From the NCBI RefSeq assembly GCF_000016665.1, contig NC_009523.1, positions 4,897,501 to 4,961,500 on the forward strand: a stretch of 64,000 nt of DNA, given 5' to 3'. The notes beneath the pieces were generated by a model. It was not told the origin of the DNA, did not search any database, and worked only from the letters and a program-made list of their open reading frames with translations. Source of the stretch: Roseiflexus sp. RS-1 (GTDB lineage: Bacteria > Chloroflexota > Chloroflexia > Chloroflexales > Roseiflexaceae). Position numbers and translations under genes: made by a program. Shown here piece after piece: positions 1-64,000 of this stretch (within the stretch, counting starts at the first letter, position 1; each line of letters opens with the position of its first letter).

Positions 1-276
1 GCCGATCCTGGTGTGAACCCGCTGATCATGCGCGGTCATGATGGCCCGGTGAACGATGTGGCGATACCGGCGCGCACCTCCCTGATGTTGACGGTCGGCG
101 CCGACGGCATGGCGCGTGTCTGGAATCTCGATGCGCCGCTGTATGCGCTGAAAACACTGCCGCAAGAGAGCGTTGAACTGCTGGAAGTCGCCTGCCGCGC
201 TGCCGGGCGAACACTGTCGGAATCCGAATGGAGCGAATACGTCGAAGGGCTGCCGTACAACCCGTTCTGCAAGTAA
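1..276 (+). CDS. C-terminal end of a WD40-repeat protein (5' end outside the window)
   Basis: The frame is open from base 1, so the gene starts upstream of the window. The visible residues hold one WD40 blade (GHDGPVNDVAI at the start, DGMARVWNLD at its end) and then a short helical tail ending in EYVEGLPYNPFCK. Tails of this kind, an acidic helix followed by an S/EW..Y and a P-rich end with a late Cys, are common at the C-terminus of WD40 proteins that carry an N-terminal STAND or kinase domain in filamentous bacteria. Which N-terminal domain this one has cannot be seen. It ends 9 bases before the thiolase start. Confidence 0.75.
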   Translation, partial: ADPGVNPLIMRGHDGPVNDVAIPARTSLMLTVGADGMARVWNLDAPLYALKTLPQESVELLEVACRAAGRTLSESEWSEYVEGLPYNPFCK

Positions 277-285
277 GGGAGGAGC

Positions 286-1470
286 ATGATGCCTGACACA
301 AACGACATTGTGATCATCGGCGCGGCGCGCACACCGATCGGGAAATTCCAGGGTATGTTTCGCGCCATCTCCGCCACCGACCTGGGTGCACACGTCGTTC
401 GGGAAGCCGTTGCGCGCGCAGCGATTGACCCGTCGCAGGTCGATGAGTGCATTCTGGGAAATGTGGTCAGCGCCGGGCTTGGGCAGGCGCCTGCCCGTCA
501 GGCGGCGCTGCGCGGCGGTCTCCCGGAATCGGTCGGCGCGCTGACGATCAACAAGGTCTGCGGCAGCGGTCTCAAGGCGGTGACGCTGGCTGCCGCGCTC
601 ATCCGCTCCGGTGAAGCGTCGCTCATCGTTGCTGGCGGGATGGAAAGCATGTCGCGCGCACCCTACCTGCTGCCCCAGGCGCGGAGCGGGTATCGCCTGG
701 GAAACGCTGAACTGATCGACTCGCTCATCCATGACGGGCTATGGTGCGCATTCGAGCACCACCATATGGGGCATGCCGCCGACTGGACGGCGCAAACCTA
801 CGGGATTGCCCGTGAGCAGCAGGACAGCTACGCCGCCGAGTCGCAGGCGCGCGCCGTTGCGGCGCAGGATGCCGGGGCGTTTACCGACGAAATCGCGCCG
901 TTCAGGTTGCAAAGCGGTGACATCCTGACCACTGACGAACCGCCCCGTCGCGGCGTGAGTCTCGCCACGCTCAGCAAACTTTTGCCTGCCTTCTCACCGG
1001 ATGGAACCGTAACCGCTGGCAATGCCCCCGGTCTGACCGACGGCGCGGCTGCGCTGGTCGTCACCAGCGCCCGACGTGCTGCCGAACTCGGCGTGCGCCC
1101 GCTGGCGCGGCTGACCGGCGTGGCGCAGGCGGCAGTCGCGCCACGCGAGGTCTTCACCGCGCCGGTTTATGCTATCCGTCGCCTGCTGGCGCAAACCGCG
1201 ACCACCCTCGACCATTACGACCTGTTCGAGATCAACGAAGCATTCGCGGCGCAGATCGTTCAGAACATCCGCGCCCTGAACCTCGATACCGACCGGTTGA
1301 ATGTGCACGGCGGCGCAATTGCCCTGGGGCACCCGATCGGCGCCAGCGGTGCGCGCATTCTGGTGACGCTCATCTACGCCCTGCTGCGTCGCGGCGGCGG
1401 GCGCGGCATTGCTGCACTCTGCCTGGGTGGGGGCGAAGCCGTGGCAGTGGCGGTCGAGGCAGCACCCTGA
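286..1470 (+). CDS. thiolase family acetyl-CoA C-acyltransferase
   Basis: A 394-residue cytosolic thiolase that condenses or cleaves acyl-CoA (acetoacetyl-CoA / 3-ketoacyl-CoA). The nucleophile Cys92 lies in NKVCGSGLKA, the NEAFA motif is present, the catalytic His lies in GGAIALGHPIGASGAR and the second catalytic Cys in CLGGGEAVAV near the C-terminus; length is normal. AGGGAGGAG lies just upstream; two in-frame ATGs (286 and 289) are both served by it. No other beta-oxidation or PHB gene is next to it, so degradative and biosynthetic roles cannot be told apart. Confidence 0.93.
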   Translation: MMPDTNDIVIIGAARTPIGKFQGMFRAISATDLGAHVVREAVARAAIDPSQVDECILGNVVSAGLGQAPARQAALRGGLPESVGALTINKVCGSGLKAVTLAAALIRSGEASLIVAGGMESMSRAPYLLPQARSGYRLGNAELIDSLIHDGLWCAFEHHHMGHAADWTAQTYGIAREQQDSYAAESQARAVAAQDAGAFTDEIAPFRLQSGDILTTDEPPRRGVSLATLSKLLPAFSPDGTVTAGNAPGLTDGAAALVVTSARRAAELGVRPLARLTGVAQAAVAPREVFTAPVYAIRRLLAQTATTLDHYDLFEINEAFAAQIVQNIRALNLDTDRLNVHGGAIALGHPIGASGARILVTLIYALLRRGGGRGIAALCLGGGEAVAVAVEAAP

Positions 1471-1500
1471 TAGGCTGACATGGGCAGGTTTTTGGGGAAG

Positions 1501-1616
1501 CCCCTGCGTGCCATCTTCCGTTTCAGGCATCAGGATGCCCAAACTCCCCCTTCTCCCCTTGTGGGAGAAGGGGGTTGGGGGGATGAGGGGCAAAAGGCGC
1601 GCGAATGCAGCAAACC
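1501..1616. repeat. dispersed intergenic repeat, copy A
   Basis: Starts with CCCCTGCGTGCCATC, contains a hairpin of CCCCTTCTCC type facing GGGAGAAGGGG, then GGATGAGGGG and CAAAAGGCGCG. The same order of blocks occurs at 48752-48842 and 62683-62796. It lies in the 332-base gap between the thiolase and the roadblock gene; the remainder of that gap is AT-richer and shows no gene. Confidence 0.85.
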
Positions 1617-1802
1617 GCGCATTGCTCCTGATAACTCTACTCTTGAGAGCCCTGATAGGGTTGCGGGCGCCCACCCGCACTCCGGCGACGCAAATATTGC
1701 GAAATCGGTTACAAATTGTTACGAAATCGTATCATTCCTGCACGTCATCAGTATTATCATGGCAGGTACAATATTAAGTTGTCAGGAAAGGAACCGCCCA
1801 CT

Positions 1803-2195
1803 ATGGCTTCCCGGCAAGAACAGATCACAGCCATCATCGACCAGTTGATGACCAACACCGGAACCGATGTCGTCGGCGCTGCCGCTGTGGGGCTCGATGG
1901 CATCGCACTCGCTTCGCGCATGTCATCGGAAGTCAGCAATGAGCGACTGGCAGCCGTGGCCGCCACCATCATGGGCGTTACGCGACGGGTTGGCAATGAG
2001 TTACGAATTGGTTTTGCTGAAGAGATTATCATTAAGGCCAACAAAGGGTTGTTTATGGTGTTGCCTGCTGGCGACCAGAGCCTGCTCGCCATCAGCCTGC
2101 GGCAGGACGCCAATCTGGGATTGGTGCGCCTGGAGGCTCGTGATGCCGCGCGCTCAATCGGTCAAATCCTCACCATGGTATACTCCCCAAATTGA
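1803..2195 (+). CDS. roadblock/LC7-domain protein
   Basis: A 130-residue protein made of a single roadblock/LC7 fold (alpha-beta-beta-alpha-beta), the class that binds and regulates small Ras-like GTPases such as MglA. Typical features are the N-terminal helix with QLMTNTGTDVVGAAAVGLDG, the central helix after SSEVSNERLAAVAATIM, and the strand GLFMVLPAGDQSLLAI. An ATG at 1803 with AGGAAAGG upstream is preferred over longer in-frame starts that would run into the intergenic repeat. A GTPase gene lies 1.5 kb downstream on the same strand, which fits a partner role (inference). Confidence 0.85.
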   Translation: MASRQEQITAIIDQLMTNTGTDVVGAAAVGLDGIALASRMSSEVSNERLAAVAATIMGVTRRVGNELRIGFAEEIIIKANKGLFMVLPAGDQSLLAISLRQDANLGLVRLEARDAARSIGQILTMVYSPN

Positions 2196-2361
2196 CGCTC
2201 ACGGAACACCCCATCCACGTTGATGGCGATGCCCCCACTTCGTTTCGTGGCTCGCTTCCCCGCCGAAAATAGCGCCGTCGCCCCGTCTCGCGGTTCATCG
2301 CCACACGCGAGCATTCTGGCTCGCACTCGCTGTTTATCATCCGACATCAGGAGGGATCACT

Positions 2362-2910
2362 ATGTCTGTCGATCGATCGAGCTGGCAGATCAAAGACGAA
2401 GCGGTACTGGCTGAACTCGTCCAGTTGATGAACCTCAGCGCCGATGAAGCCGCAATTCTCAAGTCGCTGCACGATGCGGCGCAGAAGCAGGCGCCAGCAA
2501 TGCGCGAGGATTTCTACAAACGACTGCTCGCACATCCGCAGACCGCTGAGTATTTCAGCAATATCAATATGAAGCACATGTATGAGACGCTTCAGAACTG
2601 GTTTGTTGAATTGTTTAATGGGGTCTACGACGAAACCTATGCCCGGCGTCGCATTACTATCGGCAGGGTGCATGTCAGGATCGGGCTGCCGGTGCGCTAT
2701 CCCATTGCCATGCTCGATGTGGCGATGGCGCATGCCGAAGCCGTTGCGCGCACCCATCCGCAGCCGGACGCGGCGATGGCAGCAGTGCGCAAGGTGATCG
2801 CGCTCGATGTGGCAGTGTTCAATCAGGCATACGAAGATCGCCAGATTCAGATCCTTGCCGACACGGTCGGAAATGAACGACTGGCACGGCGATTGCTCTC
2901 TGAAGAATAG
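2362..2910 (+). CDS. protoglobin / globin-coupled-sensor-like haem protein
   Basis: A 182-residue single-domain protein matching the protoglobin fold of globin-coupled sensors. The likely proximal haem ligand is His104 in the diagnostic stretch IGRVHVRIGLP; the N-terminal part with LNLSADEAAILKSL and FYKRLLAHPQTAEYF is also typical. No transmitter domain is attached, so it either binds O2/NO/CO by itself or signals through a separate partner. AGGAGGG precedes the ATG. It stands between a roadblock protein and a DUF4388/GTPase pair on the same strand, which suggests gas sensing feeding a GTPase switch (inference). Confidence 0.85.
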   Translation: MSVDRSSWQIKDEAVLAELVQLMNLSADEAAILKSLHDAAQKQAPAMREDFYKRLLAHPQTAEYFSNINMKHMYETLQNWFVELFNGVYDETYARRRITIGRVHVRIGLPVRYPIAMLDVAMAHAEAVARTHPQPDAAMAAVRKVIALDVAVFNQAYEDRQIQILADTVGNERLARRLLSEE

Positions 2911-2936
2911 AAACGCAGCACAATAAGGGGACAGCA

Positions 2937-3692
2937 ATGGCGCTCGAAGGAACCCTCCGCGACATGTCACTCAGCGATCTCTTTCACGTCTTTCGGATGG
3001 GACCAAAAACCGGTGTGCTCCTCCTGGCAAGTGCCAGTTCGCGCGCCATTGTGTATGTCGCCGCTGGAACCTTGATCGACGCAGCAGTGGTGCGTCTCCC
3101 TGATCGTGTGGTGGTCGCTGCTCAGGATGAGGCGGTGATCCAGATGTTGCTCTGGGATGACGCAACCTTCGTCTTCCGCCACGATCCAGCAGTCGCACAA
3201 CGTCCGGTACGCATTCGACACGATGCCGAGCACCTCATTCTGGAAAGTATGAAGCGTCGTCAGAACCTTCAGGCAGCGCTTCCGTACCACCACATCACGC
3301 TCGATACATCTTTGCAACTATCACCATTGACTTCCGGGCGCGAAAGCAATGTGATTCTCAGCGTGGATCAGTGGCGGCTGCTGAGCCAGATCCCGCATTG
3401 TCCGACTGTCCGCGCCATCAGTGCTGCGACCGGCATCCCCCCTGACCAGACGATCCGCCTGGTGCTGGAACTCATGGCCATCGGTCTGATCGAGATCGTT
3501 CCCACCAGGCGACCGGCATCGCCCTCTGCGCATCGTCGCGAGATGTTTGCAACCGAGACCGAAGAACAGGCGGCAATCCCGCAGTTGATGATGCAACCGG
3601 GCAGCCATGCCCAACCGGTCGCCCACGAACGCCGAATGCCGGTCCGGCGCAGCCTGATCGACGCAGTGATGCGTCGTGTGCGCGCACTGTAG
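2937..3692 (+). CDS. DUF4388 (PATAN-like) domain protein
   Basis: A 251-residue cytosolic protein whose first 110 or so residues begin LEGTLRDMSLSDLFHVF and GPKTGVLLL, the signature of DUF4388/PATAN domains found in signalling proteins. The C-terminal half contains a winged-helix-like segment (LSQIPHCPTVRAISAATG) and a basic tail. It sits 26 bases after the protoglobin gene and 17 before the GTPase gene, so the three are probably cotranscribed. DUF4388 proteins often occur beside response regulators and Ras-like GTPases; the biochemical activity is unknown. Confidence 0.8.
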   Translation: MALEGTLRDMSLSDLFHVFRMGPKTGVLLLASASSRAIVYVAAGTLIDAAVVRLPDRVVVAAQDEAVIQMLLWDDATFVFRHDPAVAQRPVRIRHDAEHLILESMKRRQNLQAALPYHHITLDTSLQLSPLTSGRESNVILSVDQWRLLSQIPHCPTVRAISAATGIPPDQTIRLVLELMAIGLIEIVPTRRPASPSAHRREMFATETEEQAAIPQLMMQPGSHAQPVAHERRMPVRRSLIDAVMRRVRAL

Positions 3693-3709
3693 CGGAGGGA
3701 GCGCGCGGC

Positions 3710-4243
3710 ATGCAGATCGTGAAGATCGTTATCACCGGCGGATATGCGGCGGGTAAAACCCGGTTCATTCGCACCATCAGCGATATCGAACCGGTATCGA
3801 CCGACTACGCCGTCACGACGGAGGAGGAGCGCGCACTCAAGCACGAAACGACTGTCGCGCTCGATTTTGGCGTCATTGCGATCAACGAGCATCTGAGTCT
3901 GTACCTGTTCGGCACGCCAGGGCAGGAACGCTTCGATTTTATGTGGGAACACCTGGCGTTTGGCGCGCTTGGGTATGTGGTCATGGTCGATAGTTGCCGC
4001 CCGGCGCACTTTGCCGAAACACAGCGGTTGATGGATCGATTCGCGTCGATCACTGACGTGCCGTTTGTCGTGGCGGCAAACAAACAGGATGATGAGACGG
4101 CATTGCCACCGGCATATATTCGCCGTCGCCTGGGTGTTCCGGAAGACGTGCCGGTGCTGCCGTGCGTGGCAAGTGATCGCAGCAGCGTCAAACGGGTGTT
4201 GCTGAGTCTGCTGCATTTGATTGCTGAGCGGGTTCAGGATTAA
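3710..4243 (+). CDS. small Ras/MglA-like GTPase
   Basis: A 177-residue GTPase. The P-loop is GGYAAGKT (residues 10-17), G3 is TPGQERF (69-75) with the catalytic Gln in place, and G4 is ANKQD (123-127). The C-terminus has no lipidation signal, so it is a cytosolic prokaryotic Ras superfamily switch of the type usually paired with roadblock/LC7 proteins. It follows the DUF4388 gene closely (17 bases). A polarity, motility or gene-regulation output cannot be read from the sequence. Confidence 0.9.
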   Translation: MQIVKIVITGGYAAGKTRFIRTISDIEPVSTDYAVTTEEERALKHETTVALDFGVIAINEHLSLYLFGTPGQERFDFMWEHLAFGALGYVVMVDSCRPAHFAETQRLMDRFASITDVPFVVAANKQDDETALPPAYIRRRLGVPEDVPVLPCVASDRSSVKRVLLSLLHLIAERVQD

Positions 4244-4272
4244 TTCAGGTTTTGACTTTGCTGCAAAAGCGT

Positions 4273-4393
4273 ACCGCAGAGACGCCGGGGGCGCAAAGAA
4301 CCCTGAAAACGAACCACGATGGATGCATGGCGCAGCATGCGTGTGCGCGATGCGCGAGAGAATCTTCCTCTGCGAATACCGCGTCTCTGCGGT
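4273..4393. repeat. intergenic inverted-repeat element
   Basis: ACCGCAGAGACGC at 4273-4285 is repeated perfectly in inverted orientation at 4381-4393, bracketing about 95 bases with no gene. A related CCGCAGAGACGC occurs at 32038-32049 without its partner. It could be a short degenerate MITE or a REP-type sequence. Confidence 0.6.
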
Positions 4394-4478
4394 GACATAC
4401 TCCTTTTGCATTCGCGTACCCCCTGCATTGGCGCAGCGACGTTGTGCTTTTTCTCCCACTGCGCCGCAGGGCGCGAAA

Positions 4479-4487
4479 TGGTATAAT
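4479..4487 (+). promoter_or_regulatory. extended -10 promoter element of the MoaB/Mog gene
   Basis: TGGTATAAT matches the extended -10 consensus (TGN-TATAAT) and lies 34 bases before the ATG at 4521. No convincing -35 is visible at the proper spacing. Confidence 0.5.
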
Positions 4488-4520
4488 GACAGCAGTTCGT
4501 CCTGGATCAATGCAACGCCT

Positions 4521-5030
4521 ATGAGTCACACTGTTCACGAACAGATTGCGCGATCCGCAGTCCCGTCGGTCACGTGCGGCATTATCACAATCAGCGACAC
4601 ACGCACCCCGGAAACTGATACAGGCGGCGCCCTGATTCGCACAATGCTGGAGGGTGCGGGGCATCAGGTCGCGCGTTACATTGTCGTCAAAGACGAACCG
4701 GATCAGATCGTCGCGCATGTGCGCGAGTTTGCCGACGCCGGGTGCCAGGTCATTATCACCAGCGGCGGCACCGGCATCGCAAAGCGTGATAGCACCTTCG
4801 AGGCAATTGATGCGTTGCTCGAAAAACGCATGCCCGGCTTCGGCGAGATCTTTCGCGTGCTGTCGTACCAGGATATCGGTCCGGCTGCCATGCTCTCGCG
4901 TGCAACCGCAGGCGTGTTCCAACGCTCGCTGATCTTCTGCCTGCCCGGTTCACCTGCCGCTGTGCGCCTGGCGATGGAGAAACTCATTGTGCCGGAACTC
5001 GCGCATCTGGTATGGGAAACCATTCGATAG
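4521..5030 (+). CDS. MoaB/Mog family molybdopterin adenylyltransferase
   Basis: A 169-residue protein of the MoCF-binding fold used in molybdenum cofactor synthesis (activation of molybdopterin by adenylation, or a related MoaB role). The family signatures are GIITISDTRTPETDTGG at the start, the MPT-binding ITSGGTGIAKRDSTFEA, and PGFGEIFR / LPGSPAAVRLAMEKL later. The ATG at 4521 is chosen because the motif-bearing region begins shortly after it and an extended -10 lies just upstream; the open frame further upstream crosses the inverted-repeat element. No other moa/mob gene is nearby. Confidence 0.88.
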   Translation: MSHTVHEQIARSAVPSVTCGIITISDTRTPETDTGGALIRTMLEGAGHQVARYIVVKDEPDQIVAHVREFADAGCQVIITSGGTGIAKRDSTFEAIDALLEKRMPGFGEIFRVLSYQDIGPAAMLSRATAGVFQRSLIFCLPGSPAAVRLAMEKLIVPELAHLVWETIR

Positions 5031-5060
5031 GCGCGACACCCGTCGCGTTTGAGGCATAAC

Positions 5061-5705
5061 GTGATCCGCTGGATACTGCTCAAACTCATCCGTTTCTATC
5101 AACTGTTCATCTCGCCCGCGCTTCCGCCGAGTTGTATTTACGAGCCGAGTTGCTCGAAGTATACCTATCAGGCGATTGCAAAGCATGGTGCGTTGAAAGG
5201 AACCTATCTCGGCATTCGTCGCATCCTGCGCTGCCATCCATGGGCGCAGGGCGGGTACGACCCGGTGCCGGATGAAGTGATCTTCGCCTTTCGCCCCGTG
5301 TCGCCTGCGGATGTTCCCGGCATGCTGCACCGCACCCGACGACACCCGGCAGCGTCTGCTGAAGAGCAGTCTGATGCTGAACGAACGACCGAACCGGCCA
5401 GGCAGGTCGTGCGCGAATGGGCGCAGACGGTGACGGAACGCTACCCGGAGGTGCTGCGCGTCGGGTATGTCAGCAATCCGGCAGATGGCGATAACAATAA
5501 CAATAACAATGGACATAACAATGGACATCTGGAAGTTCTGCTGATTGTCGCGCAGTCGGACCTGCCCTTCGATCAGCGCGCCGCTGTGTGGGAAGCGGAT
5601 ACACCGCCCGTTCCAGGGAAGCTGAACGTCTACACCCTCAACGAGTGGTCGCGCCTGTCGCACCAGGTGCAGTGGGTCTTCGAGCGCGAACAGGCGCTCC
5701 GGTGA
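5061..5705 (+). CDS. yidD: YidD membrane-insertion factor fused to a degenerate MNT nucleotidyltransferase domain
   Basis: Residues 1-75 or so are a standard YidD ([17 protein letters not shown], then [15 protein letters not shown] and RILRCHPW...GYDPVP), a small peripheral membrane protein that helps YidC insert proteins. The remaining 140 residues align with the MNT protein encoded at 6086-6439 (shared RVGY, LIV.QSDLPF, QRAA.W, VYTL.EW). The catalytic GS and DxD of that partner are replaced here by SN and HLE around a run rich in Asn and Gly (residues 144-156), so the second domain cannot catalyse nucleotidyl transfer by the known mechanism. GTG 5061 is chosen because GAGG lies 6 bases upstream; TTG 5049 is an alternative. 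Confidence 0.85.
5485..5530. repeat. short AAC-rich microsatellite inside the yidD fusion gene
   Basis: GATAACAATAACAATAAC-type triplets followed by two copies of GGACAT create the Asn/Gly/His-rich stretch that replaces the nucleotidyltransferase active site of the fusion protein. It is in phase with the codons. Confidence 0.8.
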
Positions 5706-5715
5706 GGCTTTCGCC

Positions 5716-6099
5716 ATGCCCGATCGGTCGCTGGATTGGCTCAAACAGGCGGAACGCGACCTCGATCAGGCGCTCGACTCGCAACGCGCCGGTCGGCATG
5801 AATGGGCATGCTTCGCCGCTCATCAGGCGGCGGAGAAGGCGGTGAAGGCGCTGCACCTGCATCATAAACAGGAGGCGTGGGGACATATCATTGCACGTCT
5901 GCTGACCGACCTGCCGATCAATGTTGCTGCCGATCTTGTCGATAAGGCGCGGGTGCTCGACAATTTCTACATTCCGACCCGTTATCCGAACAGTCATCCG
6001 GAAGGCGCGCCTTATGAGCACTACGGCGCACTTCAGAGCGATCAGGCAATCGCCTATGCCCGTGAAATCATTACATTCGTCCGTCATGAAATGGCCTGA
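5716..6099 (+). CDS. HEPN domain protein (toxin-like partner of the MNT gene)
   Basis: A 127-residue all-helical HEPN protein. The opening SLDWLKQAERDLDQAL and the core WACFAAHQAAEKAVKALHL are typical, and Arg89..His94 form an R-X4-H motif (RYPNSH), the RNase-type active site of HEPN toxins. It starts 10 bases after the yidD fusion and overlaps the downstream MNT gene by 14 bases, the usual arrangement of HEPN/MNT toxin-antitoxin pairs. In characterised pairs the MNT protein silences HEPN by adding AMP; that mechanism is only assumed here. Confidence 0.88.
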   Translation: MPDRSLDWLKQAERDLDQALDSQRAGRHEWACFAAHQAAEKAVKALHLHHKQEAWGHIIARLLTDLPINVAADLVDKARVLDNFYIPTRYPNSHPEGAPYEHYGALQSDQAIAYAREIITFVRHEMA

Positions 6100-6439
6100 T
6101 GCTCAGGCAGTCGATCGCGCGCTGCGAGAATGGGCGCATGCGCAGGCGAACCACCACCCGGAGATATTGCGCGTCGGGTACATTGGCTCCTATGCGCGCG
6201 GCGACTGGGGCGTCGGCAGCGATCTTGACGTGCTGCTGATCGTCGTGCAGTCGGACCTGCCCTTCGAGCAGCGCGCCGCCGCGTGGCATGTTGATACGCT
6301 CCCCGTACCGGCAGACCTCATGGTCTACACCCTCGATGAGTGGCTGCGCATCCCGCGTGATAGCCGCTTTGCACAGGCGGTGCAGCGCGAGGCGCGGTGG
6401 GTGTTTGAACGTGGGAAGGCTGAAGGTTCAGGCGTTTGA
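6086..6439 (+). CDS. MNT-type minimal nucleotidyltransferase (antitoxin-like)
   Basis: A 117-residue minimal nucleotidyltransferase with an intact pol-beta active site: GSYARGD from residue 34, then SDLDVLL, giving G34-S35-X10-D46-X-D48. The ATG at 6086 overlaps the end of the HEPN gene, indicating translational coupling. It is the intact relative of the C-terminal half of the upstream YidD fusion, so two MNT-type domains, one active-looking and one dead, flank the HEPN gene. Confidence 0.88.
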   Translation: MKWPDAQAVDRALREWAHAQANHHPEILRVGYIGSYARGDWGVGSDLDVLLIVVQSDLPFEQRAAAWHVDTLPVPADLMVYTLDEWLRIPRDSRFAQAVQREARWVFERGKAEGSGV

Positions 6440-6527
6440 ACGATGTTCCAGGTACACCGGGTTTTCAGTGCGCACATGGGCAGAGACACCCGCATCTCTG
6501 AACGTAGACCGAAAATTGAGTCTCCTG

Positions 6528-7505
6528 TCAATGCACCGCTTCCCCACCGCTCAAACGTGCGGAAGCATCCCCCAACCGCTCTCCGCCGCTCAACCGCAGA
6601 CCACGGCGCCAGTCGGCGGCCGGCAGCGGGCGTTTGCCCGCCGGTTGCACGGTGATCAGCGCCAGCAATCCGTTACCGGTCGCCACTGCCGGTCCATCAG
6701 CGGTATCGATGAGTGTACCGGGCGGCACATCAGCGCACCGGTCGGCAATAACCCGCGCCGCAATGATTTTGAGCGGCGCACCGCGCCACATCGTCGTTGC
6801 GCCGGGCCAGGGATCGTAGGCGCGGGTCATACGCTCGATCCGGACGGCGGGTTGAGTCCAGTCGATGATTCCATCATCGCGGGTGAGGAGTTTCGTGAAC
6901 GTCGCGCGCGCATGATCCTGCGGTTGCGGCGTTATGGCGCCCCTGGCATACGCATCGAGCGTTTCAACCAGCACATCGGCGCCGATCGTGAAGAGTTCCT
7001 GCGTCAGAGGACCGGTGCGCGCATCGGGAGGCAGCGGAACAGTACGCTGCGCCAGGATAGGACCAGAGTCCATCTTTGCGTCGATCAGCATGATTGTTAC
7101 GCCGGTTTCGGCGTCACCGTTGAGGATCGCGCCTGCAACCGGCGACGGACCGCGGTAGAGCGGCAGAAGCGACGGATGGATATTGACGTAGCCAAGCGGC
7201 GGGATGGCGAGCACATCGCGCCGCAGGATTTCGCCATACGCGGCAACGACGCCAACATCAGGGCGCAGTGCTGCCAGTTCGGCCACGGCAGCCGGATCAC
7301 GCAGCGTTTCGGGTGTGAGCACCGGCACTCCCAGACGAAGCGCCGCCTGTTTGACCGGTGTTGCAACCGACGCCCTCCCCCGTCCTGCCGGACGATCAGG
7401 TTGCGTCACAACGCCCACCACCTGGTAGCGCGCATCTGCAACCAGACGTTCGAGCGGGGCGACGGCAAACGCTGGACTGCCAAGAAACACGATCCGCAAC
7501 GGCAT
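6528..7505 (-). CDS. fmt: methionyl-tRNA formyltransferase
   Basis: A 325-residue enzyme that formylates initiator Met-tRNA with 10-formyl-THF. The N-terminal formyltransferase domain has VFLGSPAFA, AAYGEIL and the catalytic stretch NIHPSLLPLYRGPSPV (Asn, His), with the second-domain motif RAYDPWPGATT present. The usual SLLPRYRGAAPI is slightly varied. Length is normal. It is the leftward gene of a divergent pair with the dehydrogenase gene at 7672; def is not adjacent. Confidence 0.95.
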   Translation of the reverse strand: MPLRIVFLGSPAFAVAPLERLVADARYQVVGVVTQPDRPAGRGRASVATPVKQAALRLGVPVLTPETLRDPAAVAELAALRPDVGVVAAYGEILRRDVLAIPPLGYVNIHPSLLPLYRGPSPVAGAILNGDAETGVTIMLIDAKMDSGPILAQRTVPLPPDARTGPLTQELFTIGADVLVETLDAYARGAITPQPQDHARATFTKLLTRDDGIIDWTQPAVRIERMTRAYDPWPGATTMWRGAPLKIIAARVIADRCADVPPGTLIDTADGPAVATGNGLLALITVQPAGKRPLPAADWRRGLRLSGGERLGDASARLSGGEAVH

Positions 7506-7558
7506 GGATCACCTGTCTGATATTCGAATGCGACGGCGCACGCCGCGATTTGCCTGTA

Positions 7559-7588
7559 TTGCACGGTTCATGACCAGTGTAGTATAAT
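7559..7588 (+). promoter_or_regulatory. sigma70-type promoter of the dehydrogenase-SPFH-kinase genes
   Basis: TTGCAC (7559-7564), an 18-base spacer, then TATAAT (7583-7588), in the divergent gap between fmt and the dehydrogenase gene. Confidence 0.65.
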
Positions 7589-7671
7589 ACAGCAATGTGA
7601 CACCAGTGCGGCACGGGATATTCCTGATCAAAGAGCCTGATGCCGCGTGCATGACAGAGTGCGAGTCGCCA

Positions 7672-8625
7672 ATGCACGCCATTGTGTACGATGGCAAACT
7701 GCGTCAGGTCGACGACTATCCTCGACCAGTCCTGCGTGCTGGCGAGGCGCTCATACGTCCCTCTCTTGTCGGTATCTGCAACACCGATATCGAGATTACG
7801 CGCGGCTACATGAATTTTCGTGGCGTTCTGGGGCACGAGTTTGTTGGTGTCGTGGTTGCGTGCGAAGACGCCGCCTGGATCGGCCAGCGCGTGGTTGGCG
7901 AGATCAACGCCGCATGCCGTTCGTGCGCCGTCTGCCGACGCGGTGATGAAAGTCACTGCCCCAATCGCACAACGCTCGGCATTGATCGGCGCGACGGCGC
8001 GATGGCGGAACTGTTCAGCCTGCCGATCGCCTGCCTGCATCGCGTGCCGGATCGTATGCCAGATGCGGTTGCCGTCTTCACCGAACCGGTTGCGGCAGCG
8101 CTTGAAATCCTTCAGCAGATACACCTGCACCCGACGGATCGGGTGGCAGTCGTGGGAGACGGGAAACTTGGGCTGCTCTGCGTTCAGGCGGCGCGATTGC
8201 CAGGATGCGATGTGACCCTGGTTGGGCGGCATCCAGAGCGCTGGGAGTTTCTGGATGGTCTGGCGATCCACGCCATGCATGTGAATGAACTGGATGAGGC
8301 GCATATCGCCGGTTTCGATGTCGTCATCGATTGCACCGGTCACCCGCACGGCTTCGGCGTGGCGCGCCGGTTAGTCCGTCCTCGCGGGCGCCTGGTGATG
8401 AAGAGCACATTCGCTGCCGAATCGGAGTGCAACCTGACGATGCTGGTCGTCGATGAGGTCCGGTTGATCGGTTCGCGCTGCGGTCCGTTCGCAGCCGCGC
8501 TCCGCACCCTGGACGGCGGGTTGATCACCACGGCGCCGCTGATCGCAGCGCGGTTTCCCCTGTATGACGGCATACGCGCCTTTGCCGCCGCAGCGGGTCG
8601 ATTGAAGGTGTTGCTGGAGGTGTAG
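7672..8625 (+). CDS. zinc-dependent medium-chain alcohol dehydrogenase family protein
   Basis: A 317-residue MDR-family oxidoreductase of the threonine/sorbitol dehydrogenase type. The catalytic zinc ligands are in GICNTDIE and GVLGHEFVG, the structural zinc site is the cluster CRSCAVCRRGDESHC, and the Rossmann segment is VAVVGDGKLGLL. ATG 7672 is used because the conserved fold begins directly after it; ATG 7651 is in frame. The stop codon abuts the start of the SPFH gene, implying one transcript. Substrate is unknown. Confidence 0.85.
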   Translation: MHAIVYDGKLRQVDDYPRPVLRAGEALIRPSLVGICNTDIEITRGYMNFRGVLGHEFVGVVVACEDAAWIGQRVVGEINAACRSCAVCRRGDESHCPNRTTLGIDRRDGAMAELFSLPIACLHRVPDRMPDAVAVFTEPVAAALEILQQIHLHPTDRVAVVGDGKLGLLCVQAARLPGCDVTLVGRHPERWEFLDGLAIHAMHVNELDEAHIAGFDVVIDCTGHPHGFGVARRLVRPRGRLVMKSTFAAESECNLTMLVVDEVRLIGSRCGPFAAALRTLDGGLITTAPLIAARFPLYDGIRAFAAAAGRLKVLLEV

Positions 8626-9831
8626 ATGGCGTCAAAGAACCTCTTTGGACGGAACGATCAATCGGCTCGCTACGCTGCCGCTTCACTGGCGCTCGGGTTG
8701 ATGTTCGTGTCGCTCGTCGTGATCTATCTGACGGTGCCGCAGAGCGATACGGTCACCTTTCTCTGCGTCGTCATCATGGCGGTCAGCCTGATCATCGCAC
8801 TCAACGGCGACTGGAACGAGATCGGCATGATGGCGGCGCTGGCAACGGTGACATCCCTGATGGCGGCGTATTTTCTGGGACGCGACGTGCTCGGCGATGT
8901 CGGCAGCGTTGTGTTTCCGATAGGTTGGATCGCCGTGTTACTCTACATCTTCCGCTGGATCTCGCAGCACACCGTCGTGGTGCCGGAGGATCACGCCATT
9001 ATGGTTGCGCGGTTCTACAGCGGTTCGCTCTACCGCCTTCAACCGCCGCTGGCGCCGCCGCTGATCCCGCTGCTGGAACGACGGGTGGCGACCATTCCGC
9101 TCTACGAACTGAGCCATGATGTCAGAGTTGTCAAGATCAACACTGGTGGATCGCACAGCATCGATGAAGTAGAAGTGCATCTGCGCTATCGGGTGCAGAA
9201 CCCCGAGTTCGCGCTGGCGAACATCCCCAATCGCGGACAGATCCAGAACGAGGTGGCGCGCGAGATGGGACGCGACCTGGAACAGGCGCGCCTTGACGTG
9301 GCGTTCTGGGAGAAACTGCTGGCGCGTCAGTTGCACCACGAGGTCGATGACATCGTCCGCGAGGTGATCTTTGCCGAAACCAAGAGCGCAGTAGTCGCGT
9401 ATCAGGAGCGACAACGCATCTCACGCGAAGTGTTTCGACGCCTGAACGAACTGACGCATCGCTGGGGCGTGGTTGTCACCCGGGTCGATATCGATTATTT
9501 CAATGTGCCGGAGGATCGCTTCCGTTCCGCCAACCCCGATGCCGCAATTGAACGGGAAACGCGAATGCGCGAGATCGAAGCCGAACGTGAAGCGAAACGC
9601 ATCCGAATGATGAGTGAAGCGGAAGCGCAGGCGGAAGCCGAGCGCATTCGTCGTATTGTGCGGGTATTGCGCGAGGAAGGCATCGAGGTGTCGCCCGAAA
9701 TCGTCAACGCGATTCTGCTTCAGGAATGGCCCGAAACCGATGCTCTGCTTCCATCGCCTGCGGATTCGAAACCATCAGGCGATGCGTCGAAGGATGGAGA
9801 GAAGAAACCGGGACATGCAAACAAACCATGA
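8626..9831 (+). CDS. SPFH/band-7 domain membrane protein
   Basis: 401 residues. About four hydrophobic segments occupy residues 20-115, followed by an SPFH (stomatin/prohibitin) domain starting near HTVVVPEDHAIMVARFY, then a charged helical segment rich in Arg/Glu (RMREIEAEREAKRIRM) and an Asp/Lys-rich tail. SPFH proteins build membrane microdomain scaffolds and often regulate proteases. The ATG directly follows the upstream stop. It overlaps the kinase gene start by 17 bases. Confidence 0.85.
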   Translation: MASKNLFGRNDQSARYAAASLALGLMFVSLVVIYLTVPQSDTVTFLCVVIMAVSLIIALNGDWNEIGMMAALATVTSLMAAYFLGRDVLGDVGSVVFPIGWIAVLLYIFRWISQHTVVVPEDHAIMVARFYSGSLYRLQPPLAPPLIPLLERRVATIPLYELSHDVRVVKINTGGSHSIDEVEVHLRYRVQNPEFALANIPNRGQIQNEVAREMGRDLEQARLDVAFWEKLLARQLHHEVDDIVREVIFAETKSAVVAYQERQRISREVFRRLNELTHRWGVVVTRVDIDYFNVPEDRFRSANPDAAIERETRMREIEAEREAKRIRMMSEAEAQAEAERIRRIVRVLREEGIEVSPEIVNAILLQEWPETDALLPSPADSKPSGDASKDGEKKPGHANKP

Positions 9832-10759
9832 CAATTCGGGCGAACCTGTGGTTGTCGTCGGCGCGGCGTGTCTGGACATCAAATGTCGGCTGCGCGGCGA
9901 TGTGCTCGCCAGCACGTCGAATTCGGCGGATGTGCGCATCAGTGTAGGAGGATGCGCGCGTAATGTCGCCGAAAACCTGGCGCGTCTCGGCTATCCGACG
10001 ACGCTGGTCACCGTGGTGTGCGACGATGATTTCGGTCAGGCGATTGTGCAGCAAACGGCGCGCGCCGGGGTCAATACCGACCATATCATCAGGGTGTGTA
10101 CGCATCACTCGCCAGCGTATGTGGCGTTGCTCTCACCGGAGGGACAGTTGATCACCGGCGTCGATGATACCGAAGCGGTCGAGGCGCTGACGCCAGCGGT
10201 GATCACCACGCACCGGGCGCTGTTCCAGCATGCGCCAATGGTGGTGATGGACGCCAATGTTCCGGTCGAAAGTGCGAAAACCTTGCTCGACATCTGCGCC
10301 GCAGCCGATGTGCCGGTCGTGCTCGATCCGGTGGCATACGAACCGGCGCTGCGCTACCGACCATTCATCGGCTCGTTCTTTATGGTCACGCCCAACGCTA
10401 TCGAAGCGGAAGCATTGTCCGGCGTGCAGGTGACGGATATCGCACAGGCAATCACTGCCGCTCGCCGCCTCACCGCCGAAGGGGTCGGAATCGCAATTGT
10501 GACCCTCGCGGAGCAGGGGTTGGTCTACGCAACACCTTCATCGAGCGGTCATATTCCGGCGATTAACGTTGAAATCGTTGATCCTACCGGCGCTGGCGAT
10601 GCGCTCACGGCGACGGTGGTGTATGCGCTGTTACACGATATTCCGATCGACGAAGCAGTGCGCCTGGGAGTAAGCGCTGCAACGTTGACGCTTGGATCGC
10701 CTGATACGGTGCGCCAGGATCTCACGCTGGAAATCCTGTACGCCCAACTCGTGATTTGA
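9815..10759 (+). CDS. PfkB family carbohydrate/nucleoside kinase
   Basis: A 314-residue ribokinase-fold kinase. PfkB signature 1 is GGCARNVAENLARLGYPT and signature 2 is DPTGAGDALTATVVYALL with the catalytic Asp; TPNAIEAEALSG supplies the mid-region motif. The opening VVVGAACLDIKC resembles pseudouridine kinases, but no pseudouridine glycosidase gene is adjacent, so the sugar is left open. ATG 9815 lies inside the end of the SPFH gene, typical of coupling. Confidence 0.85.
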   Translation: MQTNHDNSGEPVVVVGAACLDIKCRLRGDVLASTSNSADVRISVGGCARNVAENLARLGYPTTLVTVVCDDDFGQAIVQQTARAGVNTDHIIRVCTHHSPAYVALLSPEGQLITGVDDTEAVEALTPAVITTHRALFQHAPMVVMDANVPVESAKTLLDICAAADVPVVLDPVAYEPALRYRPFIGSFFMVTPNAIEAEALSGVQVTDIAQAITAARRLTAEGVGIAIVTLAEQGLVYATPSSSGHIPAINVEIVDPTGAGDALTATVVYALLHDIPIDEAVRLGVSAATLTLGSPDTVRQDLTLEILYAQLVI

Positions 10760-10829
10760 TGCGGGTGTTTCGATCAACAGGCGTCACGGTAGCGACTGCC
10801 TGCGCGGCCTGTGGTATGCAGCATATTCC

Positions 10830-12161
10830 ATGACCAAACGCATCCTGATAGCAGATGATGAACCGGCAGTGCGCCAGCTGCTTGAACTGGTGTTGCGTTC
10901 TCAGGGGTATGAGGTGGTGGCGACCCAGAACGGCGATCAACTCGTTCGCACGGCGCAGGAGTGGATTCCGGACCTGGTGATTATCGATCTGATGATGCCG
11001 CAAATGGACGGGTATGAGGCGATCCGCCAACTGCGCAACGATACCCGCACCGCCCACGTGCCGATGCTCATCCTCACCGCTCGCTCAACTGCCGAGGATG
11101 TGGTGACCGGGTTCGATACCGGCGCCGATGATTATGTGACCAAGCCGTTCAATATCCCCGAGTTGCTTGCCCGCATTCGAGCACATCTGCGTCGCGCAGC
11201 GCAGACTCCGGTGCACAATCCGCTCACCGGTCTGGCGGGGAATGTGCTCCTGACCGAAGAGTTGAAGTACCGCTTGAAGAATGATGCACCATTTGCCCTG
11301 TTGTACGTCGATCTCGATAACTTCAAGGCATTCAACGACACCTACGGACCGGCGCGCGGTGATCGGTTGATCAAACTGGTTGCCGGGGTGCTTACGGATG
11401 TGATTCAGGAGAAGGGCGCCGCCAGCGATTTCATCGGGCATATCGGCGGCGACGACTTTGCAGTGCTCACGTCGCCCGAACGCCTCGATGAAATCTGCCA
11501 GGGCATTATTGCCCTGTTTGATATGCGGGTGCGCGACCTCTACGACCCGGAAGACCTGGCGCGCGGCTATTTGCGTGGCGTTGATCGGCAGGGGGTGCCG
11601 CGCAATTTCCCGATCACGACGATTTCGATAGGGGTGGTGACCAACCGCCGCCGGCATTTTACCGATTACGAAGAGATCAGTCGCGTGGCGGCGGAGATGA
11701 AGCAGTATGCCAAGCAGTTGCCCGGCAGCACCTATGCGGTTGACAGTCGCAGCACCGATGAGCAGGTTGTTGAACGTGATCGCCGTGGTATGCCACTTCC
11801 ACCGGCGCTCATTGTTTCCGCCGATGTCATGCTGCGCAGCGTCATCGTCCCGATGATCGACAAAGCTGATCTGCGTGCGCTTGATGCGCCGACCGTACTC
11901 GATGCCGAACGGTTGCTTGCCTACCATCCCGAAACAGCCCTGGTGATCGTCGATATGCGGATGGGGAAACAGTTGCGCGAGTTCTGTCGCAACCTGGCCA
12001 CCCATCAACCGAAACTACCGATCATTGCGCTCGCCGATGGAGACAGTTCCGGCATCGTCGCTCCGGGCACAGTCAGGCACATCCTCTCGCTACCGCTCGA
12101 TCAGGAACAGTTGCACGCGAAGATCGTCGAAGTGCGTAGCCTGTCGCAAAAGGCATCGTAG
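10830..12161 (+). CDS. REC-GGDEF-REC response regulator (putative diguanylate cyclase)
   Basis: 443 residues. The N-terminal receiver has D9, D10, the phospho-acceptor D53 (IIDLMMP) and K105. A GGDEF domain follows with GGDDF at 206-210, a conservative change of GGEEF/GGDEF that can still be active, and DLDNFKAFND supplying the metal-binding Asp. Residues 325-440 look like a second receiver fold (PALIVSADVMLRS, VIVDMRM) lacking a clean acidic pair. It ends 3 bases before the TPR gene. Confidence 0.88.
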   Translation: MTKRILIADDEPAVRQLLELVLRSQGYEVVATQNGDQLVRTAQEWIPDLVIIDLMMPQMDGYEAIRQLRNDTRTAHVPMLILTARSTAEDVVTGFDTGADDYVTKPFNIPELLARIRAHLRRAAQTPVHNPLTGLAGNVLLTEELKYRLKNDAPFALLYVDLDNFKAFNDTYGPARGDRLIKLVAGVLTDVIQEKGAASDFIGHIGGDDFAVLTSPERLDEICQGIIALFDMRVRDLYDPEDLARGYLRGVDRQGVPRNFPITTISIGVVTNRRRHFTDYEEISRVAAEMKQYAKQLPGSTYAVDSRSTDEQVVERDRRGMPLPPALIVSADVMLRSVIVPMIDKADLRALDAPTVLDAERLLAYHPETALVIVDMRMGKQLREFCRNLATHQPKLPIIALADGDSSGIVAPGTVRHILSLPLDQEQLHAKIVEVRSLSQKAS

Positions 12162-12164
12162 CGT

Positions 12165-15100
12165 ATGCAGGTCGCAGTCATCAGTCTGGCGCTCCTCGCC
12201 GCCATTGGTGCGGCGGTTCTCCTGATCGCACCGGTGCGCGCGCGGTTGCAATTCTGGTTGCGGCAGTTCTGGGCGTCTGTTCGAAGACGTGCCAGGCTGG
12301 CGCGCAGTGCAACGGTTATCAGCAGTTCCGGCGAGGAGATTGAACTACCTGATGCTGTGCTTGCCGATATGCCCTGGACTGGACGAATACGCGAGTCGTT
12401 GTTCGATACACGCCTTCGTGTCGTTGGCGCCGGTATCCTTCTGGTGGTGTCGATTCTGCTGGTACTGCCTCGTCTGCTCCCCGAAACCCGCGCTGATGAA
12501 CTGACGGTGCTGGTGGCGCCGTTCCATGAAACCGGCGGCGTTTCGGGCGCAACAGGACGCAGGGCGGCGGTTGAACTGGCGGATCTGCTGGCGACGACTT
12601 CTGGTCCGGGCGTTACGGTTCGATCAGTTGACGTTGCACCCGACGATCTTGCCGCAGCGCAGGCGCTCCTACAAACATACCGTGCCGATCTCCTCGTTTG
12701 GGGAGAGATAACCACCGGCGGGATGATCGATGCCCCAACGCTGACCCCTATCGTCATCTATGCGCCGGAAGGGATACAGGCGTCGTACAGTCTCGACGGT
12801 TTTGTCGGGCGCTTCGCATTTCCATCGGTCTATCCGCTTGCGACGCAACCGATCAATGGGCGTGTCGTCATTCCGCGACTGGTGCGCGCGCTGGCGGATT
12901 ACAAACGCGGAGCGTACAGCAACGCCATCGCCACGTTCGACGAACTCGAGCGCGATTACCCGGCGTTGCGCCCCGGATTGCTGCGGACACTGCGCGCTGT
13001 GATCTGGTGGGCGCGCGGTGACTATGAGCAGTCGGTCGGGGAGTTCCAGCGGGCAATCGCTGCCATGCCCGATGCGTCGCCTGCCGAACTGGCACGATTG
13101 TACGCCTCGCTCGGCGCAGTTCAGTACGACATGGGCGACCCGGCTTCCCGTGAGTCGTTCAATCGGGCGATTGCGCTGCTGCAAGACCAGGATCTCGGCG
13201 TACTGCGGTACAGTCTGGCGCTGGAGGAACTGCGGGCTGGCGATCCGGCGGATGCGGCTGTGTCGCTCGAACAGGCGCGCCGGTTATTGCCGCCATCCAC
13301 GCCGCTGTTGGTGACGCTTGCCAGAGCATACCGTCTCGATGGGCAACTGGAAGCAGCGGCAGAGATACTCAACGCCGCTGCCCGCCAGATCGACGCCGAT
13401 GATCGCAATGTTCCCTCCGATCTTCGTCCGCTTGTGAGTGCACGCCTGCGCGCGTCAGTCCAGGGTGAGCGTGCGCTTTTGCGTCTGGCGCAACTGGTCG
13501 ATGCGCGCGGTCCGCTCCTGTGGGAACTCGATGTCACCCCTCCGCCCTGGACGCAAGATAAAACAACGCCGTCCCCAGAGACAGAACTGGAAGCTATTCT
13601 CGGCGACCTTTCGCTGGCGCTGCGTGAAGCGACAACGCTCAACCAGGAGTGGAATAAACGTGCCGCAACCGCCGATACCGAACAACGGCGGGTCGATAGC
13701 AGCATCGCCATCCATCAGGCGCGCCGCGCCGATCTCGTGCTGCGGCAGCATCGTTTCTGGCTGGCTGCGGTCGAAGTCGAACTCGCGCGGTTGCGCGATA
13801 CGCGACCACCGACGGGCGTTGCGGCAATCTGGGCAGGTCTGACGCGCACCTGGTCGCCGGCTACCGATGCGCTTCGACAGATCGACATCCTTGAAAAGAC
13901 ACAGCCAGGCAGCGCCGAACTGACCCTTCTGCGCGGAAAATCACTGGTGGTGAATGATCGTTTGGATGAAGCGCGCACAGCGTTCGAGACGGCGGCGCGA
14001 CTGGCGCCCGACCGACCGGAGCCGCTGTTCCATCAGGCGTTGCTGATCGTGCCGCAGAACCGTGAGCAGGCGCGACAACTGCTCGCCATGGCGCTGGATC
14101 GCGATCCGAACTACTTCCCGGCACGCATCCGCCTGGCGGAACTGGCGGAAGAAGATCAACGCTGGCAGGAAGCGCTTGGGCATCGTCGCTGGCTGGCTGA
14201 ACATCACCCCGGCGATGATGAGGCGCTGGCGCTGGCGCGCACGCTTCGTCTCAGCGGACCGGAAGGGTACGCTGAAGCTGAACAGACGCTTTTGCCGCTG
14301 GTGGAGCGCAACGATGCGGATGCCATCATCGAAATGAGCCGGCTTTACCGGGCTGCCGGGCGAAACGATGCAGCACGCAGCGTGCTGGAGCAGGGGCGCC
14401 AGAATACTGCGCGCAGCGCGCCAGCATTCGCCGACCTTTCGCACGAACTCGGACAGGTGCTGCTCGAACTGGGGGACGTCCCGCTGGCTGAGCGCCAGTT
14501 CGAAGCGGCGGTCAATTCAAACCCGCGTCACGTGCCTGCGCACCTGGCGCTGGCGCAACTCGCCCGACGCGCAGGGAATGACCGCGCGGCTGCGCGGCGT
14601 TACGAAGCGGCGCTTGACGCTGGCGCAAGCGATCCTGCCGTGCTGGAACAGATAGGGATGACGCTGCTCGAACTTCGTGAGTACAATGCCGCAGTGATGG
14701 CGTATGAGCGTGCGATTGCACAGCAACCGGCGAGCGCAACGCTCCGCTATGGCGCGGCGCTGGCATATCTGGGCGTGGGGCGCCTCGATGCCGCGTATGA
14801 GTCGGCGCGGCGAGCGCTCGAGCGGCGCAATGTCTATCCGGAGGCGCTGGCATTGCTGGGGGACATCGCACTGCAACGCGGCAAACTGGCGGAAGCCGAA
14901 CAGCAGTATCGCGCGGCGTTGCAGCAGAACCCATCGCTGGCGGCAGCGCACATCGGGCTTGGTCGAGTGGCGGCGACCGGCGGCAACTGGTCGATTGCAG
15001 CGGGGCATTTCCTGAATGCAGTGCAGGGTGAACCGCAATCACCCGATGCCCTGCTCTGGCTTGGCGAGGCGCGGCTGCGTACCGCCGATATTGATGGCGC

Positions 15101-15707
15101 TATTGCGGCATACAGCGAGGCGCTGCACCTGCGCGACAATTTTCCGGAAGCATATTTCGGGCTGGCGCAGGCGGAGTATGGCGCAGGACGCATCGAGGAT
15201 GCGCTGCGCAATGCCACCCGCGCGCTGGAATTGCGACCACGCTACGCCGAAGCGGCGTTGCTGCTGGGAAAGATCTATGAACGGCAGGGGTACAGTATGC
15301 GTGCGCTCGAAGCCTATAAACGGGCGATCGATATCAACCCACGCCTGGCGGAGCCGCACTACCGCCGCGCGCTTCTGCTCATCCGCGCCGATCGGTTGAA
15401 CGAAGCGCGCGAAGAACTCGAAGTCGCAACCCGCCTCGACCCCAACTTTGCCGAGGCGCATTACTGGTTGGGACGGGTCTATTTTGCGCAACGCAACATT
15501 CAGGCGGCGCTCAACCGGTTCCGCGAAGCGGTCAACCGGCAGGGCGGCGCATATCCCGAAGCGCGGTATTATCAGGGACTGGCAGAAGAACAACTCGGAG
15601 ATTTGAACGCAGCAATCCGGTCATTCGAGACGGTCGCCAATCAGAGTGACGATACGCCCTGGGCGGGCGAAGCGCGCGCAGCGCTGGCGCGAATGAGTGA
15701 CCGCTAG
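12165..15707 (+). CDS. large membrane-anchored TPR protein
   Basis: 1180 residues. A hydrophobic N-terminal helix (3-22) and a second one near residues 87-105 (LLVVSILLVLPRLLP) anchor the protein; the rest is extracytoplasmic or cytoplasmic repeat sequence. From about residue 240 onward helical TPR units follow one another (for example PEALALLGDIALQRGKLAEA and PEAYFGLAQAEYGAGRIEDA), densest in the last 500 residues. TPR arrays bind proteins; no catalytic domain is visible. It begins 3 bases after the GGDEF gene, so a shared signalling or envelope-assembly role is possible. Confidence 0.85.
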   Translation: MQVAVISLALLAAIGAAVLLIAPVRARLQFWLRQFWASVRRRARLARSATVISSSGEEIELPDAVLADMPWTGRIRESLFDTRLRVVGAGILLVVSILLVLPRLLPETRADELTVLVAPFHETGGVSGATGRRAAVELADLLATTSGPGVTVRSVDVAPDDLAAAQALLQTYRADLLVWGEITTGGMIDAPTLTPIVIYAPEGIQASYSLDGFVGRFAFPSVYPLATQPINGRVVIPRLVRALADYKRGAYSNAIATFDELERDYPALRPGLLRTLRAVIWWARGDYEQSVGEFQRAIAAMPDASPAELARLYASLGAVQYDMGDPASRESFNRAIALLQDQDLGVLRYSLALEELRAGDPADAAVSLEQARRLLPPSTPLLVTLARAYRLDGQLEAAAEILNAAARQIDADDRNVPSDLRPLVSARLRASVQGERALLRLAQLVDARGPLLWELDVTPPPWTQDKTTPSPETELEAILGDLSLALREATTLNQEWNKRAATADTEQRRVDSSIAIHQARRADLVLRQHRFWLAAVEVELARLRDTRPPTGVAAIWAGLTRTWSPATDALRQIDILEKTQPGSAELTLLRGKSLVVNDRLDEARTAFETAARLAPDRPEPLFHQALLIVPQNREQARQLLAMALDRDPNYFPARIRLAELAEEDQRWQEALGHRRWLAEHHPGDDEALALARTLRLSGPEGYAEAEQTLLPLVERNDADAIIEMSRLYRAAGRNDAARSVLEQGRQNTARSAPAFADLSHELGQVLLELGDVPLAERQFEAAVNSNPRHVPAHLALAQLARRAGNDRAAARRYEAALDAGASDPAVLEQIGMTLLELREYNAAVMAYERAIAQQPASATLRYGAALAYLGVGRLDAAYESARRALERRNVYPEALALLGDIALQRGKLAEAEQQYRAALQQNPSLAAAHIGLGRVAATGGNWSIAAGHFLNAVQGEPQSPDALLWLGEARLRTADIDGAIAAYSEALHLRDNFPEAYFGLAQAEYGAGRIEDALRNATRALELRPRYAEAALLLGKIYERQGYSMRALEAYKRAIDINPRLAEPHYRRALLLIRADRLNEAREELEVATRLDPNFAEAHYWLGRVYFAQRNIQAALNRFREAVNRQGGAYPEARYYQGLAEEQLGDLNAAIRSFETVANQSDDTPWAGEARAALARMSDR

Positions 15708-15722
15708 ACAAAGGAGTCCTGA

Positions 15723-17051
15723 ATGACAACCATACCTGCAATGGCGCTACTCGAACAGACAGCGTATCTGTCACCTGTCTGGGCGCGCTACAGCGATATA
15801 CTCGTTGAGCGCGGCGAAGGGGTCTATCTGTACGATGTCGAAGGGCGACGATACCTGGATTTCACCTGCGGCATCGGTGTAACGAACACCGGGCACTGCC
15901 ATCCGCGCGTGGTGCAGGCGATCCGCGACCAGGCTGGTCTGCTGCTGCATGGGCAGGCAAACATCGTCTATCACCGCCCGATGCTCGAACTGGTCGCCGA
16001 ACTGCGCACCATCGTTCCTTCAGAACTCGACAGTTTCTTTTTCAGCAACAGCGGCGCAGAGGCGGTCGAGGGCGCGGTCAAACTGGCGCGTCAGGCGACG
16101 GGACGCAGCGACATCATCGCGTTCGATGGCGGCTTCCACGGGCGCACCGCAGGCGCGATGGCGCTCACCAGCAGCAAGGGAAAATATCGCCATCGGGTCG
16201 CACCATTGCCTGCAGGGGTGCATTTCGCGCCGTATGCTGCATGCTACCGCTGCGCCATTGCCCGCGCAGCCGGCGCCGACACGGCAGCGATCTCCGGCGC
16301 AGCGCCCGACGACCTGGGGTGCTGCGGCAATCCGCTGCATCAGATCGAACACCTGCTGCATACCCAAACGACACCGGAGGACGTGGCAGCAATCCTGGTG
16401 GAACCGGTGCTCGGCGAGGGCGGCTATATCGTTCCGCCGGTCTCATTTCTTCAGGGGTTGCGGCGCATCTGCGACCGCTACGGAATACTCCTGATCGTGG
16501 ACGAAGTGCAGAGCGGATTTGGGCGCACCGGTCGTTTCTTCGCTATCGAACACTTCGGTATCGTTCCCGACATAATGACGGTTGCCAAAGGGATTGCATC
16601 AGGACTTCCGCTTTCTGGTATTATTGCACGGCGCGCCATCATGGAACGCTGGCAGCCAGGATCGCATGGCGGCACCTACGGCGGCAATGCAGTCGCGTGT
16701 GCTGCTGCGGTCGCCACGATTCGGGCGATGCGTGAAGAGCGCATGGTCGAAAACGCATCGCGTCAGGGCGTGCTGTTGAAAACAGAACTGTTGCGGATCA
16801 AGGCGCAGTCTCCATCGATTGGCGATGTACGCGGAATAGGGTTGATGGTTGGCGTCGAACTGACGGCGGCGGATGGCACACCCGATACTGCGCTGGCGAA
16901 ACGCACTGTGGCGGCATGCCGCGATCGGGGGTTGCTCCTGTTGACCTGCGGACCATACGACAACGTCATCCGTTTCATTCCGCCGTTAATCGTCGAGGAA
17001 CATCAGATTCGCGACGCCGTGCGCATCTTCGAGGAAGCGCTGGCGTCTTAG
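15723..17051 (+). CDS. class III (GabT/ArgD-type) PLP aminotransferase
   Basis: 442 residues of the acetylornithine/4-aminobutyrate aminotransferase family. DEVQSGFGRTG carries the PLP-binding Asp and TVAKGIASGLP the Schiff-base Lys289; HGGTYGGNAVACAAA is also canonical. A Cys-rich insertion (ACYRCAIARA ... LGCCGN, residues 174-205) is seen in some GabT-like enzymes. AAAGGAG precedes the ATG. No arginine or GABA gene is adjacent, so the substrate stays open. Confidence 0.88.
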   Translation: MTTIPAMALLEQTAYLSPVWARYSDILVERGEGVYLYDVEGRRYLDFTCGIGVTNTGHCHPRVVQAIRDQAGLLLHGQANIVYHRPMLELVAELRTIVPSELDSFFFSNSGAEAVEGAVKLARQATGRSDIIAFDGGFHGRTAGAMALTSSKGKYRHRVAPLPAGVHFAPYAACYRCAIARAAGADTAAISGAAPDDLGCCGNPLHQIEHLLHTQTTPEDVAAILVEPVLGEGGYIVPPVSFLQGLRRICDRYGILLIVDEVQSGFGRTGRFFAIEHFGIVPDIMTVAKGIASGLPLSGIIARRAIMERWQPGSHGGTYGGNAVACAAAVATIRAMREERMVENASRQGVLLKTELLRIKAQSPSIGDVRGIGLMVGVELTAADGTPDTALAKRTVAACRDRGLLLLTCGPYDNVIRFIPPLIVEEHQIRDAVRIFEEALAS

Positions 17052-17088
17052 CAAGGCGTGGAGTTCTGCTCCGCGAACATCTGGTACC

Positions 17089-17713
17089 ATGCCACACCGT
17101 GCACCGTATCGGGTTGCGCTTCAGGCATTGCAATCCGACCGACTCCGCCGCGATTACGCGGATCTCGCCTCCGAACCGCAGTATCGGTTGGTTGGCGAGT
17201 TCTTTTTTACCGAACTGTACGGTCCACGCGATTTCAGTGCGCGCGATGCGCAGGCGCGCCGTCTTCACCTGCTCGTCCAGGGTTTCCCTGGTGTGGTTAT
17301 TCGTGATGTCGAGCAGGTGCTCGAACTGCTCGACCTGACAAACCGCCTGGACGAAGAGGTTGTTGAGCAGTTGATCGCCATCGGGGCGCCGCTGGATTTC
17401 GATATGGAGACGTATGAACGCGCCTATCGTCTGGCGGACAATTATGCTGATCGGGTCCGCCAGATCGAGCTGGTGCGCCAGTCGCTCTACAACGTCGCGC
17501 GCCTGACGCGCAACCCACTGATGGGCATCGCGCTAGACCGCACGCGCGGGCTTGCAGATATGCTGGGCATGAGCGACATTCACCGGTTCCTTCGCGTTGG
17601 CTACAAGGCGGTCTTGCCGGTACGCGATATGCCGCGCTTCATCGAGACAATCGCCGTGCGTGAGATGAACCGGCTTGATCGGATCTATGCCGATCAGTTG
17701 AAGCACACAAAGA

Positions 17714-17718
<5 letters not shown>
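17089..17718 (+). CDS. FFLEELY-motif protein
   Basis: A 209-residue mostly helical protein. Near residue 40 it has FFFTELYGPRDFSARDAQARR, which matches the named but uncharacterised FFLEELY-motif family. No signal peptide or membrane segment is visible. The ATG has no clear ribosome-binding site, so the start is approximate. It ends inside a hairpin shared with the convergent gmd gene. Confidence 0.65.
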
Positions 17719-18772
<1,054 letters not shown>

Positions 18773-18803
18773 CTAACGATGCGATACATAACCACAGCAT
18801 GGA

Positions 18804-18835
18804 TCACGTGGCGAGCGTCTGGATACACCACGTGA
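18804..18835. promoter_or_regulatory. inverted repeat in the gmd / GmrSD-like divergent promoter region
   Basis: TCACGTGG (18804-18811) and CCACGTGA (18828-18835) form a perfect inverted repeat with a 16-base gap; each arm itself contains the palindrome CACGTG. This spacing suits a dimeric regulator operator (inference). Confidence 0.5.
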
Positions 18836-18889
18836 CCTGGGCGTGTATGATACCACATCCCGCCCTCTGCGCCGACGGGAAGAACAACG

Positions 18890-20614
18890 ATGTCAGTTAT
18901 TAACTTCAACACCGCCAATATGACGCTGCGGCAGTTGCTGGGAAACGGCCTGACCTACCATGTGCCGCTCTTTCAGCGCGATTATAGCTGGACGCAGGAC
19001 GAATGGGAAGACCTGTGGCAGGATATTCTCAACACCCTGAATGGCACAGAACCGGCGCACTACATGGGATACCTGGTGCTGCAAACGCAGGATCAGAAGC
19101 GTTTCAATATCATCGATGGACAGCAGCGCCTGACAACGTTGAGCCTGCTGGCGCTTGCAGTGCTGAAATGTCTCGATGATCTGGCGCGACGCAACATTCA
19201 GCCGGAGGATAACCGTCGTCGTGCAGAACAGTTGAGGAACAGTTTCATCGGCTATCTTGACCCGGTTACGCTCGTTCCGCAGACTAAATTGACGCTCAAT
19301 CGGAACAACGATGCATTCTACCGTGATCGACTGGTTCCTCTACAACCATTGCCACAACGTGGATTACGCTCGTCGGAGCATCTATTGCGGCGAGGTTTTG
19401 AGTGGTTCTACGGGAAGATCACTGATGAATATGCTACACGGCAAGATGGTGCTCTTCTGGCAAAGTTTTTGAGCGATGTAGCCGACAAACTTTTCTTCAC
19501 AGTTATCACTGTCAATGATGAACTCAACGCCTTCAAGGTTTTTGAAACACTCAATGCACGTGGTGTTCGCCTCTCACCCACCGATCTTCTCAAAAACTAT
19601 CTCTTTTCAGTGATCTACCAGAGTGGAGCGCACGAAACGGAGATAGAAGCACTGGAACGGCGCTGGAACCGAATGATCGACCAACTGGGAAGTGAGAGCT
19701 TTCCTGCCTTTTTACGAACGCACTGGAACAGTCGTGAGCGTCTCGTGCGCGAGTCAGAACTCTTCAAAGTCATTCGCTCGGTAACGCCGGATAGGGGTCA
19801 GGTGTTTGATCTTGTGCGGCGTATGGAAGTTGACGCACCTGTCTACGCTGCGCTTGCAAACCCGGAAGATCGTCTATGGACTGATCCACAGCGCCGATAT
19901 GTGCGAGAACTCCGAATGTTCAGTGTTCGCCAGCCATGGTCGCTCCTGCTTGCCGCATATCGCGTGTTCGATGAAGGAGATTTTACCAGCATCCTGCGTG
20001 CTGTCAGTATTGTTTCGTTTCGTTACAACGTCATTGGCAATATGTTGACCCATGAGCAGGAGCGAGTATACAACGATATTGCTCAGCGAATAAGCAATGG
20101 GGAATTGAAGCAATCTTCCGATGTCATACGCGCTCTCGCACCGGTGTATGTCGATGATGAAACATTCCGTAACGCTTTCGCCAACAAGGTGCTACGAACA
20201 ACTTCTTCGCGTAATCGACAGGTGGCGCGCTATATTCTTTTTATGCTTGAAGAACAAATATCAAACAATCACTATGATATGGATAATCCTGCATACTCGT
20301 TAGAGCACATTTTGCCGGAAAATTCGTCGGATGGGTGGGAACATTTCGACGATGAATCGATTGACGAATGGATCTACCGTCTCGGCAATCTGACCCTGCT
20401 GGAAACATCCCTCAACCGCCAGGCAGGAAATAAACCCTTCGCTGAGAAGAAACCGGTGTATATGCAGAGCGCCATTCAGTTAACGCGCGAGGTGGCGGAG
20501 CAGAACGAGAACTGGACCGTTGATCGTCTGGCGGAACGTCAGCGGCGGATGGCGCGTCTGGCGACAGCAATCTGGCGGTTGCCGCAGATGGATGTGCGCC
20601 CGTCACCGACGTGA
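18890..20614 (+). CDS. DUF262-DUF1524 protein (single-chain GmrSD-like modification-dependent nuclease)
   Basis: 574 residues. The N-terminal DUF262 (ParB/Srx-like NTPase domain) shows PLFQRDYSW and the nucleotide-handling IIDGQQRLTTLSLL; the C-terminal DUF1524 (HNH-type) shows SLEHILPEN followed by YRLGNLTLLETSLN. In known GmrSD, these parts cut glucosylated hydroxymethylcytosine DNA of phages; here both are in one chain. Base composition in 19300-20300 is lower in GC than neighbouring genes, which hints at transfer. A broken relative lies at 47760-48697. Confidence 0.88.
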   Translation: MSVINFNTANMTLRQLLGNGLTYHVPLFQRDYSWTQDEWEDLWQDILNTLNGTEPAHYMGYLVLQTQDQKRFNIIDGQQRLTTLSLLALAVLKCLDDLARRNIQPEDNRRRAEQLRNSFIGYLDPVTLVPQTKLTLNRNNDAFYRDRLVPLQPLPQRGLRSSEHLLRRGFEWFYGKITDEYATRQDGALLAKFLSDVADKLFFTVITVNDELNAFKVFETLNARGVRLSPTDLLKNYLFSVIYQSGAHETEIEALERRWNRMIDQLGSESFPAFLRTHWNSRERLVRESELFKVIRSVTPDRGQVFDLVRRMEVDAPVYAALANPEDRLWTDPQRRYVRELRMFSVRQPWSLLLAAYRVFDEGDFTSILRAVSIVSFRYNVIGNMLTHEQERVYNDIAQRISNGELKQSSDVIRALAPVYVDDETFRNAFANKVLRTTSSRNRQVARYILFMLEEQISNNHYDMDNPAYSLEHILPENSSDGWEHFDDESIDEWIYRLGNLTLLETSLNRQAGNKPFAEKKPVYMQSAIQLTREVAEQNENWTVDRLAERQRRMARLATAIWRLPQMDVRPSPT

Positions 20615-20616
20615 TC

Positions 20617-20648
20617 CGGTCGAGACGTGGCATATCACGTCTCGACCG
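20617..20648. terminator. perfect hairpin between the GmrSD-like gene and sucC
   Basis: CGGTCGAGACGTG (20617-20629), loop GCATAT, CACGTCTCGACCG (20636-20648): a 13-bp perfect stem between two convergent genes, without a T tract. Confidence 0.65.
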
Positions 20649-20663
20649 CAAGACAACCCCGAA

Positions 20664-21803
20664 TTACCGTGATTGCGCCGCCTGAACCGCCTTCTCCGCC
20701 GCTTCCGCCAGCGTCGCAGCCGGTATCAGCGCCGATTCTGCCAGAATGCGCCGACCTTCTTCCTCGTTCGTGCCGACCAGTCGTGCAATCATGGGAACGT
20801 CGGTGTTGACTTCTTCGAGGGCGGCGATAATGCCTTTTGCCACTTCATCGACACGGGTGATACCGCCGAAGATGTTGAACATCACCGCTTTGACGTTCGG
20901 ATCGGAGAGGATGATCTGGAGGGCGGTTTTGACCTTCTCTTTGCCTGCGCCGCCGCCGATGTCGAGGAAGTTGGCGGGTTCACCGCCATACAGTTTGACC
21001 ACATCCATCGTCGCCATCGCCAGACCGGCGCCGTTCACCATGCAGCCGATATTGCCGTCGAGTTTGATGTAGGTAATGCCAGCCTCGCGGGCGCGCTGCT
21101 CGGCTTCCGGTTCATCCGACGAGTCGCGCATCGCTTCGAGATCGGGATGGCGAAACAACCCGCTATCGTCCAGCACAATCTTCGAGTCGAGCGCCTGAAG
21201 CGAACCGTCGGCGCGCACAACCAGCGGGTTGATCTCCGCCAGAGACGCATCGACATCCATGTAGGCACGGTAGAGCGCCGTCGCAATCTGAGCAAACTGG
21301 CGCGCCTGCCTGCCGTCAGTCAATCCAATGCCATACGCAAGGTCGCGCGCCTGAAAGTCGAGCAACCCCATCATCGGGTGCGCCGCCACTTTGACGATCG
21401 CTTCCGGGTTGGTCCTGGCGACTTCTTCGATTTCAACACCGCCTTCAGCTGATGCCATCATCACAATTCGTCGTGAGGCGCGATCCATAATCGCGCCCAG
21501 ATAGATCTCGCGCTCGTAGGTGATGGCTTCGGCAACCAGCACTTTCTCAACGGTCAATCCTTTGATGTTCATACCCAGGATCTGGCTGGCGACCTGTTCC
21601 GCCTGTTCCGGGGTATCGGCGAGTTTGACGCCGCCCGCCTTGCCGCGCCCTCCTACAAATACCTGCGCTTTGACAACCACCCGACCGCCAATCTGCTCCG
21701 CAATTGTGCGCGCTTCCGCCGGTGTTGTGGCGACACCGCCACCGGTCACCGGTATGCCGTAGCGCGCCAGGATGTCGCGTGCCTGATACTCGTGCAGCTT
21801 CAT
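20664..21803 (-). CDS. sucC: succinate-CoA ligase (ADP-forming) beta subunit
   Basis: A 379-residue ATP-grasp subunit of succinyl-CoA synthetase (citric acid cycle). [19 protein letters not shown] at the N-terminus, [19 protein letters not shown] for nucleotide binding and [16 protein letters not shown] near the C-terminus are diagnostic. The start at 21803 has GGAGAGG upstream; a longer in-frame opening is not family-like. sucD is not in the window next to it. Confidence 0.95.
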
Positions 21804-21867
21804 CGCCTGTTCCTCTCCCTGCTCGTGCGTGACTTGCGCAGAATGGTAGCATTTTCGCTGCACTGCG

Positions 21868-22260
21868 TCAACTTTCGAGCACCACCCAGGCGCGGCGATC
21901 ACGCTTGTTCAGGATCGGCGGATGCTCAATCGGCGCAACGTCGCTCAACCAGATGAGCACGGCATAGCGACTGTGCTGCACCCGGTCAAGCACATCGTCA
22001 TCCAGGCACAGTCCGGCGGCATGCTGATCGATCAGTGCCGCGACGCGCGCTGGCGTCAGGTTATCGTAGAGCGCCACCTTCGCCACCCGCGCAGTCGCTG
22101 TAATCGGTCCACCGGAACGCTTCAGAAGCAACCGATCGTCAACAGCGACACGACCATACGGAGCGGTGCGCATTCGCAAAAACCGCGACTCGATGGTCTT
22201 GACACCCATCAGAATGCGGCTCAGGTAGGGTTCGCGCAGGATGGCGAGATGGGTCGCCAT
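21868..22260 (-). CDS. ASCH/PUA-like domain protein
   Basis: A 130-residue protein with the ASCH-type signature [10 protein letters not shown] (G-x-K-x-x-E-x-R) near residue 18, followed by beta strands and a C-terminal [15 protein letters not shown] domains are a PUA-related fold thought to bind RNA or modified nucleotides. It is upstream of sucC on the same strand with a 64-base gap, and divergent from the PspC gene. Confidence 0.7.
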
Positions 22261-22356
22261 GCAACATTCACCGTCTCAGTCGCGTCGTAATGAGCGGAAA
22301 GGAGCGCGCAGGCTACGGTTCGAGCATGGAAATTGTACCGTACTGCGTGGTGATGG

Positions 22357-22650
22357 ATGATGGAAACTCGACCACTTCGACGCATACGCAGTGAGCGCAT
22401 TTTCGGCGGCGTCGCCGCCGGTGTGGCGCGCGCGATGAACATCGATCCGGTGTTTGTACGTCTGGGTTTTCTGTTTCTCGCACTGCTGAACGGGTTTGGC
22501 ACGCTATTGTACCTGGCAATGTGGATCCTTGTGCCAGCCGAGGATAGTCAGGAGATCGACCCCAGAGCGCAGATCCGTGAAAATATCGCCGATATACGCG
22601 CGGTCATTGAGGAATATGTGGCGCGGGTGCGGAGCATGTTCGCGGCGTAA
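22357..22650 (+). CDS. PspC domain membrane protein
   Basis: A 97-residue protein with the PspC domain: IFGGVAAGVARAMNIDPVFVRLG followed by one strongly hydrophobic span (FLFLALLNGFGTLLYLAMWILVP, two close helices) and a short charged tail. PspC proteins take part in envelope stress responses. In-frame ATGs at 22357 and 22360 are equally possible. Confidence 0.88.
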   Translation: MMETRPLRRIRSERIFGGVAAGVARAMNIDPVFVRLGFLFLALLNGFGTLLYLAMWILVPAEDSQEIDPRAQIRENIADIRAVIEEYVARVRSMFAA

Positions 22651-22847
22651 ATGGACGCGCTCTCGCAGATCGCCGGGTCATCCGCCACATGCTGTGCAGC
22701 GTGGACAGGATCGGCGCCGGTGTATCTATCTTCCCACGGATGACCGCAATCACTATCGCGCGCGGCACGCGGCGACCGAAAGATTGAGAAATAAATCCGC
22801 TATCCCGCACGAGCCGTCGGGCTAAAGCCCTCGGCTATGCGAGGCGA

Positions 22848-22865
22848 AGCCCGCCTGCGCGGGCT
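22848..22865. repeat. REP-like palindrome
   Basis: AGCCCGCCTGCGCGGGCT folds into a 7-bp stem with a CTGC loop. The same core recurs in the repeat field at 56952-57770 and a relative in the 74-bp array at 40807. The surrounding 22651-22905 gap contains no gene. Confidence 0.7.
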
Positions 22866-22905
22866 ATAGCGGGTTATTTTTCAAAGACCATCAATTTCGG
22901 TCTAC

Positions 22906-23571
22906 TCAACGCCCGACGTTCCACTGCAATGCGCCGCGATCATCGTGCTGCACGACCAGGAGCAGTCCTTCGCGCAGTGAAACAAATCCGGGCGGATCGA
23001 TCAAGATGTTGCTGACGCCACGCGCGCGTTCGAAGTGCAGTGTCGCATCGTGGAGCGCGTAGAACAAACCGCGTGTTGTGATCCCGTGTACCACTGGCGT
23101 TAGTGGCAGGAGCGAGAGGGTGTCGCCGGGGGAACCGTCGAGCGTCGCCTGATCGCGCACCAGGAAGAGGCGTTGCCGCTCGTCGATCAGGCGCACCTGT
23201 CGCCCGCACAGTTCTGGCATTGCCAGCATGGCGACATTGGCGAAGGTATGGTCCCAGCGCCCGCCAAGGGCACCGAGAACGTCGATCCGCTCTGCACCGA
23301 TGGCAGCAGCGTGCAGCAACGCCAGTTCCAGGTCGGTCTCGTCCTTTTCGCGCGGGAAGCGGCGCAGTTCGACGCCGTCCGCCGCCAGCGCTGCCAGCCG
23401 CGCATCGTCGAGCGAGTCGAGATCGCCGATCACCAGCGATGGGCGAAGGTGTGCTTCTACCAGCGCGTTTGCACCGCCATCGGCGGCAATCACCACATCA
23501 GCATCGGTGATCAGCGAACGGTAGGGATCGAGCGATAATGACGGAGCATTGGCGACAATCACCACATACAT
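22906..23571 (-). CDS. thiN: thiamine pyrophosphokinase
   Basis: A 221-residue enzyme that converts thiamine to thiamine diphosphate. Characteristic stretches are ADGGANALVE, VIGDLDSLDD, FPREKDETDLELAL and GALGGRWDHTFANVAML. The ATG at 23571 is preferred, placing the start 7 bases after the fumarylacetoacetase-family gene; an upstream in-frame start at 23595 would overlap it. Confidence 0.88.
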   Translation of the reverse strand: MYVVIVANAPSLSLDPYRSLITDADVVIAADGGANALVEAHLRPSLVIGDLDSLDDARLAALAADGVELRRFPREKDETDLELALLHAAAIGAERIDVLGALGGRWDHTFANVAMLAMPELCGRQVRLIDERQRLFLVRDQATLDGSPGDTLSLLPLTPVVHGITTRGLFYALHDATLHFERARGVSNILIDPPGFVSLREGLLLVVQHDDRGALQWNVGR

Positions 23572-23578
23572 GGCTTTC

Positions 23579-24445
23579 CTATGCGACGCCAACAATCCGA
23601 TTGCGCAGGATGCCGATCGAATCGATCTCTGCTTCCATCACATCGCCAGGGCGCATGTACTCCGGCGGTGTGCGACCGAGTCCGACACCGGCGGGGGTGC
23701 CGGTTGCAACGATCATGCCCGGTTCCAGCGGCATACCGAGTGACAGATGCTCGATGATCGCCGGAATATCGAAAATCAGGTCTCCGGTGTGCGAGTCCTG
23801 GCGTGTCTCTCCGTTCAACCGCAGTCGTATGCCGAGTCCGGCAGGGTTAGGGATCTCATCGGTCGTCACGATGCACGGTCCCATCGGGCAGGCGCGATAG
23901 AGACTCTTGCCTTTGAAGAACTGCTGATGCCGGCTTTGCAGATCACGCGCCGAAATGTCGTTGACGATCGTGTATCCGAAGACGTACTCCATTGCCTCAT
24001 CGCGCGGGACGTTCATCCCGGCTTTACCGATGATGAATGCCAGTTCGACTTCGTAATCCAGTTCGTTTGTCACTTTCGGATCGAGCGGAATATCGTCGTC
24101 TGGTCCACACACGGTGTGCGCCGCTTTGGTGAAGAAAACCGGGTACTCCGGCATTTTCGGCTCTCGCCCGCGTGCGCGGTACGACTCGATGGTGTGCGCG
24201 ACGTAGTTCATGCCCAGACAGATGACATTCTGCCGCGGACGCGGGATGGGGGCAAGGAGGGTGACAGCGCTCAGCGGTACGCCTGCACCGCGTTCCACTG
24301 CTGCGCGCGCAGCTTCCAACCCGGCAGGACCGGCATCGATCAGACTCAGCATATCGGGCGCTACATCGGCAAGCGACACGACCTCGTCGCCGCGTAATGC
24401 ACCCAGGTGAACGCTCTCGCTATCGCGGTAGGTCACCAGACGCAT
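23579..24445 (-). CDS. fumarylacetoacetate hydrolase family protein
   Basis: A 288-residue FAH-superfamily enzyme (hydrolase, isomerase or oxaloacetate decarboxylase type). NVICLGMNYVAHT, PVFFTKAAHTVCGPDDDI, DYEVELAFIIGK with metal-binding Glu residues, YTIVNDISARDLQ and GTPAGVG are typical. TGAGGAG lies upstream of the ATG at 24445. The frame stays open for 500 more bases upstream, but that stretch is minisatellite sequence. Substrate unknown. Confidence 0.88.
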   Translation of the reverse strand: MRLVTYRDSESVHLGALRGDEVVSLADVAPDMLSLIDAGPAGLEAARAAVERGAGVPLSAVTLLAPIPRPRQNVICLGMNYVAHTIESYRARGREPKMPEYPVFFTKAAHTVCGPDDDIPLDPKVTNELDYEVELAFIIGKAGMNVPRDEAMEYVFGYTIVNDISARDLQSRHQQFFKGKSLYRACPMGPCIVTTDEIPNPAGLGIRLRLNGETRQDSHTGDLIFDIPAIIEHLSLGMPLEPGMIVATGTPAGVGLGRTPPEYMRPGDVMEAEIDSIGILRNRIVGVA

Positions 24446-24536
24446 CGTTATCTCCTCAAAAGCATGACAGGCGGATACAGTATTCTGTATAGTACCACAG
24501 AATAGAGGCAAGGGGCGAGAGGGGCGAGGCGAGAGG

Positions 24537-24626
24537 GTTGAAGGTTGAAAGTGGGAAGGTCGTTGCACGTTGAAGGTTGAAGGTTGAAAGTGGGAAGGTC
24601 GTTGCACGTTGAAGGTTGCAGGTGGG
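24537..24626. repeat. GTTGAAG-type minisatellite
   Basis: A 32-base unit beginning GTTGAAGGTTGAAAGTGGG and ending CGTTGCAC occurs at 24537-24568 and 24576-24607, with a partial third copy following. The flanks 24446-24735 are G-rich low complexity sequence with no gene. A related GGTTGAAGG motif is at 55772. Confidence 0.8.
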
Positions 24627-24735
24627 AGGGGGCAAGGGGCGACGGAGGGGCGCAGCCGCGCTGCGCCCGGACCGGCAGCGGGGGCAAGCGCGAGGGTGAG
24701 GCGCGACGGAGGGACGCAACCGCGCTGCGCCCGTA

Positions 24736-27435
24736 CTACCGTTGCCGGTCGCGCTGGTGCAGTTGCCAGGCGGTGAGTGCCAGACACACAACCATGTAGC
24801 CCAGGAGGATGCCCCAGCGTGAGAGCAGATGGGTTGGAGTGAAGGTGTACTCCTCTGGTGGATTGGGCAGGCGCAGCATCCCCGGTTGCAGCGGCAGGCT
24901 GTTGATATTGACCGAGGTGCCATAGGCATCCATCGCCCAGCGGCTGATCGTCAACCACGAGAGGACGCGCTGAACCGTGATGCCATCCCCAAGACTGAAA
25001 ATGACCCCAGCAAAAATGATCTGCGGGATGAGCGCCAGCGGCACCAGCGAAATCGCGCGATCCGGCGTTGCCGCGAATGCCGAGATTGCCAGCCCCATCG
25101 CCATTCCAGCCAGCGACGTCAATACAGCGGTGATGAACAGTTCCAGCTGGATCGGCAGCATCACCCCCTGCTCAGGGAATTGCACCTTCAAGCCGACCAG
25201 TGCGAGCAGCACGGCGCTCTGGAGAATCACCAGCAGGAGCAGCACTACCACCTTCGACAGGACATACGGACCGATGCGCAGATTTGCCAGACGTTCACGC
25301 CGGTATATCGGCGCTTCTTTGGTGATCTCGCGCGCAGCATTGATGATGCCGAACCAGACGCCGACTGTTGCCAGCATGAAAAGCACCTTTTTGGCTTCGT
25401 TCGCAAAGGCGTTCTCGCCAACGATAGCATCCGCTTTGGCGACGAGCATCAGCAGAAGACCGATAATCGGCGCCTGGAGCAGCAGGATCGCCAGATTGCG
25501 CCGGTCTTGCAGGGTCAGGTCGAAGTACCGGCGCACCAGGATGCCAAATTGTCGCAGTGATGAGACGCCCGGTCGTTTGGTGGCGCCATCGTCCCCGGCG
25601 CTGCCGGAAACTGGACCCGCCGGCGCCTCCGCCAGTCGTCCAGTCACATACGTGGCATACTGCGGCGAGGCGCGGAACTTCATTTCCCACAATTCCGCGA
25701 GCGTCGGAACCGTCGGTTTGCTGTTGCCTGATGTCTGCTGATGATGGTGCTGCCAGGCGGCATACTCCGCCTGGAGGTCGCGTTGCACAATCGCCCACCG
25801 TTCGGGGTCATTCGGGTCAGCCAGCCCGTCGATGCGGGTGTAGATGTCGGCAAAATCGCCGCTTGCCACACCGAAGAACTTGAGCGCCTCGGCTGGCGGA
25901 CCGAAAAACACCATGCGCCCGTCCGACATGAAGGCGACGTGGTCGCAGACATTGATATTGGCAGTTGCGTGGGTCACCAGGATAATCGTTCGACCGCTAT
26001 CCGCCAGGCGACGCAGGGTGTACATCATCTTCTTTTCGAGACCGGGGTCGAGACCGGAGGTGGGTTCGTCCAGGAAGAAGAGCGAAGGATCAGCCAGCAG
26101 TTCGGCGCCAATACTGACCCGTTTGCGCTGCCCGCCCGACAGATTTTCAATCGGTTTTTCGCGGTGCGGCGTCATTTCGACGTCGTCGAGCACCCGGTCG
26201 ATGCGCTGACGGATTTCTGCTGGCGCTGTATCGGCGGGCAGGCGGAGTTCGGCTGCGTACCCGAGCGCGCGTTCGACTGGCAGCGTGCGGTGGAGGATGT
26301 CGTCCTGCGGCACGTAGCCAAGCACCGCGCGGTAGGCGTCGAAATTGCGGTAGTAATCGTCGCCGTTGACCAGGACGCTGCCGTGGGTTGCCTGCACGAA
26401 GCCGGACAGGGCGTTGAGGAGGGTGCTCTTGCCGGTGCCGCTGCCGCCGACGAGCGCAACGAACTCACGCGGTGCAATCGAAAGCGATACATCCTTCAGA
26501 ATCATGCGGGTTTTGCCGTCGCGCGACACTTCGCGCCACAGGTTGCGCGCGTCGATGCGCAACGCGCCGCGCTGGTCGTACTGATCGAGGCTTTCACCGG
26601 TGTAGACCAGTTTGAATGCACCGATCTGAATGATGTCGCCTTTGACCAGTGTATGCTCGGTAATGCGTCGCCCGTTGACGAACGTGCCGTTAGTGCTCCC
26701 CACATCGCGCAGAACGTGTTTTCCGTTCACACGGTCGATGACCGCATGTTTACGCGACACCTGCGGGTTGTCGAGCAGAATCTCGCATCCTTCACGACCA
26801 ATCGTAATCTGCGGGTCGGTCGGGTCGAGGCGGTAACTGCGCGCCACGGCGGCAGCCTGCTGCACTTTCGGCGCCTGGGGGTTGCGGTAGGTCAGGGTGA
26901 CGAAATTACCGGTCGCCGGATCGCCAATCCGCAGGACATCACTGTCAGCCAGCACATGTGGCGTATTGGCGGGAAGTCGCTTTCCCTCAAAGAGTAAACC
27001 ATTGGTGCTGCCAATATCGACGATCTGGTGGGCGATGCCATGCGGTTCGATCCGCGCGTGACGACCGGAGACGAACCGCGAGGTGATGACAATATCATTA
27101 TCGGGTGCGCGCCCGATGGAGAGCGGTTGCTGACCAAGTGCGACCTCGAACGTTTGTCCGACATCCTGAACGATCAGGAGCGGTCCTGAGAGCGGTGCGC
27201 CGCCCTGCGATGCGCCTTCGCCGCTCGTAGCGTAGGCAGGCGGCGCAGACGTCGATCCCTGGCTCGTGAATATCTGGGTTTTCTGGGAGGCGCTGTCAGG
27301 TGAAGAAGCCCCAATCGCCGATGTTGACGTGACCGGAGCGGCCGTCTCCTGCGGTTTACCGCAGCGGGTGCAAAACTTTGCACCGGGACGGCTCAACGGC
27401 GCACCGCAGTGGATGCAGGTTGCAGACAGTGACAC
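24736..27435 (-). CDS. zinc ribbon - double FHA - ABC transporter (ABCG/ABC-2 type half transporter)
   Basis: 899 residues. Residues 7-25 form a zinc ribbon (CIHC...CTRC). FHA domain 1 (about 105-172, SIGRAPDNDIV and SGRHARIE) and FHA domain 2 (about 210-278, TIGREGCEI, VSRKHA, GSTNGTFVNG) would read phospho-threonine. An ABC ATPase follows with Walker A GGSGTGKST (330-338), signature LSGGQRKR (432-439) and FLDEPTSGLDP (454-464). The last 250 residues hold about six membrane spans. The FHA domains imply that export is controlled by Ser/Thr phosphorylation. The large FHA/protease gene lies directly upstream on the same strand. Confidence 0.92.
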   Translation of the reverse strand: MSLSATCIHCGAPLSRPGAKFCTRCGKPQETAAPVTSTSAIGASSPDSASQKTQIFTSQGSTSAPPAYATSGEGASQGGAPLSGPLLIVQDVGQTFEVALGQQPLSIGRAPDNDIVITSRFVSGRHARIEPHGIAHQIVDIGSTNGLLFEGKRLPANTPHVLADSDVLRIGDPATGNFVTLTYRNPQAPKVQQAAAVARSYRLDPTDPQITIGREGCEILLDNPQVSRKHAVIDRVNGKHVLRDVGSTNGTFVNGRRITEHTLVKGDIIQIGAFKLVYTGESLDQYDQRGALRIDARNLWREVSRDGKTRMILKDVSLSIAPREFVALVGGSGTGKSTLLNALSGFVQATHGSVLVNGDDYYRNFDAYRAVLGYVPQDDILHRTLPVERALGYAAELRLPADTAPAEIRQRIDRVLDDVEMTPHREKPIENLSGGQRKRVSIGAELLADPSLFFLDEPTSGLDPGLEKKMMYTLRRLADSGRTIILVTHATANINVCDHVAFMSDGRMVFFGPPAEALKFFGVASGDFADIYTRIDGLADPNDPERWAIVQRDLQAEYAAWQHHHQQTSGNSKPTVPTLAELWEMKFRASPQYATYVTGRLAEAPAGPVSGSAGDDGATKRPGVSSLRQFGILVRRYFDLTLQDRRNLAILLLQAPIIGLLLMLVAKADAIVGENAFANEAKKVLFMLATVGVWFGIINAAREITKEAPIYRRERLANLRIGPYVLSKVVVLLLLVILQSAVLLALVGLKVQFPEQGVMLPIQLELFITAVLTSLAGMAMGLAISAFAATPDRAISLVPLALIPQIIFAGVIFSLGDGITVQRVLSWLTISRWAMDAYGTSVNINSLPLQPGMLRLPNPPEEYTFTPTHLLSRWGILLGYMVVCLALTAWQLHQRDRQR

Positions 27436-27532
27436 GATGCCTTCCTCGCTGTGCTACTGATAACCACGCACTTCGATTGTAGCATGCCGCGCAATGTTTG
27501 TGCGACGCTGCTGCGTTCCCCAATACGCGCAA

Positions 27533-29474
27533 TCATGTGCGTCGATGGATCACAGCGCTCCTGCGAGGTTGTTGCTCCAACAACAGGCGTCCGTGCCGAT
27601 ACTCCTGCCCTGATGCCCCGCTTATGTCCGACGGGGTGAACACGCCGTCTTTGTAGATTTCGATGACCGTTTCGGTCTCTACCTGCCCTTTACACTGTAT
27701 CACCTGCTCTTCCGGCGGCTTATCGCTGAAAGGGTCTGCTACCTTGGTGGTAATGGTCAGATCGATGCTGGTTGTTGCTGTTCCCCCGCTGATGCGCCAG
27801 ATCGGCTCGCCCGGTACATCACCCTTGCCGATGTATTCGAGCTTTGTGAGCGTGTAGTCGGTCTCGACGCTGCCGGTGACGCCGATACCGACGCACCCGG
27901 CAAGCAGGGCGCCGGTCAGCAGCAGAACCAGCGCCAGGATGATGCGCCGGCGCGAACTCCACACCAGCGCCCCGATCAGTGGAAACGCCAGTGCCGCCGT
28001 CGCCGGGTGTGCGCCGCTCACTGCCGGATCATGAATGGCAAGGCGCTGCCTGCCCCGAATGTTGTCGGGACCGATTACCACCGACCCTTCCAGTTCGAAG
28101 GGTACGGTTGTGTATTCCGGGGGAAGGGTGGAGGGGTCCATCGTAAAGATCAGTTTATTGGGTCCATCCCACTCATACACTCCTGTGGCAGCGAGAAAGG
28201 CATCGGGAGTTCCCGATGTATCGCTCGTGGGAGAGCCGCCGTCGGGGGTGCAGACCACCGCGTTCCTGATCATCTTGCCCGGGATCAACACCCAATCCCC
28301 CTGAAGATCGACGATGCGCACGGTTGCTTTGAAGGTGTTCGACTCATTGCGTCCAAGCGCCACGACTCGCACTATCGGGTAGCCCATTGTTCGGTGGATG
28401 GGACCCAGAATGAGTTGATCCTGTCCGTCGTGATGCTTCACCGGCTCGTCACCCTGACGGTAGAATAACTCGATGCCCGGTTCGATCAAGAGCATCACGG
28501 GCCAGCCGGGGTGTCCGCGCTGAACACTTTGACCACTGATGACCTGGAGCGGATAAACCCCTCCCTGTTCAATAGCAGCATTGATGTGGTATTCAGGGGG
28601 GCGACCGTCGGGCGTTTCCTGCACGATCTGCGGCGCGCTCGAACTGGTGCTCAGCGAGAATTCGCTTTCCGGCGTGCGCGAAATCTGAATGATGTCGCCA
28701 AACGCATCGCCAACACGGACGGTTTCGTGGAGCGGGATGGAGGTGTTCGTCCGTTCAGGCGCCGCGCCGAGCAGGTAGCGCGCGTAATCGTCCAGATTGG
28801 CGCGGATTTTTGCCTGAGTGTCCGCATTGTCCAATGGGTATCTTCCCCGATTGATCGCCCAGATCATGTCCCTCTCGCTGATCGGGCAGCTGTACTCGCA
28901 CATATTCACCCTGAGTAGCTGGGCATGAATGTAGCGCGCCTCATCGTTCCGCCCCCAGGTGAACGGTGCCGCCTGAAATCCAAGCATTGCCCCATTGACA
29001 GTCGTCTGACCGTAGTGGTGCAGGTTGTACTCCAGCGCCCCGTTGTCGATCAGGAAGACACCATTTTCGGCGGTCGTCTCCAACCACCACGTCTTCGCGC
29101 CGGAAAGTGCGGCAGCGGTCATGGCATATGCTTCGTCCTGAATCCAGTGGAACAGTTCATGCGCCAGTTCACGTCGCGCTTTATCGCCGGTGATCGAAGT
29201 AGCGCTATCCAGCGGAAGATAAATGACCTCGCTCCTGATACTGTACTGGGGGGCTGAAACGGACCGATCCACAACGATCCAGAGAGAGGCGTTCGACCCG
29301 GCGGCAGTGAATCCTTTGTCTGCATACGCTTTCATGATTCCGCTCGTCTGGGCAATGATCGCATCAACGTGGGTTGTTTCCAAAAGCGCTTCGCCCAGCC
29401 ACATCACGTAGACCCTGCCATCTGTGCGGCAGCGTTGACTGCTGCGGGTGAAGAGCGCCAGGCATGACATATAT
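27533..29474 (-). pseudogene. 3' part of the IS-split gene: extracytoplasmic metalloprotease-like region
   Basis: The open frame continues from inside the IS element for about 647 host codons. It contains the zinc-metalloprotease motif HELFHWIQDE preceded by ARRELA, several beta-rich segments, and near the C-terminus a membrane span (RRIILALVLLLTGALLAGC) followed by a soluble tail. On its own it lacks a native start; a chance ATG at 29470 or the TTG in the IS could still give a product. Joined to 30402-31984 it forms one continuous reading frame. The frame has no internal stop, so it has not decayed noticeably. Confidence 0.75.
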
Positions 29475-29555
29475 ACCTTGATTGCTAGTTGACGACCACC
29501 GACACCTCTGGCACGATCGCGGTTGCCCAACCAACATCATCGCCAGGAGGAGCCG

Positions 29556-30391
29556 ATGGACGCTCGCCCGATAATAGCCGCTTTTGTCGTGATTGACACG
29601 TTGATGGAACGCCTGGGGCATCGCAGTGATGTGCGGGCGCAGGTCCCCGACTCCGAGATTCTGACGATTGCCGTCGTCGCCGCCAAGTATGTTGGCAATC
29701 ATCACGAACGGGCGGTGCAGATCATGCACGGGTGCGGCTATCTGTCGGGGCGGATCAGCGTCGCGCGCTTCAATCGTCGCCTCCATCAGCTCGCTGATTG
29801 GATGGTCTGGATTCCGGACGTGTTGGGGGAGGTGTTCACCACGGGCGACGTGTTCATCATCGATAGCCTCCCCCTGCCAGTCTGCCGTCGTGTGCGCGCC
29901 CGGCGCGGTCGGAAGGCGCCGGGGCGCGAATGCTGCGGGTAGTGCGCGGCGAAACGGGAGAAGTTCTTTGGATGGCGTGTGCATCTGGTCTGCCGCCCGG
30001 ATGGCGTGCCCGTGCGCGTTCAGATGCTGCCCGCAGGGGTGCATGACCTGACACCCGTGCATGAACTGGCGTATGGCCTGCCCGCTGGGGCGCGGCGGTT
30101 GGGCGTAGCGGCGAATAATTATTCGCCGCAACAGCGCCGCTGATGCGGCGAGCATCCTGGCGGAGACGGGGGTGCGCCTGGTTCCAGTGCGCCGGGCGAA
30201 CATGCGTCCGCACGCCTGGTTTATGGACGACATCGAATTGCGCGCGCATCGTCGTGGCATCGAGATGACGAACGGTCAACAGTCAACTGGAGAAGATGGG
30301 CGCTGGACGCTTGACGGCAGGCGCCAATGCCGGGTTTGAACTGAAGGTGCACGCAACGCTCATTGCACTCATCTGTACGAACATGAACTAG
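29556..30391 (+). pseudogene. IS982-like transposase, disrupted
   Basis: ATG 29556 follows AGGAGG. The N-terminal part reads well (DSEILTIAVVAAKYVGNHH, RFNRRLHQLAD, IIDSLPLPVC with a catalytic Asp). A TAG at 29940-29942 interrupts it and the same frame resumes with CAAKREKFFGWRVHLV. A frameshift lies in a 22-base palindrome at 30111-30132 and a second one near 30265, after which TVNSQLEKMG and FELKVHATLIALICTNMN complete the protein. Three lesions make it non-functional. Confidence 0.8.
30111..30132. repeat. perfect 22-bp palindrome inside the dead transposase
   Basis: GCGGCGAATAATTATTCGCC followed by GC is fully self-complementary and replaces the codons expected before NSAADAAS, creating a frameshift. 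Confidence 0.7.
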
Positions 30392-30401
30392 CAATCAAGG
30401 T

Positions 30402-31984
30402 ATATATGTGTTTGTCTGGGACGCTTCAGCAGCATAGGCGCGGCGCGGCGCAAGGTTCAGCCCCAGTGCGCTGCCCGTGCCGGCAGGCGATGCAGCACTG
30501 CCAGACTTTGCGCGGAGAACGACGTAGTGGATCGAGCCATCGCGCGTTGTGCCGGGCGCCGGTGTATCGGGCAACGTTTTGGGTGTCACAGCGGCTTCGA
30601 CGTGCAGTACGCCGTTGACCGGCTGCGTATCGAGGATCGCCAGATAGGTGGTATCGATCACAACCGCGACACGCGAATCAGGACTGGCGGCTGGCAGTGT
30701 CAGCGACGCGCGCCCGCGCCCGTCGTTGTCGGCAACGATGGCGTAGAAAGGCGTTTCGATGGTAAAGTCCTGGCTCAGCGCATCAGCGAGCGTTCCCTGG
30801 GCGCTGCTTGCGATCAGTTCGACATGCGCCGCTTCCTCGAGGATGTCAGATGGCACGATCAGGCTGGCGCCATGACTGTCGGTGTGCGGTTGACCATCGG
30901 GAGCAACGATAGTCTGTTCCTGCGGCGTGAGGGTCATGGTCAGCGGCGCCGGCTGTTCTTGATCAGAAGATGGGGGCGCGACGGGTCCAAGGGGGCTGCG
31001 CCACGGACCGAGGATCACCACGGCTGCGCCTCCTCCGATCAGCAGAAACACCGCCACAATGCCGAGGATGATGCCGATGTGTGATGAACGACGGGGCGGC
31101 GGCGACACCGGGATCTGCGCCATTCCCGGATATGGCGGCGCGGCAGGTGTCGCTGGAGGCGGCGGAAAGCCAACCGGTTCCTGACGATACGGCGGCTGGT
31201 AAGGCGGCGCGGCAGGTTGCGCAGATGCAGGTGCAGGCGACTGATAGGGCGGCAGCGCACCAGGTTGCCCAGACGCAGGCGATTGATAGGGTGGCGGTGT
31301 GACAGGTTGCCCATATGCGGGTGGTTGATAAGATGGCGGTGCACCAGGTTGTGCAGATGCAGGCGGCTGATAGGGCGGCGGTGTGATAGGTTGCCCATAT
31401 GCGGGTGGTTGATAAGGTGGCGGTGCAGCAGGTTGCGCAGATGCAGGCGGTTGATAGGGCGGCAGTGCAGCAGGTTGCGCAGATGCAGATGCAGGTGGCT
31501 GGAGATGGGCGGGCGTGGTCGGCGTCTGCGGCACAGAGGGCGCCTGTTCACGCGGAGGCGCCAGCACGGTTGCTGTGCCTGACGCGATCTCCAACCGCAG
31601 GATGGTATCTCCAATCGAAAGCGTGTCTCCCGGACGCAGGATCGTCGGGCTGCGCAACGGCATGCCGTTCAGAAGCGTCCCGCCGCTGCTGCCGACATCT
31701 TCAGCGACGAACGCCGCGCCGTTCCAGGTCAGTTGCAGATGGCGTCGTGAAACCTTTGGATCGCTGATCAGGATGGTGCTGTCGTGCGCCCGACCGATGG
31801 TAACGGTTGCGGCGGGGATGGGTACGCGCATCGGTGGGGCGTTGTTCTGGGTAACCAGCATCTCGAATGTCTGAGGCGGTTGGGTCAGCGGATGACCGCA
31901 GCGTGAGCAGAATCGGGCGGCGCCCGGCTGAGGCGCGCCACAGACAGGACAGAGCGACTGCGTCTGATGGGATGCGGGGTTCAT
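30402..31984 (-). pseudogene. 5' part of the IS-split gene: zinc ribbon - FHA - Pro-rich - transmembrane region
   Basis: From the ATG at 31984 (GGAGG upstream): zinc ribbon CPVC...CSRC (residues 12-29), FHA domain (about 60-122, TIGRAHDST and VSRRHLQL), a long Pro/Tyr/Gln repeat region built from YQPPA-x-x-QP units, a membrane span (GIILGIVAVFLLIGGGAAVVIL), and an extracytoplasmic region. The reading frame runs into the IS and stops at 30395. Removing the IS and one ATATAT joins this in frame to 27533-29474. The FHA domain would be cytosolic and the protease region outside. Confidence 0.78.
31200..31500. repeat. Pro-rich coding tandem repeat
   Basis: Imperfect units of about 36-39 bases, recognisable by GGCGGCTGATAGGG and TTGCGCAGATGCAGG on the plus strand, encode the YQPPAYGQP-type repeats of the FHA gene on the minus strand. 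Confidence 0.7.
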
Positions 31985-32151
31985 ATGACCTCCATGGAAC
32001 GCGCGCAACGTTGATGCGACCGGGCGCTACCACCGTGCCGCAGAGACGCCCGATCGCTTGCTTCTCTTATACCGCCTGTATGAAACCGTGTATGTGGGAT
32101 GTTCAACAACGACGGGTTGAAACAACGCAACTATCACCAATTGGGACTGGT

Positions 32152-32180
32152 TTGACGCTTTGTGCACGCTGTGCTATACT
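32152..32180 (+). promoter_or_regulatory. promoter of the histidine tRNA gene
   Basis: TTGACG (32152-32157), a 17-base spacer, TATACT (32175-32180): a near-consensus sigma70-type promoter 12 bases before the tRNA. Confidence 0.85.
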
Positions 32181-32192
32181 ACAAGCGCTGTG

Positions 32193-32267
32193 GTGCCTGT
32201 AGCTCAACGGCAGAGCGCCTGACTGTGGCTCAGGAGGTTGTGGGTTCGAGACCCATCAGGCACCCCA
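32193..32267 (+). tRNA. tRNA-His (GTG anticodon)
   Basis: Acceptor arm GTGCCTG (32193-32199) pairs with CAGGCAC (32257-32263); D stem GCTC/GAGC; anticodon stem CCTGA/TCAGG with loop CTGTGGC giving anticodon GTG (32225-32227); T arm GTGGG-TTCGAGA-CCCAT. A G at 32192 opposite the discriminator C at 32264 is the histidine identity pair G-1:C73. CCA is encoded (32265-32267). Confidence 0.97.
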
Positions 32268-32284
32268 CACCCATATATACTCTT

Positions 32285-32307
32285 GCCTCGTTGAAGAGGC
32301 TTTTTTT
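32285..32307 (+). terminator. intrinsic terminator of the tRNA gene
   Basis: GCCTC, loop GTTGAA, GAGGC, then seven T residues (32301-32307). It separates the tRNA from the debranching enzyme gene. Confidence 0.85.
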
Positions 32308-32401
32308 GTTTCTGCGATTGCACACGCGCATTCCTTCGTCGCTGACGGTGCGATATTCGGAGGGCGCCTGTGCTTATGGTGTCGTGCACAGCGGAGGCGC
32401 T

Positions 32402-34576
32402 GTGGAATACCTTGTCGTTTCGGACAATCACACGTTCATCATCAGCCGTCACGATGGCGATATTCCTGTCGAGGATACGCCGTTGGGTCTCTATTTCTAC
32501 GATACGCGCCATCTCAGCGCGCTCCAGGTGCGCCTCGACGGTCAACCGCTCGAGTTGCTATCCTGGAACGATGAGCATGTCTATCACGCGGTCTGTTTGC
32601 TGACGAACGGCGCACTGCGAAGCGCAGAAGGCGGCATTGACCGTCAGACGATAGCGGTGCGACGCGAGCGGGTGGTGCGCGATGCGGTGTTCGAGCGGCT
32701 CACGCTCACCAACTACAACCGCACGCCGGTTGCGTTTGATCTGACTATCGAGATGGCGGTCGATTTCGCCGACATCTTCCTGGTGCGCGGCTTTGCCGGC
32801 GGTCCTCGCGGAACGATTGAACCGGTCGATTATCAGGGTGATCGGTTAAGGTTCGTCTATCGCGGCGCCGATGAGGTTGTGCGCGTCACTGATATTGACC
32901 TGAGCGCGATCCCCGATACGGTGGACATCCTCGGTGCTGAGGCGCCGCCGCCTTCGCGTGGTCCGCAGGGTGAAGGATCGCGGCGTCTGCGTCAGTTGCC
33001 GACGCCGGCGCGCGCACAGGTGCACTGGCGGGTCGAACTGGCGCCCCACGCCACGTGGAGCGTGACACTGACGATGACGCCTTCGATCCACGCAACCGGA
33101 CATCCGGGAAGTGAACGTGATCTGACATTTGAGCAGGCGCTGGACGAGGTGCGTGCTTCGTACCAGGCGTGGGACGATGCCACGGCGATGGTGATGACCG
33201 ATCATCCGACGCTCAACCGGTTGTTGCGGCGCAGCAGTTATGACCTCCGTGCGCTGACCGCCCGTTTTGGCGATGTTCTCCTGCCGGTTGCCGGCATTCC
33301 CTGGTTTGCCGTGCCCTTTGGACGCGACTCGCTGATTACCAGTCTCCAGACACTCTGGTTTCACCCTGATCTTGCGCGGGGAACGTTGCGTTACCTGGCA
33401 GAGCATCAGGGGACACAGGATAACCCCTGGCGCGATGAGCAACCTGGCAAGATTCTCCACGAGATGCGCTTCGGTGAGCTTGCCAATACCAATAGTGCGC
33501 CGTTCAATCCGTACTACGGCAGTATCGATTCGACACTGCTCTTTTTGATGCTCTTCGCCACGACCGTGCGCTGGACCGGCGATCAAGCGCTGTACCATGA
33601 TCTGCTGCCGGCTGCGCTGCTTGCACTCGACTGGATGGACCTCTATGCCGATGCGGATGGGGATGGATACATCGCATTCGAGCCACGCTCATCAGCCGGG
33701 TTGCGCATCCAGGGGTGGAAGGACTCGCGCGACTCGGTGGTGCACCCGGATGGGACGCTCGCAACGCCGCCGCTGGCGCTGGTGGAGGTGCAGGCATATG
33801 CGTATGCTGCCAGAACGTGGATGGCCGATCTGCTGGAACTGATGGGAGATCACAATCGCGCGGCGGAGGTGCGCGCCGGCGCCGCCACCCTGAAAGAGCG
33901 CTTCAACGTCGATTTCTGGCTGGCTGAAGAAGGCTTCTATGCCCAGGCAATCGAGGTCGGCAAGGGTCCTGTCCGCGAGGTGACCAGCAATCCGGGTCAT
34001 GCGTTGCTGTGCGGCATTCTGACGCCGGAACGCGCCGCGCAGGTTGCAGCGCGCCTGGTTGCGCCCGATATGCTGTCGAGTTGGGGGGTGCGCACGCGCA
34101 GTGCGGCAGACCCGAATTACAATCCGATGAGTTATCACAACGGCAGTGTCTGGCCCCACGACAATTCCCTGATCCTGTGGGGTCTGGCGCGCAGCGGGTT
34201 CCGTGACCAGGCGAACGAGATTGCCGGTCGTCTGCTTGAGGCTGCATCCCATGTTCATCTGTGCCGCCTGCCTGAGTTGATGTGCGGGTATGACCGCGAG
34301 CCAGGCATGTTCGATAGCCCTGTTCCATATCCGGTCAGTTGCCGTCCCCAGGCGTGGGCTGCTGGCACAGGCTTGCTGATTGTGCAGAGCATATTGGGGC
34401 TGGAGGTCGATGCGTTCGCAAATACGCTGCGGCTTGCGCCGCACCTGCCCCCCTGGCTCTCGATGGTCGAGGTGCGGAACCTGCGGGTCGGCGAGCGGCG
34501 GGTGGATTTCCGCGCGACCCGCGCCGGGGTGGAGGTCATTTCGGATGGCGGGGTCAATGTGCAGGTCGAGCAGTGA
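32402..34576 (+). CDS. glycogen-debranching-enzyme-like amylo-alpha-1,6-glucosidase
   Basis: 724 residues if GTG 32402 is the start (GGAGG 4 bases upstream; GTG 32384 and 32348 are in-frame alternatives). The N-terminal beta domain (DGDIPVEDTPLGLYFYDTR, LTLTNYNRTPVAFDLTIEMA) matches the GDE_N_bis type, and the C-terminal half is an alpha/alpha barrel with PWFAVPFGRDSLITSLQ, GWKDSRDSV and YHNGSVWPHDNSLI. It should hydrolyse alpha-1,6 branches in glycogen or related glucans. It has no glycogen synthesis gene beside it. Confidence 0.88.
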   Translation: MEYLVVSDNHTFIISRHDGDIPVEDTPLGLYFYDTRHLSALQVRLDGQPLELLSWNDEHVYHAVCLLTNGALRSAEGGIDRQTIAVRRERVVRDAVFERLTLTNYNRTPVAFDLTIEMAVDFADIFLVRGFAGGPRGTIEPVDYQGDRLRFVYRGADEVVRVTDIDLSAIPDTVDILGAEAPPPSRGPQGEGSRRLRQLPTPARAQVHWRVELAPHATWSVTLTMTPSIHATGHPGSERDLTFEQALDEVRASYQAWDDATAMVMTDHPTLNRLLRRSSYDLRALTARFGDVLLPVAGIPWFAVPFGRDSLITSLQTLWFHPDLARGTLRYLAEHQGTQDNPWRDEQPGKILHEMRFGELANTNSAPFNPYYGSIDSTLLFLMLFATTVRWTGDQALYHDLLPAALLALDWMDLYADADGDGYIAFEPRSSAGLRIQGWKDSRDSVVHPDGTLATPPLALVEVQAYAYAARTWMADLLELMGDHNRAAEVRAGAATLKERFNVDFWLAEEGFYAQAIEVGKGPVREVTSNPGHALLCGILTPERAAQVAARLVAPDMLSSWGVRTRSAADPNYNPMSYHNGSVWPHDNSLILWGLARSGFRDQANEIAGRLLEAASHVHLCRLPELMCGYDREPGMFDSPVPYPVSCRPQAWAAGTGLLIVQSILGLEVDAFANTLRLAPHLPPWLSMVEVRNLRVGERRVDFRATRAGVEVISDGGVNVQVEQ

Positions 34577-35896
34577 CTACTGACGTGCACAGGCGTCGGC
34601 GCGCTGTTGCATCGCTGATGCGGTTTCGGCGGCGGTGCGTTTGCCAAGCAAAAACGGGGAGAGCGCCGCTTCGATAGCATCCCAGGCGCAGCGGATCGGG
34701 CGGTCGGGCGGGATGCCGGGTGCGTTTCTGGCGTACTGCGCTGCGGCGGCAAGCGCCGGATCGTCAGTGACCGCCGGGTCGCTCAGTGCAGCGATGGAAG
34801 CCGGGAGCATCCCTGTGTCGCGGGCAATGCGCGCCTGCCATGCCGGTTCGCGCAGGGTCTGTGCAAGCGCTTCCGCCTGTGCCAGGCGTGAGGCGTCGAG
34901 CGCGGCGCCGTACATCAGGTAGACGCCGGTCAGCGGCGCTGTCGCTGGCGTTCCGCGGCTGGTCAACGGCAGCGGCGCAATGCCCAACTCCAGCGTCTCG
35001 GTCAATCCGCGATAACTCTCCAGCGCCCAGTCGCCGTCGATTGCCAGCGCTGCCCTGCCGCGACGGAACAACCGTGCGCCTTCGTCATAGGTCGAGGGGG
35101 ATGTCGGTCCATACCGTCGCATGGTGCGCAGCAGATCGAGCGCTGCGATAACTGCGGGTGTGTCGAGTAGCGGCATCCCATCAGCATCAAGCATCGTTCC
35201 ACCGGTCATATCCAGCCACAACGCAAACCAGCGCGCTTCGGTCCATCCGGCGACCAGTCCGACCCGATTGCCGCCAGTGTTGGCACGCGCAGTGGCGATC
35301 AGTGAATCGACGGTGCGCGGCGGATGTTCCACGAGTTTCCGATTGTAGAGCAGCAGCAAGAATCCCTGCGCCGCAACCGGCTCACCCCACTGTTGACCGT
35401 CGGTAGTGGCGCCGGTGATGACAGCGGGCAGCGTGTCGTTGGGAGAAGCCGTCCGACGCGTCGCCTGAATCAGCCCCATCGTGCGCAGGATTGCCAGGTC
35501 ATTGCCGTTCCCCCAGATCAGGTCTGGCGGCGGGCGCCCGTCGAGTTGATCAACGCGCAACCGGGCGATCATGGCGTCGGGGCTGCCGCTCATGATGCGG
35601 ACCGGAACGCCGGTTTCGGCAGCGGCGTCGGTGAGCAGGCGGGTCAGTGCGTCGCGGTGCGCTTCGTCAGCCGCCACCCACACCGTCAGCGGTTCGGGCG
35701 CCGGAGTGGGTGTGGGTGGCGGCGTTGCGGTCGGTGGAGCGGTCGGCGAAGGCAGCGGCGTTGCCGGCGTTGTCGGCGCAACCGTTGGAGCAGGCGCCGG
35801 TGTTGGCGGCGCTGCACCGGGTTGACTGCATGCCGCCAGCAGCATGATCGCCAGCGCACAGGCATACCGGCGGATGGTCAGGGCAGGAGTTTCCAT
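34577..35896 (-). CDS. extracellular solute-binding lipoprotein (sugar ABC type)
   Basis: 439 residues from ATG 35896. A lipoprotein signal ALAIMLLAACSQPG puts Cys at the lipobox, followed by a 50-residue Pro/Thr-rich tether and a family 1 periplasmic binding protein fold (LTVWVAADEAHRDALTRLL, PDLIWGNGNDL, LFRRGRAALAIDGDWAL). It overlaps the end of the next gene upstream by 19 bases. No permease or ATPase gene accompanies it, so it may serve a transporter encoded elsewhere or a sensing role. Confidence 0.82.
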   Translation of the reverse strand: METPALTIRRYACALAIMLLAACSQPGAAPPTPAPAPTVAPTTPATPLPSPTAPPTATPPPTPTPAPEPLTVWVAADEAHRDALTRLLTDAAAETGVPVRIMSGSPDAMIARLRVDQLDGRPPPDLIWGNGNDLAILRTMGLIQATRRTASPNDTLPAVITGATTDGQQWGEPVAAQGFLLLLYNRKLVEHPPRTVDSLIATARANTGGNRVGLVAGWTEARWFALWLDMTGGTMLDADGMPLLDTPAVIAALDLLRTMRRYGPTSPSTYDEGARLFRRGRAALAIDGDWALESYRGLTETLELGIAPLPLTSRGTPATAPLTGVYLMYGAALDASRLAQAEALAQTLREPAWQARIARDTGMLPASIAALSDPAVTDDPALAAAAQYARNAPGIPPDRPIRCAWDAIEAALSPFLLGKRTAAETASAMQQRADACARQ

Positions 35897-36495
35897 GTCG
35901 TCTGCCACGCGCCACCGTACCGGTTGTCGAGTTCGATGATCAGGGGAACCATGCCGTCGAGGATGCGCGCGTTGTGCAATCCGCCGCAATCGACCGGTCG
36001 GAATCCAAGGTCGGCGATCAGACCGGCGACGATTCGTTTGTCTGCTTCATCATCGCCGGCGTAGAACACATCGCGCTGGATGCCATCGGCGTTGAAGGGC
36101 GTCAGCAGCGTGGTCGAAAAATTGGTTTTGAATGCCGCCACGACCCGTGCGCCAGGACCGATGGCGTCGCGGGTGATTTCAGCGCCGGCAATGCGATTGT
36201 CGGGCAGATTGTCAAACGGGTTGGAAATGTCGATCACCAACCGTTCACGCAGCATCGCAGCGTGGCTGCGACAAAACGGCGCCACTTCACGGTAGGGCAG
36301 CGTGATCACGACAACCGTTGCGTCCTCCAACGCCCCGGCGTAGTCAGTCACCCGGGCGCCGGGAAGATCTGCGGTCAGGTGCTGTTTTTCGGCGGGTGTG
36401 CGTGAGCCGAACACGATCTGATGACCGGCGCGCGCCCAGCCGGTTCCCAGTCCGGTTGCCATTCTTCCCGTGCCGATCAGTGCAATGACGGTCAT
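35878..36495 (-). CDS. NADPH-dependent F420 reductase-like dinucleotide-binding protein
   Basis: A 205-residue single Rossmann-fold protein: IALIGTGRMATGLGTGWARAGH is the NADP-binding loop, VVVITLPYREVAPF and VIDISNPFD follow, with VAAFKTNF and GFRPVDCGGL near the end. This matches the NpdG/F420H2:NADP oxidoreductase group and its many relatives; whether F420 is the true partner is not shown. Its start overlaps the BadF gene end by 4 bases. Confidence 0.8.
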   Translation of the reverse strand: MTVIALIGTGRMATGLGTGWARAGHQIVFGSRTPAEKQHLTADLPGARVTDYAGALEDATVVVITLPYREVAPFCRSHAAMLRERLVIDISNPFDNLPDNRIAGAEITRDAIGPGARVVAAFKTNFSTTLLTPFNADGIQRDVFYAGDDEADKRIVAGLIADLGFRPVDCGGLHNARILDGMVPLIIELDNRYGGAWQTTWKLLP

Positions 36496-37502
36496 TGCGG
36501 TATTCCTCTCTGAAGCATATCGAACCGGTGATGCGCTTCCGCCAGCAACCGCTCACGGAGCGCAGGCGGCGTTGGCAGACCGGCAGCATCGAACGCCAGC
36601 AGGACGCTTCCCGCCACAGGCGGCGCTTCGAGCAGCACAACACGTACCGCCGGAGACTCCAGGCGCACCTGGCTGGCAAGCGTTTCGATCAGGAGCGTAT
36701 TCCGCGAACGAAAGACGCCGCCGGCGAGCACCAGGTCGAATGGTTCAGCGCCGAGACCGAGTTTACGCACGACCGCTGCCGCCGTCTGTCCCAGGTCCTC
36801 ACCCGCCTGACGAACGATCCGACAGGCAACCTCGTCCCCTGCATCTGCGGTTGCGAAGATCAGCGGCGCGAGTCGTCCATCGGGGTGCGGCGCCGCGCCG
36901 CGCGAGACCCGTTCAACCAGATCGAGCAGACCGGCAGCGCCATACGCCTGGACAAAAGCATCGGTCAGCGCCGTCGCCGGTCCGCGTCCGATCCAGGCGT
37001 GCCCGATGGCGCGGGTTGCTTCCCACACCAGCCCGGTGGCGCCGTGAAAGTCGCCCCACACCATTCCCAAACCGAAGGTGCGAAAGGTATCGCCGCGACG
37101 ATTTCGTCCGGCGACGGTCGAACCCGTGCCCACGATGACGACAACGCCGCATCCATCGGCAGAACCGGCGCGCAGGGCGCCAAACGCATCATTCACCAGG
37201 ATGAACGGACCGGGTACGCCCAGGCGCGTCACCACCGGCGTGAGACGATCATGATCACTCTCCCAGTCGAGACCTGCCAGCGCATATCCGGCAGCGATCA
37301 GCGCATCGCGGGAAATGCCCGCCACCTCCAGCGCCGCATCGACTGCCTGTGCATACGCCGCTGCAGCGCCGTCGAGACCCACACCCTCCCAGTTGCCGGG
37401 TCCGCTCTGCCCCCAACCGACGACACGCCCTTCCAGATCGGCAATCAGTGCGTGGGTTTTGGAACCGCCAGCATCAATGCCCAGAACGTACCCGTGGCGC
37501 AT
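36492..37502 (-). CDS. BadF/BadG/N-acetylglucosamine kinase-type ATPase
   Basis: 336 residues of the ASKHA fold. DAGGSKTHALI forms the phosphate-1 loop, VNDAFGALRAG and GCGVVVIVGTGS phosphate-2, and LAGGVFRSRN the adenosine region. Relatives phosphorylate N-acetylglucosamine or glucosamine. The gene forms a tight cluster with the reductase-like and solute-binding genes downstream and the fucosidase upstream, which suggests amino-sugar or glycan use. Confidence 0.82.
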   Translation of the reverse strand: MRHGYVLGIDAGGSKTHALIADLEGRVVGWGQSGPGNWEGVGLDGAAAAYAQAVDAALEVAGISRDALIAAGYALAGLDWESDHDRLTPVVTRLGVPGPFILVNDAFGALRAGSADGCGVVVIVGTGSTVAGRNRRGDTFRTFGLGMVWGDFHGATGLVWEATRAIGHAWIGRGPATALTDAFVQAYGAAGLLDLVERVSRGAAPHPDGRLAPLIFATADAGDEVACRIVRQAGEDLGQTAAAVVRKLGLGAEPFDLVLAGGVFRSRNTLLIETLASQVRLESPAVRVVLLEAPPVAGSVLLAFDAAGLPTPPALRERLLAEAHHRFDMLQRGIPQ

Positions 37503-37529
37503 ACACCCTTCCCTGCGGAAACAACCGCC

Positions 37530-38819
37530 TCAACGGAGGAACAATTCTACCACCGGCACCGTTACCCTGGGTTTGGCCACCGGCAATTCCAGTGTCAGCG
37601 TATCGGCGGCAGTTTCAGCGATGCTCCATTCACTGTGCCTGCCCGGCTCGAGCAGTTTCACCTCGCTGGCATCGTGGAGGAGTTGCGCATATTCCACCCT
37701 GCCTGCCATGCTGTCAAGATGCACATGGCGGAAGGGCCAGGAAAAGATGTGCAGGTAGAGCCGTTTCCCATTTTGCGTCAGGCGGCAGTCGGTCGGTGCG
37801 GCGAACTCGCTCTGCGTGCAGCCATAGATCGAGCGGTTATGCAGGCGCATCCAGTCGGCATAGACCTTGAGCGCGGCCATTGCCCGGTCGTCGAACGTGC
37901 CGCGCGCGGTGGGACCAACATTCATCAACAGGTTTCCGCCGCAAGCCACCGAGTTGATCAGCATCTGAATGAGTTGTTCCGGGCTTTTCCAGGTCATCTC
38001 GTCGCGGTGGTAGCCCCACGAGCCGCTGAATGTCTGGCACGTCTCCCACACCACCGGTTCGCCGTTGACATGCACCCATTCACGCGGTTGAAACTGTTCA
38101 GGGGTATGCACATCGGCGAACTCGGTTGGCAGATCGAGACGATTATTGACAATAATATCCGGCGCCAGTTCGCGCACCAGCCGCAACAGCGCCTCACTCT
38201 CCCAATCGGCGCGTCCTTTGCCCGGCAGACCGTTGTACGCGCGGTTGGGGTAGGAGAAGTCGAACCAGATGATGTCCACCGGTCCGTAGCCGGTAAGAAG
38301 TTCGCGCACCTGATTGCGCATATATGCGGCATATCGTCGAATGTCACGACCGGCATTCAATTCGGCGACATTGGGGTGGTCGCGGAGGGGATGGTAGATA
38401 TCGATCGGAAAATCGGGATGATGCCAGTCGATGAGGGAGTAGTAAAAGCCGATGCGCAATCCTTCGGCGCGGAACGCCTCGACGAACGGTTTCAGCAGAT
38501 CGCGTTTTGCCGGGGTATTGGGCGCCTTATACGCCGTATAGTGCGTATCCCACAGGCAGAACCCCTCGTGGTGCCTGGTCGTGATCACCACATACTTCAT
38601 CCCCGCCTCGCGCGCGGCGCGCGCCCACACGCGCGGATCGTAGAGATCGGGATCGAAATGGTCGAAGTAGCGCTGATACGTTTCGTCGTCGATCTTCTCG
38701 CGGCTTTTGACCCACTCATGGCGTGCTGCAAGCGCATACAATCCCCAGTGAATGAACATGCCGAAGCGATCACGGACGAACCACGACGTATCGCCGCGCG
38801 TTGGCGTTGGAGTGAGCAT
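37530..38819 (-). CDS. GH29 alpha-L-fucosidase
   Basis: 429 residues. The fold begins WFVRDRFGMFIHWGLYAL, continues MKYVVITTRHHEGFCLWDT, and the likely nucleophile is the Asp in VDIIWFDFSYPN; TCQTFSGSWGY and GNLLMNVGPTARG are also family features. No signal peptide, so it probably works on imported oligosaccharides. ATG 38819 has GGAG 6 bases upstream; ATGs at 38822 and 38837 are in frame. Confidence 0.9.
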   Translation of the reverse strand: MLTPTPTRGDTSWFVRDRFGMFIHWGLYALAARHEWVKSREKIDDETYQRYFDHFDPDLYDPRVWARAAREAGMKYVVITTRHHEGFCLWDTHYTAYKAPNTPAKRDLLKPFVEAFRAEGLRIGFYYSLIDWHHPDFPIDIYHPLRDHPNVAELNAGRDIRRYAAYMRNQVRELLTGYGPVDIIWFDFSYPNRAYNGLPGKGRADWESEALLRLVRELAPDIIVNNRLDLPTEFADVHTPEQFQPREWVHVNGEPVVWETCQTFSGSWGYHRDEMTWKSPEQLIQMLINSVACGGNLLMNVGPTARGTFDDRAMAALKVYADWMRLHNRSIYGCTQSEFAAPTDCRLTQNGKRLYLHIFSWPFRHVHLDSMAGRVEYAQLLHDASEVKLLEPGRHSEWSIAETAADTLTLELPVAKPRVTVPVVELFLR

Positions 38820-38858
38820 CATCGGCTCCTGTCGCATTGAGAGATAAACGGTGCAACC

Positions 38859-39815
38859 TCAGTATCCCGCCTGTTTATCCACCACATTCAGCAGCGGTTC
38901 GCCGCGCAGATAGCGGTGCAGGTTCTCACAGAATATGTTGATGATGCGTTCGCGGGTACGCGGTGACGCATACGAGATATGCGGCGTAATCCAGGTGTTG
39001 GGCGCCTTCCAGAGCGGATGGTCAGGCGGGAGCGGCTCGATGGGCAGCGCGTCGAGCGCCGCGCCGGCGATGCGGCCACTGTGGAGCGCGTCCAGCAGCG
39101 CATCGGTATCGACAATCTGACCGCGCGCGATATTGATCAGGTAGGCGTCCGGTTTCATCCGCGCGAAAGCGTCGGCGTCGAACATACCACGGGTCGCAGC
39201 AGTCAACGGTGTAGCGAGCACGACGAAATCCGCCTGCGGGAGCAGATCGCGCCAGCCGTGCTCACCGACGATCAGATCGACATCGGTGGTTGGTTGAGGG
39301 CGGCGACGACTGGCAAGCACCCGCATACCGAAACTGCGCGCCCGTTTTGCAATCTCCGCGCCGATATGCCCATAGCCGATGATCAGCAGCGTGCGCTCGA
39401 ACAACTCATCGCACGGAATGGCTTCGCCACGCTCCCACTCATCGGGCGCCAGCGCCCTGAGGTCGAACGCGCGTTTGACATGGTTCAGCATGTACATCAT
39501 GACGAACTCAGCGATCGGGATGGCCTGGGCGCCTGCCGAGTTCGTCAGGACAATGTCGCGTTCCAGGATTTCGGGAATGAGCAGATGCTCAACGCCAGCG
39601 CTCGGCGTATGGATCCAGCGCAATCCGGGGGCTGCCGCAAGCGTCGTGCGCAGAACACTCATCGGCGTCCACCAGCGAACCAGGATGGTCGCATCGCTGA
39701 TGTCGCCATCCGGTTCGCCCTGATCATCAAAACGCACCACCGACAGGTCAGGCGCGATCTCCGCCAGGCGTGGTTCGAGCAGAGGAGCGAGCGCCTGCGG
39801 AATAAGCAATTTCAT
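38859..39815 (-). CDS. D-2-hydroxyacid dehydrogenase
   Basis: 318 residues of the D-isomer-specific family. The NAD loop is IIGYGHIGAEIAK, and the catalytic triad sits in INIARGQIVD (Arg), LPIEPLPPDHPLW (Glu) and ITPHISYASPRT (His). Length and domain order are normal. Substrate cannot be inferred; it lies upstream of the fucosidase gene in the same direction, with a 39-base gap. Confidence 0.88.
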   Translation of the reverse strand: MKLLIPQALAPLLEPRLAEIAPDLSVVRFDDQGEPDGDISDATILVRWWTPMSVLRTTLAAAPGLRWIHTPSAGVEHLLIPEILERDIVLTNSAGAQAIPIAEFVMMYMLNHVKRAFDLRALAPDEWERGEAIPCDELFERTLLIIGYGHIGAEIAKRARSFGMRVLASRRRPQPTTDVDLIVGEHGWRDLLPQADFVVLATPLTAATRGMFDADAFARMKPDAYLINIARGQIVDTDALLDALHSGRIAGAALDALPIEPLPPDHPLWKAPNTWITPHISYASPRTRERIINIFCENLHRYLRGEPLLNVVDKQAGY

Positions 39816-39846
39816 GCAAACCTCACAAACGGGCGAGCCACGGTCA

Positions 39847-40581
39847 TCAACTGACCGATTCGCCGGGCTTCAAATCGATGACGGTGACGTTCACGCCGAA
39901 GGCATTGCACTGCTCGCGCAGTTGATCCGGCGTCCCGCGCAGGATCGGGAAGGTGCCGTAGTGTTCGGGAATCGCGAATGTTGGACGGATCAATTTCAGC
40001 GCATACGCCGCCTGCATGGGATCCATGGTGAAATGATCGCCAATCGGCAGGATGACCAGTTCGGGATGGTACAGGTCGCCGATGATCTGCATATCCATGG
40101 TCACGGCAGTATCACCGGTGTGGTAGATGGTGAACCCATTCTCCATCCGCAGCACGTACCCCGCTTCGGTGCCCATCGGCACGATCACGCCATTGTCAGT
40201 AAACGTGCTGCTATGGGTCGCGTGGGTCATCGTGGCGCGGATACCGGCCACCTCGACGGTGCCGCCTTTGTTGAACCCGACCAGGCGATCCTGGCTGACA
40301 CCCTTCGATGCGATCCAGGAAGTAATGTCGAACTGCCCGACGATGGTTGCGCTCGTTTCGTTTGCCAGCGCCAGAATATCGGCAATGTGATCGAAATGCC
40401 CGTGGGTCAGGAAGATAACATCGAGACCTTCGCTCCGCACGCGCTGTTTCCACTCGTCGGGGCAGGACGGGTTGCCGTCAACCCAGGCGTCAATGAGCAC
40501 CTTCTTTCCTCCGGGAGTCAGAATGTGAAACGTGCCATGTCCAAGCCAGCTGATCGTCGTCTCGCGACCGATTGTTGCCAT
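39847..40581 (-). CDS. UPF0173 metal-dependent hydrolase (MBL fold)
   Basis: 244 residues. ISWLGHGTFHI at the start, the metal-binding FLTHGHFDHIADI (HxHxDH), THATHSSTF and HTGDTAVTMDM match the UPF0173 branch of metallo-beta-lactamase fold proteins. The ATG at 40581 has AGGAG upstream. Its substrate is unknown. Confidence 0.88.
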   Translation of the reverse strand: MATIGRETTISWLGHGTFHILTPGGKKVLIDAWVDGNPSCPDEWKQRVRSEGLDVIFLTHGHFDHIADILALANETSATIVGQFDITSWIASKGVSQDRLVGFNKGGTVEVAGIRATMTHATHSSTFTDNGVIVPMGTEAGYVLRMENGFTIYHTGDTAVTMDMQIIGDLYHPELVILPIGDHFTMDPMQAAYALKLIRPTFAIPEHYGTFPILRGTPDQLREQCNAFGVNVTVIDLKPGESVS

Positions 40582-40605
40582 CGCGCTCCTCCTTTTCATC
40601 TTTTT

Positions 40606-40689
40606 GGATAGCCGAAATAGAACACGGATCGGCACGGATGCGACGAGTTGCCCTGGATAGCTGAAATAGAACACGGATTGGCACGGATG
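40606..40689. repeat. two copies of a 35-bp direct repeat
   Basis: GGATAGCCGAAATAGAACAC and its continuation (40606-40640) recurs with three changes at 40655-40689. It lies upstream of the UPF0173 gene; the rest of 40690-40806 has short GCCC/GGGC palindromes and no gene. Confidence 0.85.
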
Positions 40690-40806
40690 TTGGTGAGTTC
40701 CGAAATCAGATTCAACATCTCAGGCGGGCTGAAGCCCTGCCTGAGATCGGGCAAGCCCTGCGGGCTCGATCAACCCGACGCACCTGCTGCAAGTGACGCA
40801 TAACAA

Positions 40807-41140
40807 ATGCCCCAGCCCCGCAGGGGATTTCACACCCTCAGCAAGGGCTTCAGCCCGCACGCGCGGGCAACGCACGGCGCATGCCCCAGCCCCGCAGGGG
40901 CTTTCACGCCCTCAGCAAGGGCTTCAGCCCGCACGCGCAGGCAACGCACGGCGCATGCCCCAGCCCCGCAGGGGCTTTCACACCCTTAGCAAGGGCTTCA
41001 GCCCGCACTTCAGCCCGCACGCGCGGGCAACGCACGGCGCATGCCCCAGCCCCGCAGGGGCTTTCACACCCTCAGCAAGGGCTTCAGCCCGCACGCGCGG
41101 ATGACTTTCACACCCTCAGCAAGGGCTTCAGCCCGCACGA
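40807..41140. repeat. 74-bp tandem array, four copies and a partial fifth
   Basis: Units start ATGCCCCAGCCCCGCAGGGG at 40807, 40881, 40955 and 41041; a partial one is at 41101. The third is 86 bp because of a 12-bp internal duplication. Each contains CCCCGCAGGGG and GCCCGCACGCGCGGGC palindromes. Short open frames here repeat with the array and are not taken as genes. Confidence 0.92.
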
Positions 41141-41273
41141 ACTCAACCTTCACCAACCCCACGGTCAGAACGTTCAGCAATCGATCAACAGAAACCCTGG
41201 AGGCAATGTCGTCTGGCGCGAAATAGTATAGCACAGGTTGTGGAGCGTTGAGCGTTGGAACAGCACACCCCCC

Positions 41274-43020
41274 GGAGCGCGCAGGCGACCCCTCCGGGCA
41301 CGGCATGCCGTGCCCCACCACGCCCCGGGGAGCGCGGGCGACCCCTCCGGACACGGTCTGCCGTGCCCCGCCGCCCCCCGGAGCGCGCAGGCGACCCCTC
41401 CGCGCACGGCATGCCGTGCCCCACCACCCCCCGGGGAGTGCAGGCGACCCGTACGGGCACGGCATGCCGTGCCCCGCCGCCCCCCAGGGAGCGCAGGCGA
41501 CCCCTCTGGGCACGGTCTGCCGTGCCCCGCCACCCCCCGGAGCGCGCGGGCGACCCCTCCGCGCACGGCATGCCGTGCCCCGCCACCCCCCGGAGCGCGC
41601 GGGCGACCCCTCCGCGCACGGCAGACCATGCCCCGCCACCCCCCGGAGCGCGCGGGCGACCCCTCCGCGCACGGTCTGCCGTGCCCCGCCACCCCCCGGA
41701 GCGCGCAGGCGACCCCTCCGCGCACGGTCTGCCGTGCCCCGCCACCCCCCGGAGCGCGCGGGCGACCCGTACGGGCACGGTCTGCCGTGCCCCACCACGC
41801 CCCGGAGCGCGCGGGCGACCCCTCCGCGCACGGTCTGCCGTGCCCCGCCACCCCCCGGAGCGCGCAGGCGACCCCTCCGGGCACGGTCTGCCGTGCCCCA
41901 CCACGCCCCGGAGCGCGCGGGCGACCCGTACGGGCACGGCATGCCGTGCCCCACCACCCCCCGGGGAGTGCAGGCGACCCGTACGGGCACGGCATGCCGT
42001 GCCCCGCCGCGCCCCTGGGAGCACGGGCAACCCCTCCGGGCACGGTCTGCCGTGCCCCGCCACCCCCAGAGCGCGCGGGCGACCCGTACGGGCACGGTCT
42101 GCCGTGCCCCGCCACCCCCCAGAGCGCGCGGGCGACCCGTACGGGCACGGTCTGCCGTGCCCCGCCGCGCCCCGGAGCGCGCGGGCGACCCCTCCGCGCA
42201 CGGTCTGCCGTGCCCCGCCACCCCCCGGAGCGCGCAGGCGACCCCTCCGGGCACGGTCTGCCGTGCCCCGCCACCCCCCGGAGCGCGCAGGCGACCCCTC
42301 CGGGCACGGCATGCCGTGCCCCACCACCCCCCGGGGAGTGCAGGCGACCCGTACGGGCACGGCATGCCGTGCCCCGCCGCGCCCCTGGGAGCACGGGCAA
42401 CCCCTCCGGGCACGGTCTGCCGTGCCCCGCCACCCCCCAGAGCGCGCGGGCGACCCGTACGGGCACGGTCTGCCGTGCCCCGCCACCCCCCAGAGCGCGC
42501 GGGCGACCCGTACGGGCACGGTCTGCCGTGCCCCGCCACCCCCCGGAGCGCGCGGGCGACCCGTACGGGCACGGTCTGCCGTGCCCCACCACGCCCCGGA
42601 GCGCGCGGGCGACCCCTCCGCGCACGGTCTGCCGTGCCCCGCCACCCCCCGGAGCGCGCAGGCGACCCCTCCGGGCACGGTCTGCCGTGCCCCGCCACCC
42701 CCCGGAGCGCGCAGGCGACCCCTCCGGGCACGGTCTGCCGTGCCCCGCCACCCCCCGGAGCGCGCGGGCGACCCGTACGGGCACGGTCTGCCGTGCCCCA
42801 CCACCCCCCGGGGAGTGCAGGCGACCCGTACGGGCACGGTCTGCCGTGCCCCGCCGCGCCCCTGGGAGCACGGGCAACCCCTCCGGGCACGGTCTGCCGT
42901 GCCCCGCCACCCCCCAGAGCGCGCGGGCGACCCGTACGGGCACGGTCTGCCGTGCCCCGCCACCCCCCAGAGCGCGCGGGCGACCCGTACGGGCACGGTC
43001 TGCCGTGCCCCGCCGCGCCC
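41274..43020. repeat. 53-bp palindromic tandem array, about 33 copies
   Basis: Units of the type GAGCGCGCGGGCGACCCCTC continuing to CCCCGCCACCCCCCG repeat every 53 bases (some 51-54) for 1.75 kb. Every unit has a stem GGGCACGG / CCGTGCCC around CATG or TCTG; with CATG it is a perfect 20-base palindrome. Variants alternate among CCCCTCCGGG, CCCCTCCGCG and CCCGTACGGG. All reading frames are open in parts, but they just translate the repeat. There is no gene within. Confidence 0.95.
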
Positions 43021-43157
43021 CTGAGAGCGTGGTCGAGCCGCTCGCGTTCCCAGGAGAGACGCGAGCAATCACGTAACATGACCTTTTTGTGGTAGATTCT
43101 ATGCATGCGCACACAGCGCATCCGTTCATCACAGCGATTGATCGGTAAGGTCTTTGC

Positions 43158-44669
43158 ATGTTCGACACGCTCTTCGCTGCCGTCGCTGAAGCCGTATTCA
43201 ACCTCCTGCTCCAGGAGAGCGGGCTGACCGAACGGGTGCGCGCGGTTCTGCGCATCGATCCCGAACGGCATGGATTTCAGATCGCGCTGGCTCGCGCCTG
43301 TACCGATTTCACGCAGCAACATCCGGCATGGGCTGCCGCGCTGTTCGATCAGCACTTTTTGACCCAACCGGAGGTCGTTGAACTGCTGTCCCGGCTGCTC
43401 GCCCGGCGGGGGCAACCCGATCCGGCGCGCATGGCTGCATTGTGGGCAGCGCAACTGCACCGCGCCGACCCGACGCACCACGCCCAAGCCGCGACCGTCG
43501 CCGCCGACTTCCTGCGCATGCTGGAGGCAGAACTGGATGCGCGACCGGAACTGCGGGCGCTGAGCGAGAGTCGCGATATTGCGGCAGTGAAGGACAACAC
43601 CGATACGATTGCCGCTGAGATAACCGCGCTCCGCCGCGATTTCGCTGAGGCGTTGCGGTTATTGCAGGCGGCGCTGGCTGCGTTGCCCGCGTTACCTGCC
43701 ACCCCCAAGCCATCACTCGCCGGGGTGATCGAGCGCTTCATATCCGGCGTCTACACCCCTGCCGATCTCGACCTGCTGCGCGAAGCGTTGCGTGCCGGTC
43801 AGATCGCCATTGCAACCGGCGAGCGGGCGGTGAGCCTGGGCGGCAGCGCCGATGGCGCGGTGATCGTGACCGGCGACCACAATCGGATTATCATCCTTCA
43901 AGGTCATGCCGCGACCGTTGCCCGTGAACTGACCGCATCACCGCCAAACCCGCCAGCAGTTTACCCGCCCAACCCCTTTACGCCGCTCAGCGGGCGGATC
44001 ACCGATCCCACGCGCATCTTCGGCCGCCAGCGCGAAGTGCAGCAGGCGCTCGACTATCTCAGATCGGGGAGCAGCGTTGCCTTCATCGGCGACAGCGGCG
44101 TCGGTAAGTCGTCGCTGTTGACGCTGCTGAAAGAGCGCGCCGAAACCGAACTGGGGCGAACACCGATCCTGCTCGATATGCAGAAATTGCACAGCGAAGA
44201 TGACTATTACCAGGCGCTCTGCGAAGAGGCAGGGATCGCTACGGTGAAAGGTGGCTGGAAGTTAGAACGTGCGCTGCGCGGGCGACGCCTGTTGCTCTTA
44301 CTCGACGAAATCGAAAAGATGACCTGGGACGGCTTCAGTCACAATCTGCGCGCCGAACTGCGCGGGCTGGCTGAAGGCGAGTGTGCGCCCTTCAAACTGG
44401 TGCTGGTGGCCCGCTCGCCGCTCGACCGGCTCTTCCCCGATAGCGAACTGAACACCTCGCCGCTGGCCGGTATCTGCCAGCAGATCAATGTGAAGCCCTG
44501 GAATAATGCTACTGCGCGGACGTTCATTCAGCAGCGGCTGAGTGGCACGCCGGTGCACTTCAGCGATGGTGAGATCGAGCTTCTGGTGCGCAGCAGCAAT
44601 GGCCTGCCGTTGCGCCTGATGCAGTCCGCCTTCAACCTGTACCGGACGAAAACAAGTGGTGACGTATGA
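43158..44669 (+). CDS. STAND-like AAA ATPase
   Basis: 503 residues. An alpha-helical N-terminal region (1-240) ends in a strand-rich GSADGAVIVTGDHNRIIIL segment of the sort that joins effector-associated domains to STAND NTPases. The ATPase follows FGRQREVQQALDYL, with Walker A GDSGVGKSS (about 311-319) and Walker B LLLLLDEIEKM (about 378-388); the sensor region is FKLVLVARSPL. No WD40 or TPR sensor follows. The next gene overlaps by 4 bases (ATGA) and also encodes an ATPase, so the two likely form one complex. The role is unknown; immunity-like signalling is a guess from family behaviour. Confidence 0.78.
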   Translation: MFDTLFAAVAEAVFNLLLQESGLTERVRAVLRIDPERHGFQIALARACTDFTQQHPAWAAALFDQHFLTQPEVVELLSRLLARRGQPDPARMAALWAAQLHRADPTHHAQAATVAADFLRMLEAELDARPELRALSESRDIAAVKDNTDTIAAEITALRRDFAEALRLLQAALAALPALPATPKPSLAGVIERFISGVYTPADLDLLREALRAGQIAIATGERAVSLGGSADGAVIVTGDHNRIIILQGHAATVARELTASPPNPPAVYPPNPFTPLSGRITDPTRIFGRQREVQQALDYLRSGSSVAFIGDSGVGKSSLLTLLKERAETELGRTPILLDMQKLHSEDDYYQALCEEAGIATVKGGWKLERALRGRRLLLLLDEIEKMTWDGFSHNLRAELRGLAEGECAPFKLVLVARSPLDRLFPDSELNTSPLAGICQQINVKPWNNATARTFIQQRLSGTPVHFSDGEIELLVRSSNGLPLRLMQSAFNLYRTKTSGDV

Positions 44670-47413
44670 GCGAACCTGTGCCCCGTCTCGACCTGGCGCC
44701 CCGCCTCCGGCGCCGACTGCAACCCTGGAACCCGCTCGATTACCTGCGGCTGTTGTATTGGATCTTCTTCTTCCCGCAGGCGCTGCGCTGGTATGAGCAG
44801 ACCTTCGCCGATCCGCAGCACCGTGACGTAACCGGACGCGAGGTATGGATGGTCATCCAGCGTGATTCGGTACGGCGCGATCTGGCGCTAATGGGGCTGT
44901 TTCTGACCCTGTTCATCCCACCGGCAGTCGCGACTGCGCTGCAAGGGATGGGCGTGTCGATATCCTGGTTCAGCGTGGCGGGCGGCGTGGCGGGCGGCGT
45001 GGCGGGCGGCGTGGCGGGCGGCGTGGCGGTCGGCGTGGCGGTCGGCGTGGCGGGCGGCGTGGCGGGCGGCGTGGCGGTCGGCGTGGCGGGCGGCGTGGCG
45101 GTCGGCGTGGCGGGCGGCGTGGCGGTCGGCGTGGCGGGCGGCGTGGCGGGCGGCGTGGCGGGCGGCGTGGCGGTCGGCGTGGCGGTCGGCGTGGCGGGCG
45201 GCGTGGCGGTCGGCGTGGCGGTCGGCGTGGCGGTCGGCGTGGCGGGCGGCGTGGCGGGCGGCGTGGCGGTCGGCGTGGCGGTCGGCGTGGCGGTCGGCGT
45301 GGCGGGCGGCGTGGCGGGCGGCGTGGCGGTCGGCGTGGCGGGCGGCGTGGCGGTCGGCGTGGCGGTACTGCGCCTGCCCGATTACCTGCTGCTGGCGCTG
45401 CCGACGTGGTTCATCTGGTCACGGCACACCGTATCACCGCGACCGTGGCTGCCGCGGGTGACGGTCATCCCGATCCCCGGTCTGCGGGCGCGCCTGGAGC
45501 GCTGGCTGATACGCGACTGGAGCGTCGGCATCCACAATATCAACCAGATTCTGGCGTACAGCCTTCAGTTCATCCCGGCGGCAGCGGCGGTCAATCGGGC
45601 CATGGTCCGCTTGCCGGCAGCGCAGATCATCCCGGCAGCCGCCGAGCTGGCCCGCGATCCTTTTGATTGGGATCTGGTGCGGTTCGGCGCCGTTCCACTG
45701 CGTCGTGCGCTCTGGCGTGAAACAATTGATGGCTTTGTTTTACTGCCTTCTCGGATCAAACAGCGCTGGATGGATCGTTTCTCGCTGACCCCAGCGCTGG
45801 ACACCCCGGCGCGGGCGGTCTGCGCAGGGTTCTGGCATCTTGCGCAGAAGGACGCGCAGCGGGCGGCGCAGGCGTTTGCCGTGGTGCGCGATCTGGCGGG
45901 CGGTGAAGCCTGTTACCGGCTGGCACGTGCGCTGGCGCTGGCGCAGCGGTGCAGCAGTTTCGGTGATCTGGCAGCACTGGGCGTAGACGAATCATTCCTG
46001 ACCGCCACCCAACCGCCGGACGGCGATCCGCTGGCGCAGCGTGAGACGTGGCCCGCACTCGAGCGCCTGCGGCGGGCAGCGCAAGAGGCGCACACGGTGC
46101 AGACGAGCGTGTCGCGGGTGGTGCGTTCGCAGGCGCTGAACCGGGCGCTGGCTGAGGTGAACGAGGTTCTGACCGGAATCGAACAGATCCCACGGGCGGA
46201 ACGGGAACTGGTGCGCGCGATTGCCACGACCTGGCGCGACCTGTTGCTCCATACAACCGCCGAGGTTGGGCAGGCGACGCCGACGCAGCCGGTGCGCAAC
46301 CCCTATATCATCGGTGATCCGGTGCCCGGAAATAGACTGGTAGGGCGCGACGATGTGTTGCGCTGGCTTGAAGAACTCTGGTACGGCAGCGCCAACCCGC
46401 CGTCGGTGGTGATCTTCGGGCACCGGCGCATGGGGAAAACGTCGATCCTGCGCAACCTGGATGGGCGGTTGGGGAGCCGGGTGCATGTTGCGTATGTCAA
46501 TCTTCTGTTGCTCGGCGATCTGCGCAACGGCGCTGCTGATCTGTTTGTGAAACTGGCTGACAGCATCGCCGATACCCTCCAGCACAAACAGTTACCTGCG
46601 CCCCCGATTGACGACGCGGCGTTTGAGCAGCGGCCCGAACTGGCGTTTGAACGCTACCTGAAGCAGGTCAGCGCAATACTAAACGAGCAGCGCCTGATCA
46701 TCGCGCTCGACGAGTTTGAGCAACTGGAAGAGTGGATCACCAACGACAGACTGCCGACCGACATCCTGAAGACGTTGCGCGGCTACATCCAGATGGACGA
46801 ACGGATTGCGTTCGCCTTTGCCGGGCTGCACACCCTTGAAGAGATGAGCAGCGACTATTTTCAGCCGTTCTTCGCCAGTGTCATTCCGGTCAAGGTCAGC
46901 TTCCTGAGTCGTGGCGCGGTCGATCAGGTGCTGGCGAACCCGCCCGACCCGGAGTTTGCGCTGGATTACGAGCGTGAGGCGCTTGACCATATCTGGGAAC
47001 TGACCGGCGGGCAGCCGTACCTGGTGCAACTGATCGGGCATCGGCTGGTCAGCCGGTTCAACACACTCTCCTTCGAGCAGGGCAAGGCGCAGGAGCCACG
47101 CTTCCGGCGCGCCGATGTCGAAGCAGTGATCACCACCGATTTCTATCACCAGGCGCGCTACTACTTCACCGGTGTGTGGGGGCAGGCGCAGCATGGCGCG
47201 CCGGAGCAGCACACCATCCTGCGTTGCCTGGCGCCGCACCCCGATGGACTGCCGCATGCCCGGCTGTGCGAGATCAGCGGGTTGCCGGAGCGCACGGTCG
47301 ATCAGGCGCTCCAGACACTGCGCCGCCACGATGTGGTGCACGATCACGATGGGCAGTGGCGCTACACCGTCGAACTGTTCCGGCGCTGGGTGGAGATGGG
47401 CAGAGGGGGGTGA
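44666..47413 (+). CDS. membrane-associated ATPase with a 33-unit Gly-Val-Ala repeat
   Basis: 915 residues. After a hydrophobic span (LMGLFLTLFIPPAVATALQ, about 75-95) residues 103-234 consist of 33 four-residue units GVAG or GVAV, followed by another span (LLLALPTWFIW). The repeat has small-residue spacing like a glycine zipper and would sit in or on the membrane. The ATPase domain begins LVGRDDVLRWL, with Walker A GHRRMGKTS (about 586-594) and Walker B LIIALDEFEQL (about 677-687); the C-terminus has a winged-helix-like end. It is coupled to the upstream STAND-like gene by a 4-base overlap. Confidence 0.8.
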   Translation: MSEPVPRLDLAPRLRRRLQPWNPLDYLRLLYWIFFFPQALRWYEQTFADPQHRDVTGREVWMVIQRDSVRRDLALMGLFLTLFIPPAVATALQGMGVSISWFSVAGGVAGGVAGGVAGGVAVGVAVGVAGGVAGGVAVGVAGGVAVGVAGGVAVGVAGGVAGGVAGGVAVGVAVGVAGGVAVGVAVGVAVGVAGGVAGGVAVGVAVGVAVGVAGGVAGGVAVGVAGGVAVGVAVLRLPDYLLLALPTWFIWSRHTVSPRPWLPRVTVIPIPGLRARLERWLIRDWSVGIHNINQILAYSLQFIPAAAAVNRAMVRLPAAQIIPAAAELARDPFDWDLVRFGAVPLRRALWRETIDGFVLLPSRIKQRWMDRFSLTPALDTPARAVCAGFWHLAQKDAQRAAQAFAVVRDLAGGEACYRLARALALAQRCSSFGDLAALGVDESFLTATQPPDGDPLAQRETWPALERLRRAAQEAHTVQTSVSRVVRSQALNRALAEVNEVLTGIEQIPRAERELVRAIATTWRDLLLHTTAEVGQATPTQPVRNPYIIGDPVPGNRLVGRDDVLRWLEELWYGSANPPSVVIFGHRRMGKTSILRNLDGRLGSRVHVAYVNLLLLGDLRNGAADLFVKLADSIADTLQHKQLPAPPIDDAAFEQRPELAFERYLKQVSAILNEQRLIIALDEFEQLEEWITNDRLPTDILKTLRGYIQMDERIAFAFAGLHTLEEMSSDYFQPFFASVIPVKVSFLSRGAVDQVLANPPDPEFALDYEREALDHIWELTGGQPYLVQLIGHRLVSRFNTLSFEQGKAQEPRFRRADVEAVITTDFYHQARYYFTGVWGQAQHGAPEQHTILRCLAPHPDGLPHARLCEISGLPERTVDQALQTLRRHDVVHDHDGQWRYTVELFRRWVEMGRGG
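44973..45368. repeat. 12-bp coding minisatellite, 33 units
   Basis: GTGGCGGGCGGC and GTGGCGGTCGGC units alternate without interruption inside the 915-residue ATPase gene. Twelve bases is a multiple of three, so gain or loss of units keeps the frame and only changes the length of the Gly-Val-Ala region. Confidence 0.95.
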
Positions 47414-47759
47414 TCTGTTCCCGCGTATGAGGTACAATAGGGCAGCGCTGTTTCCACGTTCCGCCGAGATGCCGGGTGCGCGGGTCTCTGACCCGCCTGT
47501 GACGCGAAGGGCGAAGACGTTTGTATACCCAGGGTGCGTTGCGCTGCCATGAAACGCAGCGGCGCAAGATGAAGGCAAGGGCGCAGCGCCGCCATGCCGC
47601 TACAAATGTTTTTCATCTCAGGACACATTCTACAACGCCCGATGAAAACGGACCGGGAGCGCGGGCGGCCCACACTTGTCGCGTCTACACAGGCAAGATG
47701 CCCGCGCTTCCAGCCTTCCCAGCCTGTTTTCACATCAGGATAACCGACAGGATCACCCT
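47414..47759. other. intergenic stretch without a recognisable gene
   Basis: 346 bases between the ATPase gene and the broken GmrSD-like gene. Short open frames exist on both strands, but none has a recognisable domain or a good ribosome-binding site. A weak TACAAT is visible near 47434. Confidence 0.5.
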
Positions 47760-48697
47760 ATGAGCCTGGGCACAATGTTGAACACACGCACGATCAGTTA
47801 TCTTGAACTGATCGGTAACGGGAAACGCTACCGCGTGCCGCCGTACCAGCGCGACTATTCGTGGAATGAGGAGCAGTGGGACGATCTCTGGAACGATATT
47901 ATCGACCTGCACAACAAGCCCGACAGCTGCCACTACATGGGTGCGCTGGTTGTTCAGGAGGAGAGTGATCGCGATCTGCTGATTATTGATGGTCAACAAC
48001 GCATGGCCACCCTGAGTATTCTGGCGCTGGCCATCATTGCCCTGCTCAACGAGCGCGTGCACCAGGGGATCGATCCGGATCGCAATCGCGAACGCATGCG
48101 CGAGCTGCGCAATCGGTTCATTGGCGAGCGTGATCCAGCCTCACTGATTGAGAGCAGTCGGCTGACGCTTAACGAGACCGACAATCCACTGAACATCGGG
48201 CAACGACGCCATCCGACATCTTTACCCTTTTGAAGCCAATCTATGTCGCCGATCAGAAATTCCAGAACGATTTTGCCACTCTTGCCATTCCCACCGGTGG
48301 ACAACGAAAGAAGATCGTCAAATATATCCTGACCAGACTCGAAAGTCAGCTATCAGGTCGGTTTTGCGATCCTGAAACCGATCCGGCGTCAATCGAGCAT
48401 ATTTTGCCCGAAAATCCAACCCAGGAATGGGAATCATCGTTTCCGCACACGCAGTGGGAAGCGGCTGTTTACCGCCTCGGCAATCTGACGCTCCTTGCCC
48501 CCTCGGACAACCGTCGGGTGGGGAATGCGCCCTATCACGAAAAGCGTGCCGTGTACAGCCAGAGCGCCTGTACGCTGACTCGTCAGATTCCCGATATGGC
48601 CCCTGAAGAGTGGACACCAGCCCTGCTCGAACGTCGTCAGAAAGAGATGGCGCGGAAGGCGGTCGAAATCTGGCGCATCGACGCAGCAGGGGATTGA
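47760..48697 (+). pseudogene. internally deleted GmrSD-like (DUF262-DUF1524) gene
   Basis: The N-terminal DUF262 part reads from ATG 47760 (PPYQRDYSWNEEQW, IIDGQQRMATLSILAL) to SRLTLNETDN, then degenerates and stops at 48233. From about 48200 another frame carries the C-terminal DUF1524 part (LLKPIYVADQKFQNDFATL, SIEHILPENPTQEW, YRLGNLTLLAPSDN) to 48697. Compared with the intact protein of 18890-20614, roughly 250 central residues are missing and the frame has shifted. Neither half contains both catalytic domains. Confidence 0.88.
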
Positions 48698-48751
48698 AAG
48701 TGTGGCGGAAGGGGGCAGGGGAATGTTCACAGGGATAGATTTTCTGGCACG

Positions 48752-48842
48752 CCCCTGCGTGCCATCTCCCGTTTCGTCCATCAGGACGCCCAAACTCCCC
48801 CTTCTCCACGTGTGGGAGAAGGGGGCAAGTGGGGATGAGGGG
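48752..48842. repeat. dispersed intergenic repeat, copy B
   Basis: CCCCTGCGTGCCATCTCCCG, ACGCCCAAACTCCCCCTTC and the hairpin partner GGGAGAAGGGGG, then GGGGATGAGGGG. It lacks the CAAAAGGCGCG tail of copies A and C. It lies between the broken GmrSD-like gene and the convergent disulfide oxidoreductase gene. Confidence 0.85.
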
Positions 48843-48865
48843 AGCGTGCCAGATGAGTCGCAGGA

Positions 48866-49525
48866 TTACGCTGCCGCCAGCGCCTCGCGCAGTTTGCCGA
48901 GCAGCATCCCTTCCGGCGCCGCGCCTTCGATGTGCACCACATCGTCGATGACAGTGCGGGGAACTCCCATCACTTCGTAGCGCTCGCCGAGTTCCGGGAA
49001 CTCGGTGACCTCGATGACATCGGCGGTGATCAGCGGGCTGGCATACGCCAGGCGGTGCGCCAGCACGCCAGCGCGCGGGCAGTAGGGGCAGCCAGGTGTG
49101 ACAAAGACCTGGAGGTGCATCGGTTGCTTCAGTTCGTTCAGGAACGCGCGCGTCGCCGCTTGCAGTTCCACCGAGTCGCTGCCGACCATGCGCAGGGCTT
49201 CGAGCAGGGTCACGAATTCGTAGCCGCTGGGAATGCCGTAGAACCGCACGCCGTAGTTCTGCTGATCCTCGCCGCCAAGCACAACAATCGCCGGCGCCTT
49301 ATCGACCCCCAGTTCCGCCGCGCGCGCAGCGTCCGCCTCCAGATCATAGGTCGCTACGCGCAGCAGCGGGTGAATGCTGGCGACTTCTTCCACCAGCTCG
49401 CTGGTGACATCGCACAGTTCGCAGTTGTTCTTGCTGCTGAAAAACGCCATCGTCACCGGTCGCTTCAATCCTTCGTCCAGCTGCTCGCGCACGATCTTCC
49501 GATCTTTATCGTTCAAGAGCGCCAT
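48866..49525 (-). CDS. two-fold glutaredoxin-like protein disulfide oxidoreductase
   Basis: 219 residues forming two thioredoxin folds in tandem. The N-terminal fold has C35-E-L-C38 and the C-terminal fold C146-P-Y-C149, the arrangement of PDO proteins of thermophiles, which form or shuffle intracellular disulfides. VPRTVIDD supplies the cis-Pro. No signal peptide. This fits a moderately thermophilic host. Confidence 0.9.
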   Translation of the reverse strand: MALLNDKDRKIVREQLDEGLKRPVTMAFFSSKNNCELCDVTSELVEEVASIHPLLRVATYDLEADAARAAELGVDKAPAIVVLGGEDQQNYGVRFYGIPSGYEFVTLLEALRMVGSDSVELQAATRAFLNELKQPMHLQVFVTPGCPYCPRAGVLAHRLAYASPLITADVIEVTEFPELGERYEVMGVPRTVIDDVVHIEGAAPEGMLLGKLREALAAA

Positions 49526-49597
49526 GATGCCTGTCTCCTTTTTATAGATGCCGATTTGTTCTGCGGGTATGATGCAACGGGCGCAGGAAACGTTACA

Positions 49598-50320
49598 TCA
49601 CCCGTGCAACGCTGGCAGGAACACGGTTGGGCTGGAAACGAGCAATGGGCTGTGACTCTTGAACGCCTCGGCATACGCCACGCCGAAAAGTCTGCCGATG
49701 TAGGCGTCTTCCGCTTCGTAGAGAGTCAACAACCGGTCATGCCCTTCGACCTTGAAGATCGAACCGTACTCCGCCAGCGCAGCGCGTTTGCGGTCGTAGG
49801 TGGCGCTGACATCCACTGCAAAGGCGAAGTCGCGCCCCCACGGCGGTTCCATCTTGCAGTGCGGGTAGAAGAGTCGATCAATTGCCCACGGCGCCGTATC
49901 GCCGAGCACGTCACCACCCGGCACACGCTCCCAGTGATCGAGACGCGCATAGAAGACGGCTGCGCTGACCAGACTCCCAACGGCAGCGTGATCAGGGTGG
50001 ATGCAGGCGTCGGTTGTGGCAAAGACGAGTGACGGACGATGGATGCGGATCAGGCGGGCGACTTCGAACCGCAGGTGAAGCGTGTCGGTGATCAGTCGAT
50101 CCTGCCCGTCGAGAAAGATGCGATCCGCCCCCAGATGCGCTGCCGCCCGTCGCGCCTGATCGACACGCACTCCCGGCAGCGCAAAATCGCTCGGTTCGCC
50201 GTCGCAGAGATCCACCAGCAACACCCGTTTCCCCTGTCCGGTGAGCAGCGCAATCGTGCCTCCCATCTGCACTTCTGCATCGTCGGGGTGTGCGGAGATG
50301 ACCATGACATCGTATGACAT
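49598..50320 (-). CDS. PIG-L family deacetylase (BshB1-like)
   Basis: 240 residues. SAHPDDAEVQMGGTIAL contains the zinc-binding His11 and Asp14, and CIHPDHAAVGSLV the third ligand. The protein resembles N-acetylglucosaminyl-malate deacetylases of bacillithiol synthesis and related LmbE enzymes. No bshA or bshC is adjacent, so the substrate is not settled. Confidence 0.88.
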   Translation of the reverse strand: MSYDVMVISAHPDDAEVQMGGTIALLTGQGKRVLLVDLCDGEPSDFALPGVRVDQARRAAAHLGADRIFLDGQDRLITDTLHLRFEVARLIRIHRPSLVFATTDACIHPDHAAVGSLVSAAVFYARLDHWERVPGGDVLGDTAPWAIDRLFYPHCKMEPPWGRDFAFAVDVSATYDRKRAALAEYGSIFKVEGHDRLLTLYEAEDAYIGRLFGVAYAEAFKSHSPLLVSSPTVFLPALHG

Positions 50321-50392
50321 GGCTCGCCCCTTTCCTGTGAATGCCCTGTCTGGTTAAGGTACGATGCAGCGCAAGGTGCAATGGTTACAGCG

Positions 50393-50401
50393 TGGTATAA
50401 T
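50393..50401 (+). promoter_or_regulatory. extended -10 element
   Basis: TGGTATAAT, 45 bases before the ATG of the small TerB-like gene; a -35 is not obvious. Confidence 0.5.
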
Positions 50402-50445
50402 GGCGCTTCCTGTCCGGGAGGAGTGAACGGAAAGGAGGTTCGGCG

Positions 50446-50880
50446 ATGGGTGCGTGGTCGGAACTGGATGCAGCGTATCCGCCTGGCGCGCTGACCCCCG
50501 GTGCGGCGTTTGTGGCGGCGCTTGCACACCTGCACGGCGCGACGAGCATCTACGACAGTACAGGCGCGCTGATGCGTTTTGTGCCGGATGCCGGTCGTGG
50601 ACTGGCGCTGGACAACGATCTGATCGAACGGGTCGAGCGCTCATTGAGGCATGTTCCGCTCGATGATTTTCTGCGCGAAGCGCGTGAACGGCTCAACCAC
50701 GCGCAACGCCGCTGCCTGGCGCTGAATTTGCTCGATGCGACGCTGGCGGCAGGCGCAAGCTCCGCAGTACGCGAGCGCTACCATATGCTGATAGAAGGTC
50801 TCGGCATACCGGCTGAGATGATCGAACCATACCGTCCTGCCCTGACACTGAAGAACGATCTGAGCATCTTTCCGCAATAA
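50446..50880 (+). CDS. small helical protein, possibly TerB-like
   Basis: 144 residues, predominantly alpha-helical. AAAGGAGG lies well placed before the ATG. The C-terminal half (QRRCLALNLLDATLAAGAS, then a helix ending LIEGLGIPAEM) resembles the TerB/DjlA-type helical domain, but the acidic metal-binding residues usual there are not evident, so this is a weak match. The MFS gene starts right after the stop codon, so the pair is cotranscribed. Confidence 0.65.
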   Translation: MGAWSELDAAYPPGALTPGAAFVAALAHLHGATSIYDSTGALMRFVPDAGRGLALDNDLIERVERSLRHVPLDDFLREARERLNHAQRRCLALNLLDATLAAGASSAVRERYHMLIEGLGIPAEMIEPYRPALTLKNDLSIFPQ

Positions 50881-52122
50881 ATGACCATTCCATCGTTGCA
50901 GCGCAGCACATTTGCCGCAAGGACGTTCGCGGCGTTACGCTACCGTAACTATCGTCTCTGGTTCTTTGGTCAGATGGTGTCGCTCTTCGGCTCCTGGATG
51001 CAGACCACTGCCCAGGGATTCCTGGTGTTCCAGTTGACCGGTTCGCCGGCGTACCTGGGATACGTCGGCTTTGCTGCTGGCGTGCCCGCCTGGGCGTTGA
51101 CCCTGTATGGCGGCGTGGTTGCCGACCGTGTGCCGCGGCGGACGCTCCTGATTGTGACGCAGATAGCGCAGATGGCGCTGGCGTTCATTCTGGCAGGGCT
51201 GGTCTTCAGCGGCATTGTTCAACCCTGGCACATTATCGTTCTGTCGCTGTTGCTGGGGGTCGCCAACGCCTTCGACGCCCCGGCGCGCCTGGCGTTCGTG
51301 CGCGAACTGGTCGATAAGGAGGATCTGACGAACGGTATTGCACTCAATGCGACAATGTTCAACCTGGCGACCACGACCGGACCGGCAATGGCGGGCGTCA
51401 TGTACAACCTGGTCGGACCGGCGTGGTGTTTCATGCTCAACGGTATCTCGTTTCTGGCGGTCATCGGCGCACTCTGGCGGATGCGAATCGCGTCTGGTCC
51501 GGTTGCGCCGCGCAATGCCTCCGCGTGGCGCGATCTCCGGGAGGGTCTGAGTTACATCCTGCACGAGCCGGTGGTGCGGACGCTGATCGTGCTGGTTGGG
51601 GCGACGAGTTGCTTCGGTATTTCGTTTGCGACCCTCTTCCCGGCGTGGGCGGTGCGCATTTTAGGCGGCGACGCAACAACGACCGGGCTGTTGCAATCGG
51701 CGCGCGGTCTGGGCGCGCTGATGGGCGCGTTGCTGATTGCATCGCTTGGTCGCTTTCAGTTCAAAGGGCGCCTGCTCACGGTCGGCACGTTCGCCTTTCC
51801 ACTCCTGCTGATCCTGATGACCTTCACCAACCGGTTGTGGCTGACTCTGGCGATCCTGGTCGCTTCCGGTCTGGCGGTCATCCTGATCATGAATCTGGCG
51901 AATGCGCTGGTGCAGACGTTGACCCCTGATGCGTTGCGCGGTCGGGTGATGGCGGTGTACAGCATGGTTTTCTTCGGCATGATGCCGGTAGGGGCGTTGT
52001 GGGTCGGGGTGGTTGCCGAGCGGGTGGGAGAACCGGCGGCAGTGATCAGTGGGGCGCTGGCGGTGCTGGGTGTCGCAGGAGCGATTTTTGTCGCCGTGCC
52101 GCAAATTCGGGCGTTGCGGTGA
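50881..52122 (+). CDS. MFS transporter (EntS/MFS_3-like exporter)
   Basis: 413 residues with about 11-12 membrane spans. FRNYRLWFFGQ-type opening (here YRNYRLWFFGQMVSLFGSWM), YGGVVADRVPRR for the loop 2-3 motif, and ANAFDAPARLAFVRELV are typical of the EntS-like branch. The substrate is unknown. The ATG directly follows the upstream TAA. Confidence 0.88.
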   Translation: MTIPSLQRSTFAARTFAALRYRNYRLWFFGQMVSLFGSWMQTTAQGFLVFQLTGSPAYLGYVGFAAGVPAWALTLYGGVVADRVPRRTLLIVTQIAQMALAFILAGLVFSGIVQPWHIIVLSLLLGVANAFDAPARLAFVRELVDKEDLTNGIALNATMFNLATTTGPAMAGVMYNLVGPAWCFMLNGISFLAVIGALWRMRIASGPVAPRNASAWRDLREGLSYILHEPVVRTLIVLVGATSCFGISFATLFPAWAVRILGGDATTTGLLQSARGLGALMGALLIASLGRFQFKGRLLTVGTFAFPLLLILMTFTNRLWLTLAILVASGLAVILIMNLANALVQTLTPDALRGRVMAVYSMVFFGMMPVGALWVGVVAERVGEPAAVISGALAVLGVAGAIFVAVPQIRALR

Positions 52123-52301
52123 TGTTGCACGTTTGACGCTCGAATTCGTCTTTGCGCCTTTGTAAGCATATCGGTCGTTCCGTCGATGACAAAACCGTAA
52201 GATCACACCAGGATGATCCATACTATGATAGAAATGGGCGCATTCCTCTTCGCATCACTGCCTCGCCTCCTCGACGTCGCCTCAATCGAAAGGAGGGACT
52301 G

Positions 52302-53102
52302 ATGAGACCCGTTGCTCGCATGGTTCTGTTGCTGCTCGTGGTCGTCGCTCTCACGATGTTCATGCCGACGACTCCCGCACAGGCGACCACGACTGCCTCA
52401 TCACCCCGGATCACGTATGTTGCGCTTGGCAACTCGCTCGGGTTCGGACTATGGGATTTCAGTCGTGGAGGGTACGTGTATCGGTATGGGGCAGCACTGG
52501 CTGCCGACACCGGCGCGACCGTTTCGTTGATCAATCTCAGCGTGCCTGGATGGACGAGCAGCGACCTGTTGAATGCGCTGCGCAATCGCTGGACATTTCG
52601 TCTGTCAGTCATGTCGGCGCAGGTGGTGACGTGGGACATCGGCGGGAATGACCTGTTGCGCGCCCGCGATCGGTACATCGCCGGTACGTGCGGCGGTCTG
52701 GACAACCAGGAGTGCCTGCGTGAGGCAGTGACAACCTTCAGGAGCAACTGGCGCGCTATTGTGCGTGAGATTGCGACGTTGCGCGGCGGGCGCCCGACAG
52801 TCTATCGCACGATGGATCTGTACTACCCGTTTGTTGCCCAGGACGCTGCCAGCGGTCGTCTCCCGGTGTTGCTGCCTTATCTCCGGCAGACGAACGACAT
52901 CATTCGTGCGACCGGATGCGGTGTCAGAGTCGCCAATGTCTACGCAGCATTCAATGGCAGTTATGACGCTCCCCGGCAGCCAGCACTGTACCTCTCATTC
53001 GATGGCTATCACCCGAATGCAGCCGGTCATGCGGTCATTGCCGGTCAGCTACGGGCGCTGGGGTACGAACCAGCCATAGCCATACCCGTGTCGTGCTCGT
53101 AA
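52302..53102 (+). CDS. secreted SGNH/GDSL-type hydrolase
   Basis: 266 residues. ATG 52302 follows AAAGGAGGG. The signal peptide (MVLLLLVVVALTMFMPTTPAQA) directs export. Block I is ALGNSLGFG with Asn for the usual Asp of GDS, block III is IGGNDLL, and block V DGYHPNAAGH supplies Asp and His. The protein is probably an esterase or lipase outside the cytoplasm. A strong hairpin follows the gene. Confidence 0.87.
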   Translation: MRPVARMVLLLLVVVALTMFMPTTPAQATTTASSPRITYVALGNSLGFGLWDFSRGGYVYRYGAALAADTGATVSLINLSVPGWTSSDLLNALRNRWTFRLSVMSAQVVTWDIGGNDLLRARDRYIAGTCGGLDNQECLREAVTTFRSNWRAIVREIATLRGGRPTVYRTMDLYYPFVAQDAASGRLPVLLPYLRQTNDIIRATGCGVRVANVYAAFNGSYDAPRQPALYLSFDGYHPNAAGHAVIAGQLRALGYEPAIAIPVSCS

Positions 53103-53132
53103 GCGTTGCCAGATAGGGGCGTAAGGTGATGG

Positions 53133-53161
53133 ACAGGCGAAGGCGCTGCCTTCGCCTGTCA
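53133..53161 (+). terminator. hairpin after the GDSL gene
   Basis: GACAGGCGAAGGC, loop GCT, GCCTTCGCCTGTC: a 13-bp perfect stem ending the GDSL gene. Few T residues follow. Confidence 0.7.
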
Positions 53162-53375
53162 TTGTGCGCTCCGCCAGGAATGAGGCGATCTCCTGCGCAA
53201 TGATTGCATGCGCACGGAAAGATTTGCGTCGATCGCTGCGCTTCCTCGCAATCATACCACACGCTGCGCTCCCGCACAACGAAAGCGTACTGATAAAGTC
53301 TATTGACAATTCGTTGTTGCTATGCTACTTTGCACTGGCGTTTCATCGCATTCTGACGGTATCTGGAAGGGCGGT

Positions 53376-54569
53376 ATGGCGAAACTTGCAATCAACGGAG
53401 GCGCACCGGTGCGCACCCGTCCCTGGCCCCGCTGGCCGCAGTGGGATGCGCGGGAAGAGCAGCGAGTGCTCGATGTGCTCCGCAGCGACGATTGGGGCGG
53501 GTTCGCGCCGGTGGTTGAGGAGTTCGAGCGCGCGTTCGCGCAGCACCACGGCGCCACCTTCGGCATTGCGGCTGTCAACGGTACGCAGACCCTCGTAGCG
53601 GCGCTCATGGCGGTCGGCATCGGTCGCGGCGATGAGGTGATCGTGCCGCCGTACACCTTCATCGCCACAGCATCAGCGGTGCGTCTGGTCGGCGCAACGC
53701 CGGTCTTTGCCGATATCGAGGCGGATACCTACAATCTCGATCCGGCTGCGGCGGAAGCTGCAATAACCTCGCGCACACGGGCGATCATTCCGGTCCACTT
53801 CGCCGGTCAGGCGGCGGATATGGATCGCCTGACGGCGCTGGCGCAGCGTCACGGTCTGATCCTGATCGAGGATGCCGCCCACGCGCACGGCGCATCCTGG
53901 CGCGGTCGGATGTGCGGATCGCTTGGCGATGTCGGTTCGTTCAGTTTCCAGAGCAGCAAGAATATGACCGCTGGCGAGGGTGGGGCGCTGACAACGAACA
54001 ACCGGGCGCTCGCCGATGCCATCCGCAGCCGGGTCAACCAGGGGCGCGCGATTGGCGGCGCCTGGTATGAGCACCCGAATCTGGGCACGAATATGCGTCT
54101 GTCTGCCTGGCAGGCGGCTGTGCTCCTGGCGCAACTGGAGCGTCTCGATGAACAGACCGACCGGCGCATGGCATGTGCGCGCCGTCTGAATGCGTTCTTC
54201 GCCGAAGTTGAGGGCATTCAGCCGATGCGCTGGGACGAACGCGCGGACCGGCACGCCTTTCATCTGTACATGGTGCGCTACGATGAACATGCCTTTGGCG
54301 TGCCGCGCGATCTGTTCGAACAGGCGCTGGAAGCCGAGGGTATTCCGTGTTCGACGGGGTATCCCTTTCCGCTCTACCGGCAACAATCGCTGGGAGCGGA
54401 GTTTGCGCGCGCCACTCATTGCCCGAATGCCGAACAGGCGTGTCGTGAGGCGATCTGGCTGCCGCAGTGGCTGCTGCTTGCCGATCCGCACGAGATGGAA
54501 GATGTCGTCGCTGCGGTGATCAAAATCCGCGATCATCGGGATGAACTGCACTATGCTGCTTCCCTCTGA
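53376..54569 (+). CDS. DegT/DnrJ/EryC1/StrS family PLP aminotransferase
   Basis: 397 residues from ATG 53376. AAVNGTQTLVAALMAVGI, PPYTFIATASAV, LIEDAAHAHGASWRG (PLP Asp) and FSFQSSKNMTAGEGG, where Lys195 forms the Schiff base, identify the family (sugar or AHBA-type aminotransferases). SSK replaces the common HK before NMTAGEGG. The gene overlaps the AmmeMemoRadiSam B gene, so the pair is coupled. Confidence 0.88.
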   Translation: MAKLAINGGAPVRTRPWPRWPQWDAREEQRVLDVLRSDDWGGFAPVVEEFERAFAQHHGATFGIAAVNGTQTLVAALMAVGIGRGDEVIVPPYTFIATASAVRLVGATPVFADIEADTYNLDPAAAEAAITSRTRAIIPVHFAGQAADMDRLTALAQRHGLILIEDAAHAHGASWRGRMCGSLGDVGSFSFQSSKNMTAGEGGALTTNNRALADAIRSRVNQGRAIGGAWYEHPNLGTNMRLSAWQAAVLLAQLERLDEQTDRRMACARRLNAFFAEVEGIQPMRWDERADRHAFHLYMVRYDEHAFGVPRDLFEQALEAEGIPCSTGYPFPLYRQQSLGAEFARATHCPNAEQACREAIWLPQWLLLADPHEMEDVVAAVIKIRDHRDELHYAASL

Positions 54570-55770
54570 TCAGTATCCGAAACTGCGCGCCATCGATATT
54601 CGCCAGGTGATGCACGACGGTCAACCGTCGCTGTTGCTGCGCGATCCGCTCCAGATTTCGGATCGCTTCCTGGTGATCTCACACGGTCTCGGTCCGGCGC
54701 TGTTGTTCTGCGATGGAAAGCACAACCGTGCGGCGATTGCCGGTAAGTTGCGCTCTGTCTTTGGTCTGCCGGTCGATGTGTCGCTGGTGAACAATCTGGT
54801 CGATGCGCTCGACGAGGCGTTGCTGTTGGATAACCTGCGCTTCAAGACGGCGCAGGCGCGCGCGCTGGCTGCCTATCGCGCCGCGCCGTTTCGCCAACCG
54901 GCGCTCGCCGGACAGTCGTACCCCGCCAATCCGGCGGACCTCCGGCGCCTGCTCGATGGCTATGTCGCTGCGGTTGGTCAGGTGACGCCAGCGCCGCCGA
55001 CCGGTCGCGGCGTGCTCAGTCCGCACATCGACTATGAACGTGGCGGGCGGGTGTATGCGCAGGTCTGGCAGCGGGCAGCAGAGATGGTGCGCGCCGCCGA
55101 GATTGTGATCCTGATCGGCACGGATCACTACAGCCCTGAACCGATCACGCTCACACGCCAGCGCTATGCAACTCCGTTTGGTGTGTTGCCGACCGATGCT
55201 GCAATCGTTGACGCGCTGGCGCATGCGCTCGGTGAAGAGGCAGCGTTTGCGGGCGAGTTATACCATCGTGTCGAACATTCGCTCGAACTGGCGGCGGTAT
55301 GGTTGCAGTATGTGCGCGGCAATCCGCCCTGCCCGGTCATTCCCATTCTTGTCGGTTCCTTCGCGCGCTACATCGGCGGCGAAGACCCGGCGACCGATCG
55401 GCGTCTCGAAGCGTTGATGACAGCACTGCGACAGGTTATGGATACACGCCGCACGCTGGTGGTGATCTCCGGCGATATGTCGCACGTCGGTCCGGCATTC
55501 GGCGGCGCGCCGCTGAGCGAGTCCGATAAAGCGGCGCTCCGTCGCTCGGATGAACAGGTGATCGACCGCATGCGCGCCGGTGATGCCGCCGGTTTCTTCC
55601 GGGTCATCGCCGATACGGGCGATCGTCAGAATATCTGCGGGTTGCCGCCGACCTATGTGGCGCTTCGGTTGATGGGCGCGGTCGAAGGTGAACTGGCGGG
55701 CTATGCGCAGTGCCCGGCTGATGACGAGGGAACATCAGTTGTGTCGATCTGCGGGATGGTGTTTGGGTGA
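54553..55770 (+). CDS. AmmeMemoRadiSam system protein B (MEMO1 family)
   Basis: 405 residues. The first 115 form an extra N-terminal domain; the MEMO-like dioxygenase/LigB fold starts near RQPALAGQSYPANPADL and continues LSPHIDYERGGRVY, LIGTDHYS, EHSLELAAVWLQ and VVISGDMSHVG, with the conserved His residues in these stretches. In complete systems it works with an AMMECR1 protein and a radical SAM enzyme, neither of which is visible here. ATG 54541 is an in-frame alternative. Confidence 0.85.
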   Translation: MLLPSDQYPKLRAIDIRQVMHDGQPSLLLRDPLQISDRFLVISHGLGPALLFCDGKHNRAAIAGKLRSVFGLPVDVSLVNNLVDALDEALLLDNLRFKTAQARALAAYRAAPFRQPALAGQSYPANPADLRRLLDGYVAAVGQVTPAPPTGRGVLSPHIDYERGGRVYAQVWQRAAEMVRAAEIVILIGTDHYSPEPITLTRQRYATPFGVLPTDAAIVDALAHALGEEAAFAGELYHRVEHSLELAAVWLQYVRGNPPCPVIPILVGSFARYIGGEDPATDRRLEALMTALRQVMDTRRTLVVISGDMSHVGPAFGGAPLSESDKAALRRSDEQVIDRMRAGDAAGFFRVIADTGDRQNICGLPPTYVALRLMGAVEGELAGYAQCPADDEGTSVVSICGMVFG

Positions 55771-55771
55771 G

Positions 55772-55830
55772 AGGGTTGAAGGTTGGAAGGTTAGAGGTTG
55801 GAAGGTTGCGGGTTGAAAGTTGCGGGTTTG
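55772..55830. repeat. GGTTGAAGG-type low-complexity repeat
   Basis: Short G/T/A-rich heptamer-like units (GGTTGAAGGTTGGAAGG) directly after the AmmeMemoRadiSam B stop codon, similar to the minisatellite at 24537. Confidence 0.7.
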
Positions 55831-55867
55831 GCAGGCATTGCGCGTTGTATGGTACAGGTGGAAAATC

Positions 55868-56105
55868 AGTTCCTGGTTCCCGGTTCTCAGTTCCCGGTTC
55901 TCGGTTCTCAGTCCTTGGTTCTCAGTCCTTGGTTCTCAGTTCTTGGTTCGCAGTTCTTGGTTCTCAGTTCTTGGTTCTCAGTTCTTGGTTCTCGGTTCCC
56001 GGTTCCTGGTTCTCAGTTCCCGGTTCTCAGTTCTCGGTTCTCGGTTCTTAGTTCTTGGTTCTTAGTTCTTGGTTCTTAGTTCTTGGTTCTTAGTTCTTGG
56101 TTCTT
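55868..56105. repeat. 7-bp tandem array, 34 units
   Basis: Units AGTTCTT, GGTTCTC, GGTTCTT and close variants repeat exactly every 7 bases for 238 bases and end 13 bases before the lipoprotein start codon. All three plus-strand frames are open through it, which explains several spurious starts. Confidence 0.95.
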
Positions 56106-56118
56106 GAAAACAAGATCG

Positions 56119-56931
56119 ATGCGGAACATACGACCCATTATCTGGATCTCTGCTCTTCTCCTGGCGTTGACGGGATGTGCCGGGTTGCCGCTGCCGGGGA
56201 TCGGCGGCGCGCTCCCTACGGTTGAACCACTACCGACTCTTCCCCTGACCGACACGCCTGCCATCGAGGTGACGCCGGTTGCAGCGCAACCCTCGCCGGA
56301 AACGACGCCCACCGCCGAAGCAACGCCGGTTGCAGCGCAACCCTCGCCGGAAACGACGCCCACCGCCGAAGCAACGCCGGTTGCAGCGCAACTCTCGCCG
56401 ACAGTCGCCGAACCTGTTGCGGACACCGTCACACCCCTGCCTTCGCCGATGGCGACCGACATGATGCCCACTGCCACCGCTGGTCCGACGGAAGAGCCGC
56501 TCTATCTGCAACCGTCGCCGATCCCTGGATTGCCGACCGCAGCGCCGCCAACTGCCACACCAACGCCAAGCCCGACGCCGACTATGACGCCTGTTTCCCC
56601 GCCAACCCCCGATGTATCACCAACCTCCACGGCGACCCCCACCTACCCGCCGGTGCCGATCGTGTCGTCGCTGCGTGGCACGGTGACAAATCCTGGCAAT
56701 GTGCGCGCCGATCCGAATGTGAGCGCGTCACCCGTTGATCGGGTGAACCAGGGTGAAGAGGTGCAGCTTCTTGGACGCAGCGACAATGGACGCTGGTATC
56801 TGGTGCTGACGGTACGCGGGGTGGCCGGTTGGGTGAGCGCTGCGCTTCTGAGCGTACCGCCTGAAACTGCGGCTCAGGTTCCGGTCAACCCCGACATCAT
56901 CCTGCCAACCCCGCCCGGCGGTGCGCCGTAG
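56119..56931 (+). CDS. SH3-domain lipoprotein with a Pro/Thr-rich tether
   Basis: 270 residues. The signal ISALLLALTGC places the lipobox Cys at 20. Residues 30-190 are a Pro/Thr/Ala-rich stalk containing two exact 17-residue repeats TPVAAQPSPETTPTAEA and a partial third. The C-terminus is a bacterial SH3 domain (GTVTNPGNVRADPNVSASP, VQLLGRSDNGRWYLV, GVAGWVSAALL) expected to bind the cell wall or another surface polymer. The 7-bp array lies directly upstream, leaving no clear Shine-Dalgarno sequence. Its 3' end has been copied several times in 57060-57650. Confidence 0.85.
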   Translation: MRNIRPIIWISALLLALTGCAGLPLPGIGGALPTVEPLPTLPLTDTPAIEVTPVAAQPSPETTPTAEATPVAAQPSPETTPTAEATPVAAQLSPTVAEPVADTVTPLPSPMATDMMPTATAGPTEEPLYLQPSPIPGLPTAAPPTATPTPSPTPTMTPVSPPTPDVSPTSTATPTYPPVPIVSSLRGTVTNPGNVRADPNVSASPVDRVNQGEEVQLLGRSDNGRWYLVLTVRGVAGWVSAALLSVPPETAAQVPVNPDIILPTPPGGAP

Positions 56932-56951
56932 GAATACGGGCGAGGCCGCCT

Positions 56952-57770
56952 GGCGACTGAAGTCGCGGCTGGCAGGCAGGAAGCCCGCCTGCGCGGGCTT
57001 CAGGGGGCGCATCCCGTTCGCCGATAGATAAGCCCGCCGGGCTTCCGCGCGTGGGGCGGCTGGATGGGTGAGCGCTGCGCTTCTAAGCGTACCGCCTGAA
57101 ACTGCGGCTCAGCCGGGCGACTGAAGTCGCGGCTGGCAGGCAGGAAGCCCGCCTGCGCGAGCTTTAGGGGGCGCATCCCGTTCGCCGATATGCAAGCCCG
57201 CCGGGCTTCCGCGCGTGGGGCGGCTGGATGGGTGAGCGCTGCGCTTCTAAGCGTACCGCCTGAAACTGCGGCTCAGCCGGGCGACTGAAGTCGCGGCTGG
57301 CAGGCAGGAAGCCCGCCTGCGCGGGCTTCAGGGGGCGCATTCCGTTCGCCGATAGATAAGCCCGCCGGGCTTCCGCGCGTGGGGCGGCTGGATGGGTGAG
57401 CGCCGCGCTCCTGAGGCCGCCGGGCGACTGAAGTCGCGGCTGGCAGGCAGGAAGCCCGCCTGCGCGGGCTTCAGGGGGCGCATCCCGTTCGCCGATAGAT
57501 AAGCCCGCCGGGCTTCCGCGCGTGGGGCGGCTGGATGGGTGAGCGCTGCGCTTCTGAGCGTACCGCCTGAAACTGCGGCTCAGGTTCCGGTCAACCCCGA
57601 CATCATCCTGCCGACCCCGCCCGGCGGTGCGCCGTAGGAATACGGGCGAGCTGGCCGCCGGGCGACTGAAGTCGCGGCTGGCAGGCAGGAAGCCCGCCTG
57701 CGCGGGCTTCAGGGGGCGCATCCCGTTCGCCGATAGACAAGCCCGCCGGGCTTTCACGTCTTAGCACACC
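56952..57770. repeat. complex repeat field with five copies of a REP-like block and copied gene ends
   Basis: A block starting GGCGACTGAAGTCGCGGCTG begins at 56952, 57116, 57280, 57423 and 57661 (basic spacing 164). Each has a GAAGCCCGC / GCGGGCTTC hairpin, GGGGGCGCATCCCGTTCGCC and AAGCCCGCCGGGCTT. Between them lie partial copies of the lipoprotein 3' coding end (57068-57112, 57231-57275) and a long copy at 57540-57650 that includes its stop codon. No gene is recognised in 56932-57870. Confidence 0.9.
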
Positions 57771-57807
57771 GAGTCGCATCACTGTTTCGAGTATCGGAAC
57801 GACGAAC

Positions 57808-57842
57808 ATTCCCCCTCTCGAGCACTGCTGGAGAGGGGGAAT
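57808..57842. terminator. hairpin 3' of the sulfide-oxidation operon
   Basis: ATTCCCCCTCTC (57808-57819) pairs perfectly with GAGAGGGGGAAT (57831-57842) across an 11-base loop. On the minus strand it lies 28 bases beyond the end of the metallo-hydrolase/rhodanese gene. Confidence 0.55.
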
Positions 57843-57870
57843 GGAGTGAGAGAAAGGCTTCAGGATGTGA

Positions 57871-59340
57871 TCAGATCGTCGCCGTCAATTCCGGACGAAC
57901 CGTTTCGTACTTTTTGGAGTAGTCGCTCATTCCCTGGGGAGCGATGTTGACAAGATCGGAATACCCCAACCGTTTCAGGAAACTGACGACAGCGCTGGCG
58001 CGTGTGCCGCTCTCACACACTGCCACGATAGTGCGATCGGCGGGCAGTTCACGCCAGCGCTGTTTGATCTCGCTCAGCGCAATCAGGCGGACGTCGGTGC
58101 TGCCGTTCGGAATTACGCCTTTTTCCCACTCGAACGGCTCACGCACGTCCAGGATGACCGCATTGTGGTCTTGGACGTAGCGATGGAGCGTGTCCAGATC
58201 GCCAGTTGCAATCTGTTCGACTGGCAACCCGCTCGACAGCCAGGCGCTGACCGGTTCCTGAACATACCCGGCGACGGTTATTCCTTCCTCAACCAGCATC
58301 TGCGCCGCTTCCTGCGCAATCAGCGGAATATCACCGATAATGATCAGCGAGTCATCAGGAGCAAACAGTTTTCTGGCGCGCTCCACCAGGTTACTCTTGT
58401 TGAACATGAGATTGATCGCACCGGCTGGATGCCCTGCGGCGAATGCAAGCGCCGGTCGTAGATCGACAATGAATGCGCCGCGCTGCGCCGCCTCGAATGC
58501 CTGCTGGAGCGAGAGCGCCGGAACTTCGGTAAACTGGCGAAGACGGTGACGCCGATCACCGGTCGCAATCTCCTCAGGAAGAGGCAACACACCACGATTC
58601 GTATTGCGGTGGATCAGGACCGACTCGACCGCTTCACGCGGCACAACGCCGCTGAGAGATATGAACTCGTGCACATCGCGCGCCTGCAACATCCAGTTGA
58701 AGCGACGCTCGAACCCGATGGTGCTGACCGGCTTGCCGCTCATCTGCTTGCCGCCGCACGCCGAGCCGCCGTAGTGCGCCGGATAGATCTCGCAGTAGTC
58801 GGGCAGTTCGAGCAACCGCTGAATGCTGGTGTAGATCACCTCCGGTCCTGCAAGCGGCAGGTTCACCAGGTCGGTGCGCGCCACATCGTTGATGAACAGC
58901 GAGTCGCCGGTCAACACCATCCAGGGTTCACTGGCGCGCGGTGTATCGATCACCGCATACGCCATATGCTCTGGTGTATGCCCCGGCGTATGGATCGCCC
59001 GGATAATAATGTTGCCGATCCGGATCTCATCGCCGTCGCGCACGCGCGTGTGCGGGTAGTGGACTGAAGCGCCGGTGATGTCGTTCTCAATGTCGTCGCG
59101 GCTCGGCGCATAGATCAGCGCGCCGGTCAATGCCGCCAGCGCCCGCCCGGTCGAAAAATAATCGGCGTGGAAGTGCGTCTCGATAATCGCGGTAATGCGG
59201 AGTCCCCGGTCGGCGGCTGCTACCAGATACTCTTCAGGCGGCAACCCCGGATCGACGATCGCACACTCGCCGCTTTGAATGCACCCGATCAGGTACGACG
59301 CCGCCGAGATCGACTCGTTGAGGAACTGACGAAAGATCAT
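57871..59340 (-). CDS. persulfide dioxygenase-like MBL protein with two rhodanese domains
   Basis: 489 residues. The ETHE1-type MBL domain (1-240) has THFHADYFSTG (H56, H58, D60), H121 in HTPGHTPEH and D146 in TGDSLF; H58, H121 and D146 match the iron ligands of persulfide dioxygenases. Residue 61 is Tyr where HxHxDH has His. The first rhodanese domain (about 268-355) has no active Cys (IIIGDIPLIAQEA); the second (about 375-480) has CESGTRAS with the catalytic Cys. It should oxidise glutathione- or protein-bound sulfane sulfur after sulfide:quinone oxidoreductase. Confidence 0.88.
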   Translation of the reverse strand: MIFRQFLNESISAASYLIGCIQSGECAIVDPGLPPEEYLVAAADRGLRITAIIETHFHADYFSTGRALAALTGALIYAPSRDDIENDITGASVHYPHTRVRDGDEIRIGNIIIRAIHTPGHTPEHMAYAVIDTPRASEPWMVLTGDSLFINDVARTDLVNLPLAGPEVIYTSIQRLLELPDYCEIYPAHYGGSACGGKQMSGKPVSTIGFERRFNWMLQARDVHEFISLSGVVPREAVESVLIHRNTNRGVLPLPEEIATGDRRHRLRQFTEVPALSLQQAFEAAQRGAFIVDLRPALAFAAGHPAGAINLMFNKSNLVERARKLFAPDDSLIIIGDIPLIAQEAAQMLVEEGITVAGYVQEPVSAWLSSGLPVEQIATGDLDTLHRYVQDHNAVILDVREPFEWEKGVIPNGSTDVRLIALSEIKQRWRELPADRTIVAVCESGTRASAVVSFLKRLGYSDLVNIAPQGMSDYSKKYETVRPELTATI

Positions 59341-59358
59341 GGCATCCTCCTTGATGTC

Positions 59359-60550
59359 TCACATGCGCCCGCGCAGCATGCCGTTCCAATACATAGCCGG
59401 TAAACCATAGGCTTTCAGCGCATACATGCTATAGCGTTCCTTCGACTGATCGAACGGGAACGACTCCTTCGGCGTCAACTGGTAGTCGAACTCGGCAAGG
59501 ATCAGGCTGCCATAGCCGGTCACCAGCGGGCAGGAGGTGTATCCATCGTAGACAGCCTCGAGTGGTCGCCCATCCATTGCTGCGAGCAGATTTTCCACCA
59601 GCACCGGCGCCTGTTTGCGAATAGCAGCGCCAGTCTTCGATGTTGGCAGGTTGCTGCAATCGCCAAGCGCGAAAACATTGGGATAACGCACGTGCTGCAA
59701 CGAGAATTGATCAACCTCGACCCAACCGGTCGAAGCGGCGAGTTTGCTCTGCTTGATAACATCCGGGCTGCTCATCGGCGGCGTGACGTGGATCATATCA
59801 TAGCGCACTACGGTGTGATCGCCGCTCGCCAGATTCTGGAAGACCGCTTCCTTCCGGCGATGATCGATCTCGACCAGCTCGTGCTGGAAGTGCGTTTCGA
59901 TCCCTTTGCGGCGGCATACGGCAGAGAGGGCGTCGGCATATTTTTTGACCGAGAAGATGCCGCCGGTTCCGGAGTAGAACTTGATAGTGCTTTTGTTGCG
60001 CACGCCAGCGCGGCGGAAGTGATCATCGGCGAGGTATGCGATCTTCTGGGGCGCGCCGCCGCACTTGATTGGCGTCGATGGTTGGGTGAAGACCGCAACG
60101 CCTCCCCTGAACGAGCGAATGTTGTCCCAGGTGCGATCCACCGTTTCGTAGGAGTAGTTGCTGCACACGCCGTTGCGCTCCGCCAGCGCCTCGCGCAAGC
60201 CCTTCACTCTGTCCCAATCGATCTGGATGCCGAGCGCCGCCACCAGGTAATCGTAGGTGATGGTGTCGCCATTCTTGAGAACGACCTGGTTCTGATCCGG
60301 ATCAAACGCAGTGACGTACTCCTGGATCCACGTCACGCCAGCCGGAATGTAGTCCGCTTCCTGACGCATCGACTCTTCCTTGGGGAAAACCCCGCCACCG
60401 AACGAGTGTCCAGAGCGGCTGGTAGAAATGGTGCGCGCTCGGCTCGATAAGGGCAATCCGGGATGGGTCAATCGCACTGACCAGGTGGGCGGCGACGGTC
60501 AATCCTGCTGTGCCGCCGCCAGCAATCACGATGGGGTAATGGGATGGCAT
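59359..60550 (-). pseudogene. sulfide:quinone oxidoreductase (SQOR type), frameshifted
   Basis: From ATG 60550 (GGAGG upstream): FAD loop IVIAGGGTAGLTVAAHL and HHFYQPLWTLV, then the frame slips by one base near 60400; the next frame continues GGGVFPKEESMRQEADYI and runs intact to 59359. Catalytic cysteines lie in PIKCGGAPQKIAYL and DGYTSCPLVTGYG, and GDCSNLPTSKTGAAIRKQ is the second FAD motif, as in SQOR/type II SQR. Only one extra base separates the two frames, so a sequencing error in an otherwise sound gene is as possible as a true mutation. Confidence 0.85.
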
Positions 60551-60561
60551 CGGGGACCTCC

Positions 60562-61245
60562 TCAGACACTGGTTTTGCAACGGCTTCCAAACGACTTCGC
60601 AAAAGCAAGGAAAAAGCCGAGGGCGCGCTGGACGTCCGGATCGCCCATAGCGCGAATCAACCCAAAGAGCGAAGTGGGTCGAGCAGTACAGACGCTCTCT
60701 TCCAGCGATTGGGCAGCGTTGCTGATAACTGCAACTGCCGCGTCTTCGAGGACGTTCGAGTCGATCAGCGCCTTTGCCGCGTGCAATCCTCTTCGTCCCA
60801 AATGCTCGATATCGATGCCCGCTTCACGCAGACGCATCACCAGTTCGTCGCCGGTGTCCACCATTGCGGCGACAGCGCCCGGCGCCTGCCGGACAAGCGC
60901 ACCCAACGTGGGCAGCATCTCCACCAGCGTATGGAGCGTCTCCATCGATTGCGGCGCAGTCAGTTCGGCGAGGAGCCGGAGCGTCTCTTTCGTCCGCTCG
61001 TCGATATTGATACCGGATCGCGTCAACTCGTGCATCCATCCATCGACGGTGTCGGTCATCATGCCCACCATGGGCAACGTCTGCTGAACGAGCGCTTCGT
61101 AGTGGTCGAAGCGTTGCTCCATACGTTCAAGTCGGTCCAGGATGAGTGTGAGCAACTCAGTCGTTCCCTCGCCATTCGGTGTCGAGGTATGACCGTTGCC
61201 CGACGGCGCTGTAGCGCGTTGTGTGTGGCTGGTCAGGGTTTTCAT
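60562..61245 (-). CDS. DUF1641 protein of the sulfide-oxidation operon
   Basis: 227 residues from ATG 61245. Helical, with the DUF1641-like segment GLIRAMGDPDVQRALGFFLAFAKSFG at the C-terminus preceded by several amphipathic helices. DUF1641 proteins are regular companions of sulfide:quinone oxidoreductases, probably as an accessory or membrane-docking protein. It ends 11 bases before the SQOR start, making it the first gene of the operon. Confidence 0.82.
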   Translation of the reverse strand: MKTLTSHTQRATAPSGNGHTSTPNGEGTTELLTLILDRLERMEQRFDHYEALVQQTLPMVGMMTDTVDGWMHELTRSGINIDERTKETLRLLAELTAPQSMETLHTLVEMLPTLGALVRQAPGAVAAMVDTGDELVMRLREAGIDIEHLGRRGLHAAKALIDSNVLEDAAVAVISNAAQSLEESVCTARPTSLFGLIRAMGDPDVQRALGFFLAFAKSFGSRCKTSV

Positions 61246-61482
61246 CGCTCCGGTGCTCCTTTGCATGGTCTGGTGAGGCCAGCAGCCTCGCCGGTTGCAG
61301 TGCAGCGCACCGGCGACACTCTGACACGCAGGTGTCCGCCGGGCGCGCGATGCCGTCATCGTCGCAAGGGCGACAGGTTCTGACGGCGCCGGGTTCTGAT
61401 CGTCTTCGTTCGCCGGATCGCCTCGCCGTTGTCTGTGTTCATCGTTCTATGTCTGGCATTCTGTGCGGAGAGCAGCGTGTTT

Positions 61483-61515
61483 AGTATACAGAACGGGCGC
61501 TATCTCTGGTATACT
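61483..61515. promoter_or_regulatory. divergent -10 elements in the LysR / sulfide operon control region
   Basis: AGTATAC (61483-61489) and GTATACT (61509-61515) are an inverted repeat; each gives TATACT as a -10 box for one strand, and the plus-strand copy has TG upstream (TGGTATACT). They lie in the 427-base gap between the DUF1641 gene and the LysR gene, the rest of which shows no gene. LysR proteins often act on such divergent regions. Confidence 0.5.
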
Positions 61516-61672
61516 TTTCTTATTATTGTTTGCATAGGTTAAAGTTATGATTTGCCTGTGCAACGACTATCGCGCGGATTGCCGCGTATGCGTGCGCCGC
61601 AACGCATCCTTACCTTCAACGACGAGGCGCGCCTTTCTCTTCTCCGCAGCTTCGTATTTCGTCAGGTAGCCC

Positions 61673-62635
61673 ATGTTGACATTGCAGAAACTCGAACTCT
61701 TTGTCTATGTGGCACAGGCAGGGAGCATCAGTAAGGCAGCCGACCATTTCCTGATGTCACAGCCGAACGTGAGCCAGCATATTCAGGATCTGGAAGCCGG
61801 ATTTGGCGAACAATTGCTGATCCGAAAGCATCGGGGAGTTACGCTCACTCCCGCCGGAGAAACGCTCCTCCAGTATGCGCAGGAGATCTTCAGGTTAGTG
61901 GCAGAGGCGAAACTGGCGATCACCAATGTGTCACAATTGAGCAGCGGCAGTCTGGCGCTGGCGGCAACGCCTGGCGTTGGCATTTATGTGCTGCCGGAGT
62001 GTGTGGAACAGTTCCGCGTCCGTTATCCTCAGTTTACGGTGTCGATCAAGACGGGTACGACTGCTGAGGTGATCAATCTCCTGACCGAAAGCCAGTGCGA
62101 GGCGAGTTTTATCGAAGGCGAACTGGACGGCATTCGTCTGCCGTCGCGCTTCGGGGCGCTGGTGCTGGATACAGTGCAGCAGTACATTGTCGTCGGTCAG
62201 GCGCACCCGTGGTGGACGGTCTCATCGCTGAGCATTCAGGCGCTCCATGATCAGCCGGTGATCCTGCGGCAGATCGGCAGCCAGAGTCGGGCGTGGCTCG
62301 ATAAACTGCTGAAGGAGCGCCATATTCGCCTGCGATACGTGGGTGAGTTCGACAATCCGGAGACGATCAAACGCGCGCTCCTTGCGGGAAGCGCATTTGC
62401 CATCCTGCCCGCCTATGTGGTGCGTCACGAAGTAGACCTGGGGGTGCTGCGTCTGTTGCCGCTGACCGATTGCGAGTTGCAGCGTCAGTTGAAACTGATC
62501 TGGAACAAAGAGTGGCCCCTCTCACCGATCACCTACGCCTTTTTGCAGCACCTGACCGATCAGTATCCTGCAATTCACGCTGCGCTCACCATCTCCAGGC
62601 GTCATTTGAGGGCGAATAGAACACTTGGGCGATAG
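61673..62635 (+). CDS. LysR family transcriptional regulator
   Basis: 320 residues. The N-terminal winged helix-turn-helix is KLELFVYVAQAGSISKAADHF and SQPNVSQHIQDLEAGFGEQLL; the effector-binding domain (about 90-300) has the two-lobed fold. It is divergent from the DUF1641-SQOR-persulfide dioxygenase genes, so it probably controls them in response to sulfide or a sulfur metabolite (inference from position). Confidence 0.92.
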   Translation: MLTLQKLELFVYVAQAGSISKAADHFLMSQPNVSQHIQDLEAGFGEQLLIRKHRGVTLTPAGETLLQYAQEIFRLVAEAKLAITNVSQLSSGSLALAATPGVGIYVLPECVEQFRVRYPQFTVSIKTGTTAEVINLLTESQCEASFIEGELDGIRLPSRFGALVLDTVQQYIVVGQAHPWWTVSSLSIQALHDQPVILRQIGSQSRAWLDKLLKERHIRLRYVGEFDNPETIKRALLAGSAFAILPAYVVRHEVDLGVLRLLPLTDCELQRQLKLIWNKEWPLSPITYAFLQHLTDQYPAIHAALTISRRHLRANRTLGR

Positions 62636-62682
62636 TGGGAAACCGGCATCGGGGCGCCCCGCTCACAGGAATAGATGTTTTG

Positions 62683-62796
62683 CCCCTGCGTGCCATCTCA
62701 CGTTTCAGGCATCAGGACGCTAAAAACCTCCTTCTCCCTGTGTGAGAGAAGGGGCAGGGGGGATGAGGGGCAAAAGGCGCGGGAATGCAGAAAACC
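62683..62796. repeat. dispersed intergenic repeat, copy C
   Basis: CCCCTGCGTGCCATCTCACG, CCTCCTTCTCCC facing GAGAGAAGGGG, GGATGAGGGG, CAAAAGGCGCGGGAATGCAG. It follows the LysR gene. See copies A and B. Confidence 0.85.
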
Positions 62797-62844
62797 ACAT
62801 CATCATGCGGGCCCCGGAGTGGCGTCCATCGCCTCTTCCTGGTT

Positions 62845-62954
62845 GAGCAGCCCGCCGGTTGCGTCGAATGCGGGCTGAAAGCCCGCGCACCCTGGCTCTG
62901 GCGAGCAGCCCGCCAGTCGTGCCCGATGTGGGCTGGAAACCCGCGCACCCTGGC
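62845..62954. repeat. two copies of a 52-bp palindromic repeat
   Basis: GAGCAGCCCGCC through CGCGCACCCTGGC occurs at 62845-62896 and 62903-62954 with about ten changes. Each has GCGGGCT / AGCCCGC complementarity. The remainder of 62955-63153 shows no gene. Confidence 0.8.
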
Positions 62955-63153
62955 AATTCAGGCAGGATGCTGGGGGAATAGAGAGTAGACCGAAATTCAT
63001 TTCGGTCGCCGTGTGGGGGGCGCGATTCTGGGAGCGTTCAACCTCATCTAATTGACTCAACCTCTATGGGAACTGCTATAGATGCGAGATGGCATCCAGA
63101 TCTGGCATAAGAACGTGCTACGATCGTCTCCGCCGCAGCAGGAGAATGCCGGG

Positions 63154-63621
63154 CTATTTCAGCATCGCTGCCAGCGTGTAGATAAAGCCCATAGCGCCGA
63201 GCATCGTAAAAAAGCCTCCAAATCCAAGTAAGGCATATGGTACCACCCATGCTTCCCACGAATCGATCAATGCCAGCTGTGGCGTTTGCGGGTCGTAACG
63301 TACCTTGACGACATCACCGATGCGGTGTATCGGCGGATTGCCGCCAGACCTGCCCTCGAAGCGAATAACGTCTCCTCTGAACGTGCGAAACTCCACGACC
63401 GGGTAGTAGATCGTTTCTTCTTCGTTATCGTCATCTGAGGTTTCAGTACGTGCGATAAAGTCGACTACCCTGCCCTCCGTTAGAAGCATTGCGGCGATCT
63501 GGTTCTGGGTCGAGTTATACACATACGTTCCCAGGAACAGGAAACCTGATCCAATGACAAGCACAACCAGTCTGACCAGAAGATCGCGGATGCGATTGGT
63601 AGAGCGTGCTTTCGCGTTCAA
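63154..63621 (-). CDS. DUF3592 membrane protein
   Basis: 155 residues. A membrane span at about 15-35 (LVRLVVLVIGSGFLFLGTYVY), a central soluble beta domain with TIYYPVVEFRTFRGD and GDVVKVRYDPQTP, and a second span near the C-terminus (VVPYALLGFGGFFTMLGAMGF). The arrangement is typical of DUF3592 proteins, whose function is unknown. Confidence 0.85.
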   Translation of the reverse strand: MNAKARSTNRIRDLLVRLVVLVIGSGFLFLGTYVYNSTQNQIAAMLLTEGRVVDFIARTETSDDDNEEETIYYPVVEFRTFRGDVIRFEGRSGGNPPIHRIGDVVKVRYDPQTPQLALIDSWEAWVVPYALLGFGGFFTMLGAMGFIYTLAAMLK

Positions 63622-63816
63622 TTGCTTTCCTCCGTGCTGTGGTACAGCGGCATCTGGCGCTCACACAAGAAAAGCCTGCGGAAGAAACCGGTAAGGGCGG
63701 GGCGCGGCGGCGCTCTCATTTGTCGGGCGCTCAGGCATCGGTGTCAGGCGTTGTTGAAGATACAACCGGCTTCTGCTCCGATGCGGCTCCGCTACCAATC
63801 GTCGGCAGGAGAACCG

Positions 63817-63996
63817 ATGCCGCTCCTCCTTCCTGGATTATTATCGCAATGGCAGGAATACGTGTCAACGCAGATCCGCAGCTCGAGCGCGCCGCGATGG
63901 TGTGTGCTGGCGAGGTGGAGCGTCGGGATCGCGCTGGCGCAGTGCTGTGATTGGCCGGTGTTGTGGCAGCGCTGGCTGTCCATCGGCACAGTGTGA
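63817..63996 (+). CDS. 59-residue ORF, possibly a truncated transposase N-terminus
   Basis: ATG 63817 has AGGAG 5-6 bases upstream. The protein is helical and Trp/Arg-rich (LLSQWQEYVSTQIRS, WPVLWQRWL) and stops at 63996, 4 bases before the window ends. I do not recognise it with certainty; such openings occur in some IS4-type transposases. A real gene, a truncated one or chance are all possible. Confidence 0.3.
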   Translation: MPLLLPGLLSQWQEYVSTQIRSSSAPRWCVLARWSVGIALAQCCDWPVLWQRWLSIGTV

Positions 63997-64000
63997 AATC

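Follow-up and report, generated by a model that had tools for sequence, protein, structure and literature searches.

The window analysed here, a stretch of 64,000 nucleotides of the Roseiflexus sp. RS-1 genome (a single contig of 5.8 Mb), carries near its beginning four genes on the plus strand, which we call R, H, D and G. R (positions 1803–2195) encodes a roadblock/LC7 protein of 130 aa (Pfam Robl_LC7, 45 bits against a cut-off of 23, 8.7e-12), whose solved relatives include 7f8m, 9jue and cvnB5 (3leq). H (2362–2910) encodes a single-domain protoglobin of 182 aa (Pfam Protoglobin, 110.7 bits, cut-off 25, 8.7e-32), which could be aligned to 5ohe, 2w31 and 8h17. D (2937–3692) encodes a DUF4388 protein of 251 aa (Pfam DUF4388, 58 bits, cut-off 25, 1.5e-15), for which an AlphaFold2 model is available, and G (3710–4243) an MglA-type small GTPase of 177 aa (Pfam ATP_bind_1 56 bits, cut-off 27; Arf 31.4, cut-off 22.3; Ras 31.3, cut-off 21.6). 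The identities and the order of these proteins had been proposed in a preliminary description of this DNA, and they hold: all four reading frames lie on the plus strand at the place given there, and each protein scores above its Pfam cut-off. The gaps between R and H, H and D, and D and G measure 166, 26 and 17 bp, respectively, so that H, D and G form a compact block, from which R is slightly set off. A consensus scan, which found 4 sites where 1.7 were expected, placed a weak promoter-like site (GTTACA-16-TATCAT, 1708–1735, plus strand) upstream of R; such a match does not by itself argue for a function. According to the Pfam scan, the set is flanked by a thiolase gene upstream and a MoaB-like gene downstream, which a search of 84 further loci, often truncated ones, detected in 0 and 2 cases, respectively. 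The flanking genes thus vary while R, H, D and G stay together, and therefore the four genes travel independently of their surroundings.

The GTPase exhibits the P-loop GGYAAGKT, the motif FGTPGQ with TPGQ at the G3 place, NKQD as G4 and VASD at the G5 place, and its best solved relative in a single-sequence search is the MglA chain 3t12. It consists of a single GTPase domain of less than 240 aa, and a roadblock gene belongs to the same set both in the window and in the relatives. The G4 motif fits the pattern [NT]KxD of MglA groups 1, 4 and 5, by the rule given in the accessible part of PMC4316618.

The globin aligns over 146 residues with 5ohe, a globin-coupled histidine kinase (GcHK). His104 (codon 2671–2673, plus strand), predicted from the alignment and its conservation to be the haem ligand, corresponds to residue 99 of 5ohe, and Tyr52 (codon 2515–2517, plus strand), on the same grounds the predicted distal residue, corresponds to residue 45; we take these two residues to be the proximal and distal haem residues of GcHK. 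Our globin alignment comprised 107 distinct rows, 81 of them encoded near R and/or G and 26 isolated. Among the alignable partner-linked rows the tyrosine is retained in 77 of 77 and the histidine in 80 of 80 (4 and 1 partial rows, respectively, are gapped at these places), while the isolated globins keep them in 26/26 and 25/26 cases. Beyond the globin fold, H has a C-terminal tail (residues 160–182) that is also conserved, with G170 and L174 present in all 81 partner-linked rows; on the strength of this conservation we regard the tail as a candidate contact. The full length of the globin from a Thermosynechococcus record (L104) is matched by PDB entry 8h17 (Tlr1989; 346 bits), so this class of globins already has a solved structure, and a search of the open-licence literature for Tlr1989 by name found nothing. 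The sequence of H fits gas sensing and gas scavenging alike and cannot tell the two apart. In an isolated, divergent paralogue (L024:1489-2235, genome G006) the haem-ligand His is replaced by Phe; this protein may be a sensor that works without haem, or the product of a gene in decay.

For class Chloroflexia we analyzed a sample of 150 genomes, in which globins of 188 bits or more were assigned to the subfamily of H. There are 38 such globins in 29 genomes, and GTPases of the G family occur in 67 genomes. In 25 of the 38 cases, distributed over 24 of the 29 genomes, the globin gene lies on the same strand as a G-family GTPase gene and at most 2 kb away from it. The 13 globins found away from G include three that adjoin R, one near the end of a 5.8-kb contig, and nine whose retrieved surroundings contain no R, G or D. 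The sample also has 18 weaker globin matches, of which 16 are away from G and two near it; one of the latter is a distant globin in genome G094, with the order G-H-R, and the other a globin remnant in genome G055. In Oscillochloris sp. ZM17-4 the globin gene between R and D is reduced to its final part (locus L032; the globin of locus L030 is whole), which indicates that H can be lost while the R-D-G core is kept. Such a core without the globin is common: R and D accompany the GTPase in the absence of H in 41 of 144 cases, some of them at loci with short flanks. The Roseiflexus genome of the window itself possesses, elsewhere, a further R-G-D set as well as a D-G pair. A second DUF4388–GTPase pair of this genome, with neither roadblock nor globin, is located at L169:5838-7213 (G000:C1:2634849-2636212). 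Most of the sampled Chloroflexales, among them genomes that lack the globin set, have GTPases that score like the one from this pair.

The set extends to Cyanobacteria. In the Thermosynechococcus record L104 a relative of G is part of an H-R-G-D set, and of 194 genomes of the same class 49 carry globins matching at an E-value of 1e-20 or lower, 53 in total. R, G and D all lie within 4 kb on the same strand for 43 of these 53 globins (flanks of up to 6 kb were considered), R and G for two, R only for two, and none of the three for six. Hence 45 globins have G at their side and 8 are away from it. Counted from the other partner, there are 96 GTPases in 77 genomes, 45 of them with H nearby; both proteins occur in 48 genomes, a co-occurrence with a hypergeometric p of 6e-24 when kinship of the genomes is ignored. 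Even under a generous bound for chance (a 2-Mb genome with 4 such GTPases, a reach of 4 kb, same strand), fewer than 0.5 globins per sample would be expected near a GTPase, compared with the 25 of 38 seen in Chloroflexia and the 45 of 53 seen in Cyanobacteria, counts that are inflated by shared descent. Co-location of the set is therefore confirmed, and it is wider than first thought, covering both Chloroflexia and Cyanobacteria. Separate placement of the globin in relatives, which the preliminary description had named as the finding that would speak against its proposal, was mostly not observed, yet the globin is found apart from the GTPase in 13 of 38 and 8 of 53 cases.

Outside these two groups the picture is sparse. 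Eight genomes from other phyla with related GTPase loci yielded a single globin, in a 300-aa frame, and none of R, G and D was found in its 3.4-kb locus. In Chloroflexota as a whole, at least 28 of 400 genomes have a globin match with E up to 1e-8 (at most 8 candidates per genome were scored); in the seven matching genomes from outside class Chloroflexia the globins score below 62 bits and reside in frames of 322 to 655 aa, which are probably fused sensors, and the 1.5-kb flanks of these seven loci contain none of R, G and D. In Actinomycetota at least 9 of 396 genomes have matches, again with at most 8 candidates per genome scored, and all of them are below 67 bits. One of these actinobacteria (G835) adds a third phylum with linked genes: G, R and H share a strand there, and unassigned ORFs separate G from R.

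The order of the genes varies between lineages. R-H-D-G is found in the window and in most Chloroflexales loci, D-G-R-H in four Herpetosiphon records, and R-D-G-H-D-G in Viridilinea records, while Cyanobacteria show H-R-G-D for 32 of the 53 globins, R-G-D-H for 3, and single cases of other arrangements such as R-H-D-G. Conservation of the four-gene order was a check suggested in the preliminary description; it is the set that is conserved, in Chloroflexia and Cyanobacteria, and not a fixed order. Since the orders are permuted while the set is kept, we argue for selection on co-location; repeated reshuffling with the set remaining together is the strongest genomic sign that these genes form a functional unit. 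On a quick tree of 144 GTPases, for which long branches were warned of, the label "H near" is confined to two groups, where it applies to 24 of 32 Chloroflexia rows and to 46 of 57 rows of Cyanobacteria plus G094, and it changes 14 times in all, at least seven times on starred branches. The globin tree, whose branches are very long and whose root is unsupported, was used for phylum grouping only: the globins of each phylum cluster together, apart from one row each. In L177 (G305), from the cyanobacterial sample, the cassette globin groups with those of Chloroflexia and the GTPase with the cyanobacterial ones, a pattern on long branches that might reflect a possible sensor swap between lineages.

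D is predicted by AlphaFold2 (mean pLDDT 84) to comprise an alpha/beta DUF4388 domain (residues ~1–108), a winged helix (~112–189), a disordered linker and a C-terminal helix (237–250), the last with a motif that is shared across phyla. The model of an Anaerolineae homolog, 29% identical (mean pLDDT 81.5), shows the same architecture, except that its first domain contains a helical insertion. The DUF4388 domain is presumably the same as PATAN (PatA N-terminal). A helical insertion is a trait named in the title of Makarova 2006, as cited in the accessible part of PMC4316618. All 28 sequences of the D family (D and 27 homologues) match DUF4388, and 17 of the 28 weakly match MarR_2; by sequence the nearest relatives of the winged helix are MarR regulators (PDB 7kua, E 5.5e-6). 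The structure searches pointed elsewhere. Foldseek ranked GATOR1/SEA chains first for both D models (the first 6 rows for the window D and the first 4 for the Anaerolineae D) with E from 0.006 to 0.1, no PDB chain matched either model at an E-value of 0.001 or below, and no CvnC/DUF742 structure was present among the matches listed. In VIA-align comparisons with a GATOR1 chain, the winged helix of the window D gave Z 9.7 (rmsd 2.7 over 74 residues) and that of the Anaerolineae D gave Z 10.9 (rmsd 2.2 over 71 residues), while an unrelated methyltransferase scored nearly as high, with Z 8.6 and 9.6. The GATOR1 winged helix is the top structural match of the two D models, tied with 8hkr. From the make-up of the complexes we take the matched chains to be NPRL2 and NPRL3, regulators of Rag GTPases, in which, as in D, a winged helix follows an N-terminal alpha/beta domain, which in NPRL2/NPRL3 is a longin domain; the comparison covers mainly the winged helices, and relatedness of the D winged helix to NPRL2/NPRL3 may serve as a lead only. 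In G011, a 426-aa ORF (L176:11807-13538) combines D and G in one polypeptide; it is followed by R and situated ~4.4 kb from a normal R-H-D-G set. This natural fusion supports a contact between D and G.

Among known systems the closest to the set are the MglA/MglB systems of groups 1 and 5 (Wuichet and Sogaard-Andersen 2014, PMC4316618), which, as far as the accessible text goes, likewise pair an MglA-type GTPase having the G4 motif [NT]KxD with a roadblock protein, are occasionally encoded near PATAN genes, and in the case of group 5 have hosts that include Chloroflexi and Cyanobacteria, as does the set. The proximity of MglB to PATAN goes back to Makarova 2006, as cited in the same part of that paper. 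For groups 1 and 5 its accessible text makes no mention of a globin, whereas in the set the predicted haem sensor is a regular member. The conservons (CvnA-D), in the available portion of PMC13343842, resemble the set as compact groups of four genes for a sensor, a roadblock protein, a third protein and an MglA-type GTPase. The conservon sensor, however, is a membrane histidine kinase, in place of which the set has a soluble globin, and the place of CvnC is taken by the DUF4388 protein. Moreover, conservon (group 2) GTPases carry NxFD and DAR (PMC4316618, accessible part), unlike the NKQD and VASD of G. We considered whether the set is an actinobacterial conservon and rejected this assignment, as the GTPase motifs differ and no kinase is encoded between the genes or as a neighbour. 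H itself belongs to the protoglobin/sensor globin family and has the same haem-pocket residues; in sensor globins with a fused output domain the output is part of the same chain, whereas here we propose that it runs via the separate proteins of a GTPase module. In the open-licence literature we found neither roadblock, protoglobin and GTPase together nor a joint treatment of DUF4388 with roadblock or of globin with MglA; the gene table of one DUF4388 paper shows DUF4388 adjoining a GTPase in Anaerolinea. The preliminary description had considered the set not to have been described as a unit, which needs to be qualified: MglA near PATAN is in print (PMC4316618, accessible part), and it is the globin for which we found no mention.

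Based on these data we consider it probable, on balance, that R, H, D and G constitute one signalling module, in which a haem globin gates an MglA-type GTPase and D is the two-domain partner of this GTPase; control of an MglA-type GTPase by the globin is the most natural reading of the set. The physical complex, the direction of the signal, its gating by ligand or gas, the GAP or GEF roles and the output we infer as follows. H would bind haem and a gas (O2, NO or CO) and serve as the sensor. Ligand binding would alter the contact of H with R and/or D, perhaps via the conserved C-terminal tail, and the altered contact would shift G, as an MglA-type switch, between its GTP and GDP states. In related systems roadblock proteins act as GAPs, and the mycobacterial counterparts of CvnB and CvnC are reported to be a GAP and a likely GEF, respectively (PMC13343842, available portion). 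D, with its PATAN domain, winged helix and C-terminal helix, would be the partner of G as a regulator, scaffold or effector, and would carry the output. In cyanobacteria this output could be type IV pilus movement, which is conceivable because PATAN regulators bind PilB there; their interaction with PilB was described in Synechocystis (PMC7690835, PMC9090330 and PMC10519157, in the parts available). A type IV pilus motor as the output in the genome of the window was considered and dropped, as no PilB or PilT above the cut-off was found there among five of the six PF00437 matches. Two of the six belong to a single Tad-like cluster, which also includes SAF and ParA-like genes; the five matches that were scanned have TadA- or TrbB-type ATPase models as the best hits and fall far under the PilB/PilT cut-offs.

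A serious rival to this scheme concerns the output only and is a form of the same module: D might be a transcription factor whose MarR-like winged helix binds DNA under the control of G, making the set a gas-to-transcription switch. The nearness of its second domain to MarR by sequence (the weak MarR_2 matches in 17 of 28 homologues and 7kua at 5.5e-6) speaks for this, as do the group 3 MglA systems, which carry a predicted winged-helix protein (PMC4316618, accessible part). By structure, however, the winged helix is nearer to NPRL2/NPRL3 (Z 9.7–10.9) than to MarR chains (Z below 7). The winged helix of NPRL2/NPRL3 in GATOR1 is not known to be a DNA-binding part. We therefore rate direct action of D on transcription as rather unlikely.

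H might instead scavenge a gas or detoxify NO as an enzyme, and be encoded in one operon with the GTPase for the sake of regulation, with no contact between the two proteins. Such chemistry is within the reach of single-domain globins that lack an output domain, and isolated copies of H exist. On the other hand, no reductase gene accompanies H at any of the loci examined, its conserved partners have signalling functions, and conservation reaches into the tail past the globin fold (G170 and L174 in 81/81 rows), which leaves this role distinctly unlikely. Alternatively, an R-D-G operon may have taken up a globin early, with the arrangement inherited and later shuffled without any functional link. 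The clustering of globins by phylum, one row each apart, means that few joining events are needed for such a history; yet "H near" is found in two clades of the GTPase tree, where at least seven of its 14 changes fall on starred branches, and the set stayed together while its order changed repeatedly. Mere co-location is accordingly, in our opinion, very improbable.

If the globin-gated GTPase module is real, its soluble haem globin would add an O2, NO or CO signal to the inputs described for MglA-type switches, which are chemosensory or kinase systems (PMC4316618 and PMC13343842, in the parts available), and would give sensor globins an output of a new kind. The effect of a gas on the GTPase cycle is directly testable, because the set occurs in Thermosynechococcus and the structure of Tlr1989 (8h17) is solved. 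Members of this genus can be cultured and transformed, and their motility is under study. Should the likeness of D to NPRL2/NPRL3 hold, the module would also be informative about how the Rag/GATOR pathway arose: it could be a widespread bacterial gas-gated Ras-like switch, with O2 or NO as the input, in which the globin acts on the GTPase through R and D, and a single operon would unite counterparts of three eukaryotic components, namely the roadblock platform, the Rag-type GTPase and its NPRL regulators. This far-reaching proposal we regard as unlikely.

Two other features of the window deserve a comment. In the region 5049–6439, the product of a YidD gene (Pfam, 106 bits) is extended at its C-terminus by a segment resembling the nucleotidyltransferase encoded downstream (about 6110–6439), with an Asn-rich repeat in place of the catalytic stretch of the nucleotidyltransferase; a HEPN gene (5716–6099) lies between the YidD and nucleotidyltransferase genes. 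The YidD reading frame thus has the look of a fusion between YidD and a nucleotidyltransferase in decay, next to a nucleotidyltransferase–HEPN pair that is intact. Further downstream, at 41266–43036, a G+C-rich unit of 53 bp forms a tandem array of 33 copies with several frames open, and ahead of it lies an array of a 74-bp repeat (40807–41100).
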